Origin: Peribacillus simplex NBRC 15720 = DSM 1321
Lineage (GTDB): Bacteria > Bacillota > Bacilli > Bacillales > DSM-1321
Assembly: GCF_002243645.1 (NCBI RefSeq)
Contig: NZ_CP017704.1
Coordinates: forward strand, 2,870,001-2,934,000
Reading direction: 5' to 3'
DNA length: 64,000 bases
Shown: positions 1 through 64,000 of the stretch, piece by piece
How the letters are laid out: every line of letters begins with the position of its first letter
Numbering within the stretch: position 1 is the first letter of the stretch
The notes under the pieces: generated by a model
Database searches by the model: none
What the model was told of the DNA's origin: nothing
What the model saw: only the letters and a program-made list of their open reading frames with translations
Program-made: the position numbers and the translations under genes

Positions 1-711
1 ATCAATGCCACAATAAGGCGGAACCCTTCGGGTAAATATTTCATTTCTGTTTTAGCGGAAACCAATGTACCAGTATTTCCTAAAACGAATCGTTCGTGCG
101 GTGTAGATCTTGGTTTGAAGAATTTTGCCATTCTTTCAGATGGTACGGTTTATCAAAACCCAAAATTCTTCCGGACGGTCGAAAAAAAATTGGCCAAAGC
201 ACAACGGATTCTTTCAAGGCGACAAGAAATAGCCTTGAATCAAAATAAACCATTGGCTGAAGCCAAAAACTATCAAAAACAAAAACGAAAAGTGGCCATC
301 CTACACGAAAAAATTTTAAATGCCCGAATGGATTACTTACATAAAGTCTCAACCGAAATCATCAAAAACCACGATGTTATTGGAATGGAAGACTTGCAAG
401 TGTCCAATATGATGAAAGATCACAAACTATCTAAAGTGATTAGTGAAGTATCTTGGTACCAATTCAAAAAAATGTTGGAATACAAAGCAAAATGGTATGG
501 TAAACAAATCGTGACCGTATCTAAAACGTTTGCTTCCAGCCAATTGTGTTCTAGCTGCGGGTACCAAAATAAAGAAGTTAAACATTTGAATCTTCGTGAA
601 TGGGATTGTCCTTCTTGTTCTACTCACCACGATCGAGATATTAACGCAGGACTTAATCTAATGAATGAAGCCATAAGGCTTCTAACCGTAGGAATGACGG
701 GGATAGCCTAA
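1..711 (+). CDS. tnpB: TnpB-family RNA-guided nuclease, 5' end outside window
   Basis: The reading frame is open from base 1, so the N-terminus lies upstream. The visible part carries the RuvC-like triad: [10 protein letters not shown] (first Asp), GMEDLQV (Glu) and DRDINAGLN (last Asp), with a CSSC...CPSC zinc finger between the last two. These are the hallmarks of IS200/IS605/IS1341 TnpB, an omega-RNA-guided DNA endonuclease that helps retain the element. All catalytic residues in view are intact, so this copy looks potentially active. No tnpA is visible. It lies directly upstream of fliW in the same orientation, a place where flagellar hook-junction genes usually sit in Bacillus. Confidence 0.93.
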
Positions 712-794
712 TTAAAAATTGGCCGATAGGCTAATGTTCTTAGGAATCCCCCACTTCAATCAGACCATAAGGTCGATAAGTGGGGGGAGTTCAA
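712..794 (+). mobile_element. Right end of IS200/IS605-type element with omega-RNA 3' hairpin
   Basis: After the tnpB stop comes a nested hairpin: CCCCCACTT at 748-756 pairs with AAGTGGGGG at 778-786, and inside it GACC (763-766) pairs with GGTC (771-774). Such a structure at the 3' end of tnpB is typical of the element right end and of the omega-RNA scaffold. The element probably ends near the TTCAA at 790-794, so the bases that follow would serve as the guide. The exact end is inferred and the left end is not in the window. Confidence 0.65.
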
Positions 795-825
795 TTCCGG
801 ATGAGATAGGGAAGTGAAAACATAG

Positions 826-1269
826 ATGATCATACAAACAAAATTTCATGGCGAAATCGAATTGGCAGAGAAAGAGATTTATGTATTTGAAAGCGGGATA
901 CCAGGATTTTTAGAAGAAAAACAGTTTTGCTTGCTAACTTTGGATGACACGCCCTTTTTCGTCCTCCAATCGACAGAAAAAAAACAGATTGCCTTCATTG
1001 TAACGAATCCTTTTGATGTGTTTCGTGATTATGAAGTGAAGCTTACGGATGAGGTATTATCTTCTTTAAACATAGAAACGGAACTGGAAGTCATTACGTT
1101 CGTCATATTAACGATCCAGGATCCTTTCAATGAAACGACGGCGAATCTTCAGGCCCCCATCATCATAAATAGTTCTAAAAAAACGGGCAAGCAATTTATC
1201 ATGAATGCTAGTGAATACCGTACAAAGCATAGACTGTTTGAACCTCCAGTAGAACAGGGGGGGAAATGA
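826..1269 (+). CDS. fliW: Flagellar assembly factor FliW
   Basis: 147 residues, usual length for FliW. FliW binds flagellin and, when flagellin is secreted, is freed to sequester CsrA away from hag mRNA. The N-terminal [12 protein letters not shown] and the [11 protein letters not shown] segment match the family. ATG follows a GGGAAGTG ribosome site. Its TGA overlaps the csrA start (TGATG), so the two are translationally coupled, as in B. subtilis. The upstream tnpB element may separate it from its usual upstream flagellar promoter. Confidence 0.93.
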
Positions 1270-1502
1270 TGCTCGTATTGACCAGAAAACCAAATGAAGC
1301 GATCATGATTGGCGATGATATCGAAATTACGATCCTGTCCGTTGAAGGAGAACAAATCAAACTGGGGATCAATGCCCCTAAAAACGTGGATATCCATAGG
1401 AAGGAAGTCTACCTGTCCATCCTGCAGGAAAATAGTGAAGCTTCCAAAACAGAAACCAATCTTCTGGAAGATATAAATGAGTATTTCAAGAAAAAATCGT
1501 AA
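1269..1502 (+). CDS. csrA: Translational regulator CsrA
   Basis: 77 residues from the ATG at 1269, beginning [18 protein letters not shown], the classic CsrA start; an in-frame ATG three bases earlier is possible but would add a Met absent from the family. RNA-binding homodimer that represses hag translation. The conserved [14 protein letters not shown] segment is present and the tail is extended and acidic as in Bacillus. Coupled to fliW and followed by hag, whose leader carries a recognisable CsrA hairpin. Confidence 0.95.
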
Positions 1503-1509
1503 TATCCGC

Positions 1510-1536
1510 TAAATATGTTTCCAAGCAGGTCGATAT
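1510..1536 (+). promoter_or_regulatory. Sigma-D promoter of hag
   Basis: TAAA at 1510-1513, 15 bases, then GTCGATAT at 1529-1536, against the sigma-D (FliA-type) consensus TAAA-N15-GCCGATAT: one mismatch. Confidence 0.88.
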
Positions 1537-1547
1537 TAAATATACAA

Positions 1548-1594
1548 CGATGGGCAGTGAAATAGGCGGCCGACTTATTCACTGCCGCCCATCG
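1548..1594 (+). promoter_or_regulatory. Inverted repeat at the 5' end of hag mRNA
   Basis: GATGGGC-AGTGAA on the left pairs with TTCACTGCCGCCCATC on the right. It starts just downstream of the sigma-D promoter, so it would form the extreme 5' end of the hag transcript. It could stabilise the abundant message or act as a terminator for fliW-csrA readthrough; there is no long T-run after it, which favours the former. Confidence 0.6.
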
Positions 1595-1601
1595 TAAACA
1601 A

Positions 1602-1638
1602 CCACATGGACGTGGGGACTTAAGACTCAAGGAGGAAA
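1602..1638 (+). promoter_or_regulatory. CsrA-binding hairpin and Shine-Dalgarno of hag
   Basis: CCAC-ATGGAC-GTGG at 1602-1615 forms a four-pair stem presenting AUGGAC in a six-base loop, the preferred ANGGA-in-loop CsrA site. A second GGA lies in the Shine-Dalgarno AAGGAGGAAA at 1629-1638. This two-site arrangement is the known design of hag repression by CsrA in B. subtilis. Confidence 0.8.
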
Positions 1639-1643
1639 CATAA

Positions 1644-2573
1644 ATGATTATCAATCACAATATCTCAGCTCTAAACACGCACCGTCAATTATCAAGTGCA
1701 ACGAATGCACAATCCAAATCAATGGAGAAACTTGCATCGGGCATGCGCATCAACCGTGCAGGCGATGATGCTGCTGGTCTTGCAATCTCTGAAAAAATGC
1801 GTGGACAAATCCGCGGATTGGACCAAGCTTCCCGTAACTCACAAGATGCTATCTCTTTGATCCAAACAGCTGAAGGTGCATTAAACGAAACTACTGATAT
1901 CCTTCAACGTATGCGTGAACTTGCTACTCAAGCATCAACGGATACTAATACAACTAGTGACCGTGGAGAAATCCAAAAGGAAATGGATTCTTTAACATCT
2001 GAAATCAACCGTATCGGTAATACAACTGAATTCAATACACAGAAATTATTGAATGGCTCAAAAGACTCTAATAATCCTGATGGTACAAGTGCAGGAGTTG
2101 CAGGTGTAGGTCTTCAATTCCAAATTGGAGCAAACGAGAACCAAAGTCTAACACTTGAAATTAAAGATATGCGTGCTGCTGCTCTTGGATTGACTGGTAC
2201 TGCTAATGATCCAGGGTTCACGGCTGCTAATGGCGTAAGTGACGGTACTAATTCTACCGCTAGTGAAGCTGGACTAGATGTTTCTAGTGCTGCTAATGCA
2301 TCAGCTGCAATCACAGCAATCCAAGGAGCAATTGATAACGTATCAGCTGAACGTTCTAAATTAGGTGCTAACCAAAACCGTTTAGAGCATACTATTAACA
2401 ACCTAGGTACTTCTTCTGAAAACCTGACGGCTGCTGAATCACGTGTTCGTGATACAGATATGGCTAAAACAATGATGGAGCAAACTAAAAACTCTATCTT
2501 GGCGCAAGCTTCACAAGCAATGTTGGCTCAAGCAAATTCTGCACCTCAAGGAGTCTTACAACTTCTAAGGTAA
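1644..2573 (+). CDS. hag: Flagellin, reading frame as in unspliced mRNA
   Basis: 309 residues. N-terminal D0/D1 (MIINHNISALNTHRQL, about 1-140), a variable centre and C-terminal D1/D0 (about 220-309) ending APQGVLQLLR. It polymerises into the filament after export with FliS. ATG follows AAGGAGG at optimal spacing. The last codons overlap the predicted 5' splice site of a group I intron: exon 1 likely stops at 2556, and the bases read here as the final Leu-Gln-Leu-Leu-Arg-stop (2556-2573) belong to the intron apart from the first base. The final codons CTA AGG are unusual for such a highly expressed gene, consistent with intron rather than exon origin. See the intron and exon 2 entries for the spliced form. 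Confidence 0.95.
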   Translation: MIINHNISALNTHRQLSSATNAQSKSMEKLASGMRINRAGDDAAGLAISEKMRGQIRGLDQASRNSQDAISLIQTAEGALNETTDILQRMRELATQASTDTNTTSDRGEIQKEMDSLTSEINRIGNTTEFNTQKLLNGSKDSNNPDGTSAGVAGVGLQFQIGANENQSLTLEIKDMRAAALGLTGTANDPGFTAANGVSDGTNSTASEAGLDVSSAANASAAITAIQGAIDNVSAERSKLGANQNRLEHTINNLGTSSENLTAAESRVRDTDMAKTMMEQTKNSILAQASQAMLAQANSAPQGVLQLLR

Positions 2574-2893
2574 ATTTGAAGGGCGTTTTATCTAGTAATG
2601 GATAAAATTATGACTGGGTGAATTGCTGGAACTTCCTAAAGCTGCATCAACCACAACGTAACTGGAAACGGTAAGCGTGAAGGTCTGAAAATGGTGGAGA
2701 TGACATAATGGATAATCAGCAGCCAAGCTCCTTTGAGGAAACTCTGGAGAAGGTTCAACGACTAGGATATACAGTCTAAGGCGAAGGCTATGACAATGAA
2801 ATCCGTAGGGTGGCGGTAGCCATTCGAAGTGCCCAGCCCCTTATAACATAAGGGTGAAGATATAGTCTATTCTATGTTCGAAAGACATAGTCG
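2557..2893 (+). ncRNA. Group I self-splicing intron in the 3' end of hag
   Basis: All four conserved core elements are in order: P (AATTGCTGG, 2621), Q (AATCAGCAGCCAAG, 2714), R (GTTCAACGACTA, 2753) and S (AAGATATAGTC, 2857). Supporting pairings: P1 GTCT (2553-2556) with the guide GGGC (2581-2584) giving the required U-G at the 5' splice site; P2 TTTTATC/GATAAAA (2586-2592/2601-2607); P3 GACTG/CAGTC (2612-2616/2772-2776); P4 GCTG/CAGC (2625/2717); P7 GACTA/TAGTC (2760-2764/2863-2867); P9 CTATGT/ACATAG (2872-2877/2885-2890). A terminal G at 2893 fits the 3' splice site. It has no internal ORF. Presence of the intron core is nearly certain; the exact splice sites are inferred. An alternative pair is 2528/2898 (see findings). 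Confidence 0.92.
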
Positions 2894-2943
2894 CAAAGCA
2901 AGCGAGCCAACAGCCACAAGGAGTTTTACAACTTCTTCGTTAA
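2894..2943 (+). other. hag: hag exon 2 (flagellin C-terminus after splicing)
   Basis: Reads in frame as ...KQASQQPQGVLQLLR followed by TAA at 2941-2943, an authentic flagellin C-terminus of the common Bacillus form QQPQGVLQLLR. Joining base 2556 to 2894 keeps the frame and gives a 320-residue flagellin with a longer tail; joining 2528 to 2899 gives a tail of exactly the unspliced length. It is followed by the transcription terminator, as expected for the true end of hag. Confidence 0.8.
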
Positions 2944-2959
2944 TTTTAGATTACTTGAA

Positions 2960-2990
2960 AGAGACTCTAGTTATACTAGGGTCTCTTTTG
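2960..2990 (+). terminator. hag terminator
   Basis: Twelve-pair stem (AGAGACTCTAGT, 2960-2971, with ACTAGGGTCTCT, 2975-2986) followed by TTTT. Confidence 0.9.
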
Positions 2991-3295
2991 TATTTATGGA
3001 AAGAAAGAACCATGGGGAAAAGTAGAGTTAAGGATGGTGAAAATGAAAAGATCTAAAAAGAATGGAAGTTACATTGGTGATAGTAATTTTATGTACAGAG
3101 CTAATCATGAACAGCCAAAATTACAACTAGGAGGGAATCAGGACGGATAAAGACCAACAAGCACAGAAGAACTTATTCTAACAACATCTTAAAAGCGATC
3201 AAGGAACAGGTTCTTATTTTGGTCGAGATGGAAGTGAGGTTATGAAATGAAAAGGGGAGCACACAGCATACCACCCAAATTATCACGAGGTGGCG
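2991..3295 (+). other. Gap with short ORF and probable decayed coding sequence
   Basis: No recognisable gene. A 35-codon ORF (3043-3150, ATG preceded by AAGGATGGTGAA) starts MKRSKKNGSYIGDSN. In the next frame coding-like peptides continue (KDQQAQKNLF, QHLKSDQGTGSYFGRDGSEV, HTAYHPNYHEVALV), interrupted by TAA and TGA. This looks like a frameshifted gene remnant, perhaps carried in with the adjacent endonuclease gene, but I cannot name it. Confidence 0.3.
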
Positions 3296-4138
3296 TTAGT
3301 TTTGTTTTTTAATTTCTTGCCATTTGTAAGTAACGGACCAATAACTTCTTTTTAGCATCTTTGCAATTTCATTTGTTGTAAAACCATTTTTTTTAAGTTG
3401 TCTTAGTAATTTAATTTCATCTGGAGAATAGGGTTTAGAGCGATCTGAACTGCTGGTAAGAATCGTGTAATCCGGATACTTAGATTTCCATCTGAGTATT
3501 TCTTTTTGATTTCGGAATTCCCAAGAGGTTTTATATAACATAGAAGGACAAGTTTTTGCTACAGGTTCGATTAGTTCGAGGAAACGAAAAGTTTCTTTAA
3601 CAGAAGTAGTTTTTAGAATATATCCATATCCATCCTTACGAGAACTCAGCTTTAAGGATAAATGATATGTGGTAAATATATGTTCCTTTAGTTTCTCTAA
3701 TTCGTCTTTAGGATAACATTGAAGGTAAAGATAAATATGCGGTGTGAGGTATATAATTTTTTTATTATGATTTACCCTGTATGAGATGCTTAATGAGCCA
3801 TCATCCATGTATAGAATAGTTAGGAAATGTGGTAAAAGGCAATTTTCCAGTAATGTGAAAGGGAGATGTTTAGTTCCATCATTGCTGTAAAAGTGTGGGA
3901 ATAAATTCGTAAATAATTCTAAAGAAGCGGAACGGACACATTGGCTTGCCGGAGTGATATACAATAATCCATCAAAAAAGGCAATTTTCCATTTTCGATA
4001 ATCTTCCTGAGATGTGCCGTAGTGTTCCCGATAGCTATTGTTCTTTCTCCTGCTATTTTTATAAATTTTCGTGATTTCACCGTCACTTATAACGCTGGCA
4101 TATAATATATTTTTCTGGATTTCAGTAAGATCAATCAT
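3296..4138 (-). CDS. LAGLIDADG homing endonuclease, free-standing
   Basis: 280 residues from the ATG at 4138, chosen because AAGGAGG sits seven bases upstream; an upstream ATG at 4183 lacks such a site. Two LAGLIDADG motifs are visible: LYASVISDGEI (about residues 12-22) and LTILYMDDGSL (about 110-120), each with its catalytic Asp. The C-terminus (about 230-280) looks like a helix-turn-helix DNA-binding segment. It lies 350 bases from the group I intron and on the opposite strand, so it is not translated from the intron RNA. It most likely cuts intronless hag and drives co-inheritance of the intron. Both motifs are intact, suggesting recent activity. Confidence 0.88.
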   Translation of the reverse strand: MIDLTEIQKNILYASVISDGEITKIYKNSRRKNNSYREHYGTSQEDYRKWKIAFFDGLLYITPASQCVRSASLELFTNLFPHFYSNDGTKHLPFTLLENCLLPHFLTILYMDDGSLSISYRVNHNKKIIYLTPHIYLYLQCYPKDELEKLKEHIFTTYHLSLKLSSRKDGYGYILKTTSVKETFRFLELIEPVAKTCPSMLYKTSWEFRNQKEILRWKSKYPDYTILTSSSDRSKPYSPDEIKLLRQLKKNGFTTNEIAKMLKRSYWSVTYKWQEIKKQN

Positions 4139-4255
4139 GAAAACCTCCTTATATAGAGTGTAAGCTCTTCTTCTTAGTCCCATTTTATATTGTTATCCCC
4201 TCCAATATCAGAATGTTTGTTCTCTATTTAATAATAAATCCTTTGTAGGACACTG

Positions 4256-4280
4256 TAAAGTTCCGTTTTAGAACCGATAT
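4256..4280 (+). promoter_or_regulatory. Sigma-D-like promoter of flaG-fliD-fliS-fliT
   Basis: TAAA at 4256-4259 and ACCGATAT at 4273-4280. The -10 matches GCCGATAT in 7 of 8 positions, but the spacer is 13 rather than 15 bases. The same operon is sigma-D dependent in B. subtilis. Confidence 0.6.
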
Positions 4281-4315
4281 AAAAAGTAAAGATATCATAA
4301 TTGGGGGCTTTTTAG

Positions 4316-4678
4316 ATGTTGGAGAGTTTGTCCACGAATATTCTTTCCTCACAACTTAGAACAGCAATCTCGGAAGGAATCAGTTCATATTATCAGCGGG
4401 ATATGAATACGCTTGCCTATTCGGAACGAAGTGTGGAATCTACTGATGAGCCTTCAAAAGAAAAGGTGCAGGAAGTTGTGGATAGTTTGAACACTTTCCT
4501 GGATCCAATACATACGGCCGTTCGTTTTGAATATCATGAGAAGTTGAATGAGTACTATGTCAAGGTTGTGGATGATGTAACGGATGAGACGATTCGGGAG
4601 ATCCCACCTAAGAAGTTATTGGATTTCTATGCGGCAATGACGGAGTTTGTCGGAATCATGGTGGATGAAAAAATATAG
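4316..4678 (+). CDS. flaG: FlaG family flagellar protein
   Basis: 120 residues, matching YvyC/FlaG. The C-terminal half (FEYHEKLNEYYVKVVDD... IREIPPKKLLDFYAAM) is the FlaG domain signature, linked to filament length control. First gene of a tight four-gene operon with fliD 14 bases downstream. Start ATG follows GGGGGCTTTTTAG. Confidence 0.9.
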   Translation: MLESLSTNILSSQLRTAISEGISSYYQRDMNTLAYSERSVESTDEPSKEKVQEVVDSLNTFLDPIHTAVRFEYHEKLNEYYVKVVDDVTDETIREIPPKKLLDFYAAMTEFVGIMVDEKI

Positions 4679-4692
4679 GCGGGTGATCAATT

Positions 4693-6204
4693 TTGGTACG
4701 AATCAGTGGTTTAGCAAGCGGAATGGACATTGATGAATTAGTTAAGAGCATGATGCAGGCAGAACGAGTGCCATTGGATAAATTAACACAGAAAAAGCAG
4801 TATTCCGAGTGGCAACGGGATGATTACCGCTTGATAAATACATCTTTATCAGAATTGGATACGCTCATTCGTGATGGAATAGGGAAGCAGTCTTCCTTTA
4901 TTAAAAAGAAGGTGTCGGTATCGAATCCAGATGCTGTATCAGTGAGAAATGTGAATTCGACCAGTGATTTTTCCGGGAATATACAAGTGAATGGACTTGC
5001 CAAAGCAGCTACCATGACAAGTACGGAAAAATCAGCTGTTACTGACCCCAAAAAGAAATTATCGGAATTGGGTTTCACGACACCACAAGATATTACGATA
5101 CTGGCCATCAATAAAGACGGCGGTTTTGATACGGAAGTAAAAGATGGAGCAACAGTGGAAAAACCGTACACGCTTACCCTTAATGCGGACGATACGTTAG
5201 AGAGTGTTATAAATAAAATTAATGCTAACTCGGGAGTGACTCTATTTTTCGATGAAACGTCCCAGAAATTTTCCATCACTGCTAAAAATACCGGTGATGT
5301 TAAAGATCGAGCTGAAATTGAATTGGGAGGCACCGGAGATTTTTTTGCTACGTTAAAAATGAGCAGTAACAATGAAGGAACTGGCGGCTCAAAAGGGGGA
5401 AATGCGTCGATTGTTTTTAATGAATTGGAAATTTCCCGGCCTTCGAATACTTTTCAGATTAATGGAGCGGAAATAACGATAAAGCAGAAAACGACGGATA
5501 CCGTCACATTCTCATCAACAACTGATGTGGATGCTATCTTGGATACAATCACACAGTTTGTGAATAAATACAATGAAATCATTAAAAAGGTTCAAGATAA
5601 AACGGGTGAAGCGAAATATCGCTCCTTTACCCCGCTTACCTCTGAGCAAAAGAAGGCAATGACAGAGGACGAAGTGAAGCAGTGGGAAGAAAAAGCGAAG
5701 AGCGGAACGTTAAAAAGCGATTCGACATTAAAAAGTCTTCTGACCACAATGAGGTCATCTCTATACACCTCGGTGGATGGGATCGCAGGAAAAAGCAATC
5801 TCAGCAGTTTGGGAATCACCACGACCAAGAATTACTTGGAGGGCGGTAAATTAACGATTGATGAGGACAAGCTCCGGGCAGCCATTAGTGAGGATCCCAA
5901 TGCGATTTATGATATGTTCATGGCCAATGGAACGGAAAAGAGCGACAAAGGTCTCGCGCGCCGGTTAAGGGATGATATAGAATCATCCATGAAGGTCATT
6001 ACTGAAAAAGCAGGAAAAGCAGGATTTGTTAACAACACTTTTACAATCGGGAAATTGGTCAATGGATTGGATACGAAGATTTCAGCATTTGAAGCAAAGT
6101 TAACTAAACTGGAAACACGCTATTACAACCAGTTCACGGCGATGGAAAAAGCGATTCAAAAGGCAAACAGCCAAAGTGCATCGTTGGCTTCTTATTTTAG
6201 TTAA
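4693..6204 (+). CDS. fliD: Flagellar filament cap protein FliD
   Basis: 503 residues from a TTG start behind GGCGGGTGATC. N-terminus MVRISGLASGMDIDELVKSM is the standard FliD_N motif; C-terminal FliD_C contains the coiled-coil region ending AFEAKLTKLETRYYNQF. The pentameric cap folds flagellin at the filament tip. Length and order (flaG-fliD-fliS-fliT) match B. subtilis. Confidence 0.96.
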   Translation: MVRISGLASGMDIDELVKSMMQAERVPLDKLTQKKQYSEWQRDDYRLINTSLSELDTLIRDGIGKQSSFIKKKVSVSNPDAVSVRNVNSTSDFSGNIQVNGLAKAATMTSTEKSAVTDPKKKLSELGFTTPQDITILAINKDGGFDTEVKDGATVEKPYTLTLNADDTLESVINKINANSGVTLFFDETSQKFSITAKNTGDVKDRAEIELGGTGDFFATLKMSSNNEGTGGSKGGNASIVFNELEISRPSNTFQINGAEITIKQKTTDTVTFSSTTDVDAILDTITQFVNKYNEIIKKVQDKTGEAKYRSFTPLTSEQKKAMTEDEVKQWEEKAKSGTLKSDSTLKSLLTTMRSSLYTSVDGIAGKSNLSSLGITTTKNYLEGGKLTIDEDKLRAAISEDPNAIYDMFMANGTEKSDKGLARRLRDDIESSMKVITEKAGKAGFVNNTFTIGKLVNGLDTKISAFEAKLTKLETRYYNQFTAMEKAIQKANSQSASLASYFS

Positions 6205-6228
6205 GGTAAGGCGGAAAGGAAGTTAAAT

Positions 6229-6630
6229 ATGGCGATAAATAATCCATATCAATCATATCAGCAAAATTCAGTCAATACAGCATCACCGGGAGAGCTTACA
6301 TTAATGCTTTATAATGGCTGCTTGAAGTTCATCATGGTTGGGAAGAAAGCCATTGAAGCTGGTAATATCGAAGCGAAGAATACGAACATCATTAAGGCTC
6401 AAAATATTATCCATGAATTGATGGTAACGCTGAATATGGATGCGGAAGTATCCAAAGATATGATGAGTCTGTATGATTTCATGAACCGGCGTCTGGTAGA
6501 AGCAAATATCAAAAATGATGTTGCTGCTTTGGAAGAGGTGGAGGTACTTGTTACTGAGTTCCGGAATACTTGGAAGGAAGTAATTCTGATCAATCGGAAA
6601 AAACAATTTACCCAAAGCGGTCAAGTGTAA
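6229..6630 (+). CDS. fliS: Flagellin export chaperone FliS
   Basis: 133 residues with the usual opening NPYQSYQQNSVNTASPGELTL reduced here to its key words NPYQSYQQN and SPGELTLMLYNG. It binds the flagellin C-terminus before secretion; the FliS-flagellin-FliW interplay sets free flagellin levels. Any change in the flagellin tail caused by intron splicing would fall in or near the FliS-binding region. Stop overlaps the fliT start. Confidence 0.96.
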   Translation: MAINNPYQSYQQNSVNTASPGELTLMLYNGCLKFIMVGKKAIEAGNIEAKNTNIIKAQNIIHELMVTLNMDAEVSKDMMSLYDFMNRRLVEANIKNDVAALEEVEVLVTEFRNTWKEVILINRKKQFTQSGQV

Positions 6631-6974
6631 TGGTGATTCGAACCTTTCATGATTTGACTGCTGAATTACTTGCCGTTCTGGAAGATCGCACGATTACAGA
6701 ACGTGATGATAAAATAGAAAGGGTCACACAGCTGATTGATCAGCGAGATGGACTTCTTTCTCGAATCAAACTGCCTTTAACTGTTGAAGAGCAGCAGTTG
6801 GGCCGTGCAACCGTGTTGCTTAACCAACAGGTCGATCACTTGCTGAAGCTTCAAAAGCAGGAGATACAGCGGGATATCCAGGAAATAAATAAGAAGAAAC
6901 AATCATCTAATAAATACACGAACCCGTATGAGAGTCTATCAGTGGATGGCATGTTCTACGATAAAAGAAATTGA
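6630..6974 (+). CDS. fliT: Flagellar chaperone FliT
   Basis: 114 residues from the ATG that overlaps the fliS stop (TAATG); B. subtilis FliT is about this length. Predominantly helical and charged, containing ERVTQLIDQRDGLLSRI. In Bacillus the family acts as a FliD chaperone. Weak sequence conservation, so the call leans on operon position. Confidence 0.85.
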   Translation: MVIRTFHDLTAELLAVLEDRTITERDDKIERVTQLIDQRDGLLSRIKLPLTVEEQQLGRATVLLNQQVDHLLKLQKQEIQRDIQEINKKKQSSNKYTNPYESLSVDGMFYDKRN

Positions 6975-6980
6975 TTACCC

Positions 6981-7006
6981 AACCGTTTGGACTCCAAATG
7001 GTTTTT
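6981..7006 (+). terminator. Terminator after fliT
   Basis: AACCGTTTGG (6981-6990), three-base loop, CCAAATGGTT (6994-7003), then T-run. Confidence 0.75.
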
Positions 7007-7155
7007 ATGTTAATTATTTTTAAATTTTCTGTAAATAATATAGGCTTAATTTTTTCTTTATGGCATAGCATTTGATATAATGAAGCTAGGGCAGACATCA
7101 ACCCTTTCCAAACCTTCCGACAATTGTTTCATTATTTCGACATATTTCATGATGT

Positions 7156-7181
7156 GTTTCTAAAGGAAACCGGAGGGGTAT
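7156..7181 (+). promoter_or_regulatory. Possible sigma-B promoter of hpf
   Basis: GTTT at 7156-7159 and GGGTAT at 7176-7181; spacer is 16 bases, slightly longer than usual for sigma-B. hpf is a known sigma-B/sigma-H target in B. subtilis. A TATAAT at 7076-7081 further upstream may serve a housekeeping promoter. Confidence 0.4.
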
Positions 7182-7226
7182 TGTAGAATCTAACTGTATA
7201 GTCTTAATTTAAGGAGGACTCACTTT

Positions 7227-7784
7227 ATGAATTACAACGTACGCGGTGAAAACATTGAGGTAACTCCAGCAATTCGAGAATACGTCGAAAAGAAAATTGG
7301 CAAGTTAGAACGATATTTTAACAATACACCAGATGCAAATGTGTTAGTGAATTTAAAAGTGAACAATAATACATCAAAGGTCGAAGTGACGATTCCTATG
7401 CAGAATTTGGTTCTTCGTGCTGAAGAGGAAAATGCGGATATGTATGCTGCCATTGACTTGATCAATGATAAGCTTGAACGCCAAATTCGTAAACATAAAA
7501 CGAAGGTCAATCGTAAATTCCGGAACAATCTATCGACTACACCCGATGCATTCGCCTTCAATACGGAAGTTGACGAAGTGGTGGATGAATTCGAAGACGA
7601 TAATGATATTGAAGTGGTCCGCAATAAGCGCTTTGATTTAAAGCCGATGGACAGTGAAGAAGCGATTTTACAAATGAATATGCTTGGTCACAGTTTCTTC
7701 GTTTACACGAATGCGGATACTAATACAACGAACGTAGTGTACCGCCGAAAAGATGGACGCTATGGATTGATTGAACCTAGTTAA
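7227..7784 (+). CDS. hpf: Long-form ribosome hibernation promoting factor
   Basis: 185 residues, the long HPF form. N-terminal S30AE domain (MNYNVRGENIEVTPAIREYV, about 1-100) sits in the 30S channel; a flexible linker rich in Asp/Glu leads to the C-terminal dimerisation domain (about 130-185, RFDLKPMDSEEAILQMNML) that pairs ribosomes as 100S particles. ATG behind AAGGAGGA. Same place as yvyD in B. subtilis. Confidence 0.96.
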   Translation: MNYNVRGENIEVTPAIREYVEKKIGKLERYFNNTPDANVLVNLKVNNNTSKVEVTIPMQNLVLRAEEENADMYAAIDLINDKLERQIRKHKTKVNRKFRNNLSTTPDAFAFNTEVDEVVDEFEDDNDIEVVRNKRFDLKPMDSEEAILQMNMLGHSFFVYTNADTNTTNVVYRRKDGRYGLIEPS

Positions 7785-7800
7785 ATATTAATCTAAGATC

Positions 7801-7830
7801 AAAAGCACAGCCCCTGGGTTGTGCTTTTTT
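7801..7830 (+). terminator. hpf terminator
   Basis: AAAGCACA-gCCC/GGG-TTGTGCTTTTTT hairpin directly after the gene. Confidence 0.88.
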
Positions 7831-7899
7831 AATGCATGTTGATAGAATTCGTTGGCTGTTGGATTTACTAGAAAAGTTAAAAAAATGATTGCTTCTTTT

Positions 7900-8040
7900 G
7901 TTCTCTAAAGAATACAAATTTATTAAAAATCCATTTTAAAGAACGGTTTTGTTCTTCATTAAGATAAATAGTTAGTATTACCTATTTAATCACCCCAATC
8001 TTTTGAACTATACCCGAATTGTTAGTTCTTTAAAAAGAAC
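7900..8040. promoter_or_regulatory. Cluster of SinR-type operator boxes
   Basis: Against the SinR half-site GTTCTYT: GTTCTCT at 7900-7906 followed by the near-inverted AAAGAAT; AAAGAAC at 7938-7944; GTTCTTC (one mismatch) at 7951-7957; and a perfect inverted pair GTTCTTT-aa-AAAGAAC at 8025-8040. Four exact half-sites in 140 bases of AT-rich, otherwise non-coding DNA, with a sinR gene 800 bases away. Confidence 0.72.
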
Positions 8041-8093
8041 AAATAGTTATTTATAAAAAACAATTTGATCAAGGTGCAGAGGGGTTGGATTAC

Positions 8094-8291
8094 TTGTATC
8101 GAAAGAATTGCCATACATGCCATAGGGATTCTTTTAGCAGTGCGGAATATGGAAAGTGGCTTTGCCCGACCTGCGGTGAGGACTTAACTGCGCAAAAAGC
8201 ACTGGATGCACTTACAATTGAGAGAATCAATACACCCCAACGAAATATTAAGAAGAGTAATATTTACTATTATACAAAAAAACGAAATTGA
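8094..8291 (+). CDS. Small double-CxxC zinc-ribbon protein, function unknown
   Basis: About 65 residues. The TTG at 8094 is nine bases after GAGGGG and is preferred; the TTG at 8085 is an alternative (68 residues). CHTCH near the N-terminus and CPTCG about 15 residues later form a zinc ribbon; the C-terminus is basic (IKKSNIYYYTKKRN). I do not recognise a named family. It stands alone behind the SinR-box cluster, so it is predicted to be repressed by SinR and made under biofilm conditions. Could be a small DNA-, RNA- or protein-binding regulator. Confidence 0.7.
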   Translation: MYRKNCHTCHRDSFSSAEYGKWLCPTCGEDLTAQKALDALTIERINTPQRNIKKSNIYYYTKKRN

Positions 8292-8342
8292 ATTAGTCTA
8301 TGATAAATCACCAGAACTTCAAATTTTCTTAATATTGTAATA

Positions 8343-8422
8343 TTTTGTCGGATAAAAGTTTTTGCATTTATGTGGATTACCGACATAAAATAGCAATATA
8401 TGGAGTGGGTATCCGTTATAAT
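8343..8422 (+). promoter_or_regulatory. Putative sinI promoter with Spo0A-box-like sites
   Basis: TATAAT at 8417-8422 has no good -35, as is common for activated promoters. TTTTGTCGGAT at 8343-8353 resembles a Spo0A box (TGTCGAA, one mismatch), and the reverse strand of 8378-8389 reads TTTTATGTCGGT. Spo0A-P activates sinI in B. subtilis; the sites here are inferred from this likeness. Confidence 0.4.
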
Positions 8423-8449
8423 ATGATTATAAGTAATGTATTTGGTAAT

Positions 8450-8540
8450 AAATACCACGACAAAGGCAAACTTATTGAAAGATGAGGGCGCAAAGGCACA
8501 GGTCTAAGGTCTTTGTGACTATGATGGCTGGTCTGCCTGA
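8450..8540 (+). ncRNA. Cyclic-di-GMP-I (GEMM) riboswitch upstream of sinI
   Basis: Follows the GEMM-I pattern closely: CACGACAAAGGCAAAC (8456-8471), then P2 with GC...GC closing pairs, stem CTTAT/ATGAG and a GAAA tetraloop (8477-8480), the invariant GCGCAAAG (8488-8495), then P3 CAGGTC (8499-8504) pairing with GATGGCTG (8523-8530) through a two-base bulge, with the tetraloop receptor TCTAAG (8503-8508)/CTAT (8519-8522) and distal hairpin GTC/GAC. It ends GGTCTGCC. No intrinsic terminator follows, so control of translation is more likely than of termination. Confidence 0.85.
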
Positions 8541-8563
8541 AATACAAAGAGTATTTTAGGAGG
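8540..8563 (+). promoter_or_regulatory. Expression platform and Shine-Dalgarno of sinI
   Basis: AAATAC (8540-8545) can pair with GTATTT (8551-8556) immediately before AGGAGG (8558-8563). The same GTATTT/AAATAC words occur again upstream of the aptamer at 8438-8443 and 8450-8455, so alternative pairings across the aptamer are possible. Confidence 0.5.
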
Positions 8564-8571
8564 TAGAAGAG

Positions 8572-8712
8572 GTGGCTAATGTGAAAATGGATCAAGAATG
8601 GGTGAAATTGATTTCAGAAGCAAGAAGCTTGGGGTTCAAAAAAGAGGAAATCAGTGCTTTTTTTAAACGGGAAACCCTTGAGGTAACATTTGAGAAGAAC
8701 GATGGAAATTAG
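8572..8712 (+). CDS. sinI: SinI-like antagonist of SinR
   Basis: 46 residues from GTG, eight bases after AGGAGG. MDQEWVKLISEARSLGFKKE matches the SIN helix by which SinI displaces the SinR tetramer (B. subtilis has LDQEWVELMVEAKEANISPE). The second helix EEISAFF corresponds to EEIRKYL. Too short for most ORF callers. Preceded by the c-di-GMP riboswitch and followed by a shared terminator, with sinR convergent rather than downstream in tandem as in B. subtilis. Confidence 0.85.
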   Translation: MANVKMDQEWVKLISEARSLGFKKEEISAFFKRETLEVTFEKNDGN

Positions 8713-8735
8713 GTTCCGAACAAGATCGAGAACAT

Positions 8736-8780
8736 CCCTATAAACAGTGGTTCGATTCATTAGCTGTTTATAGGGTTTAT
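8736..8780. terminator. Bidirectional terminator between sinI and sinR
   Basis: CCCTATAAACAG (8736-8747) and CTGTTTATAGGG (8764-8775), T-rich on the sinI side. Confidence 0.8.
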
Positions 8781-8860
8781 TCTTCCTTGAGATTCTAGTG
8801 AGTCTAGCTTATTCAAACTTTATTCTCAGGATTATGTAGGTAAACTAGTGCACTACCACT

Positions 8861-9184
8861 CTACTCTTCTTTATCTTTTCTCCATTTATTAAACTCGATG
8901 AATTCCCTGAATTGTTGTTTTGAAACACCCGAATTCATAGCTTCCTCAACGATTTTCATCCAGTCAGTGTCCAAGGTTTCCTTATTTGGTGCATCATAAA
9001 GCAGGGCATCAACAGGAATGTTAAGTACGGCGGAGATTTTTTCAAGAAATTGAATAGAAGGATTCGTTTGTAAGTTCCGCTCGAGCGAACTTAAATAAGA
9101 CTTTGCCACACCCGCTTTATCGGCAAGTTCAGTCATCGACATTTTTTTTTCTTCTCGCAGTTTTTTTACACGTTCACCAATCAT
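8861..9184 (-). CDS. sinR: Biofilm master regulator SinR
   Basis: 107 residues from the ATG at 9184 (GAGGTG six bases upstream). N-terminal XRE helix-turn-helix with MIGERVKKLREEK and GVAKSYLSSLERNLQTNPS, nearly identical to B. subtilis SinR in the recognition region; C-terminal SIN domain SGVSKQQFREFIEFNKWRK provides tetramerisation and SinI binding. SinR represses matrix genes by binding GTTCTYT sites; such sites lie at 7900-8040. SlrR is a paralogue with a similar layout, but the high identity in the HTH supports SinR. Confidence 0.9.
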   Translation of the reverse strand: MIGERVKKLREEKKMSMTELADKAGVAKSYLSSLERNLQTNPSIQFLEKISAVLNIPVDALLYDAPNKETLDTDWMKIVEEAMNSGVSKQQFREFIEFNKWRKDKEE

Positions 9185-9603
9185 CAATACCACCTCGAAA
9201 CATGATCTATTTATCTTCCGCTATTAAGTTTCAGTAGCCCACCTTATCATTCAAAACATGAAGCCTGTAAGGTTGGATTACCTTGACATGCTATCTCTAG
9301 AGAGGACACAGCATCTAGTGATGGAAGGTTATGGATAATTCTCATTTGCATATGGAATAGTGGGGAGTTTGCAACATATTTTTTATACTTCCTTCTATTT
9401 TAACAGTTTTACTCCTCATTTATCCATTGTTTTTCGCAAGAATTGAATTCAGGTCTATACCAGGGAAGTGACATGAAGTTGTACCTCTAGGATAGAAGTG
9501 GTAAAATTAAGCGTGCATTAGTAATAATAGAAGATGTGTTTCTTCTTACTTATATGAATTTTGTCATTGAACGATCATTACCATAATAGAGGAGCGTTAT
9601 TGA
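9185..9603. promoter_or_regulatory. sinR-secA intergenic region with secA promoter
   Basis: A good sigma-A promoter for secA: TTGTAC (9479-9484), 17 bases, TAAAAT (9502-9507). A palindrome TCTCTAGAGA lies at about 9293-9302 of unknown role. I see no gene in the remainder. Confidence 0.7.
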
Positions 9604-12117
9604 ATGCTTAATATATTAAATAAAGTTTTTGATCCGAATAAGCGAGAAATCAAACGTTTGGAAAAAATCGCTGATCAGGTTGAAGCGCTGGCTGATGAGA
9701 CGGCTGCGTTATCGGATGAACAGTTGCGTGCCAAAACGGGTGAGTTTAAAGAGCGTTATCAAAATGGCGAAACCGTTGATGATTTGCTTGTTGAGGCTTT
9801 TGCAGTTGCGCGTGAAGGGGCAAAGCGTGCTCTGGGCTTATACCCTTACCGTGTTCAAATCATGGGTGGGGCATCCCTTCATGATGGAAATATCTCCGAG
9901 ATGAAAACAGGGGAAGGTAAAACCTTAACATCTACCATGCCGGTTTATTTAAACGCGCTTACCGGTAAAGGTGTACATGTCGTTACTGTCAATGAATACT
10001 TGGCACACCGTGATGCCACCGAGATGGGTGTATTGTATGATTTCCTTGGTTTGACCGTCGGATTGAATTTGAACAGTCATTCCAAAGAAGAAAAGCAAGA
10101 GGCGTACAATGCGGACATTACGTACAGCACGAATAATGAGTTAGGATTTGATTACCTTCGTGACAATATGGTGTTATATAAAGAACAAATGGTACAGCGC
10201 CCGCTGCACTTTGCTGTTATTGATGAGGTCGATTCGATTTTGATCGATGAGGCGAGAACGCCATTGATCATTTCCGGTTCCGCACAAAAATCGGCTCAGC
10301 TTTATATCCAGGCCAATGCGTTTGTGAGAACCTTAAAAAAAGAAACGGACTACACATATGATGAAAAGACAAAAGGTGTTCAGCTGACTGAAGATGGGAT
10401 GAATCGAGCTGAAAAAGCGTTTAATATCGATAATTTGTTCGATATTAATCACGTTACTTTGAATCATCATATCAATCAGGCGTTAAAGGCGCATGTTTCC
10501 ATGCATTTAGATGTGGATTATGTGGTCCAGGAAGGCGAGATAGTCATCGTTGACCAATTCACTGGCCGTTTGATGAAAGGCCGCCGTTACAGTGAAGGTC
10601 TCCACCAGGCGATCGAGGCGAAAGAAGGACTTGAAATTCAAAATGAAAGCATGACGCTTGCGACGATCACATTCCAGAACTATTTCAGGATGTATGAAAA
10701 ACTTTCAGGTATGACCGGTACAGCGAAAACGGAAGAAGAAGAATTCCGCAATATTTATAATATGAATGTCATTGCGATCCCGACAAACAGGAATATCGTC
10801 AGGGATGACAGGGCAGATCTTATATACGCGACAACTGATGGGAAATTCAAGGCTGTTGTGGAAGACATCGCCGAACGTTATACAAAGGGTCAGCCAGTGC
10901 TTGTCGGTACGGTTGCCATCGAAACATCTGAAGTCATATCTGCTTATTTATCCAAAAAAGGAATCCCTCACGATGTTTTGAATGCCAAGAACCATGAGCG
11001 TGAAGCGGAAATCATTGCGAATGCAGGTAATCAAGGTTCAGTTACGATTGCTACGAACATGGCAGGGCGCGGTACGGATATCAAGCTTGGTGAAGGTGTC
11101 AAGGAGCTTGGAGGCCTTGCTGTCATCGGCACGGAACGTCATGAAAGCAGGCGTATAGATAACCAGCTTCGTGGTCGGTCAGGCCGTCAGGGAGACCCAG
11201 GGGTCACTCAATTCTATTTATCAATGGAAGATGAATTGATGCGCCGCTTCGGTTCGGATAACATGAAAAACATGATGGCACGCCTTGGAATGGATGATTC
11301 CCAGCCAATTCAAAGTAAAATGGTGACAAGGGCCGTTGAATCTGCACAGAAACGGGTCGAAGGCAATAACTTCGATTCACGTAAGCAATTGCTGCAGTAT
11401 GATGATGTTCTCCGTCAACAACGGGAAATTATATATAAACAGCGTTTCGATGTCATGGAAAGTGAGAACTTACGTGAAATCGTCGAAACGATGATTACGG
11501 CATCCATCCAGCGAAATGTTGTCGCGTTTGCACCAATGGGCGATGAGGAAGGCTGGAATTTACAAGGCCTTGTCGATTACCTGAATGGTAACCTATTCAA
11601 TGAAGGTTCAATCACTGTAGCTGATTTGGAAGGGAAAAATGAATCGGAATTGGTTGATTTCATTTTAGCAAAAGTGAAAGAAAGCTATGACCAAAAAGAA
11701 GAAGAGCTATCTGAAGAACAAATGCGTGAATTCGAAAAAGTAATCGTTCTTCGTGCAGTCGATAGTAAGTGGATGGACCATATTGATGCAATGGAGCAAT
11801 TGCGCCAAGGGATCCACCTTCGTGCTTATGGCCAGATCGATCCGTTACGTGAATATCAATCAGAAGGTTTCGCAATGTTTGAAGCCATGATTGCTTCAAT
11901 GGAAGATGAAGTCGCCAAATACATCATGAAGGCTGAAATTCGCAACAATTTGGAGCGTAAGGAAGTCATAAAAGGACAAGCGGTCAATCCGAAGGAAGAA
12001 GACGGGGGAAAAGTGAAAAAAGCCCCTGCCCGTAAAAAGGAAGACGTTGGCCGAAACGCTTTATGCCCGTGCGGCAGCGGAAAAAAATATAAGAATTGCC
12101 ATGGCAATTTAGGCTAA
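9604..12117 (+). CDS. secA: Preprotein translocase ATPase SecA
   Basis: 837 residues, normal for Firmicutes SecA1. Walker A MKTGEGKT near residue 100, Walker [19 protein letters not shown] near 207, the second nucleotide-binding fold with [11 protein letters not shown], and a C-terminal zinc-binding tail [14 protein letters not shown] that contacts SecB-like partners or lipids. Drives post-translational export through SecYEG. ATG follows GAGGAGCG. Confidence 0.98.
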
Positions 12118-12288
12118 AGTTAGGTGTATAATGATTATGGGACGGTTAAGTGTAAGGCTTGCCGCCTCTTTTCATGTTTAGTTTGCATAAAGCAATATAT
12201 TTGCATATAGTTTGAAGAGGTTTATTTGTGTAATGAAGCGAATCCTTCTTCAGGGATTTTTTTAACATACTTAATGAGGTGAAGAGAA

Positions 12289-13387
12289 ATGGAATTAGCA
12301 GAAATAAGAAATGAACTTGAACGGACAGCGCAACGATTAACGGACTTTAGGGGGTCTCTTTGACTTAGATGAAAAAGAGGCACGAATCGCACAGCTTGAA
12401 AATGAGATGACACATCCCGATTTTTGGAATGATCAGCAAAAAGCACAAACTGTCATCAATGAAACGAATGCTTTGAAAGAACAAGTCAATCAATTGTCCG
12501 ATCTGAATGAATCATATGAAAATCTGGATTTGACATATGAATTAGTGAAAGAGGAGAATGATCAAGAACTTTTGGCTGAGCTGGAAGAAGAAATCACGGT
12601 TCTTTCACAAAAGATGAATGACTTTGAACTTCAACTTTTACTAAGTGAAGAATATGACTCGAAAAATGCCATTCTTGAACTGCATCCTGGTGCAGGCGGA
12701 ACGGAGTCCCAGGATTGGGGTTCCATGTTGCTGCGTATGTATACCAGATGGGGTGAAAAAAGAGGCTTTAAAGTGGAAACCCTTGATTACCTTCCAGGTG
12801 ATGAAGCTGGAATCAAGAGTGTCACTTTAATTTTCAAAGGCCATAACGCCTATGGTTATTTGAAAGCGGAAAAAGGAGTACACCGTCTTGTCCGGATTTC
12901 TCCTTTCGATTCTTCAGGGAGACGCCATACTTCATTCGTTTCATGTGAAGTCATGCCGGAATTCGATGAAACGATTAATATAGAAATCCGCACGGAAGAT
13001 TTGAAAGTCGATACGTACCGGGCAAGTGGTGCAGGCGGTCAGCATATCAATACAACTGACTCGGCAGTCCGGATCACCCATATACCTACGAACACCGTGG
13101 TAACGTGCCAAAACGAGAGATCTCAAATCAAAAACAAGGCCCAAGCCATGAATATGCTAAAAGCCAAATTGTATCAACGTGAAATTGAACAGCAACAAGC
13201 GGATTTGGATGAAATCCGTGGTGAGCAAAAGGAAATTGGCTGGGGAAGCCAAATTCGTTCTTATGTTTTCCATCCGTATTCCATGGTTAAAGATCACCGT
13301 ACTAGTGCCGAGACCGGAAACTTGGGAGCAGTCATGGATGGAGATATCGATATGTTCATTGATGCGTACTTGCGTTCAAAATTATAA
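12289..13387 (+). CDS. prfB: Peptide chain release factor 2 with programmed +1 frameshift
   Basis: Assembled as 12289-12360 joined to 12362-13387, 365 residues. After 24 codons the frame meets CTT TGA C, preceded by the Shine-Dalgarno-like AGGGGG at 12349-12354. This is the autoregulatory frameshift site: low RF2 allows slippage on CTT and synthesis of full RF2. The body carries the stop-recognition SPF tripeptide (VRISPFDSS) and the catalytic GGQ ([11 protein letters not shown]). ATG behind GAGGTGAAGAG. Directly after secA as in B. subtilis. Confidence 0.96.
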
Positions 13388-13398
13388 GATCAGCCAGT

Positions 13399-13426
13399 CG
13401 GACCGGTTTCCCGGTCCGGCTTTTTT
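13399..13426 (+). terminator. prfB terminator
   Basis: CGGACCGG/CCGGTCCG stem with TTTC loop and T-run. Confidence 0.92.
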
Positions 13427-13540
13427 ATGTTTTCCTTTTTAATGAATCTTCTGGCTGACATTTACAGGATTGAAAAGGGATGCTCTACCTCGTTCGGCCA
13501 ATACTAGATAATAATGATGGTTCGAGGAGACTTATGCAAA

Positions 13541-14404
13541 ATGAAGAAAAGATACCGGGAGCGGAAGCACCCTTTAATTCAAAAGTTAATGGAGTATGGA
13601 TTGGTGATTGTCGGTTCGGCCATAATTGCCATTGGTTTTAATGTATTCTTACTGCCTAACCAGGTCGCATCTGGCGGGGTCAGCGGGATTAGCACGATAC
13701 TGGATTCAACCCTCGGTTGGGAGCCGGCCTATGTACTTTGGGGTTTTAATATCCCTTTGTTCATAGCGGGGCTTATTATCCTTGGAAGACATTTCGGAGC
13801 CAAAAGCCTGATTGGAACCTTATTTTTGCCTTTAGTGGTATTTCTGACAAAGGATTGGGATGCATGGACGAATGATGCATTGCTTGGTTCGATTTGCGGG
13901 GGGATGATGGTCGGACTGGGGCTGGGGATCGTCTTTCGCGGAAAGGGTTCCACAGGGGGGACCGATTTAGCGGCACAGATTTTCCATAAGTATACCCATC
14001 TGTCATTAGGGACCTGTGTGGCTGTCATTGATGGAATCATCGTTTTAAGTGCTGCCATTGTTTTTGATATTGAAAAAGGGCTTTATGCATTAATAGGATT
14101 ATATGTGACAAGCAAGACGATCGACCTCGTCCAGATTGGATTGAACCGGTCCAAGATGTCACTAATTATCACGAATAAAGAAATGGAAGTAAGGGATGCT
14201 ATCATACATGAGCTGGACCGGGGCGTAACAGGCATATCCGGGTATGGCGGCTATACGGATGATACTCGTCCAATTTTGATGTGCGTAATAGACCAGTCGG
14301 AATTCACCAAATTGAAACAATTGGTGAAACTCGTTGACCCTAAAGCGTTTGTAATTGTAATGGACGCATCGGAGGTACTCGGGGAGGGTTTTAAACTGGA
14401 TTGA
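13541..14404 (+). CDS. yvjA: YitT/YvjA family membrane protein (DUF161-DUF2179)
   Basis: 287 residues from the ATG at 13541 behind GAGGAGA; an upstream ATG at 13514 has no ribosome site. Five to six hydrophobic segments in the first 190 residues include the family words FLLPNQVASGGVSGIS and GKGSTGGTDLAAQ; the C-terminal DUF2179 domain (about 210-287, LDRGVTGISGYGGYT) is soluble. Function unknown; family members have been tied to transport. Neighbourhood prfB-yvjA-cccB is shared with Bacillus. Confidence 0.85.
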   Translation: MKKRYRERKHPLIQKLMEYGLVIVGSAIIAIGFNVFLLPNQVASGGVSGISTILDSTLGWEPAYVLWGFNIPLFIAGLIILGRHFGAKSLIGTLFLPLVVFLTKDWDAWTNDALLGSICGGMMVGLGLGIVFRGKGSTGGTDLAAQIFHKYTHLSLGTCVAVIDGIIVLSAAIVFDIEKGLYALIGLYVTSKTIDLVQIGLNRSKMSLIITNKEMEVRDAIIHELDRGVTGISGYGGYTDDTRPILMCVIDQSEFTKLKQLVKLVDPKAFVIVMDASEVLGEGFKLD

Positions 14405-14453
14405 AATTGGTATAATGTTCTTGTGCTGGTATAAATCAGAGGGGGTAAATTCA

Positions 14454-14795
14454 ATGAAAAAGAAATGGTTAGCCTTAGTTTTGGGTACTTCTTTGACCTT
14501 GGCTGCATGCGGTGGAAACGATGATGCTGCAGATAAAGAGCCTGCAGGTGAAAATAATGAAACGACTACGGCAGGTGCTGGTGATGCCGCAAAAATTTAT
14601 GAAAACAAATGTTCAAGTTGTCATGCAGTGAATCTTGAAGGCGGCGTTGGACCGAATTTAACGAAGGTCGGTTCGAAGCTATCGAAAGCAGACATCGAAA
14701 AAGTCATTGCTAATGGCCAAGGTGGAATGCCAAAAGGAATAATCCAGGGTAAGGAAGCGAGCATGGTCGCTGAATGGCTTGCTGGACATAAGTAA
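14454..14795 (+). CDS. cccB: Membrane-anchored cytochrome c-551
   Basis: 113 residues. Lipoprotein signal with lipobox LAAC (Cys about residue 19), low-complexity acidic linker, then a small class I cytochrome c domain with haem-binding CSSCH and axial Met in GGMPKGI. Electron carrier on the outer face of the membrane. The ATG at 14454 is placed after AGAGGGGG; a longer upstream ORF start is not needed. Confidence 0.93.
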   Translation: MKKKWLALVLGTSLTLAACGGNDDAADKEPAGENNETTTAGAGDAAKIYENKCSSCHAVNLEGGVGPNLTKVGSKLSKADIEKVIANGQGGMPKGIIQGKEASMVAEWLAGHK

Positions 14796-14801
14796 TGATT
14801 A

Positions 14802-14835
14802 ATGAAACGTTCTGCTTAGCAGGACGTTTCATTTA
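14802..14835 (+). terminator. cccB terminator
   Basis: ATGAAACGT...ACGTTTCAT with inner CTGC/GCAG, then TTT. Confidence 0.85.
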
Positions 14836-14974
14836 GCCTCCATTAAACCTCGAAAAAACTCACATTTAACCCCTTATCAAGCAATCAAATCTTAGAATTA
14901 TTACATAGATGTTGATATATGTCTAACTGAAATGAAACTGTAATATTTTTTATGCTTAATTTGACAAAATATGA

Positions 14975-14983
14975 TGTTATAAT
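14975..14983 (+). promoter_or_regulatory. Extended -10 promoter of ftsEX
   Basis: TG-T-TATAAT at 14975-14983, about 105 bases before ftsE; a TTGACA at 14961 is too close (11 bases) to be its -35. Confidence 0.5.
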
Positions 14984-15087
14984 GTTCCTGTGCTCAAGTA
15001 AGAGAGATTCCTGTCAGATTTCAATGAAAATTGTCGAAAAAGCTGTAGGTACATAGTGATAATCCAAGCAAATTAGGTGGTTTTAGA

Positions 15088-15774
15088 ATGATAGAAATGA
15101 TAGATGTGAAAAAGACATATCCAAATGGCGTAATTGCCATTAATGGAATCAATGTGAAAATAAAGGCAGGCGAGTTCGTTTATGTAGTGGGTCCGAGCGG
15201 TGCCGGAAAATCGACCTTCATCAAAATGATGTATAGGGAAGAAAAGCCTACAAGCGGTAATATCTTGGTCAATGGCCTTAGCCTGCCAAGTATCCGCAAT
15301 TCGAAAGTTCCTCTATTCCGCCGTAATATCGGTATGGTATTCCAAGATTTTAAACTCCTTCAAACATTCACTGTATATGAAAATGTTGCTTTTGCCATGG
15401 AAGTTATTGAAAAGGAACCAGAAGAAATCAAAAAGAGAGTCATGGAAGTCCTTGATCTGGTAGGCATTAAACATAAAGCAAGAATGCTGCCTTCCGAGTT
15501 ATCTGGTGGGGAACAGCAAAGGGTTGCAATAGCCCGTTCGATCGTCAATGATCCTAAGGTAGTCATAGCCGACGAGCCTACAGGTAATCTTGATCCCGAA
15601 ACATCATGGGAAATCATGAACATATTTGAAGAAATTAATAAACGCGGAACTACACTTGTCATGGCCACTCATAATAGGGACATCGTCAACAATATTAAAC
15701 GACGTGTCATTGCCATTGAAAGTGGAAAAATAGTTCGCGATGAACATCGAGGTGATTACGGATATGAAATTTAG
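15088..15774 (+). CDS. ftsE: Cell-division ABC transporter ATPase FtsE
   Basis: 228 residues. Walker A GPSGAGKST (about 36-44), signature LSGGEQQRVAIA, Walker B VVIADEPTGNLDPE and switch His in MATHNR. With FtsX it forms a mechanotransmitter that turns on a peptidoglycan hydrolase rather than moving a substrate. Its end overlaps ftsX by 11 bases, so they are translationally coupled. Confidence 0.96.
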   Translation: MIEMIDVKKTYPNGVIAINGINVKIKAGEFVYVVGPSGAGKSTFIKMMYREEKPTSGNILVNGLSLPSIRNSKVPLFRRNIGMVFQDFKLLQTFTVYENVAFAMEVIEKEPEEIKKRVMEVLDLVGIKHKARMLPSELSGGEQQRVAIARSIVNDPKVVIADEPTGNLDPETSWEIMNIFEEINKRGTTLVMATHNRDIVNNIKRRVIAIESGKIVRDEHRGDYGYEI

Positions 15775-16657
15775 AACATTGCTCCGTCACTTCCGTGAAA
15801 GTTTTAAAAATATTGGCCGTAATGGATGGATGACGTTTGCTTCAGTCAGTGCAGTAACGGTCACTCTAACATTGGTTGGCGTCTTTTTAGTGCTCATGAT
15901 GAATTTAAATCATATCGCGGGAAATGTGGAGAAAGATGTCGAAGTTCGTGCACATATTGATAATGCGGCGAATGATGACGATATAAAAGCTATCGGTAAG
16001 CAAATTACGGAGATGGACGGCATTGAATCAGTGATTTTCTCTCCTAAAGATGAAGAGCTTACTAATTTAATAGATGATTTAGGAGATAATGGTGAGGCTT
16101 TTAAACCATTTGAACAAGATAACCCATTAAGGGACGTTTATGTTATCAAAACGAAATCTCCGCAAGATGTCATCAAGGTGGCAAAAAAAATCGAAGGTTT
16201 TGAGTATATCCAAAGTGTTAAATATGGACAAGGCTACGTCGAGAAACTATTCAGCTTTGTTAATATTGCTAGAAACATAGGGATCGTTCTTATTGTAGGT
16301 TTACTATTTACTGCAATGTTCCTGATTTCGAATACGATTAAAATTACCATTGTAGCTAGAAGAAAAGAAATTGAGATCATGAGATTGGTAGGAGCAACGA
16401 ATACGTTCATCCGTTGGCCATTCTTCTTGGAAGGACTCTGGTTGGGAGTCCTCGGTTCCATCATTCCCATAGGTCTGGTTGCAGTACTCTACTACAATCT
16501 TTATAAATATGCAGCACCGCAGATTACGTTCAAATTCATAGATTTCCTGCCAGCAAATCCGTTTATTTATCAAGTTTCAGCCATCCTCATCGTAATTGGT
16601 GCCGTTATCGGGATATGGGGCAGCTTGATGTCCGTCAGGAAGTTCTTGAAAGTATAA
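15764..16657 (+). CDS. ftsX: Cell-division ABC permease FtsX
   Basis: 297 residues from the ATG at 15764, seven bases after GAGGTGA inside ftsE; length equals B. subtilis FtsX. Topology: one N-terminal membrane segment (about 25-50), a large extracellular domain (about 55-170) and three C-terminal membrane segments with an FtsX core containing RRKEIEIMRLVGATN. The extracellular domain contacts the cell-wall hydrolase encoded next door. Confidence 0.95.
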   Translation: MKFRTLLRHFRESFKNIGRNGWMTFASVSAVTVTLTLVGVFLVLMMNLNHIAGNVEKDVEVRAHIDNAANDDDIKAIGKQITEMDGIESVIFSPKDEELTNLIDDLGDNGEAFKPFEQDNPLRDVYVIKTKSPQDVIKVAKKIEGFEYIQSVKYGQGYVEKLFSFVNIARNIGIVLIVGLLFTAMFLISNTIKITIVARRKEIEIMRLVGATNTFIRWPFFLEGLWLGVLGSIIPIGLVAVLYYNLYKYAAPQITFKFIDFLPANPFIYQVSAILIVIGAVIGIWGSLMSVRKFLKV

Positions 16658-16752
16658 AAGTGTATGTTTACTCGAAAGCCAAAAGAAGCCGGATATAAAT
16701 AGAGAGACGTTACAAGGCAAGGATGTAACGGGTTGAAAGGGGAAATGAAACG

Positions 16753-18150
16753 TTGAAAAAAAATATCATTGCCATGAATGCCTCCATTATGATCGGGTTG
16801 GGAAGCATTTTAGCGGCACCTTCGGTTTATGCCGAGTCGATCTCGAACTTAGAAAAACAGAAAGAATCGATCCAGGAAAAACGTTCGGGTGTTGAATCGA
16901 ATATTTCCGAAACGGAGAAGAAAATCGATAACCTGCAAGATAAGCAAATGACAGCAGAAGAACAAATCGCTGCTATTGAAGCGAAAATTGCAGAGTCCGC
17001 AAAAAAAATCGATGCTAAAAATGCTGAAATTACACAAACGAAAAAAGAAATCGAGGCATTGAAAGAAGAGATTAAAGTATTAAAAGAGCGGATCGCCAAA
17101 CGTAATGAAGTATTGAAAGAAAGGGCACTTTCTTTCCAGGAGACTGGCGGGGACGTGAACTACCTTGAAGTATTATTCGGATCATCCAGTTTTGGAGATT
17201 TAGTTGACCGTGTCGGAGCTGTAGCGACAATTGCTGAAGCCGACCGGGATATTTTAAAAGAGCATGAGCTGGATAAAAAGGATCTGGAAGAAAAGCAAAA
17301 AGCTGTTGAAACGAAGCTTGCCAGTTTAGAAGTGGCAAAAGCTGAACTATTGGAAATTCAAAAGCAACAAAAACAGCAGAAGCAAGAAAAGGATGCATTG
17401 GTTAAGAAATTAAAGCAACAAACTAAAAAACATGAAGATGAGAAGATGGGTCTAGAGGAAGAGAAAGCGAATCTTGCTGCTCAAGAAAAAGCCATCAAAT
17501 CAGCCATCAGCTTAGAGCATCAACGTCTTGCCGAATTGGAAGCAGCTCGTAAAAAAGCGGCAGCCGAAGCGAAAAAACGTGCAGAGCAAGAAGCGGCACA
17601 AGCGGCAGCCCAAGCAGCCCAAGCAGCATCACAAACATCCGAATCAAAAAAACAATCGTCCTCTTCAGGATATAGTGCAAAAAGCAACAGTTCATCATCA
17701 TCATCACCTTCACACTCATCGTCTAATGTAAGCTCAGTGCCAGCTGTATCATCGGGTACTTTCACTAGACCAAGTGCAGGATATGTATCTTCAACAATGG
17801 GTGAACGTTGGAATAAACAGCATGCCGGCATCGATATCGCTGCTAGTGGAACGGTTCCAGTTGTAGCGGCAGCGGACGGAGTCGTAAGCCGTTCTTACTT
17901 CTCAAGTTCATACGGTAACGTCGTCTTCGTTACCCATTCAATCGGCGGTCAGCAATGGACTACTGTGTATGCACACTTAAGCTCTAGACAAGCAAGCGAA
18001 GGTGCTGTTGTTGCCAAAGGTCAACAAATTGGCATCATGGGTAACACAGGACATTCATACGGTCAGCATTTACACTTTGAGCTACATAAAGGCCCATGGA
18101 ATTATAGCAAGTCAAATGCTGTTAATCCATTAAACTATATAAATATTTAA
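16753..18150 (+). CDS. Coiled-coil M23 peptidoglycan hydrolase, probable FtsEX partner
   Basis: 465 residues from TTG. Signal peptide (cleavage likely after SVYA), a long charged coiled coil (about 28-260), an Ala/Gln- then Ser-rich linker (about 270-345) and a C-terminal LytM/M23 domain with the zinc ligands HAGID and HLHFE. The architecture is that of EnvC/PcsB-type hydrolases, and position right after ftsEX suggests activation by FtsX through the coiled coil. B. subtilis uses CwlO with an NlpC/P60 domain for this job at a distant locus, so the catalytic module differs here. The M23 zinc ligands are present, so it may be a true endopeptidase and not only an activator. Confidence 0.88.
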   Translation: MKKNIIAMNASIMIGLGSILAAPSVYAESISNLEKQKESIQEKRSGVESNISETEKKIDNLQDKQMTAEEQIAAIEAKIAESAKKIDAKNAEITQTKKEIEALKEEIKVLKERIAKRNEVLKERALSFQETGGDVNYLEVLFGSSSFGDLVDRVGAVATIAEADRDILKEHELDKKDLEEKQKAVETKLASLEVAKAELLEIQKQQKQQKQEKDALVKKLKQQTKKHEDEKMGLEEEKANLAAQEKAIKSAISLEHQRLAELEAARKKAAAEAKKRAEQEAAQAAAQAAQAASQTSESKKQSSSSGYSAKSNSSSSSSPSHSSSNVSSVPAVSSGTFTRPSAGYVSSTMGERWNKQHAGIDIAASGTVPVVAAADGVVSRSYFSSSYGNVVFVTHSIGGQQWTTVYAHLSSRQASEGAVVAKGQQIGIMGNTGHSYGQHLHFELHKGPWNYSKSNAVNPLNYINI

Positions 18151-18170
18151 TACCCAATATATCAATGGAA

Positions 18171-18206
18171 AAACAGACAAGGATAAATTCCTTGTCTGTT
18201 TTTTTG
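18171..18206 (+). terminator. Terminator after ftsEX-hydrolase operon
   Basis: AAACAGACAAGG / CCTTGTCTGTTT stem with long T-run. Confidence 0.93.
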
Positions 18207-18291
18207 TGTGGTGTCACCATTTTCTATATGCATATTCTTTCATATCCCCTCATATAGTGAAATACATATCAGGTCAGAAATGGGGATAAAT

Positions 18292-19716
18292 ATGGTCAAA
18301 AAATGGGTACTTCCTCTAGCAATCGTCATGTCACTAGCCATTGGAGCAGTGGGGGGCATATATTGGACAAGCCTTCCGGCCAAGAATGAAGCAAAGGATG
18401 AAGGCCAAGCAATATTAAAGGATAAGGAATGGGCAAAGGTGGAACAAGCTTACGGTTTGATCGTAAGTCAGTATGTAGAACAGGTGGATGGTTCCAACCT
18501 GGTAGAGGGTGCCATCCAAGGCATGCTGTCTGCGCTGAAAGATCCTTATTCCGTATATATGGACAAGGATACCGCTAAGCAGTTCAACGAAACCCTGGAC
18601 TCATCTTTTGAAGGGATAGGGACTGAAATTGGAATGGAAGATGGTAAGGTCATAATTGTTTCTCCCTACAAAGATTCGCCTGCTGAAAAAGCTGGATTAA
18701 AGCCGAAAGATCAAATCCTTAAGGTGAATGGTGAGAGTGTAGAAGGTTTGGATCTATATGAAACACGCCTGAAAATCCGCGGCAAAAAAGGGTCACCCGT
18801 CAAAATGGAAATAAAGCGGGCAGGGGTGAATAATTCACTTGAATTCAATATGGTGCGTGCCGAAATTCCATTGGATACCGTATTTTCATCAATTAAGGAA
18901 GTCGCCGGAGAACAAATCGGTTATATCGAGTTGACCACATTCTCGGAAAATACTGCGAGTGATTTCAAAAAGCAGATGAAGGAGCTGGAAAAGAAGGGAA
19001 TCAAGGGCTTGGTCATAGATGTACGCGGCAACCCAGGTGGCCTTCTTTCTAGTGTGGAAACGATTCTTGGAGAGTTTATCACAAAAGACAAGCCCTATTT
19101 GCAAATTGCGGAAAGAACGGGGGAAACACAATCGTTTTTTACAAGCCTTAAGAAAGCGAAAAGTTATCCCATTGCCGTCTTGACGGATAAAGGCAGCGCC
19201 TCAGCTTCGGAAATCCTTGCCGGCGCGATGCAAGAGGCTGGAGGCTATCCATTGGTCGGCGAGAAGACCTTCGGGAAAGGGACAGTACAGCAAGCTGTTC
19301 CTATGGGTGATGGCAGTAAGATTAAACTTACGTTATATAAGTGGCTGACGCCTTCAGGGAACTGGATCCATAAAAAAGGGATCGAACCGACAATTAAAGT
19401 AAAACAGCCGGATTATTTTGGTGCCCATCAGCTGGCCATTGAGAAGGTCTTGCAGCGGGATATGAATGATGAACAAATCCAGTATGCCCAAAGCATTCTG
19501 AAAGGACTTGGATTTGAACCGGGTCGTGAGGATGGATATTATGATTGGAGTACAGAAATCGCAGTAAAAGCATTCCAAAAACAATTTGGCCTGAAAGTGA
19601 CGGGTAAGCTGGACGCTAAAACCGCAGCACATTTGGAATCCGTCATTCTGGAAAAAATCCAGGATGAAGATAATGATATTCAGTTACGCACGGCTTTGAA
19701 TTATTTAGTGAAATAA
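18292..19716 (+). CDS. ctpB: Carboxyl-terminal processing protease CtpB
   Basis: 474 residues from the ATG at 18292 (GGGG six bases upstream). Membrane anchor/signal at 1-25, PDZ domain (about 95-175, AGLKPKDQILKVNGESV), S41 catalytic core with nucleophile Ser in GSASASEILA and Lys in GEKTFGKGTVQ, and a C-terminal peptidoglycan-binding domain (about 405-460). In B. subtilis CtpB cleaves SpoIVFA during sporulation signalling. Position next to ftsX and minJ supports orthology. Confidence 0.93.
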   Translation: MVKKWVLPLAIVMSLAIGAVGGIYWTSLPAKNEAKDEGQAILKDKEWAKVEQAYGLIVSQYVEQVDGSNLVEGAIQGMLSALKDPYSVYMDKDTAKQFNETLDSSFEGIGTEIGMEDGKVIIVSPYKDSPAEKAGLKPKDQILKVNGESVEGLDLYETRLKIRGKKGSPVKMEIKRAGVNNSLEFNMVRAEIPLDTVFSSIKEVAGEQIGYIELTTFSENTASDFKKQMKELEKKGIKGLVIDVRGNPGGLLSSVETILGEFITKDKPYLQIAERTGETQSFFTSLKKAKSYPIAVLTDKGSASASEILAGAMQEAGGYPLVGEKTFGKGTVQQAVPMGDGSKIKLTLYKWLTPSGNWIHKKGIEPTIKVKQPDYFGAHQLAIEKVLQRDMNDEQIQYAQSILKGLGFEPGREDGYYDWSTEIAVKAFQKQFGLKVTGKLDAKTAAHLESVILEKIQDEDNDIQLRTALNYLVK

Positions 19717-19724
19717 CTCGATGG

Positions 19725-19753
19725 CACCGTTCCCCTTTGGGGCGGTGTTTTTT
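19725..19753 (+). terminator. ctpB terminator
   Basis: CACCGttCCCC/GGGGCGGTG hairpin then TTTTTT. Confidence 0.88.
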
Positions 19754-19929
19754 GCATTTGATCGAGCCCCGTCTGCGAACATGAAGGCAGTATAGAAGAA
19801 ACTTAAGGGAATGCTACTTTTTCTGCATCTTAATAGGCATGAAGGTTACATTTTTGATAGAATAGGAGGTAACTGACCAGAACGAGATTTTACAAAATTT
19901 TGATTACTTTTGAGGATGGTGGAAAGAAA

Positions 19930-21123
19930 TTGACAACGGATTGGCTGATTGCATGCTTAATGGGATTAGGAAAACTCTTCCTTCATCCTTTGCTTTATGT
20001 TTCGATTGCCTATTGTTTATTCATCGGCTATCTTCGCGTTAAACGGGAACGCCATGATTTTAATACGAAGATCTACAGTTTTTCCATGGAGCTGCGTTCG
20101 ATGTTACCTCAAGGATTGGTATGGGGATTGATCCTTTCCTTCCTCACGCTGGCTACTGGACTCGCCATTCCTTTGGCGGCGCTGTTCATCATGTTAGTGG
20201 TTACGGTTTTGTCCATGCTATCCATGAAAAAGAGGTTTGTTTCCCCCGTTTATACAGTGGGGCTCACCTTCTTTATCCTTTTCTTTTTATATGATAGAGA
20301 TATCAAGCTGACGTTATTTCAGGATGCTTTTAATCAGCTGGATCGGTCCGTATATCCGACACTTGTCATTTTAATAGGGTTATTACTGATTGTTGAAGGG
20401 TTTTTGATTGTTGGCAATGGAAGTAAAAAGGTCTCTCCTCAGTTGGAGGTATCCAGGAGGGGGCAGCCGATAGGTGTGTATGTTTCACAGCGAATCTGGC
20501 TAATTCCCATGTTCGTTTTGATTCCTGGAGGACAACTTCCGATGCCTTTCGAATGGTATCCGGTTTTTTCAATCGGGGATATGTCCCTGTCGCCGATCGT
20601 ACTGCCCATTTTAATCGGCTTTAAGCAAAAAGTTCAAGGGACGCTCCCGGAACTGGCCATTAGGGCGCAAGGCAAAAAGGTAGGGGCATTGGGATTTGTG
20701 ATTACGCTATTGGCGGCAGTTGGTTACTGGTACCCTCCATTGGCAATAATAACGGCCGTTTTAGCAATCCTCGGTCGTGAATTCCTGCATTATTCCCAAA
20801 AGGCAATGGATCAAAAGCTTCCTTTTTATTTTTCGAAAAGTAAGCTGGGTGTCCAGATTTTAGGCGTTATCCCTCAATCTCCGGCAGATAAAATGGGGTT
20901 GCTAAAAGGCGAGGTCATTTCGAAAATAAATGGGGTCGTCGTCAGGGAAGAAGAAGAGTTATACAGGGCGCTCCAAATAAACAGGGCACATTGCAAGCTT
21001 GAGGTCATCGATAATAATGAACAGATTCGTTTTGTGCAAAGAGCTCTTTTTGACGGGGAGCATTACGAATTGGGCATCTTGTTCGTTGATGATCAATTGA
21101 AGGAAAGCGGACAAGTGGGTTAA
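19930..21123 (+). CDS. minJ: Cell-division topological factor MinJ
   Basis: 397 residues from TTG at 19930, exactly the B. subtilis MinJ length; the alternative start at 19900 lacks a ribosome site. About eight membrane segments through residue 290, then a C-terminal PDZ domain (about 300-390: VIPQSPADKMGLLKGEVISK). MinJ bridges DivIVA to MinCD and FtsZ ring disassembly. Its last 25 codons recur as a fragment at 22324-22398. Confidence 0.92.
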   Translation: MTTDWLIACLMGLGKLFLHPLLYVSIAYCLFIGYLRVKRERHDFNTKIYSFSMELRSMLPQGLVWGLILSFLTLATGLAIPLAALFIMLVVTVLSMLSMKKRFVSPVYTVGLTFFILFFLYDRDIKLTLFQDAFNQLDRSVYPTLVILIGLLLIVEGFLIVGNGSKKVSPQLEVSRRGQPIGVYVSQRIWLIPMFVLIPGGQLPMPFEWYPVFSIGDMSLSPIVLPILIGFKQKVQGTLPELAIRAQGKKVGALGFVITLLAAVGYWYPPLAIITAVLAILGREFLHYSQKAMDQKLPFYFSKSKLGVQILGVIPQSPADKMGLLKGEVISKINGVVVREEEELYRALQINRAHCKLEVIDNNEQIRFVQRALFDGEHYELGILFVDDQLKESGQVG

Positions 21124-21142
21124 TGACATATTAATATAAAAT

Positions 21143-21182
21143 AAAAGGCCTTTCTCGAATTATATCGAGAAAGGCCTTTTTC
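21143..21182. terminator. Bidirectional terminator between minJ and binding protein 1
   Basis: AAAAGGCCTTTCTCGA / TCGAGAAAGGCCTTTT. Confidence 0.92.
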
Positions 21183-21205
21183 AGCAGGATTTTAAACCTG
21201 TGTTA

Positions 21206-22195
21206 TTACTTTTCAAGCATTATTTTTTCTATATCATCTAGCATTTTGTTAGCTGCAATAACACCGCCAGCCGTATTCCAAAATGCGTCATTAACCTCAT
21301 ATGCATTTCCTTTTTTCACTGCATCTAGGTTTTTCCAAAGAGGATCATTTGTCATTTCTTTTGCTGTACTTAGGGCTTGTTTGTCACCTTCAGGTGCGTA
21401 TGTGAAGTAGAAAATAATATCTCCATCCATTTTAGGTATAACTTCTTTTCCTACCTCAATAGCAAAGTTTCCAAGTTTATTATCTGCAGTAAATAGTTCT
21501 TTCTGCTGCTCTGCACGTTTAAATCCTAATTGATCCAAAATTGCTCCAGAGAATGTATCTGTGTAATAAATACGTGTTGTTCCAGCCATAAAACGAACTA
21601 CAGAAACTTCTTGATTTACCTTATCGCCCAGTTTAGTTTTTACATCTTCTGTGTGGGCATCGAATTCAGCAATTACATCGTTTCCTTTTTCTTCAAGGTT
21701 TAATGCTTTTGCATATAATTTAAAGTTTCCTTTCCAATCTGCATTAAGTGTTTCTGAAAAAACAGTAGGAGCAATGGCACTTAATTTGTCATATACGGCT
21801 TCCTGGCGAATTTTAGTACCGATAATTAAATCAGGTTTTAATGCTGCAATTTTCTCTAAGTTTACCTCATGCTCAACACCAACAACTTCAACGCCATCCA
21901 TATCTTCTTTAATATGATCGTACCAAGGATCTCCAGTCCAAGATTGAGCAGCTCCAACTGGTTTTACTCCTAAAGCTAGTAATGCTTCTGTACCTTCATT
22001 TGTAAGAACGACGACTCTTTCAGGTTGTTTTTCTAATTTTGTAGTTCCCATTGCATGCTCAATTGTATAGCTTGTATCTTCTTTTTTGTCATCAACCTTG
22101 TTTCCTTCTGCTTGATCATTCGAACTTCCGCAAGCTGCTAGTAGGAAGACTGCAAATAAAGAAATAATAGTAAAAAGTGATCTAATCTTAAACAT
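21206..22195 (-). CDS. Siderophore-iron ABC transporter lipoprotein, copy 1
   Basis: 329 residues from the ATG at 22195 (GGAGGG upstream). Lipobox LLAAC near residue 20, then a FecB/BtuF-type periplasmic binding fold (QPERVVVLTNEGTEALLALG; FMAGTTRIYYT). Closest in style to YfiY-type hydroxamate/catecholate siderophore receptors. About 90 percent identical by eye to copy 2 at 22648-23634, differing chiefly in the signal peptide, linker and scattered positions. A consensus TTGACA-17-TATGAT promoter (22275-22280/22252-22257) and Fur sites lie upstream. Both copies are full length. Confidence 0.92.
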   Translation of the reverse strand: MFKIRSLFTIISLFAVFLLAACGSSNDQAEGNKVDDKKEDTSYTIEHAMGTTKLEKQPERVVVLTNEGTEALLALGVKPVGAAQSWTGDPWYDHIKEDMDGVEVVGVEHEVNLEKIAALKPDLIIGTKIRQEAVYDKLSAIAPTVFSETLNADWKGNFKLYAKALNLEEKGNDVIAEFDAHTEDVKTKLGDKVNQEVSVVRFMAGTTRIYYTDTFSGAILDQLGFKRAEQQKELFTADNKLGNFAIEVGKEVIPKMDGDIIFYFTYAPEGDKQALSTAKEMTNDPLWKNLDAVKKGNAYEVNDAFWNTAGGVIAANKMLDDIEKIMLEK

Positions 22196-22219
22196 CTTAT
22201 GTATCCCTCCAAATTTAGA

Positions 22220-22306
22220 GCAAATGATAATCATTCGCACTTACCTGCATCATCATAAAATGAATATACTTTTCTGTCAATATATAATTGAAAATGATTC
22301 TCAAAT
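22220..22306. promoter_or_regulatory. Fur boxes and promoter of binding protein 1
   Basis: AAATGATAATCATT at 22222-22235 is a strong match to the core of GATAATGATAATCATTATC; TTGAAAATGATTCTCAAAT at 22288-22306 is a second Fur-like palindrome. The reverse-strand TTGACA-17-TATGAT promoter lies between them. Confidence 0.85.
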
Positions 22307-22323
22307 TCATTGACATATACAAA

Positions 22324-22398
22324 TTTGACGGCGAGCATTACGAATTAGGCATACTGTTTGTTGACGATCAATTGAAAGAAAGTGGACAAGCAGGGTAA
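22324..22398 (+). pseudogene. Duplicated minJ 3' fragment
   Basis: Reads FDGEHYELGILFVDDQLKES... then TAA, matching the last 24 codons of minJ (21048-21123) with one amino-acid change (Val to Ala near the end) and many silent ones. No start signal. It is a scar of the tandem duplication that doubled the binding-protein gene. Confidence 0.9.
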
Positions 22399-22593
22399 TT
22401 GTGATTTTTCATAATCACTTGGAATACTGTCGTAATTCCAAGCTAATAATTTTTTTCGGACCTATTATTCTTGATGTGATCGTTATAGAAGTAAATAGTT
22501 GCCGAGACGATTTCATGTAGGCTAATAATAATTACAATATACTTTTATTTCGATGAAGAGACAAAACCTCAATTGAAATGAATTTGAAAAAAT
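22399..22593. other. Non-coding spacer between duplicated units
   Basis: About 195 bases with no ORF or recognisable signal; the first unit has no counterpart of this length between the minJ stop and terminator (about 20 bases), so it was added or retained only in unit 2. Confidence 0.5.
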
Positions 22594-22635
22594 GAAACGG
22601 CCTTTCTCGATTTATATATCGAGAAAGGCCGTTTC
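22594..22635. terminator. Duplicated terminator after minJ fragment / binding protein 2
   Basis: GAAACGGCCTTTCTCGA / TCGAGAAAGGCCGTTTC, a diverged copy of the 21143-21182 hairpin. Confidence 0.85.
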
Positions 22636-22647
22636 TTAGTATGAATA

Positions 22648-23634
22648 TTACTTTTCAAGCATGATTTTTTCTATATCATCTAGCATTTTATTAGCTGCAA
22701 TTACGCCGCCAGCTGTATTCCAAGTAGCGTCGCTAACCTCATAAGCTTTTCCATTTTTAACTGCGTCAAGGTTTTTCCAAAGTGGATCATTGGTCCATTC
22801 TTTTGCAGTGCTTAGGGCTTGTTTGTCCCCTTCAGGAGCGTATGTGAAATAGAAGAGAATATCTCCATCCATTTTAGGGATGACTTCTTTCCCTACCTCA
22901 ATGGCAAGGTTACCTAATTTATTATCTGCAGTGAATAGTTCCTTCTGTTGTTCTGCACGTTTAAATCCTAATTGATCGAAAATCACTCCAGAGAATGAAT
23001 CTGTGTAATAAATACGAGTAGTTCCAGCCATGAAACGAACAATGGAAACTTCTTGATTTACTTTATCACCCAATTTAGCTTTAAGATCTTCTGTGTGTTT
23101 ATCGAATTCTGCAATTACATCGTTACCTTTTTCTTCAAGGTTCAAGGCTTTTGCATATAGTTTAAAGTTTTCTTTCCAATCTCCTCTTAGCGTTTCCGAT
23201 AAAACGGTAGGGGCGATTGCATTTAATTTATCATATACAGCTTCTTGGCGTATCTTGCTTCCGATAATCAAGTCAGGCTTCAGTGATGCGATTTTCTCTA
23301 AGTTAACTTCATGTTCAACACCAACAACTTCGACCCCATCCATATCATCTTTAATATGGTCGTACCAAGGGTCACCAAGCCATGATTGAACGGCACCAAC
23401 AGGTTTAATTCCTAAAGCAAGCAATGCTTCAGTGCCTTCATTTGTTAGAACGACCACTCTTTTAGGTGTTTCTTTCAACTCGGCAGTACCCATGGCATGC
23501 TCAATTGTGTAGCTTTTCTCTTCTTTCTTGTCTTCAGCTTTATTTTCGGCTTTATCATCCGAATTCCCGCAAGCTGCTAGAAGGAAGACTGCAAATATTG
23601 TAAAAATCGTTAATAATGACTTAAATCTAAACAT
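22648..23634 (-). CDS. Siderophore-iron ABC transporter lipoprotein, copy 2
   Basis: 328 residues; ATG behind GGAGGG. Same fold and lipobox (LLAACG) as copy 1. It is divergent from, and shares a Fur-controlled intergenic region with, the permease genes, so it is probably the ancestral member of the pair. Substrate not determinable from sequence; no ATPase gene is in the locus, as for the YfiZ-YfhA system that borrows a shared ATPase. Confidence 0.92.
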   Translation of the reverse strand: MFRFKSLLTIFTIFAVFLLAACGNSDDKAENKAEDKKEEKSYTIEHAMGTAELKETPKRVVVLTNEGTEALLALGIKPVGAVQSWLGDPWYDHIKDDMDGVEVVGVEHEVNLEKIASLKPDLIIGSKIRQEAVYDKLNAIAPTVLSETLRGDWKENFKLYAKALNLEEKGNDVIAEFDKHTEDLKAKLGDKVNQEVSIVRFMAGTTRIYYTDSFSGVIFDQLGFKRAEQQKELFTADNKLGNLAIEVGKEVIPKMDGDILFYFTYAPEGDKQALSTAKEWTNDPLWKNLDAVKNGKAYEVSDATWNTAGGVIAANKMLDDIEKIMLEK

Positions 23635-23658
23635 CTATGTATCCCTCCCAATTTTCCG

Positions 23659-23778
23659 GCAAATGATAATCATTCGCACTTAACAGCACCATCATAAAAT
23701 GAATATACTTTTCTGTCAATATATAATTGAAAATGATTCTCAAATTCGTTGACATAATCCTGTTTACGCCAGTACAAT
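23659..23778. promoter_or_regulatory. Divergent Fur-controlled promoter region
   Basis: Fur-like sites at 23659-23677 (AAATGATAATCATT core) and 23727-23745. Reverse promoter TTGACA-17-TATGAT (23714-23719/23691-23696) for the binding protein; forward TTGACA-18-TACAAT (23749-23754/23773-23778) for the permeases. Confidence 0.85.
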
Positions 23779-23824
23779 TGAATTAAATGATGATATACAA
23801 ACGTGATTGGAAAGGTAACTGGAT

Positions 23825-24829
23825 ATGTTATTAAAAAATTCATGGCAGAAATGGATGGGGCTGTTCATTACCATTCTTTTGCTGCTGTTTTTACTGTGCT
23901 CAAGCATTGTATACGGTTATACAGATACAACCTGGAAAATGGCCATCGATGCTTTTACCCATTTCAATGGGACGAATGAACACATTGTCATTCAATCAGT
24001 CAGACTTCCGCGTGCCTTGATTGCTTCGGCAATTGGTGCAAGTTTAGCCATCTCGGGGGTTTTGATGCAAACGCTAACTAAAAACCCCCTCGCCTCTCCA
24101 GATATATTCGGGGTCAACGCCGGGGCGGGATTGGCGGTGGTCACTGGGGTCACCGTTTTTGGGATAAGTAATCTTCAAGTATTCACATGGCTGTCATTCA
24201 TAGGGGCGGCCATAGCCGCGATAAGCATATATATGATTGGAAGCATGGGACGCGGCGGCTTGACACCGATGAAGCTGACATTGGCTGGTGCAGCCATGAC
24301 GGCCATGGTAGCTTCACTTACACAAGGTCTTCTTGTTTCTAATGAGGCCCTTTTAGACCAAGTCCTATTCTGGCTTGCCGGATCCGTTTCCGGCAGAAGT
24401 CTGGACAATTTAGTTGCTGTCCTGCCTTATCTTGTCGTAGGTTGGGGCCTTGCCTTGATCATGTCCGGTAAAATGAATGTTTTGTCCATGGGTGAAGATG
24501 TTGCAAAAGGTCTTGGACTGAATATAGTATTCCTTAAACTGGTTCTGGGGCTGGCAATCATCCTGCTCGCTGGCGGATCAGTAGCGGTTGCGGGTCCGAT
24601 TGGCTTTATAGGAATCGTCGTTCCGCATCTTACCCGTTCTATAGTAGGCATCGATCATCGCTGGTTGATTCCGTTCTCCGGACTTTTCGGGGCGGTGCTT
24701 TTGATTGCAGCCGACGTCATATCCAGGTATATCCTGATGCCTCAAGAAGTTCCGGTTGGAGTCATGACAGCCATAATCGGGACCCCATTCTTTATTTATA
24801 TAGCCAGAAAGGGGTTCAGCGGTCGATGA
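23825..24829 (+). CDS. FecCD-type iron-siderophore permease, subunit 1
   Basis: 334 residues, about nine to ten membrane segments. Family words RLPRALIASAIGASLAISG, NPLASPDIFGVNAGAG and GPIGFIGIVVPHLTR (the ATPase-coupling loop). Partners with the next gene; stop and next start overlap (ATGA). Confidence 0.94.
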   Translation: MLLKNSWQKWMGLFITILLLLFLLCSSIVYGYTDTTWKMAIDAFTHFNGTNEHIVIQSVRLPRALIASAIGASLAISGVLMQTLTKNPLASPDIFGVNAGAGLAVVTGVTVFGISNLQVFTWLSFIGAAIAAISIYMIGSMGRGGLTPMKLTLAGAAMTAMVASLTQGLLVSNEALLDQVLFWLAGSVSGRSLDNLVAVLPYLVVGWGLALIMSGKMNVLSMGEDVAKGLGLNIVFLKLVLGLAIILLAGGSVAVAGPIGFIGIVVPHLTRSIVGIDHRWLIPFSGLFGAVLLIAADVISRYILMPQEVPVGVMTAIIGTPFFIYIARKGFSGR

Positions 24830-25881
24830 AGTCATATAAGAGCTTTCGTTTGTTTAATGAAAAAATTTCATTCTTGATGGATAAAAAAGCTATGATCGTG
24901 ATTTTTATATTATTTTTAGTCACTTCACTAGTGTTTGTGATTAGTACTGGATTGGGTGAAATGAATATAAATCCGTTAAGTGTCCTCCAAGTCCTTTTCG
25001 GAGGGGGGACGGAGAGTGATCGGCTTATCATCCAATCTTTCCGTCTGCCTAGAATAATTGTTGCCCTGTTGGTAGGGATGGGCCTTGCTGTAGCTGGAGG
25101 AATCCTTCAAGGGATGATTCGAAATCCACTTGCTTCGCCTGATATCTTGGGGATAACAGGAGGAGCGACTGTAGCGGTCGTTGGATTCTTGGCCATTTTT
25201 AGCGATAAGAATCATTCTTTAACAGTGAGCATCAATTGGCTGCCGTTAGCTGCATTCATTGGGGCGACAGTCGTGGCCTTTCTTGTTTATTCCTTAGCCT
25301 GGAAAAATGGAGTTCCCCCGATAAGACTTGTGTTGATCGGGATTGGGGTGATGGCTTTAATGAAGGCACTCACTACGATAATGATGATTCTTGGCCCCGT
25401 CTATCAAGCGAGCCAGGCAAACCTTTGGATCACGGGGTCAGTGTCTAACTCCACCTGGAATAATATCGCTGTACTGGCACCATGGACGATTCTATTCCTG
25501 TTAATCGCCTTCCTGTATGCCAGAAATATTAATTTACAGGAGCTAGGCGATGACCTTGCAACGGGGCTTGGGGGACATGTCCAAAAACAGCGGTTTACGT
25601 TATTGATGATCAGTACGGCCTTGATTGGTGGTTCTACCGCTTTTGCTGGAGGAATAGGATTTGTGGGATTAATGGCACCACACATGGCCAGAAGGCTGGT
25701 TGGTTCGAGTTTTGGAGTGTTACTGCCCACTTCAGCTTTGCTTGGTGGCATCCTGGTTATGGTGGCGGATTTGATTGGGCGGACCTTATTCTCACCTTTG
25801 GAAATACCGGCTGGCGTCTTCACAGCGAGCATCGGGGCACCATACTTCATTTATTTACTATATAAAACGAGGAATTCATAA
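24826..25881 (+). CDS. FecCD-type iron-siderophore permease, subunit 2
   Basis: 351 residues from ATG overlapping the previous stop. Same motifs: RLPRIIVALLVGMGLAVAGG, NPLASPDILGITGGA and GGIGFVGLMAPHMARR. Forms the membrane channel heterodimer. No fecE-like ATPase follows; a terminator does, so energy coupling must come from an ATPase elsewhere. Confidence 0.94.
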   Translation: MKSYKSFRLFNEKISFLMDKKAMIVIFILFLVTSLVFVISTGLGEMNINPLSVLQVLFGGGTESDRLIIQSFRLPRIIVALLVGMGLAVAGGILQGMIRNPLASPDILGITGGATVAVVGFLAIFSDKNHSLTVSINWLPLAAFIGATVVAFLVYSLAWKNGVPPIRLVLIGIGVMALMKALTTIMMILGPVYQASQANLWITGSVSNSTWNNIAVLAPWTILFLLIAFLYARNINLQELGDDLATGLGGHVQKQRFTLLMISTALIGGSTAFAGGIGFVGLMAPHMARRLVGSSFGVLLPTSALLGGILVMVADLIGRTLFSPLEIPAGVFTASIGAPYFIYLLYKTRNS

Positions 25882-25894
25882 ATCCGGTAAATGT

Positions 25895-25934
25895 AGAAAG
25901 AAGCAGCCATCCTAGGGATGGCTGCTTCTTCTTT
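25895..25934. terminator. Bidirectional terminator, permease 2 / yceI
   Basis: AGAAGCAGCCATCC / GGATGGCTGCTTCT with flanking T/A runs. Confidence 0.92.
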
Positions 25935-25937
25935 TCA

Positions 25938-26471
25938 TTAAGCTTCTTTAGCTGCTTCGATTTCAATGGTAAGCGTGATTTGATCGCCGATCAGTACGCC
26001 GCCTGTTTCTAATGCCGCGTTATAGGTAAGGCCATAATCACTGCGTTTTACTTTCCCTTTTCCGCTAAATCCTGCTTTTTCATTTCCCCATGGATCTTTC
26101 CCTTGGCCTTCGAAGGTGATGCTGAAAGTTTCTTCTTGTGTGATTCCATTAAGAGTCACATTTCCAGTTACATCGTATTCATCTTCATTCGTTTTCACGA
26201 TTTTTGTTGATTTGAATGTTAATGTAGGATTTTTTTCTACATCAAAAAAGTCAGCGGAACGCAAGTGATTATCCCGATCTGCATTCCGTGTGTCAATACT
26301 GGCCACATCAACGGTAAAATCGATTTCAGCAGTTGTTAGATCCGATGGGTTTGCTAAAATGCTTGCTTCGAACTTATTAAAACTTCCTTTTACTTTAGCG
26401 ATCATCATATGTTTTACGGAAAATTCAATAGCACTGTGAGTCGGGTCGACTGTCCATTTTGTATTTGTCAT
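25938..26471 (-). CDS. YceI family polyisoprenoid-binding-type protein
   Basis: 177 residues with no signal peptide. WTVDPTHSAIEFSVKHMMIAKVKG opening (shown in part: DPTHSAIEFSVKHMM) and FDVEKNPTLTFKST are YceI lipocalin-like hallmarks. The family binds long-chain isoprenoids; cytosolic Bacillus members have no settled role, though several are induced by quinone or thiol stress. AGGAGGAATAAAC precedes ATG. Confidence 0.9.
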   Translation of the reverse strand: MTNTKWTVDPTHSAIEFSVKHMMIAKVKGSFNKFEASILANPSDLTTAEIDFTVDVASIDTRNADRDNHLRSADFFDVEKNPTLTFKSTKIVKTNEDEYDVTGNVTLNGITQEETFSITFEGQGKDPWGNEKAGFSGKGKVKRSDYGLTYNAALETGGVLIGDQITLTIEIEAAKEA

Positions 26472-26506
26472 GTTTATTCCTCCTAATTAATAATCTTGAA
26501 TTTATA

Positions 26507-26568
26507 TATCTTTAATTTGAGATATCTTAACTTAATGTAATTATAAGAGGTGGAAGCAATAGTGTCAA
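26507..26568 (-). promoter_or_regulatory. Consensus promoter and MarR/MhqR-like operator of yceI
   Basis: On the minus strand, perfect TTGACA (26563-26568), 17 bases, TATAAT (26540-26545). Just downstream is an 18-base palindrome TATCTTTAATTTGAGATA (26507-26524), similar to the MhqR-type box tATCTC...GAGATa. A perfect promoter with a downstream operator implies tight repression; the regulator is not in the window. Confidence 0.6.
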
Positions 26569-26598
26569 CTGAAAGTTTTCCTTAATTTAGAAAATATG

Positions 26599-26635
26599 AA
26601 AAACCCTGTGTATTTATGGGGCACAGGGTTTTTTC
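26599..26635 (-). terminator. Terminator after MmpL gene
   Basis: AAAAACCCTGTG / CACAGGGTTTTTT stem. Confidence 0.88.
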
Positions 26636-26666
26636 TTATGTAGAAGTTTAAAGCTGACTAACTATA

Positions 26667-28889
26667 TTAATTGGCATGTTCTTTCTCTTCCTGATTGGTC
26701 ACTTTACTCGGCCAAAATGCATGGCGGCCAAGTAGGGCGGTGATCGCAGGAACAAGGAACGGGCGCACAATGAATGTATCCATTAACACACCAAGAGCAG
26801 TAATGAGCCCGAATTGAACCAATACTTGAATCGGAAGTGTGGCAAGAACGGAAAAAGTGGCTGCCAAGATTATTCCGGCGGATGTGATGACACCGCTAGT
26901 TTCGGCAACGCCTTTTCTGATGGCCTGCTTGATGGGCATTGTTTCTTTCTTACGCCAAATGCTTGAAACCATGAAAATGTTATAATCTTCTCCAAGTGCA
27001 ACCAGGAATACAAAAGAATAAAGTGGAATTGTCCCCTCTATGGCATCGACACCCATGAAATAGTGCAGGATTATCCAACCTAAGCCCATAGCTGCAAAGA
27101 ATGAGAGAATGACTGTCCCCATTAAATACACCATCGCTGTCACAGATCGCAAGTAGGCTAAAAGGAGCAAGGAAATCAGGACGATGATGATCGGGATGAT
27201 CATGAATTCATCGGATTTTACGGTATCCCTTTTATCGAATTGCGTCGCAGTTTGCCCGCCAATCCAAACCTTTTCATCGACGGAAGATATATTGGCGGCC
27301 TTCAATTCTTTCTCCGCCATTGTGCGGATTTCCGGAATGGAATCAATGGCATCGATATCATATGGGTTGATGTTGAATGTGACCTCATAGGATTGCAGAT
27401 CTTTATTGGATTTACTTGTGACTGGATCGGCAACACTTTCAACAATATTCATCCCCTCTAATGCCGGCGCTAAATCGATATCTTCCCCATCCGTATCGAC
27501 AACCACTTTGGCCGGTGCCAGTTCGCCAGGTGAGTACGAGTCGGAAATGACAGAATAGCCTTCACGGGAGTTCATATCTTCAGGGAAGGAAGAGAGAATA
27601 TCATATGAATATTTTATTTGTGAAGAATATCCAGCTAAAACACTGAAAATGATCAGGCATGTAAGAATGACGGTCCATGGCTTGGTTGTGACGATATGTC
27701 CAATCCAGTTACCGATGCGTCCTTCTTTATGCTTTTTGACGGCTTTTCCCTTTTTCCTTGCCCGTGCTTCTTCCATTTCTGGTGTACGCGGAACGATTGG
27801 GAAGAACGAAGCCCTTCCGAATACAGAAAGCAATGCCGGTACAAGTGTTAAAGCTGCCAGTATCATGATTAAAATGGACAAGCTGAATGGTACAGCGAAA
27901 CGGTGGTAGGCTCCGTATTTGGCTACAAGCAATGTTAGCAGGGAGATGACGATCGTAAGGCCGCTCATCGCAATGGCGCCTGATGAATCTTTAAATGCGG
28001 CGATCATGGCTTTCCGTTTGCTTTCATGATTTCTTAATTCACTTCTGTAGTGAGAAATTAAAAATAGACAATAATCCGTTCCGGCACCGAATAATAATAC
28101 GGTCATGATTGAAATGGCCTGTGAATCGACTGTAATCCAACCATGATCTGCCATGAATCCAAGGATCGGGCTCGTGACAATATAGGCGAAGCCAACTCCG
28201 ATTAGAGGAATGATGGCTAAAAGCGGGGAGCGGTAAATGAGTAATAACACGACAAGTACAAGTATTACTGTCGCTAATAGCAATTTGAAATCTGCACCTG
28301 AAAATAAACCCGTTGCATCGACGGATATCCCTACAGGACCTGTCACTCGAAGGGATAATTCATCTGAATCCGTCGAGACCTTGAATGGGTCCGATCCAAT
28401 GTGTTCCGATACGGCTTCATTAATGCTCTCAAGATTTTTTTCGAGAATTTCAGTCTCGGTCTTTTCTTTAAAGAAAAGCGGCTGTACGAAAGTCGTTCCA
28501 TCTTCTGAAACCGATTCTTGAAGAGCAGGCAACGGAATTTCATGGAGCGGCGGTAAAAAAGATTGCTGTGTCAATGGTCTATCTGTCAGTTCTTTGGAAA
28601 GGTACTGGATTTCGGCCAAGTCGGCTTCTGTCAGTCCACCTTCCCGATGCCATGTAAGTAGGGCAGGTAATCCAGAGGAGTTAGGAAACTCTTCTTTAAT
28701 AAGTTCATCAGCCACGACTGAAGGTGAGTCTTCAGGCAAGTCTGCGGCATTATTTACTGTTCGATCATTAACGGCAGGCAATGTGAAGGTTAATGCGATT
28801 GCTGCAATTATCCACACAGCAATGACAACCCAACGACTGGTTTTTCCGGTCATCATCCTGCCAAGTCTTCCTAATATTGATTCGTCCAA
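26667..28889 (-). CDS. MMPL/RND family transporter
   Basis: About 740 residues. Two repeats of one membrane helix, an extracellular domain and five helices, with the MMPL signature GAGTDYCLFLISHYRSE in the first and ALGEDYNIFMVSSIWRK in the second; the Asp residues are proton-relay positions. Similar to YdfJ/YdgH. I place the start at TTG 28889 behind GCGGGGTG because a -10 TATAAT on the minus strand (28929-28934) lies inside the longer ORF that starts at 28958. Substrate unknown; family exports lipids or drugs. Confidence 0.88.
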   Translation of the reverse strand: MDESILGRLGRMMTGKTSRWVVIAVWIIAAIALTFTLPAVNDRTVNNAADLPEDSPSVVADELIKEEFPNSSGLPALLTWHREGGLTEADLAEIQYLSKELTDRPLTQQSFLPPLHEIPLPALQESVSEDGTTFVQPLFFKEKTETEILEKNLESINEAVSEHIGSDPFKVSTDSDELSLRVTGPVGISVDATGLFSGADFKLLLATVILVLVVLLLIYRSPLLAIIPLIGVGFAYIVTSPILGFMADHGWITVDSQAISIMTVLLFGAGTDYCLFLISHYRSELRNHESKRKAMIAAFKDSSGAIAMSGLTIVISLLTLLVAKYGAYHRFAVPFSLSILIMILAALTLVPALLSVFGRASFFPIVPRTPEMEEARARKKGKAVKKHKEGRIGNWIGHIVTTKPWTVILTCLIIFSVLAGYSSQIKYSYDILSSFPEDMNSREGYSVISDSYSPGELAPAKVVVDTDGEDIDLAPALEGMNIVESVADPVTSKSNKDLQSYEVTFNINPYDIDAIDSIPEIRTMAEKELKAANISSVDEKVWIGGQTATQFDKRDTVKSDEFMIIPIIIVLISLLLLAYLRSVTAMVYLMGTVILSFFAAMGLGWIILHYFMGVDAIEGTIPLYSFVFLVALGEDYNIFMVSSIWRKKETMPIKQAIRKGVAETSGVITSAGIILAATFSVLATLPIQVLVQFGLITALGVLMDTFIVRPFLVPAITALLGRHAFWPSKVTNQEEKEHAN

Positions 28890-28999
28890 TGAAGGCACCC
28901 CGCTTTTTGAATTATTTATCCTTAGTTCATTATAATGGAGTGCTGTTGACATATACAAAAATGGGTATGCTTACTCCATGTTTCTACTAGAAGCTTCAA

Positions 29000-29022
29000 G
29001 TTGTTAATGGCATGAGGGGAAA
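29000..29022 (+). promoter_or_regulatory. Possible sigma-B promoter of the catalase gene
   Basis: GTTG (29000-29003), 13 bases, GGGAAA (29017-29022), one mismatch to GTTT-N12-15-GGGWAW. Weak evidence. Confidence 0.35.
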
Positions 29023-29126
29023 AGTACTTATTTAACTAATTTCAATTAAATTTGAAGATTGAAGAGTGAAATATAGGGAATAGGGGAAAGTATGGTATGG
29101 CTTTTATTAACAGAGGAGGGATTTTT

Positions 29127-30704
29127 TTGTCCGATAAATCCAAAAAACCAAATGATGAATCGAAAGAAACATTAACGAACAGGCAAGGGCACCCGGTAAC
29201 GAATAACCAGAGTCTTAGAACTGTAGGGAACAGAGGACCTAGTACACTTGAGAACTATGATTTTCTGGAAAAGATCAGCCACTTCGATAGGGAGCGTATC
29301 CCTGAACGGGTTGTGCATGCCCGTGGTGCAGGTGCACATGGTTATTTCGTTCCGACCGGTAAAGCGGGGGACGAGCCGACTTCAAAATATACGAGAGCGA
29401 AGGTTTTTCAGGAAGAAGGTAAAAAAACCCCGGTATTCGTGAGATTTTCATCCGTTATTCATGGAGGGACGTCCCCGGAAACGTTACGTGATCCCAGGGG
29501 ATTTGCCGTCAAATTTTATACGGAAGATGGAAACTGGGATCTTGTAGGAAATAACCTGAAAATTTTCTTTATCCGAGATGCCATGAAATTCCCGGATTTG
29601 ATTCATGCCTTCAAACCGGATCCGGTCACGAATATTCAGGACGGCAGGAGGATTTTCGATTTTTGCTCGAGTTCGCCTGAAACATTCCATATGGTTACCT
29701 TTGTGTTTTCCCCATGGGGCATTCCAGCTAACTACCGCATGATGCAAGGATCAGGGGTCAATACTTATAAATGGGTGAATGAGGAAGGGAAAGCCGTGCT
29801 TGTCAAGTATCACTGGGAACCGAAACAAGGGATCAAGAACCTGACACAGCAAGAGGCAAATGAAATTCAAGCTACGAATTTCAATCATGCCACACAGGAT
29901 CTATATGAAGCGATTGAACGCGGGGACTATCCTGAATGGGATCTCAACGTACAGATCATGAGTGATGATGATCATCCTGAGTTGGATTTTGATCCGCTGG
30001 ATGATACGAAGATCTGGCCGAAAGATGAGTTCCCATGGCTGCATGTCGGTACGATGGTATTGAATAAAAACCCTGAAGACTATTTCACTGAAGTCGAACA
30101 GGCTGCATTCGGCACGGGTGTCCTAGTGGATGGACTGGACTTTTCTGATGACAAGATGTTACAGGGACGTACATTCTCTTATTCCGATACACAACGTCAC
30201 CGTGTTGGCGCGAATTATCTGCAATTGCCAATTAATGCTCCAAAGAAACCAACAGCCACGAATCAGACTGGCGGACAGATGCAATATGAAGTTGGCAGAG
30301 GCAGTCAAAGCCCGCACATCAACTACGAACCATCAACCGTCGGCGGCTTGAAAGAAGCCAAGCAGACGGGCAAGGAGTATACACCTATGGTGGAAGGGAA
30401 GCTTGTTCGTGAGACAATCGATCGCCAGAACAATACGAAACAGGCTGGTGAAACATTCCGTGAATTCGAGGATTGGGAAAAAGACGATTTAATTTCCAAT
30501 TTAGTGGCGGCATTGGCTCCTGCCGACAAGCGCATTCAGGAAAAAATGATAGCACTTGCCGAAGAAGCCGATGAAGAGTATGGCCGCAGATTGAAAGAGG
30601 GACTGGCCACGGCTTCTGAACATACGGACTCTTCAAAACCTTTGGGTGGGACGGATAACCCTGAGGACGCCGTTAAAAAAGGACATGAAGCGGATCCATA
30701 TTGA
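29127..30704 (+). CDS. Haem catalase
   Basis: 525 residues from a TTG seven bases after GAGGAGG; an in-frame ATG at 29097 precedes that ribosome site and is rejected. Catalytic His in [14 protein letters not shown], distal Asn in [11 protein letters not shown], and proximal haem Tyr in [14 protein letters not shown]. Decomposes hydrogen peroxide in the cytoplasm or spore. C-terminal extension is hydrophilic. Resembles KatA/KatX-class small-subunit catalases; I cannot decide which paralogue. Confidence 0.93.
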
Positions 30705-30719
30705 TTGGAGTGAAAAGAA

Positions 30720-30757
30720 GCAAACTTCCCTTTAAAGGGGTTTGCCTCTTTTTTTTA
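30720..30757 (+). terminator. Catalase terminator
   Basis: GCAAACttCCCTTT/AAAGGGGTTTGC, then T-run. Confidence 0.88.
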
Positions 30758-30894
30758 ATGGGCATAATTGATGGATGTGTGGAATGTTCTCCTGATGATG
30801 CCTTGAAAATCAAGTGGGAAATTGATTGGCAAAAAACCTCATAATCATTTAAACTGAAACTACTCTATTTTTCTCTTATAAAGGAGATGAAAAA

Positions 30895-31125
30895 ATGATT
30901 AAAATTCTTTCTGCCCTTTTCCTTCCTTGTCTACTTGTCATGCTATTTTCAAGAGTCACCTATAACAATGTCGTAGGCCTTGTTTTAACTGTTGCCTTGA
31001 TTACAGCTTCCGCATATAAAGGTTATACGCATACAAACTTATTGATCATCGTCGATGCCTTATCCCTGACAGTGGGATTTTGGTTATCAAAAAGAATGAT
31101 GAAACGTACATCCAAGAGCGCCTGA
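30895..31125 (+). CDS. csbA: CsbA family membrane protein
   Basis: 76 residues, same length as B. subtilis CsbA and in the same place before uvrBA. Three hydrophobic segments; FSRVTYNN and SAYKGYTHTN match the family. Sigma-B-controlled in B. subtilis; I do not find a convincing sigma-B site here. Function unknown. AAAGGAG precedes ATG. Confidence 0.85.
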   Translation: MIKILSALFLPCLLVMLFSRVTYNNVVGLVLTVALITASAYKGYTHTNLLIIVDALSLTVGFWLSKRMMKRTSKSA

Positions 31126-31145
31126 CACTAAAGGTGCTTTTTTTG
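31117..31145 (+). terminator. csbA terminator overlapping its stop codon
   Basis: AGCGCCT/AGGTGCT stem followed by T7. Confidence 0.8.
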
Positions 31146-31340
31146 TACTCAAACGTGTCATTCCCCTCAACACATCATGAAGTCCGTAACCTAAAAATAG
31201 AATGGATGTTCGCTTATTACTGGTTTGTTTTAAGGCTATTGTGGTAGAATGTGTATATATGCTTTATTAAACCGGAATAAATAGAAGGGATATAGGCATG
31301 TCCCGTTTTCATATAAAAATATTTCAATAGGAGGCTATGC

Positions 31341-33329
31341 TTGGTGAAGGATAAGTTTGAGTTAGTCTCAAAATACTCTCCTCAAGGAGATCAACCGGCA
31401 GCAATTGAAATGCTGGTCGAAGGGATTAAGGAAGGCAAGGAAATGCAGACGTTATTGGGTGCAACGGGGACAGGGAAAACGTTCACCGTTTCCAATGTGA
31501 TCCAAAGAATCAATAAACCGACTCTTGTCATTGCCCACAATAAAACGTTGGCAGGGCAGCTTTACAGTGAGTTCAAAGAGTTCTTCCCTAATAATGCCGT
31601 TGAATACTTCGTTAGCTATTATGATTATTACCAGCCAGAAGCTTATGTTCCATCCACGGATACCTTCATCGAAAAAGATGCAAGCATCAATGATGAAATC
31701 GATAAACTGCGTCACTCGGCAACTTCGTCTTTGTTCGAAAGGAAAGATGTCATCATCATTGCCAGTGTTTCGTGCATATATGGACTCGGTTCTCCTGAAG
31801 AGTACCGGGAGATGGTTGTTTCCCTCCGAACAGGCATGGAAATAGAACGGAATGCCTTGCTGCACAGACTCGTGGATATTCAATATGAGAGGAATGATAT
31901 TGCTTTCCAAAGGGGGACTTTCCGCGTTCGCGGCGACGTGGTCGAAATTTTCCCGGCCTCACGTGATGAACATTGCGTACGGGTGGAGTTTTTCGGGGAT
32001 GAGATTGACCGTATCCGTGAAGTCGATGCCCTGACTGGTGAAATTACTGGTGAACGTGAACATATCGCCATTTTCCCGGCTTCCCACTTCGTAACCCGCG
32101 AAGAGAAAATGCGGATAGCCATTCAAAATATCGAAACGGAATTGGAAGAGCGATTGAAGGAATTAAGGGAAGATGAAAAACTCCTTGAAGCACAGCGCTT
32201 GGAGCAGCGGACCCGTTATGATTTGGAAATGATGCGGGAAATGGGCTTTTGTTCAGGGATCGAGAACTATTCCCGCCATTTAACCCTTCGTCCCTCAGGT
32301 GCGACACCATACACTTTAATAGATTACTTTCCAGAGGACTTCCTATTGGTCGTGGATGAATCACACGTAACCCTTTCGCAAATCCGCGGAATGTTCAATG
32401 GCGATCAGGCGCGTAAGCAAGTGCTAGTCGATCATGGCTTCCGTCTGCCGTCTGCAAAAGATAACCGCCCGCTAAGATTTGAAGAATTTGAAAAAAAGGT
32501 CCATCAATCCATATTCGTTTCGGCAACTCCGGGACCATATGAACTCGAACATACGCCAGAAATGGTTCAGCAGATCATCCGTCCTACCGGATTGCTGGAT
32601 CCGACGGTAGAAGTGAGGCCTATTGAAGGGCAGATAGATGACTTGATCGGTGAAATACATGAGCGCGTCAAAAAGAACGAGCGTGTGCTCATTACGACCT
32701 TGACGAAAAAGATGTCTGAAGATTTAACTGATTATTTAAAGGAAATCGGCATTAAGGTCCAATATCTTCATTCGGAAGTGAAGACCTTGGAAAGGATAGA
32801 AATCATTCGGGAACTTCGAATGGGCAAATATGATGTACTCGTTGGAATCAATCTTTTAAGGGAAGGCCTGGATATTCCGGAAGTGTCGTTAGTGACCATT
32901 CTGGATGCCGATAAAGAAGGGTTCCTTCGCTCGGAACGTTCGCTTATTCAAACGATGGGCCGTGCAGCCCGTAATTCCAACGGCCACGTCATCATGTATG
33001 CAGACCGCATCACGAATTCGATGGAACTTGCCATCAATGAAACGAGCCGGCGTCGTGAAATCCAGGGAAATTATAATAAAGAGCATGGAATAATGCCTCA
33101 AACCATTCAAAAGGATATCCGTGACTCCATAAGGGCGACTCATGTAGCCGAAGAAAGCGAAGAGTATAAGGAAGACCTTGCACCAAGCCTCGCGAAGCTT
33201 CCTAAAAAAGAGCGTTTAAAAGTGATGGCAAGCATGGAAAAAGAAATGAAAGAAGCGGCAAAGGCACTGGACTTCGAGCGAGCTGCCGAGCTGCGTGATT
33301 TATTACTAGAGTTAAAAGCGGAAGGGTGA
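31341..33329 (+). CDS. uvrB: UvrABC excinuclease subunit B
   Basis: 662 residues; TTG at 31341 or GTG at 31344, both served by AGGAGG. The GTG start gives [13 protein letters not shown], matching B. subtilis more exactly. Walker A GATGTGKT, the DNA-inserting beta hairpin [15 protein letters not shown], helicase motif [11 protein letters not shown] and a C-terminal UVR motif ([17 protein letters not shown]). Damage verification in nucleotide excision repair with UvrA. Six bases separate it from uvrA. Confidence 0.98.
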
Positions 33330-33335
33330 CGAAAC

Positions 33336-36215
33336 ATGGCAATGGATAAAATTGTGATAAAAGGTGCCAGGGCCAACAATTTAAAGAATATTGATATCAC
33401 GATACCGAGAGACAAACTTGTTGTGCTGACCGGATTATCGGGATCTGGAAAGTCTTCCTTGGCTTTTGATACGATTTATGCAGAAGGGCAAAGACGTTAT
33501 GTAGAATCACTTTCCGCTTATGCCCGTCAATTCTTAGGCCAAGTGGATAAACCGGATGTCGATGCGATTGAAGGTTTGTCACCAGCCATTTCCATAGACC
33601 AGAAAACGACCAGTCGAAATCCTCGTTCAACCGTAGGGACTGTTACGGAGATCTATGATTATTTAAGGCTGTTATTTGCACGGGTCGGAAGACCGACCTG
33701 TCCGATCCATAATATTGAAATCACCTCACAAACGATTGAGCAAATGGTGGACCGCATTCTTGATTACCCTGAGCGAACCAAGCTTCAGGTATTGGCACCG
33801 CTTGTCTCAGGCAGAAAAGGGACACATGCAAAAGTTTTGGAGGAAGTTAAGAAACAAGGATATGTCCGCATTCGTGTGAACGGGGAAATGCATGATCTCA
33901 GTGAGGAGATCACTCTCGAAAAAAATAAAAAACATTCGATTGAAGTCATCATAGACCGGATCGTCATTAAAGAGGGTATCATGGCTAGGCTTGCAGATTC
34001 ATTGGAAAGTGCTTTGCAGCTTGGCGAAGGCAAAGTCATCATTGACGTCATGGGTGAGGAAGAGCTGCTGTTCAGTGAACATCATGCTTGTCCATACTGC
34101 GGATTTTCTATTGAAGAGTTAGAGCCGAGAATGTTTTCCTTCAATAGCCCGTTTGGGGCCTGCCCTGATTGTGATGGCTTGGGGGCGAGGCTTGAGGTGG
34201 ACCGTGATCTGGTCATCCCGAATCAGGATTTAAGCCTCCGTCAACATGCGATTGCGCCATGGGAGCCGACGAGTTCTCAATATTACCCGCAGCTCCTTGA
34301 AGCGGTAGCCAACCATTATGGGATAGATATGGATGTGCCCGTTAAAGATTTACCGGAAGAGAAAATGGATAAGGTCTTGCTTGGTTCAGGTAAAGATAAG
34401 ATATATTTCCGTTATAAAAACGATTTTGGAAGAGTGCAAGAAGGATATATTCCTTTTGAAGGTGTTTTAAGAAACATCGAAAGGCGCTTCAAGGAGACGA
34501 GTTCAGACTATATTCGTGAGCAAATGCAGAAATATATGTCAGAACATCACTGTCCAACCTGTAAGGGTCATCGATTGAAAAAAGAGAGTCTTTCCGTGCT
34601 CATTCAAGGGGTCCATATAAGTGAAACGACAGCTTTATCAGTGGAAGATGCGTTAGTATTTTTCGATGAGCTTGATTTGACTGAAAAGGAAGCTGCAATT
34701 GCGAAATTGATTTTACGTGAAATTCGTGAGCGGCTTGGTTTCCTGGCTAATGTAGGTTTGGAATATTTGACGTTGAGCAGGGCAGCGGGAACATTATCAG
34801 GCGGTGAAGCGCAGCGAATACGATTGGCGACGCAGATCGGTTCCCGATTGACGGGAGTCCTCTATATCTTGGATGAACCTTCAATAGGGCTGCATCAGAG
34901 GGATAACGATCGATTAATCGAAACATTGAAGAATATGCGCGAAATCGGGAACACCCTGATTGTTGTCGAGCACGATGAAGATACGATGATTGCTGCGGAT
35001 TATTTGATCGATGTTGGTCCTGGAGCAGGAGCACATGGAGGAGAAATCGTGGCCGCTGGTACTCCGGAAGAGGTCATGAATAATCCTAAATCCTTAACGG
35101 GCCAATATTTAGCAGGGAAGAAATTCATTCCATTGCCATTGGAACGCCGGAAAAATGATGGTCGTGTAATTGAGATAAAAGGTGCCAAGGAAAATAATTT
35201 GAAAAACGTTAATGTGAAATTCCCACTTGGGGTCTTTACAGCCGTTACAGGAGTCTCTGGATCAGGGAAAAGTACATTAGTGAATGAGATCCTCCATAAA
35301 TCATTGGCTCAAAAGCTGAATCGGGCAAAAGCCAGACCAGGCGATTTCCGTGAGATCAAGGGTATTGAGCATTTAGATAAAGTCATTGATATTGACCAAT
35401 CACCGATCGGCAGAACCCCACGGTCGAATCCAGCTACCTATACGGGTGTATTCGATGATGTTCGTGACGTGTTTGCCTCGACTAATGAAGCGAAAATCCG
35501 CGGTTATAAAAAAGGAAGGTTCAGTTTCAATGTGAAGGGCGGCCGCTGTGAAGCATGCCGTGGTGATGGCATTATCAAGATTGAAATGCATTTTCTCCCT
35601 GATGTCTATGTCCCGTGTGAAATCTGTCATGGGAAACGTTATAACCGTGAAACTCTTGAAGTGAAATATAAAGGGAAAAACATTTCCGACATTCTCGATA
35701 TGACAGTTGAGGAAGGCGTTAGTTTCTTTGAAAATATCCCAAAAATCAAACGGAAGCTACAAACGATTTTTGACGTTGGTTTGGGTTATATCAAGCTTGG
35801 ACAGCCTGCTACCACTTTATCAGGCGGTGAAGCACAAAGGGTGAAACTTGCTTCTGAATTGCATCGTCGTTCCACTGGGCGCTCCTTTTATATCTTGGAT
35901 GAACCAACAACCGGACTTCATGTCCACGATATAGCAAGGCTGCTCCAGGTTCTGCAGCGGCTGGTTGACAATGGGGATACAGTTTTGGTGATCGAGCATA
36001 ATCTGGATGTCATCAAGACGGCGGACCATATTATTGACCTGGGACCGGAAGGCGGAGATAAGGGCGGTACGATCGTCACTTATGGAACACCTGAAAAAAT
36101 ATGTGAAGTTTCCGAATCGTATACGGGAAAATACTTAAAACCTGTACTTACCCGTGATCAAATTCGCATGGAAAATTGGATTGAAGAAAAAGAAACTGAG
36201 CATGAACATGCTTAA
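33336..36215 (+). CDS. uvrA: UvrABC excinuclease subunit A
   Basis: 959 residues. Two ABC ATPase halves: Walker [10 protein letters not shown] (about 31-39) and GVSGSGKST (about 640), each with LSGGEAQR signatures. Zinc modules CPYC...CPDC (about 253-280) and CEAC...CEIC (about 740-767). Dimer scans DNA and loads UvrB. Same operon as uvrB. Confidence 0.98.
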
Positions 36216-36218
36216 AAG

Positions 36219-36244
36219 AACAAGCCATCAGGCTTGTTTTTTTG
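36219..36244 (+). terminator. uvrA terminator
   Basis: AACAAGCC/GGCTTGTT then T-run. Confidence 0.9.
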
Positions 36245-36381
36245 TAGAAAAATGACGGTGTGCATTTAATCAATCATTTGATTAAAGAGTAGGAAAACAA
36301 GATATTTCCGGGGAAATCATACATCTTCCTGTTCGGAAATTGTCATTTCCCTTTGTCGAATGATGGGAAAAACGGTATTTA

Positions 36382-36408
36382 TGAAACTTTTTAGATATCT
36401 AGGCGTAT
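36382..36408 (+). promoter_or_regulatory. Sigma-W promoter of yvlB
   Basis: TGAAAC (36382-36387), exactly 16 bases, CGTAT (36404-36408), a perfect sigma-W type site. The yvlABCD operon is a sigma-W target in B. subtilis. Confidence 0.85.
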
Positions 36409-36445
36409 GTATGAATAAAATGATAGAAGAAAGCGAGGAATGTTC

Positions 36446-37546
36446 ATGCAGGAGGAAAGAAAGAAGATTTTAGAAATGATTCAGGATGGAAAGTTATCAG
36501 CGGAAGAAGCCATGGGCCTATTGGAAGAATTAGATAAAGCCAGTCAGGAAAGTGAAGCTAAAGAGCAGAAATTGCAAAATGAATTATCGACGGTAGTCGT
36601 GGATAAGAAAAGCGAAGGAAGCACTCAGGATACGTTTAAGAAGAATATCCAGTCATCGAAAGAAAAGATTATTGATTTCGTTGAAAGTGCTTTTAAGAAA
36701 ATCAAAGAAACGGACCTAGATTTCAATTTCGGGAAATCTGTGGAGGTCAGTCATATTTTCCAGCATGATCATGATTTCCTGAATGTTGTTGATGTAGATA
36801 TAGCAAATGGGAAAATAAAAATCGCCGCATGGGACCATAATGATGTCCGGGTTGAATGCCAAGCTAAGGTATACCGTGTGGAAGATATAGAAGAAGCCAG
36901 GAGAAACTTTTTAGAAGAGGTCGATTTTACGATTGAAAATGGAAAATTGAAGTTCAAGGTTCGTGAAAAATCCATAAAGGTTGATACGATCATGTACATT
37001 CCAAGGAAGGAATATGAGGACATTCATGTAAGGATGTTCAATGGAGCAATCACGACTGAATCATTGAAATCAGAGAACCTTAAAGCGAAAACGGCGAATG
37101 GTGCCATTCATATCATGCAGGGTACGGGTGAATCGTGTGAGCTTGAAACAGGTAATGGGTTGATCACCATTTCAGATACCAACTTTAATGACTTGGAAGC
37201 CGAGACCCTGAATGGACCGATTAATGCCGATGGGTACTTCAAGAAATTGGATGTCCAAACTTTCAATGGGGAAATCATCTGTACGAATTCAGGGATGGAT
37301 TGCGATTCGATCCATGCTAAGTCAGTCACTGGAAAAGTCCAGCTGACCCTGCCACCAGGTAAGGCGATCGAAGGAGAGTTGAAATCAAATTTAGGAAGCT
37401 TTAATGTTACTTTGGAAGGGATGACCATCATCGAAGAGAAAAGTGATGTGGTTCAGAAGGTCCTTAAGTTTAAGACGGTTAAAGAAGAGGTTCCTGTGCT
37501 TCATGTCTTTGCAGAAACCAAGACTGCAGCGATAACGGTTTCCTGA
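36446..37546 (+). CDS. yvlB: DUF4097 envelope-stress protein YvlB
   Basis: 366 residues from the ATG at 36446 (GAGGA six bases upstream; the ATG at 36440 has none). N-terminal SHOCT-like segment KILEMIQDGKLSAEEAMGLLEEL, charged linker, then a repetitive beta-helix adhesin-like domain (about 115-340) with recurring NGxI turns: FNGAITTES, ANGAIHIMQ, GNGLITISD, LNGPINADG, FNGEIICTN. Envelope stress function inferred from sigma-W control. Unlike B. subtilis it is monocistronic: no yvlA, yvlC or yvlD neighbours. Confidence 0.88.
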   Translation: MQEERKKILEMIQDGKLSAEEAMGLLEELDKASQESEAKEQKLQNELSTVVVDKKSEGSTQDTFKKNIQSSKEKIIDFVESAFKKIKETDLDFNFGKSVEVSHIFQHDHDFLNVVDVDIANGKIKIAAWDHNDVRVECQAKVYRVEDIEEARRNFLEEVDFTIENGKLKFKVREKSIKVDTIMYIPRKEYEDIHVRMFNGAITTESLKSENLKAKTANGAIHIMQGTGESCELETGNGLITISDTNFNDLEAETLNGPINADGYFKKLDVQTFNGEIICTNSGMDCDSIHAKSVTGKVQLTLPPGKAIEGELKSNLGSFNVTLEGMTIIEEKSDVVQKVLKFKTVKEEVPVLHVFAETKTAAITVS

Positions 37547-37586
37547 TGAAGAAGAAAGCCCGCTGATATAACTGGCGGGCTAGACT

Positions 37587-37628
37587 GTAGGCAAACTCGA
37601 TGGAAAACGAGTTTGCCTACATTTTTTT
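37587..37628 (+). terminator. yvlB terminator
   Basis: GTAGGCAAACTCG/CGAGTTTGCCTAC (13 pairs) then T7; preceded by a second stem AGCCCGC/GCGGGCT. Confidence 0.94.
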
Positions 37629-37904
37629 TATGGTTTGTACAATTTGGATGTTGATTTCCGCCCCCTTTTGTCTGCAAGGTGAGCCCACCAATTTTTGGGG
37701 ATGAAACAAGCGAAAGGATTCTGAAGTATTGTATGTTCCTCTCATCTCTTTCCTATTCACAGGGACCTTCCCACTGCCGTCATCCGGTTGGAGTGAATAA
37801 AAAAACAATAAATCGATAATGCTTTGTTTGGTTATTAACAGAAAAATGCTAAAATAGAAAAAGTATCTCAAAAAATAGCATCGCTCCAAAAGGAGGAAAG
37901 ATAT
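37629..37904 (+). promoter_or_regulatory. hprK upstream region and promoter
   Basis: TTGGTT (37828-37833), 16 bases, TAAAAT (37850-37855) form a sigma-A promoter. AAAAGGAGGAAAG precedes the hprK ATG. The rest (37629-37820) shows no gene or clear signal. Confidence 0.7.
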
Positions 37905-38840
37905 ATGGCAAAAGTCCGTACAAAGGATATAGTAGAAGCGTTCGGTCTAGAACTTATCAGTGGGGAAGAAGGAATTAACCGACCAATCGTAACGAGTGAT
38001 TTATCTCGTCCCGGACTTGAAATAGCCGGTTTTTTTGATTATTATCCCGCGGATAGAGTACAGCTTTTAGGTATGACGGAGATGTCCTTTTTTAATCGGT
38101 TGAATGAACCGGATCGAATACAGAGGATGGAAGAGTTATGCAGGGACTTTACTCCAGGCATCATCATTACGCGTGGTCAGGAAGTGCCGATAGAGTTGAT
38201 CGAAGCTTCTGAGCGGGAATCGGTTCCTGTGATGAGATCTAGTATGAAGACAACAAGGTTATACAGCCGTCTGACCAATTTCCTTGAAAGCAGGTTGGCA
38301 CCAACCACTGCTGTTCATGGTGTATTGGTGGATATCTATGGGTTAGGGGTGTTGATCACCGGGAAAAGCGGAGTCGGTAAAAGTGAGACAGCCTTGGAAT
38401 TAGTGAAACGGGGTCATCGTCTCGTAGCCGATGATTGCGTCGAAATCAGGCAGGAAGACCAAGATACGCTAGTCGGGAATGCACCGGATTTAATCGAACA
38501 TCTTCTTGAAATAAGAGGATTGGGAATCATTAATGTAATGACACTTTTTGGAGCTGGTGCAGTTCGGAGCAATAAAAAGATCTCAATCGTCATCAATCTG
38601 GAACTATGGGAAAAAAACAAGCAGTATGACCGGGTTGGTCTTGATGAAGAAAAAATGAAAATCATCGATACGGAAGTGACGAAAATTACCGTTCCTGTCC
38701 GTCCAGGGCGAAATTTAGCCGTTATCATTGAAGTGGCAGCCATGAATTACCGCCTGAAACGAATGGGAGTAAATGCTGCAGAACAGTTTTCAGATCGCTT
38801 GAACCATGCCATTGCAGATCCGGAACATGATGAATTTTAA
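37905..38840 (+). CDS. hprK: HPr kinase/phosphorylase
   Basis: 311 residues. Walker [10 protein letters not shown] near residue 152 and the family signature around 200-215 ([17 protein letters not shown]). Phosphorylates Ser46 of HPr and Crh in response to fructose-1,6-bisphosphate, driving CcpA carbon catabolite control. Its substrate Crh is encoded at 57586 in this window. Heads hprK-lgt-yvoD-ppaX-yvoF, as in B. subtilis. Confidence 0.97.
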
Positions 38841-38866
38841 AAGGTTATAGGAAATGAGGGGACAAA

Positions 38867-39679
38867 ATGGAACAAGGAATACAGCCGCTGAATCCAATAG
38901 CGATAGATCTAGGCCCCATCCAGGTACATTGGTATGGACTAATCATCGGGTTCGGTGTGTTATTGGGTCTTATTATCGCTTTAAGGGAATCTGAGCGAAG
39001 AGGTCTTGATAAGGAAATATTTACGGATATGATTTTGTTTGCTGTCCCAATCGCGATCATTAGTGCCCGTATTTATTATGTGATCTTCCAATGGGAGTAC
39101 TATTCACAAAACCCGGGGGATATCATAAAAATATGGAATGGCGGAATTGCCATACATGGTGCGTTGATTGGATCGGTGCTGACTGCAATCGTCTTTGCCA
39201 AGGTCAAAAAAGTCTCATTCTGGAAGCTGGCGGATATTGCTGCACCGAGCTTATTGTTGGGGCAGGCGATTGGCCGTTGGGGTAATTTCATGAATCAGGA
39301 AGCGCATGGGGGAGAAATAACAAGGTCATTCCTGGAAAATATGCATTTGCCTGAATTCATCATTAATCAAATGTACATAAATGGTGCGTATTATCACCCA
39401 ACCTTTTTGTATGAATCGATTTGGAATATCGTCGGTGTCATTATTCTCTTAAGTTTACGGAAGGTGAACTTGCGCAGGGGGGAACTATTTTTAACCTATG
39501 TATTATGGTATTCCATCGGCCGTTTTTACATTGAAGGATTGCGGACGGATAGTTTGATGCTGACGGAATCGCTGCGTATCGCACAAGTGATCTCGATTGT
39601 GTTGGTAGCTGTAGCCATTGCTTTAGTGGTCTATAGAAGGGTCCGCGGGCATGCAGACAAAAAATATTTAGATGCATAG
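38867..39679 (+). CDS. lgt: Prolipoprotein diacylglyceryl transferase
   Basis: 270 residues, seven membrane helices. Signature [14 protein letters not shown] (about 143-156) carries the catalytic Arg, Asn and Glu. Modifies lipobox cysteines, including those of CccB and the iron-binding lipoproteins in this window. Confidence 0.97.
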
Positions 39680-39706
39680 GGAATATGTGTAAAGGGAGAG
39701 GGCATA

Positions 39707-40651
39707 GTGTTAGTGGATTCGATTAAAAAGGGACTTCTTTCAGGCTTGAATACAACTTGGTCTTTGGGAAAAGTGATATTCCCAGTCACTCTGATCGTCA
39801 CTGTGCTTCAATATACGCCTGTCTTGCCCTTCATCATTAACTTGATAGCGCCTTTGATGAATCTCATCGGTCTTCCAGGGGATGCGGCAATTCCGCTCGT
39901 GTTAGGGAATTTCCTGAATTTGTACGCAGCGATCGCTGGCATATTAACGCTTGATTTAACTGTGAAAGAAGTTTTTATTATCGCTATGATGCTATCTTTT
40001 TCACATAATTTATTGATCGAGTCAGGTGTGGCTATGAAAACCGGTGTCAAGCTGTGGATCATCTTAACTGTACGGATCGGGCTTGCGCTTTTATCGGCGG
40101 TCGTCATCAATCTTGTTTGGCAGGGCGGATCTGAAATGGCCCAAGGAGTGGCTATCGGGGAGGCTGCAGAGATTAACGGAGCGGGTGCAATCCTTTTACA
40201 TGGGGTCATCCAGGCCCTTTCAGGAATCGGCCAGCTGGCGGTCATCGTTATTCCGCTCATGGTGGCGGTTCAAATCATGAAAGATTTAAAATGGCTGGAA
40301 GCCTTCTCGAAAGCCCTGGCTCCCTTCATGAAGGTCCTGGGGATGAAGCCGAATGCCTCCATGCCTTTCGTTACAGGCCTGACTCTCGGTTTGGCATATG
40401 GAGCAGGCGTAATGATTCAAGCGGCTAAAGAGGATAATGTTTCGAAGAAGGATATGACGATTGCATTTATCTTTTTAGTTGCCTGCCATGCTGTTGTAGA
40501 AGACACACTGATTTTTATTCCGCTGGGGATTCCGGTCTTGCCGTTGTTACTTATTCGGGTACTCACTGCCATTGTTTTAACGATGGCCGTTGCGTATATA
40601 TGGAATCGGACTGACAGGGTACAGAGAAAGGAAGCTGTATATGAACAGTAA
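39707..40651 (+). CDS. yvoD: YvoD nucleoside-recognition/permease-like membrane protein
   Basis: 314 residues from GTG behind AGGGAGAGG. Eight or so hydrophobic segments in two Gate-domain halves; [15 protein letters not shown] and [11 protein letters not shown]-type loops are typical. Cotranscribed with lgt and ppaX. Substrate unknown. Ends 11 bases inside ppaX. Confidence 0.85.
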
Positions 40652-41309
40652 CATAACTACATTATTATTTGATCTTGATGGGACGTTGATCAATACAAAT
40701 GAATTGATCATCGCCTCTTTTACAGAAACTTTAAACCACTTTTGTCCTGGAAAGTTCAATCGGGAAGATATCATTCCATTTATCGGACCGACTTTGGTTG
40801 ATACTTTCTCTTCCATTGATCCAAAACGAGTGGATGAAATGATTGCATACTATCGGGAGCATAATTGGAGGAACCATGATTTGCTTGTGACACAATTTGA
40901 CGGAGTGTTCGAAACCGTTCAAACATTGAAGCAGAGCGGCTATAAATTAGCAGTCGTTACGACAAAGAAACGTGATGTCGTCGAAAAGGGCCTGCGTTTA
41001 AGCAAACTGGATCAATTCTTTGAAGTGGTGGTCACGCTGGATGAGGTGGAAAAGGCAAAGCCGGACCCAGAGCCTTTGGTAAAAGCTTTAAATCAACTCG
41101 GTTCGGTTCCTGAAGAATCGATCATGATTGGCGACAGTTATCATGATATTATGGGCGGGAAAAATACAGGTACAAAAACGGCAGGGGTCTCATGGTCCAT
41201 TAAAGGCCGTGAATTCTTAGAAAGTTATCACCCTGATTATATGCTTGAGCAGATGGCAGATTTATTGAATATCGTTGAGGTTGACAAGCTCACGGAGGCA
41301 AGAAAATGA
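40641..41309 (+). CDS. ppaX: Pyrophosphatase PpaX (HAD family)
   Basis: 222 residues from ATG at 40641 after AAAGGAAG. HAD motif [12 protein letters not shown], motif II in VVTTKK, motif III Lys and motif [12 protein letters not shown]. Hydrolyses pyrophosphate made by the phosphorolytic HprK reaction. Overlaps both neighbours (yvoD by 11 bases, yvoF by 4). Confidence 0.95.
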
Positions 41310-41824
41310 GACGCACGTCCCGCTATCCAGTTGAAGGGGCCAATTCACTATGGCATGTATATAAGACCGTTCCATTCTGGAAAGTCGTAAAGAATTTTGT
41401 GGTGATACAGTTGGCGCGTTATACGCCTTTTCTGGGCATGAAGAATTGGCTATACAGGACTTTTTTACATATGAAAGTCGGGAAGCATACTTCGTTTGCC
41501 TTGATGGTCATGCCGGATGTGATGTTTCCGGAAAAAATATCGGTTGGAATAAATACTGTCATTGGCTATAATACGACGATCCTTGCTCATGAATATTTGA
41601 TTCATGAATATCGTTTAGGAGATGTAGTCATTGGTGATGAAGTATTGATTGGAGCGAATTCGACCATTCTTCCAGGACTTTCAATTGGTAATGGGGCGAT
41701 TGTCTCTGCGGGGACGCTTGTCCATAAGGATGTTCCGGAGGGAGCTTTCGTCGGGGGAAATCCAATGAAAATCATATATACCAAAGAGGAAATGCTTGAG
41801 AGAGAGCAGCAAACTTCCTTATGA
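41306..41824 (+). CDS. yvoF: Hexapeptide-repeat acetyltransferase YvoF
   Basis: 172 residues; left-handed beta-helix repeats ([40 protein letters not shown]). CoA-dependent O-acyltransferase family; acceptor unknown. ATG overlaps the ppaX stop. Confidence 0.9.
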
Positions 41825-41862
41825 AAAAAGGGACTTGCCCATATATGCGGCAGGTCCTTTTT
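41825..41862 (+). terminator. Terminator of hprK operon
   Basis: AAAAAGGGACTTGCC / GGCAGGTCCTTTTT with one bulge. Confidence 0.85.
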
Positions 41863-42004
41863 AATGGCATTTTGGGTATAACGGAGTCAGTTCATTCTTT
41901 AGATGCCCTATCACTTCGTTGATTGATACATTTTCCTGGTTCACCGTCGCTTCATACGTTTCTTTTAAAATTCGAAAAAAACTTTCCTGTGCCTGTTTAT
42001 CCAT
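41861..42004 (-). CDS. Small hypothetical protein
   Basis: 47 codons from the ATG at 42004 or 50 from the ATG at 42013, with TAGGAGGAC just upstream (spacing fits the 42004 start better). Sequence MDKQAQESFFRILKETY... ending LTPLYPKCH is highly helical and acidic in the middle with a single terminal Cys. Stop lies within the hprK-operon terminator. Downstream of, and in the same direction as, the sortase gene, 70 bases away, so possibly cotranscribed. No family recognised. Confidence 0.55.
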   Translation of the reverse strand: MDKQAQESFFRILKETYEATVNQENVSINEVIGHLKNELTPLYPKCH

Positions 42005-42074
42005 ATTGAGCATGTCCTCCTATCATCTATTAAAGATTTATGAAGATGGGGCTGAACAACTTCAGCCCCATATC

Positions 42075-42713
42075 TCATTTATCTATTTCCGATTTCAATA
42101 AATCGGCAACCAATACGTACCGTTCCGGTGCACTACCAATATATGAAAAAGGATAGCAGGTTGTTACTGTCAGTGTAGCTTTAGGCTTGGGAACGATCAC
42201 GGTACGGTCATCTGCATCGACGATACGAACCTTCCTCACTTTATATGTAAACGAACCGGCTTCTGTCTTGGCAATCAGCAAGTCGCCCTCGCCGACTTTA
42301 CCTAGATCTCTGAAAATTGTATCTCGGTGACCGGATAAAACGGAATTATCCTTTTCACCGGGGAGGACGGACCCCGCATAATGACCGACACCCTTTTCGA
42401 GTTCATCTTCGTCCGTTCCGTGATAAATTGGGAGTGTTGCCTCGATTTTTGGAATATAAAGCTCACCCATCAAATCACCTTTCTCCGGTCGTTCTTCATA
42501 TAGTTCAAGCCGAGCGGGAATATCTGCTTTCGTCTTCGGTTCGGGGAGCTTAGCCGTCACTTCCGTTGTGTCAGATTTCATTTTATATAGGGCATAGCCT
42601 TTTAACAGCGTATAGGCGTTTGTCGTTGTAAAATAAAAGCCTAAGGTTAAAAAGCAAACAGCAGTGATAAGTAACCACTTTTTCTTATGCCTGGATTGCC
42701 TATTTTTGCTCAT
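42075..42713 (-). CDS. Class D sortase
   Basis: 212 residues. N-terminal membrane anchor (about 12-32), then a sortase barrel with catalytic His in VLSGHRDT, Cys in TLTVTTCYPF and Arg in APERYVLV. The TLTTC-type Cys context and the LPXTA-bearing neighbour point to class D. Transfers the surface protein encoded immediately upstream to peptidoglycan or lipid II. Overlap/spacing of one base with the substrate gene indicates an operon. Confidence 0.93.
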   Translation of the reverse strand: MSKNRQSRHKKKWLLITAVCFLTLGFYFTTTNAYTLLKGYALYKMKSDTTEVTAKLPEPKTKADIPARLELYEERPEKGDLMGELYIPKIEATLPIYHGTDEDELEKGVGHYAGSVLPGEKDNSVLSGHRDTIFRDLGKVGEGDLLIAKTEAGSFTYKVRKVRIVDADDRTVIVPKPKATLTVTTCYPFSYIGSAPERYVLVADLLKSEIDK

Positions 42714-42714
42714 C

Positions 42715-43773
42715 TTAATTAGTGAGTCTCGCTTTTCTAATTAATCCGAAAGCGATACCCATCAACACTAAACCGATTAAAGCACCGAATAAGTAATTAC
42801 CAGCCGTTTTAGGAAGCACTCCGCCTTTTTCCGTTTTATGTTCAGGTTTTGCGGGTTTCTTCTTTTCTTTTTTTACCTCAGCCACTTTAGAAATGACCTC
42901 AGTGGACTGTTTAATGTCATTACCGGTTTCTTTCACTAAATCAGAACCGATCATTTCACCTGTCAATGTGAAATCGAGCAAAAAATTGCTGTTTAAATCA
43001 TAAATGGAAACTAGTAAACTAGCATTCGTCAATTCCTTAAGCTGGAATAAAGCCTCAAGGGATAGGTTTGTCGTGACACCATCCTGAATTAAGGCGAATT
43101 TGAATTGAATTTGCAGCAAGCTTTGAAGATCTTTATATATAGAAAGCAACTCAGCCACTTGTTCTGCTGACAATTCATCAATTGTTTCAAAATACTCGAG
43201 TTGATCCATCCTATCGGAGATCGCTATTAAACGATCTTCAAAAGAAGGGTCTTCGACGATAGGTAAAAGATGGTTCATGAATCTGTCGAGCTCTTCGTCT
43301 GTAAGGCCGATCTCAGTAAAGAGACCATCCATTAAATCGATGATTTCTTCCTCATCATATTCCATCTCTTCCTCATCATAACCCATTTCTAAATCGATGA
43401 TATCCTCAATGTCGTAAATGAAATGGAAGGTATCGATGATGGAATCTCCCTCTTCCAGTTCGCCGTATTCTATTAATAATTCCGTAAGTTCAGCTTCTGT
43501 CATTTCATATTCATTAAGTAGATTCTGTAAGGTCTCAGGGGTGACGGTCTGTCCTAATGTATCACGCAACTCTTCTACCGATTCCAGTTCATTCAATGTT
43601 AAGTCATAATAGGATAAATACTCTTCCAATTCTACTTGCGTCATTCTAACTTCAGAAAGGTATGCATTAAGCTCATCCTGGTTGATCTTAGTTGCCGCAA
43701 AACCCTTCGTTCCGCTTAAACCCAGTGAAAAAAGAACGATAAGTGCCACAAAAAATGTAAAAAATCTCTTCAT
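42715..43773 (-). CDS. Acidic LPXTA surface protein, sortase substrate
   Basis: 352 residues. Signal peptide (about 1-27, ending GFAA), a strongly acidic region with repeated segments (LNAYLSEVRMTQVELEEYL; LQNLLNEYEMTEAELTELL) and an Asp/Glu cluster (EMGYDEEEMEYDEEE), then Lys/Pro linker, cell-wall sorting signal LPKTA, a hydrophobic helix and RKAR tail. Matches the family of processed acidic surface proteins encoded beside Bacillus sortases. Might bind cations or act in spore/vegetative wall; unproven. Confidence 0.9.
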   Translation of the reverse strand: MKRFFTFFVALIVLFSLGLSGTKGFAATKINQDELNAYLSEVRMTQVELEEYLSYYDLTLNELESVEELRDTLGQTVTPETLQNLLNEYEMTEAELTELLIEYGELEEGDSIIDTFHFIYDIEDIIDLEMGYDEEEMEYDEEEIIDLMDGLFTEIGLTDEELDRFMNHLLPIVEDPSFEDRLIAISDRMDQLEYFETIDELSAEQVAELLSIYKDLQSLLQIQFKFALIQDGVTTNLSLEALFQLKELTNASLLVSIYDLNSNFLLDFTLTGEMIGSDLVKETGNDIKQSTEVISKVAEVKKEKKKPAKPEHKTEKGGVLPKTAGNYLFGALIGLVLMGIAFGLIRKARLTN

Positions 43774-44267
43774 TCCCAGTTCCTCCTAAAATTTTATAAT
43801 GTTACCAAACTCCTAAATATTATAAAACAGCTAAACCAAATGGTATACATTAATAACGATAAATGGCTAAAGATAGGAAGAATTATCCGGGGAAAAAGGT
43901 ATAATTCCTTCCGATAGGACTTAAACCAATCATGAAGAATATCCATGACCACCGTGGTATTGAAGTAATGGGGTTAGGCATATTTTCCTTGACGTAAGGT
44001 GGGGGCAGGGGTAAACTATTAATAACTTCAACCTGCTACCATATTAGCGAACTAAAGTGATTTAATAGATTATTTCGAGTATTTATATGATTATGTCATT
44101 TTATTTGATACTATTTTTATTATATGTTATCCGAAATTTGGATTTAAGCGTGAAACCTTGGAAAGATAAAGGGATAAACAAAATAATGAATGGGTGCATC
44201 GGTTTTTGCCTATAGGCGGACCGATTGGATATAGATAGTAATCAATATTTCAAAAGGATGTGCAGTC
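43774..44267. promoter_or_regulatory. Non-coding region upstream of his operon
   Basis: No ORF. A hairpin ATCGGT-GCC-tata-GGC-ACCGAT (44198-44225) sits about 45 bases before hisZ. I see no T-box signature (no AGGGTGG antiterminator) and no obvious His-codon leader peptide. Promoters are not clear: TTGATA near 44106 lacks a convincing -10. Confidence 0.45.
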
Positions 44268-45452
44268 GTGACAAAGCCATTTATGTTTGAAAAACCATTA
44301 GGCATGAGAGATACATTGCCGGTGCTGTATGAAACGAAAGTGTTGGCCAGAAATAAAATGAGTGATGAAATCAAGAAGTGGGGCTATCAATTTATTGAAA
44401 CGCCTGCTTTGGAATATTATGAAACAATTGGAGAGGCTTCAGCAATATTGGATCAACAGTTGTTTAAACTTCTTGATTCCCAGGGGCATACGCTAGTACT
44501 CCGTCCAGAGATGACAGCCCCCATTGCACGGGTCGCAGCATCCAAACTGTTAAAACAGCAAATTCCGCTTCGCTTGGCCTATTCCGCGAATGTATACCGG
44601 GCACAGCAGCGTGAAGGAGGCAGGCCTGCAGAATTCGAACAGATTGGTATTGAGTGTATCGGAAATAAGTCTATAAGTGCCGATGCTGAAATGATTGCCC
44701 TGCTCGCGGATGCTTTAAAGGCTGCCGGACTTCAGGATTTTAAGATTTCCATTGGACATATTGGATTTCTGCAAGAATTTTTCTTAAGCATTCTAGGTAC
44801 GGAGGAAAGAGCCTCTATATTAAGGAAGTTTTTGTATGAAAAGAATTATGTTGGTTATCGCGAGCATGTTAAATCACTGCCGCTTTCATCGATTGATAAA
44901 CAACGGCTTATCGAATTTACCTCATTAAGGGACAGTGAAGGAACCTTGGAAAAGGCGCTAGGGTTGGTTGAAAATAATAAAGGGCAAGATTCTTTGGCTG
45001 AACTGAAGGAATTGTCTGCGCAGCTGAAAGAATTTGGCGTAGAACAATATGTGAGCTTCGACTTAACATTGGTCAGTCATATGAGTTATTACACGGGAAC
45101 CTTATTTGAAGTGTATGCCGGACAAGTTGGTTCGCCGATCGGCAATGGCGGCCGGTATGATAATCTGCTTGAGAAGTTCGGCTGGAATGCTTCGGCCACA
45201 GGTTTTGCAATCCGGGTGGATCGTCTTGCAGAAGCTCTTGGGGAGCCGATTCAGCCTGTCGCACCAGAATGTATTTTATTCAGTCCCGAACGGAGATTGG
45301 AAGCAATTGAATTTGCAAGAATGAAACGCTCCGAAGAGAAATTAGTAACGATTCAAGATATTACAGTCGTCCAAAATGTCGATGCTTTTACACGGACATT
45401 TTCTGAAGTTCATTTATTCGTAGGGAATGGGGGGAATGGAAAAGATGAATAA
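44268..45452 (+). CDS. hisZ: ATP phosphoribosyltransferase regulatory subunit
   Basis: 394 residues from GTG. HisRS-like catalytic fold ([32 protein letters not shown]) without the tRNA-binding C-terminal domain. Required partner of the short-form HisG that follows; overlaps it by 8 bases. Confidence 0.95.
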
Positions 45453-46074
45453 TAGCTTTTTAACGATTGCGATGCCGAAAGGGAGAATATTTGAAGAAGC
45501 GGCAGAGCTATTAAGAAGGGCCGATTTTCGTCTCCCTCCCGAGTTTGATGATTCCCGGAAATTGATCCTTGAAGTGGAAGAGGAGAATCTGCGGTTCATT
45601 TTAGCTAAACCGATGGATGTCGTAACTTATGTGGAACACGGCGTCGCTGACATTGGAATTGCAGGGAAAGATGTCATGTTAGAAGAAGAACGTGATGTCT
45701 ATGAGTTACTTGATTTGAAAATCAGTGCCTGCTATTTAGCTGTAGCTGGACTGCCTGGTACGAAAATAAGTGACATCGCCCCCAAAATAGCCAGTAAATA
45801 TCCGAATGTTGCCTCCAGTTATTTTCGCGAGCAGGGGGAGCAAGTCGAGATTATAAAGTTGAATGGGTCTATTGAGTTAGCACCGTTAATTGGTTTAGCT
45901 GAACGAATCGTCGATATCGTTTCAACGGGGCGGACATTGAAGGAAAACGGTCTTGTGGAATATGCAAAAATCGCCAATGTGACTTCGAGGCTTGTGGCAA
46001 ACCCTGTCAGCTATCGAATTAAAGAAGCAAGGATTACTGAAATCGTGGAACGACTAGCAGAAATTATTGAATAG
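45445..46074 (+). CDS. hisG: ATP phosphoribosyltransferase, short form
   Basis: 209 residues from ATG at 45445 (ATG 45436 possible). [16 protein letters not shown] and [16 protein letters not shown] (PRPP loop) are conserved. First step of histidine synthesis; the short form depends on HisZ for activity and feedback. Confidence 0.95.
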
Positions 46075-46100
46075 TAAAGAATCGCTAATGAGGTGAAGGT

Positions 46101-47387
46101 ATGAAAATAGAACGGTTTGCTGAAGGGATTTCACTGAAACGCTCGGTTGAAGCAGGTACTGCCGATCAAAGAAAAGCGGTTCAGGATATTATTTATGATG
46201 TCAGGAAAAGCGGAAACGCCGCTTTACATACCTATACCGAACGTTTCGATGGTGTCAGCCCAGAGGAATTACTTGTATCGGAACAGGAAATGGAAGAAGC
46301 GACAGCGGCCTTAACTGCTGAGCAGCTTGATATTATTCAAGAAGCTGCGAATAATATCCGAATGTTTCACGAGAAACAAATTCGAAATTCATGGTTTACG
46401 ACTGATGATACGGGAACGATGCTAGGACAAAAATTGACACCTCTTGATGCTGTAGGTATTTATGTACCTGGAGGCACAGCGGCATATCCTTCGTCAGTAT
46501 TGATGAATGCGTTGCCTGCGAAGGCCGCTGGGGTGGAACGGATCGTTATGGTTTCTCCTCCAGGGAAAGATGGGAAATTATCGCCAGCGGTTTTGGCAGC
46601 TGCCAAAATTGCCGGAGTTAAGGAAATCTATAAGGTTGGCGGGGCTCAGGCCATAGCTGCTCTCGCTTATGGGACGGAAACAATTAAGAACGTGGATAAA
46701 ATAGTGGGTCCAGGAAATATATATGTGGCGTTAGCGAAGCGAGAAGTATTCGGAGATGTCGCCATTGATATGATTGCAGGTCCAAGTGAAATAGCGATAT
46801 TGGCGGACGAATCAGCCATCGCTGCAGAAGTTGCGGCAGACTTGCTATCACAGGCGGAGCATGATGCCCGAGCTTGCAGTGTTTTGGTCACGACGTCAAC
46901 GTCTCTTGCAGAAGAAGTGGCAGAAGAAGTGACCAAGCAGGTGGCGTTACTTCCACGCCATGATATTGCTGCAGCATCCATAAGGGATTATGGAAGAATC
47001 GTTGTGTGCGGGAGTATGGCCGAAGCTGTTGAAGCGATTAATGAACTTGCACCGGAACATTTGGAAATTGTGGCTAAAGATGCACTTGAAATCATGGCTA
47101 AAATCCGCCATGCCGGGGCAATCTTCATTGGCCGCTTTAGTTCGGAGCCCGTCGGGGATTACTTTGCAGGTCCCAATCATGTGTTGCCTACCAATGGAAC
47201 CGCCCGTTTTTCCAGCCCGCTGAATGTGGATGATTTCCAAAAGAAATCGAGCATCATCATGTATAGTGAAACAGCCTTCCGCAAAAATGCAGAAAAAATC
47301 GCAGCATTTGCCCGAATGGAAGGACTTGAGGCTCACGCCCGTGCCATTGAATCACGTGGTGTGAATGAATCCGGGAAAAAGTCCTGA
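46101..47387 (+). CDS. hisD: Histidinol dehydrogenase
   Basis: 428 residues. Signature region IAGPSEIAILADE and zinc/catalytic His residues in LSQAEHD and APEHLEI, GPNHVLPT. Oxidises histidinol to histidine in two NAD steps. Confidence 0.97.
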   Translation: MKIERFAEGISLKRSVEAGTADQRKAVQDIIYDVRKSGNAALHTYTERFDGVSPEELLVSEQEMEEATAALTAEQLDIIQEAANNIRMFHEKQIRNSWFTTDDTGTMLGQKLTPLDAVGIYVPGGTAAYPSSVLMNALPAKAAGVERIVMVSPPGKDGKLSPAVLAAAKIAGVKEIYKVGGAQAIAALAYGTETIKNVDKIVGPGNIYVALAKREVFGDVAIDMIAGPSEIAILADESAIAAEVAADLLSQAEHDARACSVLVTTSTSLAEEVAEEVTKQVALLPRHDIAAASIRDYGRIVVCGSMAEAVEAINELAPEHLEIVAKDALEIMAKIRHAGAIFIGRFSSEPVGDYFAGPNHVLPTNGTARFSSPLNVDDFQKKSSIIMYSETAFRKNAEKIAAFARMEGLEAHARAIESRGVNESGKKS

Positions 47388-47479
47388 ATTATTAAATAAG
47401 TGAAATCACTGATATAAAGACTTTGACATGCTTTTACATCTTGGGAAAAGGGGTCTTACCCCGTTGAGGAGGAGTTGTA

Positions 47480-48067
47480 ATGGAACGTTTTGCTAGTGTG
47501 GAGCGAAAGACGAATGAAACGGAAATAAGTTTGAAGTTTGGTGTGGATGGGGAAGGTAATTCCTCCATTAAGACGGGCGTTCCGTTTATGACGCATATGC
47601 TGGATTTGTTCACGAAACACGGGAAGTTTGATTTGACAGTAGATGCAAATGGGGATACAGACGTGGATGATCACCATACAACTGAAGATATTGGCATCTG
47701 CTTGGGTCAGACGTTATTGGAGGCCCTTGGAGACAAGCGCGGAATAAAGCGTTACGGAAATGCTTTCGTACCTATGGATGAAGCACTCGCCCAGGTTGTC
47801 ATCGATTTAAGCAATCGTCCGCATCTAGAGTTCCGGGCTGAGTTTCCTTCGCAAAAGGTCGGTACTTTCGATACTGAACTGGTGCACGAGTTTCTTTGGA
47901 AATTCGCTCTTGAAGCCAGGATGAACCTGCATGTAGTCGTTCATTACGGTCACAACACACATCATATGATCGAAGCAATATTCAAAGCGCTTGGACGTGC
48001 TTTGGATGAAGCTACGACAATCGATCCACGTGTCAAAGGCATCCCTTCGACGAAAGGAATGTTGTAA
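47480..48067 (+). CDS. hisB: Imidazoleglycerol-phosphate dehydratase
   Basis: 195 residues. Metal-binding repeats DVDDHHTTEDIGI and HYGHNTHHMIEA-type motifs. Monofunctional dehydratase, no phosphatase domain. AGGAGGAG before ATG; 92-base gap after hisD with no terminator. Confidence 0.97.
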   Translation: MERFASVERKTNETEISLKFGVDGEGNSSIKTGVPFMTHMLDLFTKHGKFDLTVDANGDTDVDDHHTTEDIGICLGQTLLEALGDKRGIKRYGNAFVPMDEALAQVVIDLSNRPHLEFRAEFPSQKVGTFDTELVHEFLWKFALEARMNLHVVVHYGHNTHHMIEAIFKALGRALDEATTIDPRVKGIPSTKGML

Positions 48068-48700
48068 ATGATCGGGATCGTAGATTATGGCATGGGGAAT
48101 TTATTTTCTGTAAGTAAAGGGCTTGAGCGCCTTGGTGCCGATTCATTCATTTCCGATGACCCAAAAGAACTTTCAATGTCGAAAGGGATCATACTTCCCG
48201 GCGTTGGCTCTTTCAGGGATGCCATGAGTCTATTGGAAAAACAAAAGCTGGATGAATTCCTGAGGGAATACGTAGCCAATGGAGGTTATCTATTAGGCAT
48301 CTGCCTTGGTATGCAGCTTCTCTTTGATGAAAGTGAAGAAAATGGACCGGCAAAAGGATTATCCCTCATTCCAGGAAAAGTCGTTCGTTTTAAGGGAGTG
48401 GATGCGAATGACCAGGCTTATAAAGTGCCGCACATGGGCTGGAATCGTCTTGAATTTAAACACGCTTCACCAGTGAATGAGGGGCTGGAAGAGGAACATG
48501 TTTATTTCGTACATTCTTACTACGTCGATACGGATGAATCATTCGTTACCGCTTCAGCGAAGTATGATGTGGAAGTGCCGGCGATCGTCGGTAAAGGGAA
48601 TGTATTCGGCATGCAGTTCCATCCGGAAAAAAGCGGGAAGATGGGCATGTCACTCTTGAGAAACTATCTGTCATTAGTAGAAGGGAAGGAAGAAGCATGA
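48068..48700 (+). CDS. hisH: Imidazole glycerol phosphate synthase, glutaminase subunit
   Basis: 210 residues; class I amidotransferase with nucleophile Cys in [10 protein letters not shown] and His-Glu in QFHPEKSG. Abuts hisB and overlaps hisA. Confidence 0.97.
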
Positions 48701-49431
48701 GCAACTTTACTATTTACCCGGCGATTGATATGCGCGGAGGCAAATGCGTCCGCTTAATCCAAGGAGATTACAATCAGGAAACCGTTTATGGTGATTCCCC
48801 CTTCGATATGGCTAAAAGCTTTGCTGACCAAGGAGCCGATTGGATACATATGGTCGATCTTGACGGAGCTAAAGAGGGAGTACGCATCAATGATTCATAC
48901 GTAATTAAAGCTGCAAGTGAGTTAGGGGCCCGCATTCAAATTGGCGGCGGAATCCGTACGGAACGGGATATAGCCCATTACCTGGATAATGGAGTGGAAC
49001 GTGTCATTCTAGGCAGCACGGCCGTTTCAGACCCTGATTTCACTAAAGATATGATTAGGAAATATGGAAGCCATATCGCAATCGGAATCGATGCGAAGGA
49101 TGGCAGGGTTGCCACTCATGGTTGGCTTCAAACGTCTGGAACCCTTGCGATAGATCTTGGTAAATTACTGGCCGATGCTGGTGCAGAGACCTTTATCGTG
49201 ACTGATATCGCGACGGATGGCATGCTTTCAGGTCCGAATGTGAAAGGTATATTGGCCATGGCGGAGGCAACTGGTAAAAACGTGATTGCTTCGGGAGGCA
49301 TTAGTTCACTCGAAGACCTCATCACTCTCAAGGAGTATGAAGCCCAAGGCATTTCAGGGGCAATCATTGGCAAGGCCCTTTATACCAATCGTTTCACTGT
49401 AGAAGAAGCACTAGAAAAGGTGCGTGGTTAA
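48697..49431 (+). CDS. hisA: ProFAR isomerase HisA
   Basis: 244 residues, TIM barrel. N-terminal [15 protein letters not shown] with catalytic Asp, second Asp in [11 protein letters not shown]. Overlaps hisH by four bases and abuts hisF. Confidence 0.97.
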
Positions 49432-50190
49432 ATGCTCACTAAACGAATTATTCCATGTCTCGATGTAAAGGATGGGCGCGTAGTCAAAGGCATCCAATTT
49501 GTTTCCCTTAGGGATGCTGGAGATCCTGTCGAACTTGCAGCCTTTTACGACCAAGAAGGTGCCGATGAGCTTGTCTTCCTGGATATTTCCGCTTCACATG
49601 AAGGCAGGGAAACGATCGTCGACGTCGTTCAAGCGGTAGCGGGAAGCTTGGCAATCCCGTTCACGGTGGGCGGCGGCATTAATTCATTGGCGGATATGAA
49701 GAAGATCTTACGAGCTGGTGCCGATAAGGTATCCTTAAATACAGCAGCCATTCTGCGCCCTGATTTAATTAATGAAGGTGCTGATTATTTTGGTTCCCAA
49801 TGTATTGTGGTCGCCATAGACGCCCGGTATGATGAAGAGCTTGGTTCATGGCGTGTATATACTCACGGCGGTCGGAAACCGACTGAATGGGACGTGATCG
49901 AGTGGGCGAAGGAAGCCGTAATCCGCGGTGCAGGTGAAATTTTATTGACAAGCATGGATTGTGACGGCGAGAAACAAGGGTTTAATATCGCTTTGACAAA
50001 AGCGGTATCTGAAGCCGTTTCAGTGCCGGTCATTGCCTCAGGCGGGGCAGGTAACGCTGAGCATTTCCAGGAAGCCTTCCAAGAAGGTAAAGCCGACGCA
50101 GCATTAGCCGCATCGATATTTCATTACAAAGAAACATCCGTCAAAGAAGTCAAAGCGTTTCTCAAACAACAAGGAGTGGTTGTACGATGA
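49432..50190 (+). CDS. hisF: Imidazole glycerol phosphate synthase, cyclase subunit
   Basis: 252 residues, TIM barrel paralogous to His[17 protein letters not shown] and [13 protein letters not shown] carry the two catalytic Asp. Works with HisH. Confidence 0.97.
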
Positions 50191-50843
50191 ATCTTGAAAC
50201 TATTAAATACGACGAAAAAGGTCTGATACCAGCAATTATTCAAGATGCAGGAACCGGTGAAGTGCTGACACTTGCTTATATGAACCAAGAATCACTGCAA
50301 TTGTCGATTGAAAAAGGTGAAACGGTTTTCTTCAGCCGTTCGCGCAATGAATTATGGCATAAAGGAGCAACGAGCGGTAATACCCAGAAAATCATCGAAA
50401 TGAAGTATGACTGCGATCAAGATGCATTGGTCGTTCGGGTCGTTCCTGCAGGTCCTGCGTGCCATACAGGGGCAACAAGCTGTTTTAGCGAAACGATTTA
50501 CCAAAACAGTGAAGCCGGACAAGACGTGAAGGCGAATGTGAATTTCTTGACGGAATTGGAAAATTTGATTGAAAAAAGAAAATCGGAAATGCCTGAAGGT
50601 TCATATACTACCTACCTATTCGATAAGGGCGTTGATAAGATCCTGAAAAAAGTCGGTGAAGAAGCGGCAGAAGTGATCATTGCTGCCAAGAACCGTGATG
50701 CAGAGGAACTTTCGATGGAAAGTGCCGATCTCCTCTATCACTTATTCGTTCTTCTTCAGGAGCAGGAGCTGCCTTTCCAAGCAGTGCTTGATGTATTGAA
50801 GGCTAGACATGCCGATAAGGACGAACCGAAAGAAACCGAATGA
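50187..50843 (+). CDS. hisI: Bifunctional PR-AMP cyclohydrolase / PR-ATP pyrophosphatase
   Basis: 218 residues. HisI domain (1-115) with metal ligands in [13 protein letters not shown] and CHTG...SCF; HisE domain (about 125-215) with [14 protein letters not shown]. Last gene of a complete hisZGDBHAFI operon. Confidence 0.97.
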
Positions 50844-50852
50844 ATGGTGATT

Positions 50853-50879
50853 GCCCTCCGTCAATAGGAGGGCTTTTTT
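50853..50879 (+). terminator. his operon terminator
   Basis: GCCCTCC/GGAGGGC then T6. Confidence 0.92.
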
Positions 50880-51056
50880 GTGTATCTACGACTACTATGA
50901 GCGCAATCTTTACTTCTCATTTGACTAAGAATATATTTCAATTTTTTCTAAAAGAAAGCAAGGTAATTCCCATTTTCCATTTTCTTGAATTGTTCGGCAA
51001 ATTTACACCAATATGTTATAATACTATGGTTAATCAACTTGTAGATGGAGGATTAC

Positions 51057-52559
51057 ATGAGTAAAGACTCTAAATTTGGCCAACAGGCAAAAATTCTAAC
51101 CTTTCACCCAACAGGTGAGTATTATTTCACCAAGGGTTTAAAAGCTTATCATAGACGAGAATTACCTAAATCAAAAAAATACCTGGAACGTGCGCTGGAA
51201 CTTGAACCTGCTGAACCGATGATAGCCTGTCAATTGGCAATCACTTGCTCGGAAATCGGTGAATATAATTATTCAAACAACCTCTTGGAAAACATCTTGG
51301 ATGTGATGGATCCCTATATGTCGGAATGTCATTACTTCCTGGCGAATAATTATGCCCACTTAGGCATGTTCAAGGAGGCTTATCGTCACGCCAGTGCTTA
51401 TCTTGATAAAGAAGAAGACGGGGAGTTCAGCGATGACGCAGAGGATCTGCTTGAACTGATAACTTTTGAGTCGGATGAGTCAGAAGAAAATCCCTTTAAG
51501 CATGATGGGCTCATTACCAAACAGGAACAAGCCCGTGAGTACCTTGAATCAGGCAATTTTCCGAAGGCAATCGAAGTGTTGAAAGAAACGATTGCCGAGT
51601 ACGAGGATTACTGGTCCGCTTATAATAACCTGGCACTTGCCTATTTCTATCTTGGTCAAGTAAGTGAAGCTTTTGAAACACTTGATGAGGTACTGGAAAA
51701 AAGTCCGGGAAACCTGCATGCGCTTTGTAACCTTGTTGTTTTTCATCATTATCAACAGGATGAGGCAAAGGTTGAAGAGCTCATACAGATGCTGGAGAAA
51801 ATTCGGCCGATGCTATCCGAACATCGTTTCAAGCTTGGAGCGACCTTCGCTTTGATCGGAAACTATGCTTCTGCATATAAATGGCTGAAAGTACTCCAAA
51901 AGCAAGGGTTCGAGGGAGATGGAACCTTCTACTATTGGCTTACCGTTTCCGCTTACCACTTAGGCCATGAACAGGCTGCCAAAAAGGCATGGAAAAAAGT
52001 CGTGGAAATGAACCCGGAAAAGGAAGGCATGGAGCCTTGGGGAGATATGAATGAAACTTCAGATGGGTTTGAACATCATTTTCCTTCTATTATAAAAAGA
52101 CTGGAAAGTGAATTCATCGAAGAAAGGCTGTTTGCCATTTTCCTTCTGAAACATTCGGTTCATAAACAGAAGCTATTGAAAAACCAGGTCCTCAACCTAA
52201 ATCAGAATTTCACTGATTTGGAACGTGATTATGCCGAACTTGTTCAAGTTCCTGCTAAAGATCGCCAATTAACACCGATTGATTTTGCCGATCGCACAGC
52301 TGAGTTATTATATCAGCATTTCCAACCGATACAATTAAATGAAGCCGGGCTCTATTTAATGTGGTTTTCCGTCTTTATCGAAGCGGTAAAATCCGAGCAG
52401 AAGTTAAATAATCCAGCAGGCTGGGCATCTGCGGTGGAGTACGTGTGGAATCAGCTTAAAAATGAGAAGGCGAGCAAACAGGCAATCGCAGACAAACATT
52501 TCATATCGGTGTCCACCTTATCGAAGTACGTAAAGTTGGTTCAAAACTTACTGGGATGA
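51057..52559 (+). CDS. yvcD: TPR-repeat protein YvcD
   Basis: 500 residues from the ATG at 51057 behind GGAGGA. At least five tetratricopeptide repeats (e.g. LKAYHRRELPKSKKYLERAL, AYNNLALAYFYLGQVSEAFE) over residues 20-320 and a helical C-terminal third with an HTH-like ending (IADKHFISVSTLSKYVKLV). Probable protein-protein scaffold; function unknown. Conserved position between his and trxB. Confidence 0.88.
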   Translation: MSKDSKFGQQAKILTFHPTGEYYFTKGLKAYHRRELPKSKKYLERALELEPAEPMIACQLAITCSEIGEYNYSNNLLENILDVMDPYMSECHYFLANNYAHLGMFKEAYRHASAYLDKEEDGEFSDDAEDLLELITFESDESEENPFKHDGLITKQEQAREYLESGNFPKAIEVLKETIAEYEDYWSAYNNLALAYFYLGQVSEAFETLDEVLEKSPGNLHALCNLVVFHHYQQDEAKVEELIQMLEKIRPMLSEHRFKLGATFALIGNYASAYKWLKVLQKQGFEGDGTFYYWLTVSAYHLGHEQAAKKAWKKVVEMNPEKEGMEPWGDMNETSDGFEHHFPSIIKRLESEFIEERLFAIFLLKHSVHKQKLLKNQVLNLNQNFTDLERDYAELVQVPAKDRQLTPIDFADRTAELLYQHFQPIQLNEAGLYLMWFSVFIEAVKSEQKLNNPAGWASAVEYVWNQLKNEKASKQAIADKHFISVSTLSKYVKLVQNLLG

Positions 52560-52602
52560 GCAGATATTTGGACGAAAAATTATTTGTTATATAGGATAAT
52601 AG

Positions 52603-53610
<1,008 letters not shown>

Positions 53611-54164
53611 TTTCATAAGAATATACAATCGTAATTCCGTTTTAACGATGTTGTAACACGTGTGAAATAATGATTGGGTATAGTATGGGTAGAAGTTGAC
53701 CCCCTTTATTATAAACGTTTAAGGACACAGATTAAGTTTCTGTGTCTTTTTTTTGTTTTCCTGCTTTGAGACTATATCTTTAGTTCCAATTTTTAGGATG
53801 TTTTCAAATGGTTTTTAATGTGAAGTAAGCCAACCCTTTGCATTTAGGCAGCGAAAGTGGAGAAGAATAGGAGTTAAGCAGGATAAAGGCTTACCTCCGT
53901 GATTCCTTGCGAATGAATATTCCCCCAATGCAGGAAGTTTACTTTATTGTTAGCTCATTTCAAAAATAGTATAATGATAAGATATACTAAACATATATAT
54001 CTTTCATAATGGTAAGAAGATGAAAAATACAACTTGTTTGAACTATTAGCATTTGTAAATCGCCAAATGGATATCTAGCGGCGGTTTAAGGATATAAACT
54101 GAATCTCTTCAACACCGGGGGTGAAGGTTTCTATAGTCGAGCAGAGCCAATTGAGGTGAAGAAC
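53611..54164 (+). promoter_or_regulatory. trxB-yvcI intergenic region
   Basis: trxB terminator GACACAGA/TCTGTGTC at 53724-53746 with T8. A strong promoter TTGTTA (53947-53952), 17 bases, TATAAT (53970-53975) lies 190 bases before yvcI, leaving a long leader with no recognised element. 53760-53940 shows nothing clear. Confidence 0.75.
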
Positions 54165-54623
54165 GTGCAACGTGTCACAAACTGTGTATTGATCAAAGAT
54201 AATCAAATCCTCTTATTGAAAAAGCCTAGACGAGGATGGTGGGTAGCTCCAGGCGGCAAGATGGAGCCTGGGGAATCTGTACGCGATGCTTGCATTAGGG
54301 AATATCGCGAAGAAACGGGCGTTTATTTAAAAAACCCTTCCATCAAAGGTATTTTCACCTTCATTATGAAGGACGGAGATAAGGTTTTGTCAGAATGGAT
54401 GATGTTCACTTTCTTTGCAACGGATTCCGATGGTGTAAATGTGGATGTTTGTGAAGAAGGGGAACTTAGCTGGCATCCGGTTGAAGATGTTAAAAAGCTG
54501 ATGATGGCTGAAGGTGATTTTCACATCCTGGACTATATGGTTCATGGAAGTGGGATCATCTATGGAACCTTTACCTATACGCCTGAGTTTAAGCTACTTT
54601 CTTACCGATTGGATCCAGGTTAA
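54165..54623 (+). CDS. yvcI: Nudix hydrolase YvcI
   Basis: 152 residues from GTG 54165, six bases after GAGGTGA; GTG 54156 would give a length and N-terminus (..QRVTNCVL) closer to B. subtilis. The Nudix box spans residues 32-54 (GGKMEPGES ... REYREETGV) with all metal-binding Glu. Hydrolyses nucleoside diphosphate-linked compounds; RNA/nucleotide sanitising role likely. First gene before rapZ-glmR-whiA-crh. Confidence 0.93.
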   Translation: MQRVTNCVLIKDNQILLLKKPRRGWWVAPGGKMEPGESVRDACIREYREETGVYLKNPSIKGIFTFIMKDGDKVLSEWMMFTFFATDSDGVNVDVCEEGELSWHPVEDVKKLMMAEGDFHILDYMVHGSGIIYGTFTYTPEFKLLSYRLDPG

Positions 54624-54668
54624 TTTTCATATATAAAAAAGATTGCTATACATGGGGGCGGAGAAACT

Positions 54669-55583
54669 ATGAGTACAGGGCAGATGAGTGAAACGCAATT
54701 GGTCATCATTACCGGAATGTCCGGAGCAGGTAAGACAGTGGCGGTTCAAAGTTTTGAAGACCTCGGCTTTTTTTGCGTCGATAATTTGCCGCCCACGCTA
54801 TTGCCAAAGTTTTTGGAGTTAATGAAGGACTCCGGGAATAAGATGAATAAAGTGGCCCTTGTCATGGATTTGAGGGGAAGGGAGTTTTTTGATTCCTTAT
54901 TTCTTGCACTGGATAATTTAACGGATACAGCTGCAGTATCACCAAGAATCCTTTTTCTTGAAGCTGATGATGAATCCTTGGTCCGCAGATATAAGGAAAC
55001 GCGAAGGACCCATCCGCTTGCTCCATTAGGCCGGCCATTGGAAGGCATTAAAATGGAACGGGAACTTTTGGACGAATTGAAGGGAAGGGCTCAGTTGATC
55101 TTTAATACTTCCCAACTGAAACCGCGCGAATTGAGGGAGAAAATCGCTTCGGAATTTTCTGCCGATAAAAGTGTAGGTTTTACAGTCAATGTCATGTCCT
55201 TCGGGTTCAAGCATGGCCTGCCCATAGATGCCGACCTTGTGTTTGATGTGCGTTTCCTGCCAAATCCATATTATATTGACCATATGAGGCCAAGGACTGG
55301 CTTGGAACAGGAAGTGTCGAGTTACGTTTTAAAATGGAGTGAGACGCAAAAGTTTTTGGAAAAAGTGACCGATCTGCTTGCCTTCATGCTTCCATATTAT
55401 AAACGTGAAGGAAAAGCACAGCTTGTTGTTGCGATAGGGTGTACAGGCGGGCAGCACCGATCTGTAGCATTGACGGAGTATATTTCAAACCACTTCAAAA
55501 AGGATTACAGGGTTCAAGTATCACATCGCGATATCGATAAAAGTAAGGGGAAAGCAGATGTTAGTAAAAAAGAAACAACCTAA
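54669..55583 (+). CDS. rapZ: RNase adaptor/nucleotide-binding protein RapZ (YvcJ)
   Basis: 304 residues. Walker A GMSGAGKT and C-terminal domain with [12 protein letters not shown]. Binds nucleotides and, in relatives, small RNAs or UDP-GlcNAc signals to tune cell-wall precursor supply. Overlaps glmR by 26 bases. Confidence 0.95.
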
Positions 55584-56544
55584 GGTTGTGATCATTGGAG
55601 GGGGAACCGGCCTTCCCGTTTTGTTGAGAGGGTTAAAGAAGCATCCGGTGGATATAACGGCAATCGTAACGGTAGCTGATGATGGTGGAAGTTCAGGCCG
55701 CCTTCGCGAGGATATGGATATTCCCGCTCCGGGTGATATTCGTAACGTGCTGGCTGCGTTATCGGATGTAGAGCCCCTTGTTGAACAAATGTTTCAACAT
55801 CGCTTTCAGAGTAAAAATGAGTTGTCCGGGCATTCGCTGGGGAATTTGATACTCGCGGCAATGACCTCGTTGACCGGGGATTTCGTCCATGCGATCCAGG
55901 AAATGAGTAAATTTCTTAATGTCCGCGGTAAAGTGCTTCCAGCTGCCAACCAAAGTGTGGTTCTCCATGCGGAGATGGATGACGGAACGATTGTTACAGG
56001 AGAATCCAAGATCCCCTTCTCAGGAAAGAAAATAAAAAAAGTATTTCTGTCTCCTCATCATATAAAGCCGCTTAGTGAAACTCTCCAGGAAATCAAGCAG
56101 GCTGATCTTATTGTCATAGGTCCAGGAAGCCTATATACTAGCATTCTGCCTAACTTACTTGTCCCTGGTTTAGGAGAAGAGGTTGGCCGTTCCAAGGCTA
56201 AGAAGGTGTACATTTGCAATTTGATGACACAAGCCGGCGAGACGCTTGATTATAGCGCGAGCGATCATATAAAAGCGATATATGACCATATGGGAAATGC
56301 ATATATTGACAGGATACTTGTTAATAATGAGGAAATACCAACCGAGATTCAGCAACGCTATCAAGCTGAATATGCCAAACCGGTCATGTATGATGTGGAA
56401 AGTTTAAAACAGATGGGGCTTGAAATCATACAAGAACGCATTTTCAGCTTTGAAGGGAATGTAATACGCCATGACACAAAAAAAGTGGCGGATTTGCTTT
56501 ATAATATGCTTGTAAATGAAACAAAAAGCCACATAGTTCCGTAG
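55558..56544 (+). CDS. glmR: Gluconeogenesis/cell-envelope factor GlmR (YvcK)
   Basis: 328 residues. CofD-like Rossmann fold with [18 protein letters not shown] and [13 protein letters not shown]. Binds UDP-GlcNAc and stimulates GlmS in B. subtilis; needed for growth on gluconeogenic carbon. Confidence 0.95.
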
Positions 56545-56611
56545 ATATAAGCGGGGACGGTTTTTTGATTGATAAAAATAGATTACCTGCGTTCGATTGG
56601 GGGTGAAATGG

Positions 56612-57565
56612 ATGTCTTTTGCTTCAGAAACGAAAAAAGAACTTACTACATTAGAGGGAAAGGATTGCTGCGGTAAAGCGGAATTATGTGCGCTTATCCG
56701 GATGAACGGATCCCTTTCATTTTCTAATCGGAAGCTTGTTGTGGATATTCAAACTGAGAATGCTGCGATTGCCAGAAGGATTTATACGCTGCTGAAAAAG
56801 AGTTATGAGGTCCAGGTCGAGCTGTTGGTCCGTAAAAAGATGAAGCTTAAAAAGAATAATGTATATATTGTCAGGATGTCATCCGGAGGGCAGCGGGTTT
56901 TAACCGATTTGGAAATTTTAGGCGATGGCTTTGAAATTCTCCATGATATATCCGATACTATTGTTGGGAAGAAATGCTGTAAGCGTTCATACCTAAGAGG
57001 TGCATTTCTTGCGGGGGGTTCGGTAAATAATCCGGAAACGTCTTCCTATCACCTTGAGATTTTCTCACTTTATAAAGAGCACAATGATGCCCTTTGTGAG
57101 CTAATGAATAAGTTTGACTTGAAGGCCAAGACGCTTGAACGCAAGAAAGGGTACATCATTTATTTGAAAGAAGCCGAAAAGATTGCCGAGTTTTTAAGTA
57201 TAGTTGGCGCCCATTCAGCTTTATTAAGGTTCGAGGATGTACGGATTGTCCGTGATATGCGTAATTCAGTGAATCGGCTTGTGAATTGTGAAACAGCCAA
57301 TTTGAACAAAACAATCGGGGCCTCATTGCGCCAGGTTGAAAATATCCATTATATCGAGGATACGGTAGGGCTAAGCATTTTACCGGATAAGCTTCGGGAA
57401 ATTGCGGAGCTTAGGATAGCATTTCAGGATATAACCTTAAAGGAACTTGGGGAAATGGTATCCGGGGGAACCATCAGTAAGTCCGGGATTAATCACCGAT
57501 TACGAAAGATTGATGAAATAGCTGACAGGCTCCGTGGGGGAGAGGCTATTGCTGCGAAAAAATAA
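56612..57565 (+). CDS. whiA: WhiA-family regulator
   Basis: 317 residues from ATG 56612 (one more than B. subtilis). N-terminal duplicated LAGLIDADG-like fold ([16 protein letters not shown]) without endonuclease residues and C-terminal HTH ([20 protein letters not shown]). Influences cell division and chromosome segregation. Confidence 0.95.
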
Positions 57566-57585
57566 AGCTAACAGGGGAGATCAAG

Positions 57586-57843
57586 ATGGTGGAAAAACAA
57601 GTTGAGGTAAAATTGAAAACGGGTTTGCAAGCGCGGCCGGCAGCTCTTTTTGTACAAGAAGCTAACCGCTTTCATTCAGATGTTTTTCTTGAAAAAGAAG
57701 GAAAGAAAGTGAATGCAAAAAGTATAATGGGGTTAATGAGCCTTGCCATCAGTTCTGGCGTGTCTGTGAAGTTAATTGTCGAAGGACGCGATGAAAAAGA
57801 AGCGTTAGAGGCATTGGAAGAGTTCGTTCAGCAAGAGGGTTAA
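57586..57843 (+). CDS. crh: Catabolite repression HPr-like protein Crh
   Basis: 85 residues, HPr fold. The active His15 of HPr is replaced by Gln (TGLQARPAALF), so it cannot carry PTS phosphate, while regulatory Ser46 is kept (KSIMGLMSL). Ser-phosphorylated by HprK (37905) and co-represses with CcpA. Confidence 0.96.
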   Translation: MVEKQVEVKLKTGLQARPAALFVQEANRFHSDVFLEKEGKKVNAKSIMGLMSLAISSGVSVKLIVEGRDEKEALEALEEFVQQEG

Positions 57844-57880
57844 AAGAAAAGGATGCCTAAAAGTGCATCCTTTTCTTTTA
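57843..57880 (+). terminator. crh operon terminator
   Basis: AAAAGAAAAGGATGC / GCATCCTTTTCTTTT. Confidence 0.9.
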
Positions 57881-57886
57881 TGATGT

Positions 57887-57929
57887 AAAAAAAGCTCCGG
57901 AAGTCGCTTAAGGCGATCTCCGGAGCCTT
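57887..57929 (-). terminator. clpP terminator
   Basis: GCTCCGGA/TCCGGAGC stem with T-run on the minus strand. Confidence 0.88.
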
Positions 57930-57940
57930 TTGTTGCATGA

Positions 57941-58549
57941 TTATTTAGAGTCTTTTTTATCATCAAGGATGCTGCGCGTGATGACTTTGTCAATCAAGCC
58001 ATATTCAAGAGCTCTTTCGGAAGTCATGAAGTTATCACGCTCCGTATCTCTTTGAAGGACTTCAATAGGTTGACCAGTACGTTCTGCCAATATTTGATTC
58101 AGTTTATCTTTCAAGTGAAGGATACGGCGGGCAGCAATTTCAATTTCAGTAGCTTGACCTTGAGCTCCTCCAAGTGGTTGGTGAATCATGACTTCACTGT
58201 TTGGCAACGCATAACGTTTGCCTTTTTCGCCAGCGGCCAATAGGAAAGCACCCATGGAAGCGGCCATACCGATGCATACTGTGGATACATTAGGTTTGAT
58301 ATATTGCATAGTATCGTAAATGGCCATACCGGAAGTGATGCTTCCACCAGGGCTGTTGATGTATAGAGTGATATCTTTTTCAGGATTTTCCGCTTCTAAA
58401 AATAGTAATTGAGCAACAATGGAGTTGGAAACATTATCGTCAATTGCACTTCCTAGCATAATGATCCGGTCTTTTAATAAACGGGAGTAAATATCGTAGG
58501 CACGCTCCCCACGACTTGTTTGTTCGATAACTGTAGGAATTAAATTCAT
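57941..58549 (-). CDS. clpP: ATP-dependent Clp protease proteolytic subunit
   Basis: 202 residues from the second ATG (58549), optimally spaced from AGGAGG; the ATG at 58555 is too close. Catalytic Ser in [10 protein letters not shown], His in MIHQPLGG, Asp in the RDTERDNF region. Tetradecameric chamber fed by ClpX/ClpC. Controlled by CtsR. Confidence 0.97.
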
Positions 58550-58613
58550 GTTCATTTCCTCCTTCGATTAAGAGAATCATTTAAATTCTTTATGTATGTA
58601 TGATACACTTTTT

Positions 58614-58630
58614 GGTCAATTTAGGTCAAA
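58614..58630. promoter_or_regulatory. CtsR operator of clpP
   Basis: Tandem heptads GGTCAAT (58614-58620) and GGTCAAA (58624-58630) separated by three bases, the CtsR consensus. On the clpP strand it overlaps the -35 TTGACC. Confidence 0.9.
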
Positions 58631-58779
58631 CAAAACAAACCCTATAATGGATAATTTGTTCGACAATTTTCTGGCTAAGGCTCCTTCCTGATAGATTACT
58701 TTATATATTATGCCGCACAGGGATGAATTTCCACATTACCCATAATACCCAAAAGAAGAAGTTTTAAACCTGATAACCC

Positions 58780-58808
58780 TTGCAAAGGAGGGGATTCTAT
58801 CATATAAT
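58780..58808 (+). promoter_or_regulatory. tRNA-Arg promoter
   Basis: TTGCAA (58780-58785), 17 bases, TATAAT (58803-58808). Confidence 0.8.
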
Positions 58809-58838
58809 GAAGTCTGTTGAAAAAATATTTTCTATTAC

Positions 58839-58910
58839 GCCCTCGTAGTGCAACGGATAGAACGCAAGCCTCCGAAGCTTGAAATGCAGGTTCGATTCCT
58901 GCCGAGGGCA
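58839..58910 (+). tRNA. tRNA-Arg (anticodon CCG)
   Basis: 72 bases. Acceptor GCCCTCG/CGAGGGC plus discriminator A; anticodon stem CAAGC/GCTTG with loop CTCCGAA, anticodon CCG reading CGG; T arm GCAGG-TTCGATT-CCTGC. 3' CCA is not encoded. Same place as in B. subtilis between clpP and sigL. Confidence 0.95.
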
Positions 58911-59152
58911 TTACTAATCTTCTGCTTAATAAAGTGGGGGATTTTTTATTGGTCAATTTTAAGAGTGGTCCTAAGATTTTTGGTGAATTTACTCGTTTTC
59001 CGTAATATTTCATCGAATCCTGGAATGTCAGTCCTGTCGTGAAAATATTCGCCCACTCTATTGAAAAATGGTTATTTTTCAATAAAAGTAGTTGTTAAAT
59101 TTGCATTTCTAACATATAGTATTTAAAAACAAATAAACTATTCAGAAAAAAA

Positions 59153-59166
59153 CGTAAGCGTTTTCA
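59153..59166 (+). promoter_or_regulatory. CcpA cre site upstream of sigL
   Basis: CGTAAGCGTTTTCA matches TGAAARCGYTTTCW in 12 of 14 positions. sigL is catabolite-repressed in B. subtilis. Confidence 0.7.
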
Positions 59167-59227
59167 TGGGTTTTTGTGTAGAATTTTCTCCTGATAATGT
59201 AAAATGGAGTGGGGGAGGGATGAATCG

Positions 59228-60565
59228 ATGAGTATGAATATGAAAGCAGGACTTTTTCAACAGCAAACATTAAAGATGGCAATGACCCAAGAGCTTATGC
59301 AAGCTATTACATTGCTGCAATACTCCTCGCAGGAGCTATCGGCTTTTTTAGAAAATAAAATGGTGGAGAATCCATTACTGTCCATAGATCAGCCAACATC
59401 TGCTTTATTTCAGCCAACTTTTGACCGGAAAAAGGGTAAACGGACCCTTAAGAATACGTATGATGCCAACTATTGGATTGAACAGATCAGTGAAGATACA
59501 ATATCGCTTGAACAGCATATCATGTCCCAGGTTAATCACCAGCAGTTTTCCGGTGAGCAACAGAAGGCAATGCTGCTATTAATTCATAACCTTGATGAAA
59601 ACGGTTACTTGAGGACGCAGCTGGATGATATATGTATCTCAGGTTTATCTCCGGTCGTTTTGGAAGAAAGCCTCACAATTTTACAGCAACTCGAGCCGCA
59701 TGGAATTGGAGCGAGAAATCTTCAAGAGTGCCTTTTGCTTCAGGTGAAAGCAGAAGGGGTGAATCTGCTGGCAGAATCGATCATAGAAAACCATTTCCTC
59801 GGTTTTGCTGAAAAGCGCTGGAAAGACTTAAGTAAGAAAATCGGTGTTACAATGAAGGAGATACAAGAAGTATTTGATTATGTCCAGACGTTGAACCCGC
59901 GTCCGGCTTCACTCTTTTTTCAGGAAAAACCTTCTTATATAGTGCCGGATGTGGTCGTGGAAGCTCGGGATGGCATGCTGCTTGTCGGGAATTATGATGG
60001 TAACACTCCCAATCTTAATGTGGATAAAGGGTATTTAAACCGAATGAAGAGCCATAAGGATCAGGGTGTTCAACGGTTTATCCAGGATAAGTGGCAGGAA
60101 TACCAATGGATCTCCAGAGGGATTCAACAGAGGAAGGAAACTATATTGAAGGTCATTCAGTGCATCGTCGATAAACAGCCGGCGTGCTTTCATCATGGCC
60201 TGAACTATTTGAAGCCGATGACGATGAAAGAAGTCGCTGACGAACTTGGTATACATGAGTCCACAGTAAGCCGGGCGGTTAAAGGGAAATACGTGCAGAC
60301 ACCATTTGGCACGATAGAGATGCGGGTGTTTTTCACTACTTCTTTACAGTCAGTTGGCCTTGATGAGGATATGTCGGGCATGCAAGCAAAAAAGAGCCTA
60401 CAGGCAGCCATCAATGGGGAAAATAAACAAAAGCCGCTTTCGGATCAAGACCTGGCAGAACGGTTGAAAGAGGAGCATGGAATTATCCTTGCCCGCCGAA
60501 CCGTTGCGAAATACCGTGAACAATTAGGGATCCCTTCTTCATCTAAACGAAAAAGATATGATTGA
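59228..60565 (+). CDS. sigL: RNA polymerase sigma-54 factor SigL
   Basis: 445 residues; ATG at 59228 eight bases after GGGAGGGA, though in-frame ATGs at 59234 and 59240 also exist. N-terminal activator-interacting Gln-rich region (QELMQAITLLQYSSQEL), core-binding domain, HTH (MKEVADELGIHESTVSRAVK) and C-terminal RpoN box ARRTVAKYREQLGIP. Directs -24/-12 promoters such as levanase and amino-acid catabolism genes. Confidence 0.96.
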   Translation: MSMNMKAGLFQQQTLKMAMTQELMQAITLLQYSSQELSAFLENKMVENPLLSIDQPTSALFQPTFDRKKGKRTLKNTYDANYWIEQISEDTISLEQHIMSQVNHQQFSGEQQKAMLLLIHNLDENGYLRTQLDDICISGLSPVVLEESLTILQQLEPHGIGARNLQECLLLQVKAEGVNLLAESIIENHFLGFAEKRWKDLSKKIGVTMKEIQEVFDYVQTLNPRPASLFFQEKPSYIVPDVVVEARDGMLLVGNYDGNTPNLNVDKGYLNRMKSHKDQGVQRFIQDKWQEYQWISRGIQQRKETILKVIQCIVDKQPACFHHGLNYLKPMTMKEVADELGIHESTVSRAVKGKYVQTPFGTIEMRVFFTTSLQSVGLDEDMSGMQAKKSLQAAINGENKQKPLSDQDLAERLKEEHGIILARRTVAKYREQLGIPSSSKRKRYD

Positions 60566-60579
60566 AAAGGATGAGTGGT

Positions 60580-60822
60580 TTGGAATCAAATGCATTTGTT
60601 TTATATAGTAGGGATAAATGCCCGTTATGTGATAAAGCCAAGCTGGTACTAGAAGAAGTGAAAGAGGAGTCAGGCATAGGCTATAAGGAAATCGATATCC
60701 ATACAGATGATGATTTGCTTGAGAAATTCGGGCTGATGATTCCTGTAGTAGAATGGAAAGATGAAATCGTTCAATTCGGAAATGTTGATAAATCAGCTCT
60801 AAATCAGCTTTTGGAAAAATAA
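60580..60822 (+). CDS. Glutaredoxin-like protein
   Basis: 80 residues from TTG 60580, nine bases after AAAAGG. Thioredoxin-fold with CPLC active motif (YSRDKCPLCDKAKLVLEE) and cis-Pro in LMIPVV. Probable thiol-redox role; substrate unknown. Sits between sigL and cggR as in many Bacillaceae. Confidence 0.88.
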   Translation: MESNAFVLYSRDKCPLCDKAKLVLEEVKEESGIGYKEIDIHTDDDLLEKFGLMIPVVEWKDEIVQFGNVDKSALNQLLEK

Positions 60823-60835
60823 TTTTTCAAATCAT

Positions 60836-60890
60836 TTGAAGAAACATTCCGTTCCTGCTAGAATAAAATATGTAGCAGGAATATTTTTTT
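60836..60890 (+). promoter_or_regulatory. cggR promoter embedded in an upstream terminator
   Basis: Promoter TTGAAG (60836-60841), 17 bases, TAGAAT (60859-60864). A terminator stem TTCCTGCTA (60852-60860)/TAGCAGGAA (60873-60881) with T8 ends the sigL-glutaredoxin unit and contains the -10 in its stem/loop. Confidence 0.65.
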
Positions 60891-60898
60891 GTTTTAAG

Positions 60899-60934
60899 TG
60901 GGACAGAAAATGACTACGCGGGACATTAAATGTC
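60899..60934 (+). promoter_or_regulatory. CggR operator
   Basis: TGGGAC-N6-TGAC-N4-CGGGAC-N6-TGTC, matching the tandem B. subtilis operator CGGGACN6TGTCN4CGGGACN6TGTC with two mismatches. Confidence 0.92.
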
Positions 60935-60961
60935 CAACTTAACTTTTTAGGAGTTTTAACT

Positions 60962-61996
60962 ATGCGTACATTACTTGAGGTACAAAGAAAATTATTACCA
61001 GATTTCCTTATGGTTATGCAAAAAAGATATGATATCCTGCGTTATATCAAAATGATGCAGCCGGTTGGAAGGCGCAGTCTGTCCGTGAGCCTTAATTTGA
61101 CAGAGCGGACGCTTAGAGGTGAGGTTGATTTTCTGAAAAGTCAGAACCTGGTTAACATATTCAGCTCTGGCATGACGCTGACTGATGAAGGGATTGAAAT
61201 CCTGGATAAGTTAGAAGGAATAATGCGTGAAGTAATGGGTATAGACATAATGGAACGGCAATTGCAGGATTTGTTACAAGTGGATGAAGTCATTATTGTC
61301 TCAGGAAATTGTGATGAGACCCCATGGGTGAAAAAAGAATTGGGTAAAGCTTGTGCAAACCGTATGAAACGAGAATGGAACTCAAAGAATATCATTGCGG
61401 TTACTGGCGGATCCACAATGGCCGAAGTGGCTGATTCGTTGTCACCTGATGAAGCGTCGAAGAAATTGACATTTGTCCCGGCCCGCGGGGGAATTGGTGA
61501 AGCAGTACAGAATCAGGCCAATACCATTGTCGAAAAAATGGCACAGAAGGCACAAGCCTCATACAGAGTGTTATATGTACCCGATCAATTAAGCGGTGAG
61601 GTTTATGCTTCATTTCAGAAGGAACCTGCAATTAAAGAAGTGATTTCCCAAATCAAATCTGCCGATATGATCATTCATGGAATCGGTGATGCCATGGCGA
61701 TGGCTGAGAGAAGAAATTCTTCGCCAGAAATGTTAAAGAAGCTGTTAGATGGAAATGCTGTAGGAGAAGCATTCGGTTATTATTACGATGAAAACGGTAA
61801 AGTTGTTCATAAAGTTTTGACAGTCGGCATCCAGTTAGATGATCTTAGCCCTGAAAAGCGAGTGATAACTGTGGCAGGTGGTAAAACTAAAGCAAAGGCT
61901 ATCCGTTCCTACATGAAAGGCGCACCTTCATCAACAGTGTTGATCACTGATGAAGCGGCGGCACAAGAGTTAATTCAGGGGAATTACACCCCTTAA
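60962..61996 (+). CDS. cggR: Central glycolytic genes regulator CggR
   Basis: 344 residues, SorC family. N-terminal HTH (GRRSLSVSLNLTERTLRGEV), C-terminal sugar-phosphate domain (TGGSTMAEVADSL) binding fructose-1,6-bisphosphate. Represses its own operon with gapA. AGGAG before ATG. Confidence 0.96.
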   Translation: MRTLLEVQRKLLPDFLMVMQKRYDILRYIKMMQPVGRRSLSVSLNLTERTLRGEVDFLKSQNLVNIFSSGMTLTDEGIEILDKLEGIMREVMGIDIMERQLQDLLQVDEVIIVSGNCDETPWVKKELGKACANRMKREWNSKNIIAVTGGSTMAEVADSLSPDEASKKLTFVPARGGIGEAVQNQANTIVEKMAQKAQASYRVLYVPDQLSGEVYASFQKEPAIKEVISQIKSADMIIHGIGDAMAMAERRNSSPEMLKKLLDGNAVGEAFGYYYDENGKVVHKVLTVGIQLDDLSPEKRVITVAGGKTKAKAIRSYMKGAPSSTVLITDEAAAQELIQGNYTP

Positions 61997-62013
61997 TATA
62001 TTTGCGAACTTAA

Positions 62014-63036
<1,023 letters not shown>

Positions 63037-63046
63037 TTAGAATAAT

Positions 63047-63079
63047 AAAAAAAACCTCACCAAGGTGAGGTTTTTTTTA
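63047..63079 (+). terminator. gapA terminator
   Basis: AAAACCTCACC/GGTGAGGTTTT then T-run. Confidence 0.93.
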
Positions 63080-63158
63080 TCACACCTCTAAAAAAACTTG
63101 GCAGAAGATGATATTATTAGTAAGTCATTAATCAGTCAAGCGTTTACATTTCTTGTTT

Positions 63159-63234
63159 TTGGATAATTTCCTGGAAACCGACTATAATGAAAAAGAGAAA
63201 AAGGGGAGTTGGGAAATTTACCCTCTCCCTTTTT
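63159..63234 (+). promoter_or_regulatory. pgk promoter and leader hairpin
   Basis: TTGGAT (63159-63164), 18 bases, TATAAT (63183-63188). Right after the likely start site, AAAAAGGGGAG (63198-63208) pairs with CTCCCTTTTT (63225-63234), inner GGG/CCC, giving a terminator-like hairpin at the mRNA 5' end. Confidence 0.7.
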
Positions 63235-63285
63235 GACTAAAGGAATCAAAAATATGATAACAATATCTAAGGGGGTTCTTGGATT

Positions 63286-64000
63286 ATGAATAAAAAGTCG
63301 ATTAGAGATATTGAATTAAAGGGGAAACGCGTATTTTGCCGTGTTGATTTCAACGTTCCGATGCAGGACGGAAAGATTTCGGATGATACGAGAATCAAAG
63401 CTGCACTGCCGACGATTTCCTATCTGACAGAACAAGGCGCTAAAGTCATCTTAGCTAGCCACCTTGGCCGTCCAAAAGGACAAGTAGTTGAAGAATTGCG
63501 TTTAGCACCTGTTGCGGAAAGACTAAGCGAACTTAGTGGCAAAGATGTGCAAAAGGCAGAAGAAGCTTACGGCGAGACCGTTCAATCAATCATTGATAAC
63601 ATGCAAAATGGCGAGATCCTGTTGTTGGAAAACGTTCGTTTCTATACAGGAGAAGAGAAGAACGATCAAGAATTGGCGAAGTCATTTGCTGCACTGGCTG
63701 ATGTTTATGTTAACGATGCATTCGGAGCTGCGCATCGTGCACATGCTTCAACTGAAGGAATAGCACACCATCTCCCAGCTGTTGCCGGATTGCTGATGGA
63801 AAAAGAACTTTCTGTGCTAGGAAAAGCGTTATCCAACCCGGAGCGTCCTTTTACAGCTATAATTGGCGGAGCAAAAGTAAAGGATAAGATAGGCGTTATC
63901 GAAAACCTTTTGGAAAATGTCGATCACTTGATCATTGGTGGTGGACTGGGTTATACATTTATTAAAGCGCAAGGTCATGAAATCGGTAATTCATTATTGG
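63286..64000 (+). CDS. pgk: Phosphoglycerate kinase, 3' end outside window
   Basis: First 238 codons; runs off the window. [39 protein letters not shown] and [13 protein letters not shown] are PGK hallmarks. Own promoter upstream, separated from gapA by a terminator. Confidence 0.97.

Follow-up and report, generated by a model that had tools for sequence, protein, structure and literature searches.

A flagellin-gene group I intron in Peribacillus simplex that probably carries a translated copy of the exon downstream of it

Results

The hag locus

The stretch of DNA that we analysed, called the window below, comprises 64,000 nt of Peribacillus simplex NBRC 15720 = DSM 1321 (NZ_CP017704.1, positions 2,870,001–2,934,000; assembly GCF_002243645.1), and coordinates count from its first letter. 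The flagellin gene hag lies on the forward strand. Its exon 1 (1644..2528, +) has 295 codons and ends ..AMLA, the last codon GCU standing directly at the border. It is followed by a group I intron of 370 nt (2529..2898, +; RF00028) and by exon 2 (2899..2943, +), which encodes QASQQPQGVLQLLR-stop and is conserved as code in homologues. The borders of the intron rest on intron-less relatives, on the ribozyme elements P1 and P9.0 and on the restoration of the open reading frame.

The intron opens with codons of its own. Its first 45 nt (2529..2573, +) continue exon 1 in frame as QANSAPQGVLQLLR-stop, a stretch that we call the tail, and the unspliced gene is one uninterrupted reading frame (1644–2573, 309 aa). 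The product of this frame contains Flagellin_N and Flagellin_C, both complete, and matches Pfam Flagellin_C to the final model position (86/86). Exon 2 on its own ends QQPQGVLQLLR-stop. An earlier reading made from the letters of the window, the sequence-only reading, had claimed both a complete 309-residue flagellin from the unspliced message and this independent ending in exon 2, and both claims hold.

Two open reading frames 5' of hag are probably fliW and csrA. An IS605 OrfB/TnpB-like gene (1–711; PF07282, PF01385), cut by the window edge, lies just before the fliW-like frame. Downstream of the flagellar gene region there is a c-di-GMP-I riboswitch (8455–8540; RF01051, 72.6 bits).

The ribozyme

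The group I core that the sequence-only reading had seen at the end of hag is recovered by a covariance search. Rfam RF00028 matches 2555–2890 with 83.6 bits (gathering score 50; E 8.5e-20), covering the whole model (1–253 of 253), and the P3–P8 and P4–P6 core is present together with P7. No other match in the 5.65 Mb genome reaches E <= 0.001. Judged by these matches, the intron at the end of hag is real.

We aligned 38 divergent introns found at the same hag site. P1 forms between its 5' strand (2526..2529, +) and the internal guide GGGC (2581..2584, +), which starts 7 nt after the stop codon of the tail. The four pairs (G-C, C-G, U.G, C-G) are invariant and formed in 38/38, including the U.G pair expected at the 5' splice site of a group I intron (U2528.G2582). 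The P2 hairpin (2586..2607, +) has double-sided changes at eight of its nine pairs. The 5' strand of P7 (GACUA, 2760..2764, +) is invariant and pairs in all 38 introns with its 3' strand (UAGUC, 2863..2867, +). P9.0 joins UU (2870..2871, +) to AA, which is followed directly by the omega-G of the 3' splice site (2896..2898, +). Around that site a 3-bp hairpin (2892-2894/2902-2904, +), whose loop also contains a P9.0 strand, is paired in 38/38. Two covarying hairpin regions (alignment columns 259–307 and 311–335) are candidates for the extra hairpins (P7.1/P7.2) that subgroup IA has between P7 and P3.

The full structure of 93 pairs is 98.3% paired across the 38 introns, a fit that leans towards the structure, which RNAalifold drew from the very alignment on which it was tested, with P1, P7 and P9.0 added by hand. 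Double-sided changes occur in 54 pairs, compared to 34.2 after shuffling (0 of 500 shuffles as high) and 14–18 in slid controls. In the hairpin at 2892–2904 one pair that covaries (GC 23, CG 13, UA 1, GU 1) links an intron base to the wobble base of an Ala codon in exon 2. Hence, intron and exon 2 appear to be mutually fitted, which argues that splicing still matters.

Splice sites

Conservation supports splice sites after U2528 and after G2898. The final base of exon 1 is T in 38/38 aligned introns, all of which continue the open reading frame, and exon 1 ends GCT in 142/142 rows, a count in which the T alone is informative because our search pattern required GC followed by any base. For the 3' site, the P9.0 pairs are TT/AA in 34 introns, TA/TA in two and CA/TG in two (n=38). 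This covariation of 2870–2871 with 2896–2897 identifies the omega-G as G2898, and a G preceded by P9.0 stands there in 38/38. The end of the Rfam match at 2890 falls short of the 3' splice site.

Many hag genes, though not the one in the window, carry another group I intron with a homologous core after ..RDVD. There P1 is formed by the exon sequence GAU|U and the guide AGUC. The two sites thus pair GCU/GGC and GAU/GUC, with C-G against A-U in the middle, a difference that is compensatory. Within the window's site the exon pairing of P1 is invariant, so no covariation appears there.

In intron-less relatives the sequence AQAN|QQPQGVLQLLR is continuous. Joining 2528 to 2899 in the window gives ..AMLA|QASQQPQGVLQLLR-stop, similar to what these relatives have (..AMLAQANQQPQGVLQLLR), and in 38/38 homologues the same junction yields [AS]M[LF]AQA[NS]Q in the same frame. 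An exon 2 that is out of frame at the junction, which the sequence-only reading had named as grounds for giving up its claim, is thus not what we find at 2528/2899. The end of hag is matched in 46 of 61 genomes (own included), and in some intron-less genomes there is a break in this match near 2536/2537, after which it continues from 2899. We place the border at 2528 rather than 2537 because P1 is homologous to that of the second hag intron and because of P9.0.

Other borders were tried and rejected. A 5' site after 2537, as suggested by the BLAST breaks in intron-less relatives, has a base other than U in 9/38 introns, and a site after 2523 has C in 6/38. As candidates for the omega-G, position 2904 is G in 13/38 introns and position 2906 in 1/38.

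The sequence-only reading had placed the splice sites after 2556 and after 2893, which would give a flagellin of 320 residues with PQGVSKQASQQPQGVLQLLR. In the window this splice keeps the frame, GUCU can be drawn as pairing with the guide GGGC over 4 bp, and 20 of the 21 homologue products listed stay open. The remaining listed product, however, hits a stop. Moreover, 2556 is C in 12/38 introns, the pair at 2555 is lost in 19/38 and possible only in the other 19, and G2893 is paired within the conserved 3-bp hairpin, whereas P9.0 indicates G2898. Neither conservation nor structure speaks for the GUCU pairing, and we consider this splice extremely improbable. A 320-residue form is not expected: with the sites at 2528 and 2898, both predicted products have 295 + 14 codons, that is 309 aa, and differ in three residues. 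The spliced message would end in QASQQPQGVLQLLR and the unspliced message in QANSAPQGVLQLLR, with its stop 7 nt before the guide. The predicted C-terminal peptides ANSAPQGVLQLLR and ASQQPQGVLQLLR would report the use of the two messages.

The rebuilt tail in relatives

The central claim of the sequence-only reading, an intron that begins by encoding the flagellin end anew so that either message has a complete tail, is strongly supported by homologues. All 19 of the first relatives (window included) carry a tail. We then scanned the whole collection with a pattern that is blind to the tail, made of the 3' part of the intron and the start of exon 2. The scan found at least 118 stretches, and the 80 titled ones cover many Bacillales genera. 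Among the matches listed there are 119 pattern matches, 109 of them with a resolvable exon 1. Those without one lie at a locus edge (L034, L041, L050, L058, L077, L087, L105) or look displaced or decayed (L056, L091, L135). Removing L090, which is misassigned in that its exon 1 is part of an uninterrupted hag lying 5' of a displaced intron, leaves 108 introns, of which 107 carry the tail among the matches listed. Together with other relatives, 138 of 139 distinct introns at this site rebuild the tail (the sets of 19, 108 and 139 overlap), divergent ones such as QANQSSSAVLQLLR and QANQTPQSVLQLLG included. The sole exception is L044 of Oceanobacillus luteolus, which reads QFEQIAA-stop.

The guide keeps its place behind the tail. 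Among the matches listed, GGGC follows the stop in 108/109 rows, the exception being the misassigned L090, and in the 108 introns it begins 7–16 nt past the stop. The lengths of these 108 introns, again among the matches listed, fall into all three phases (42, 38 and 28). Exon 2 can therefore be reached in its frame by splicing and not by read-through.

Copies of intron and exon 2 that seem displaced, lying either downstream of an intact hag or apart from it, occur in L018 (1501–1834), L056, L090 and L135. They look as if they had been left by gene duplication or recombination. In Terrilactibacillus tamarindi (L091, around 1414) there is an intron 3' end with exon 2, and no core is recognised upstream of it. 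The hag gene of O. luteolus (L044, 676–1453) contains both introns, the downstream one being the one without a tail.

Selection on tail and exon 2

Tail and exon 2 both change mostly in ways that leave the protein alone. For 101 distinct tails pN/pS is 0.095 over codons 6–14 and 0.193 over codons 1–14. For 63 distinct exons 2 the values are 0.139 and 0.101, and here the comparison over codons 1–14 is biased, since the first eight codons of exon 2 are partly fixed by the search pattern while the tail is free. L044, which has no tail, was omitted from pN/pS, and L088, whose exon 2 runs past the available stretch, from the two-sided counts. The synonymous share of changes in the tail is 0.868, whereas column permutations, in which the variability of each column stays and codon phase is lost, average 0.275 and peak at 0.642 (0/500 as high). 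These are pairwise counts among related sequences that are not independent, and they are to be read for direction and size rather than as exact probabilities.

One way for the tail to stay similar to exon 2 would be gene conversion between the two. We tested for it and saw none: over 27 nt a tail shares 19.72 with its own exon 2 and 19.67 with those of others. A tail thus resembles its own exon 2 about as much as it resembles any other, and is not kept alike by gene conversion. Because the changes are mostly synonymous, the intron-borne codons behave as translated code, kept separately from exon 2, as far as their pattern of substitution tells.

One could also argue that the tail is a passive relic, left unused by the arrival of the intron in the manner of a target-site duplication, or produced by conversion from exon 2. 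The imperfect direct repeats of about 45 nt of the gene end that flank the intron do resemble an insertion duplication. A relic, however, would not be expected to have diverged in its codons by mostly synonymous changes, to show no excess similarity to its own exon 2, and to be retained with a single loss across the introns counted above. We regard this origin as very improbable for what the tail is now.

It is even harder to credit that the tail is conserved as RNA, as structure in the P1 loop, with an incidental match to the code. RNAalifold does propose a short hairpin within the tail (columns 33–38/45–50), but its changes are one-sided only and we judge it weak. Variation is found at third positions and at the synonymous first positions of Leu codons, and a role as RNA requires no coding identity with exon 2.

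The opposite view, that splicing has been lost, that the tail is the sole end in use and that exon 2 is vestigial, draws on the fact that the unspliced frame is complete. We hold it to be highly unlikely. The ribozyme helices, P9.0 and the hairpin at the 3' splice site are upheld by compensatory changes, and exon 2 itself evolves mostly synonymously, its low pN/pS over codons 6–14 coming mostly from outside the search pattern.

The two ends are not identical. Tail and exon 2 differ fairly constantly at residues 2–5, for example QSNQM in the tail against QANQQ in exon 2, and such constancy could mean a difference in function. Of the 13 tails that end in Gln, 11 accompany an exon 2 that also ends in Gln. 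The sequence-only reading had left two options, an intron that is neutral for the protein or an on/off source of two C-termini. In the second, splicing would choose between slightly different flagellin ends that differ in FliS binding or filament behaviour. In addition to the differences at residues 2–5, the dependence of flagellin-intron splicing on temperature, as summarised in PMC4853749, would suit such a switch. However, the two ends have equal length and share a nearly identical PQGVLQLL[RQ], where amino-acid identity within a gene is 8.82 of 9 (111 genes), and tail positions 2–5 vary among species, as tolerated positions do. We therefore favour neutrality and think a switch unlikely.

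The second flagellin intron

The second hag intron lies 37 codons from the end of the gene, while the intron of the window lies 14 codons from it. Left unspliced, the second intron adds YALAA-stop or a variant of it (for example in L010, 1134–1500). The set comprises 103 introns, distinct by their first 60 nt. The unspliced ending is AA in 95/103 and [AV]A in 101/103; the eight endings other than AA are six VA, one AV and one AS. Variants include the codon insertions YDLAAA and YVLAAA and the extended YALAASAA.

The SsrA tags of the hosts have the same last two residues. They end AA in 13/13 readable cases (20 genomes or loci sampled), as FALAA, LALAA, FAFAA, LAFAA, LAVAA or SLAAA, with LQAA in one, and the tag of the window's own genome is GKQNNNLAFAA. 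SsrA endings of this kind act as degrons for ClpXP, and the unspliced intron endings plainly resemble them. The tail-less QFEQIAA-stop of L044, at the window's site, likewise ends in AA.

RNA pairing is a real confounder for the degron reading. The last two codons of the second intron mostly lie in a predicted extension of P1, with 5–6 of their 6 nt paired in 68/89 distinct introns, and going by this predicted fold, pairing contributes to the conservation of the Ala codons. In L224 the AA ending is kept with 1 of 6 nt paired. For 40 distinct five-codon sequences pN/pS is 0.351, a weaker constraint than that on the tail. On balance we lean towards the view that Bacillales flagellin introns carry two opposite safeguards against translation before splicing, a rebuilt tail at one site and at the other a putative degron that mimics SsrA and would destroy the stub. 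The second intron lies too far from the gene end, at 37 codons, for a short copy to complete the protein, and a degron-like ending may stand in its place.

A neighbouring endonuclease gene

The intron of the window has 370 nt and contains no endonuclease gene. Downstream of hag, and convergent with it, lies a gene resembling LAGLIDADG homing endonucleases (3296..4183, −; PF03161, LAGLIDADG_2, E 3.2e-16). Relatives of it lie downstream of exon 2, no more than 1.5 kb away and always convergent, in 26 of the 86 intron-bearing loci with enough sequence. In the about 1.5 kb examined downstream of hag genes that are intron-less or have only the second-site intron, none was found (0/10 loci). The intron was probably spread by a LAGLIDADG endonuclease that is encoded beside it and not inside it.

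Discussion

Our results are probably best explained by a group I intron that separates residues 295 and 296 of flagellin, can be spliced and is neutral for the protein, since it brings along a translated copy of the exon downstream. Ribosomes may often arrive at the 5' splice site while the ribozyme is still to be made, folded or spliced, and the unspliced mRNA would then be translated. We infer that splicing occurs, that some messages are translated unspliced and that both products work. Few proteins of flagellated bacteria are as abundant as flagellin, and FliS wraps its C-terminus (PMC6070490). Truncated chains, if produced steadily, should hence be costly. An intron with its own copy of the tail would do no harm, even where the protein is very abundant and has its C-terminus bound by FliS. 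The stop codon after the tail would also bar ribosomes from the ribozyme core.

If this is correct, the locus offers an answer, countable in coding sequence, to the question of how an intron survives in a highly expressed gene although translation may outrun splicing: the intron insures its host against the failure of splicing. It would also indicate that selection at the protein level can act on the opening codons of an intron. Flagellin C-termini that are annotated by unspliced reading in such genomes derive from intron sequence. The intron of the window and the second hag intron, with its apparent degron, would be two opposite solutions that occur naturally in the same gene.

That flagellin genes can contain group I introns is already known. 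Introns reported as IA2 have been described in thermophilic Bacillus/Geobacillus, where they are reported to self-splice (Hayakawa and Ishizuka 2009, 2012, as cited in PMC3984707 and PMC4853749). The intron of the window resembles them in being a group I intron within a flagellin gene. PMC4853749 summarises their splicing as dependent on temperature, with motility promoted when the temperature is higher. If they are of the same kind, the effect on motility reported there fits poorly with a neutral intron.

In bacterial group I introns a stop codon often lies just inside the 5' splice site, where it may bar ribosomes or aid folding according to PMC3073962 and PMC3984707. The hag intron likewise has its stop soon past the 5' splice site. 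It differs in that the codons before this stop rebuild the end of the host protein and evolve as protein code. In the literature that we searched, to which the original papers of Hayakawa and Ishizuka did not belong, we found no account of a group I intron that rebuilds a tail or encodes a degron. This is not proof of absence for either coding arrangement.

The position of the endonuclease gene calls to mind the collaborative homing known from phages, in which an intron acts with a neighbouring free-standing homing endonuclease. In both cases an intron without an endonuclease adjoins an endonuclease gene. The hag case differs in that the putative endonuclease is of the LAGLIDADG type, on a bacterial chromosome, and convergent with the host gene.

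Integrating elements can make good the 3' end of a gene into which they insert, as prophage e14 does in icd. There, as in hag, the element supplies a replacement for the coding end that it displaces. The prophage, however, is an unspliced element, whereas hag would have two routes to a complete protein.
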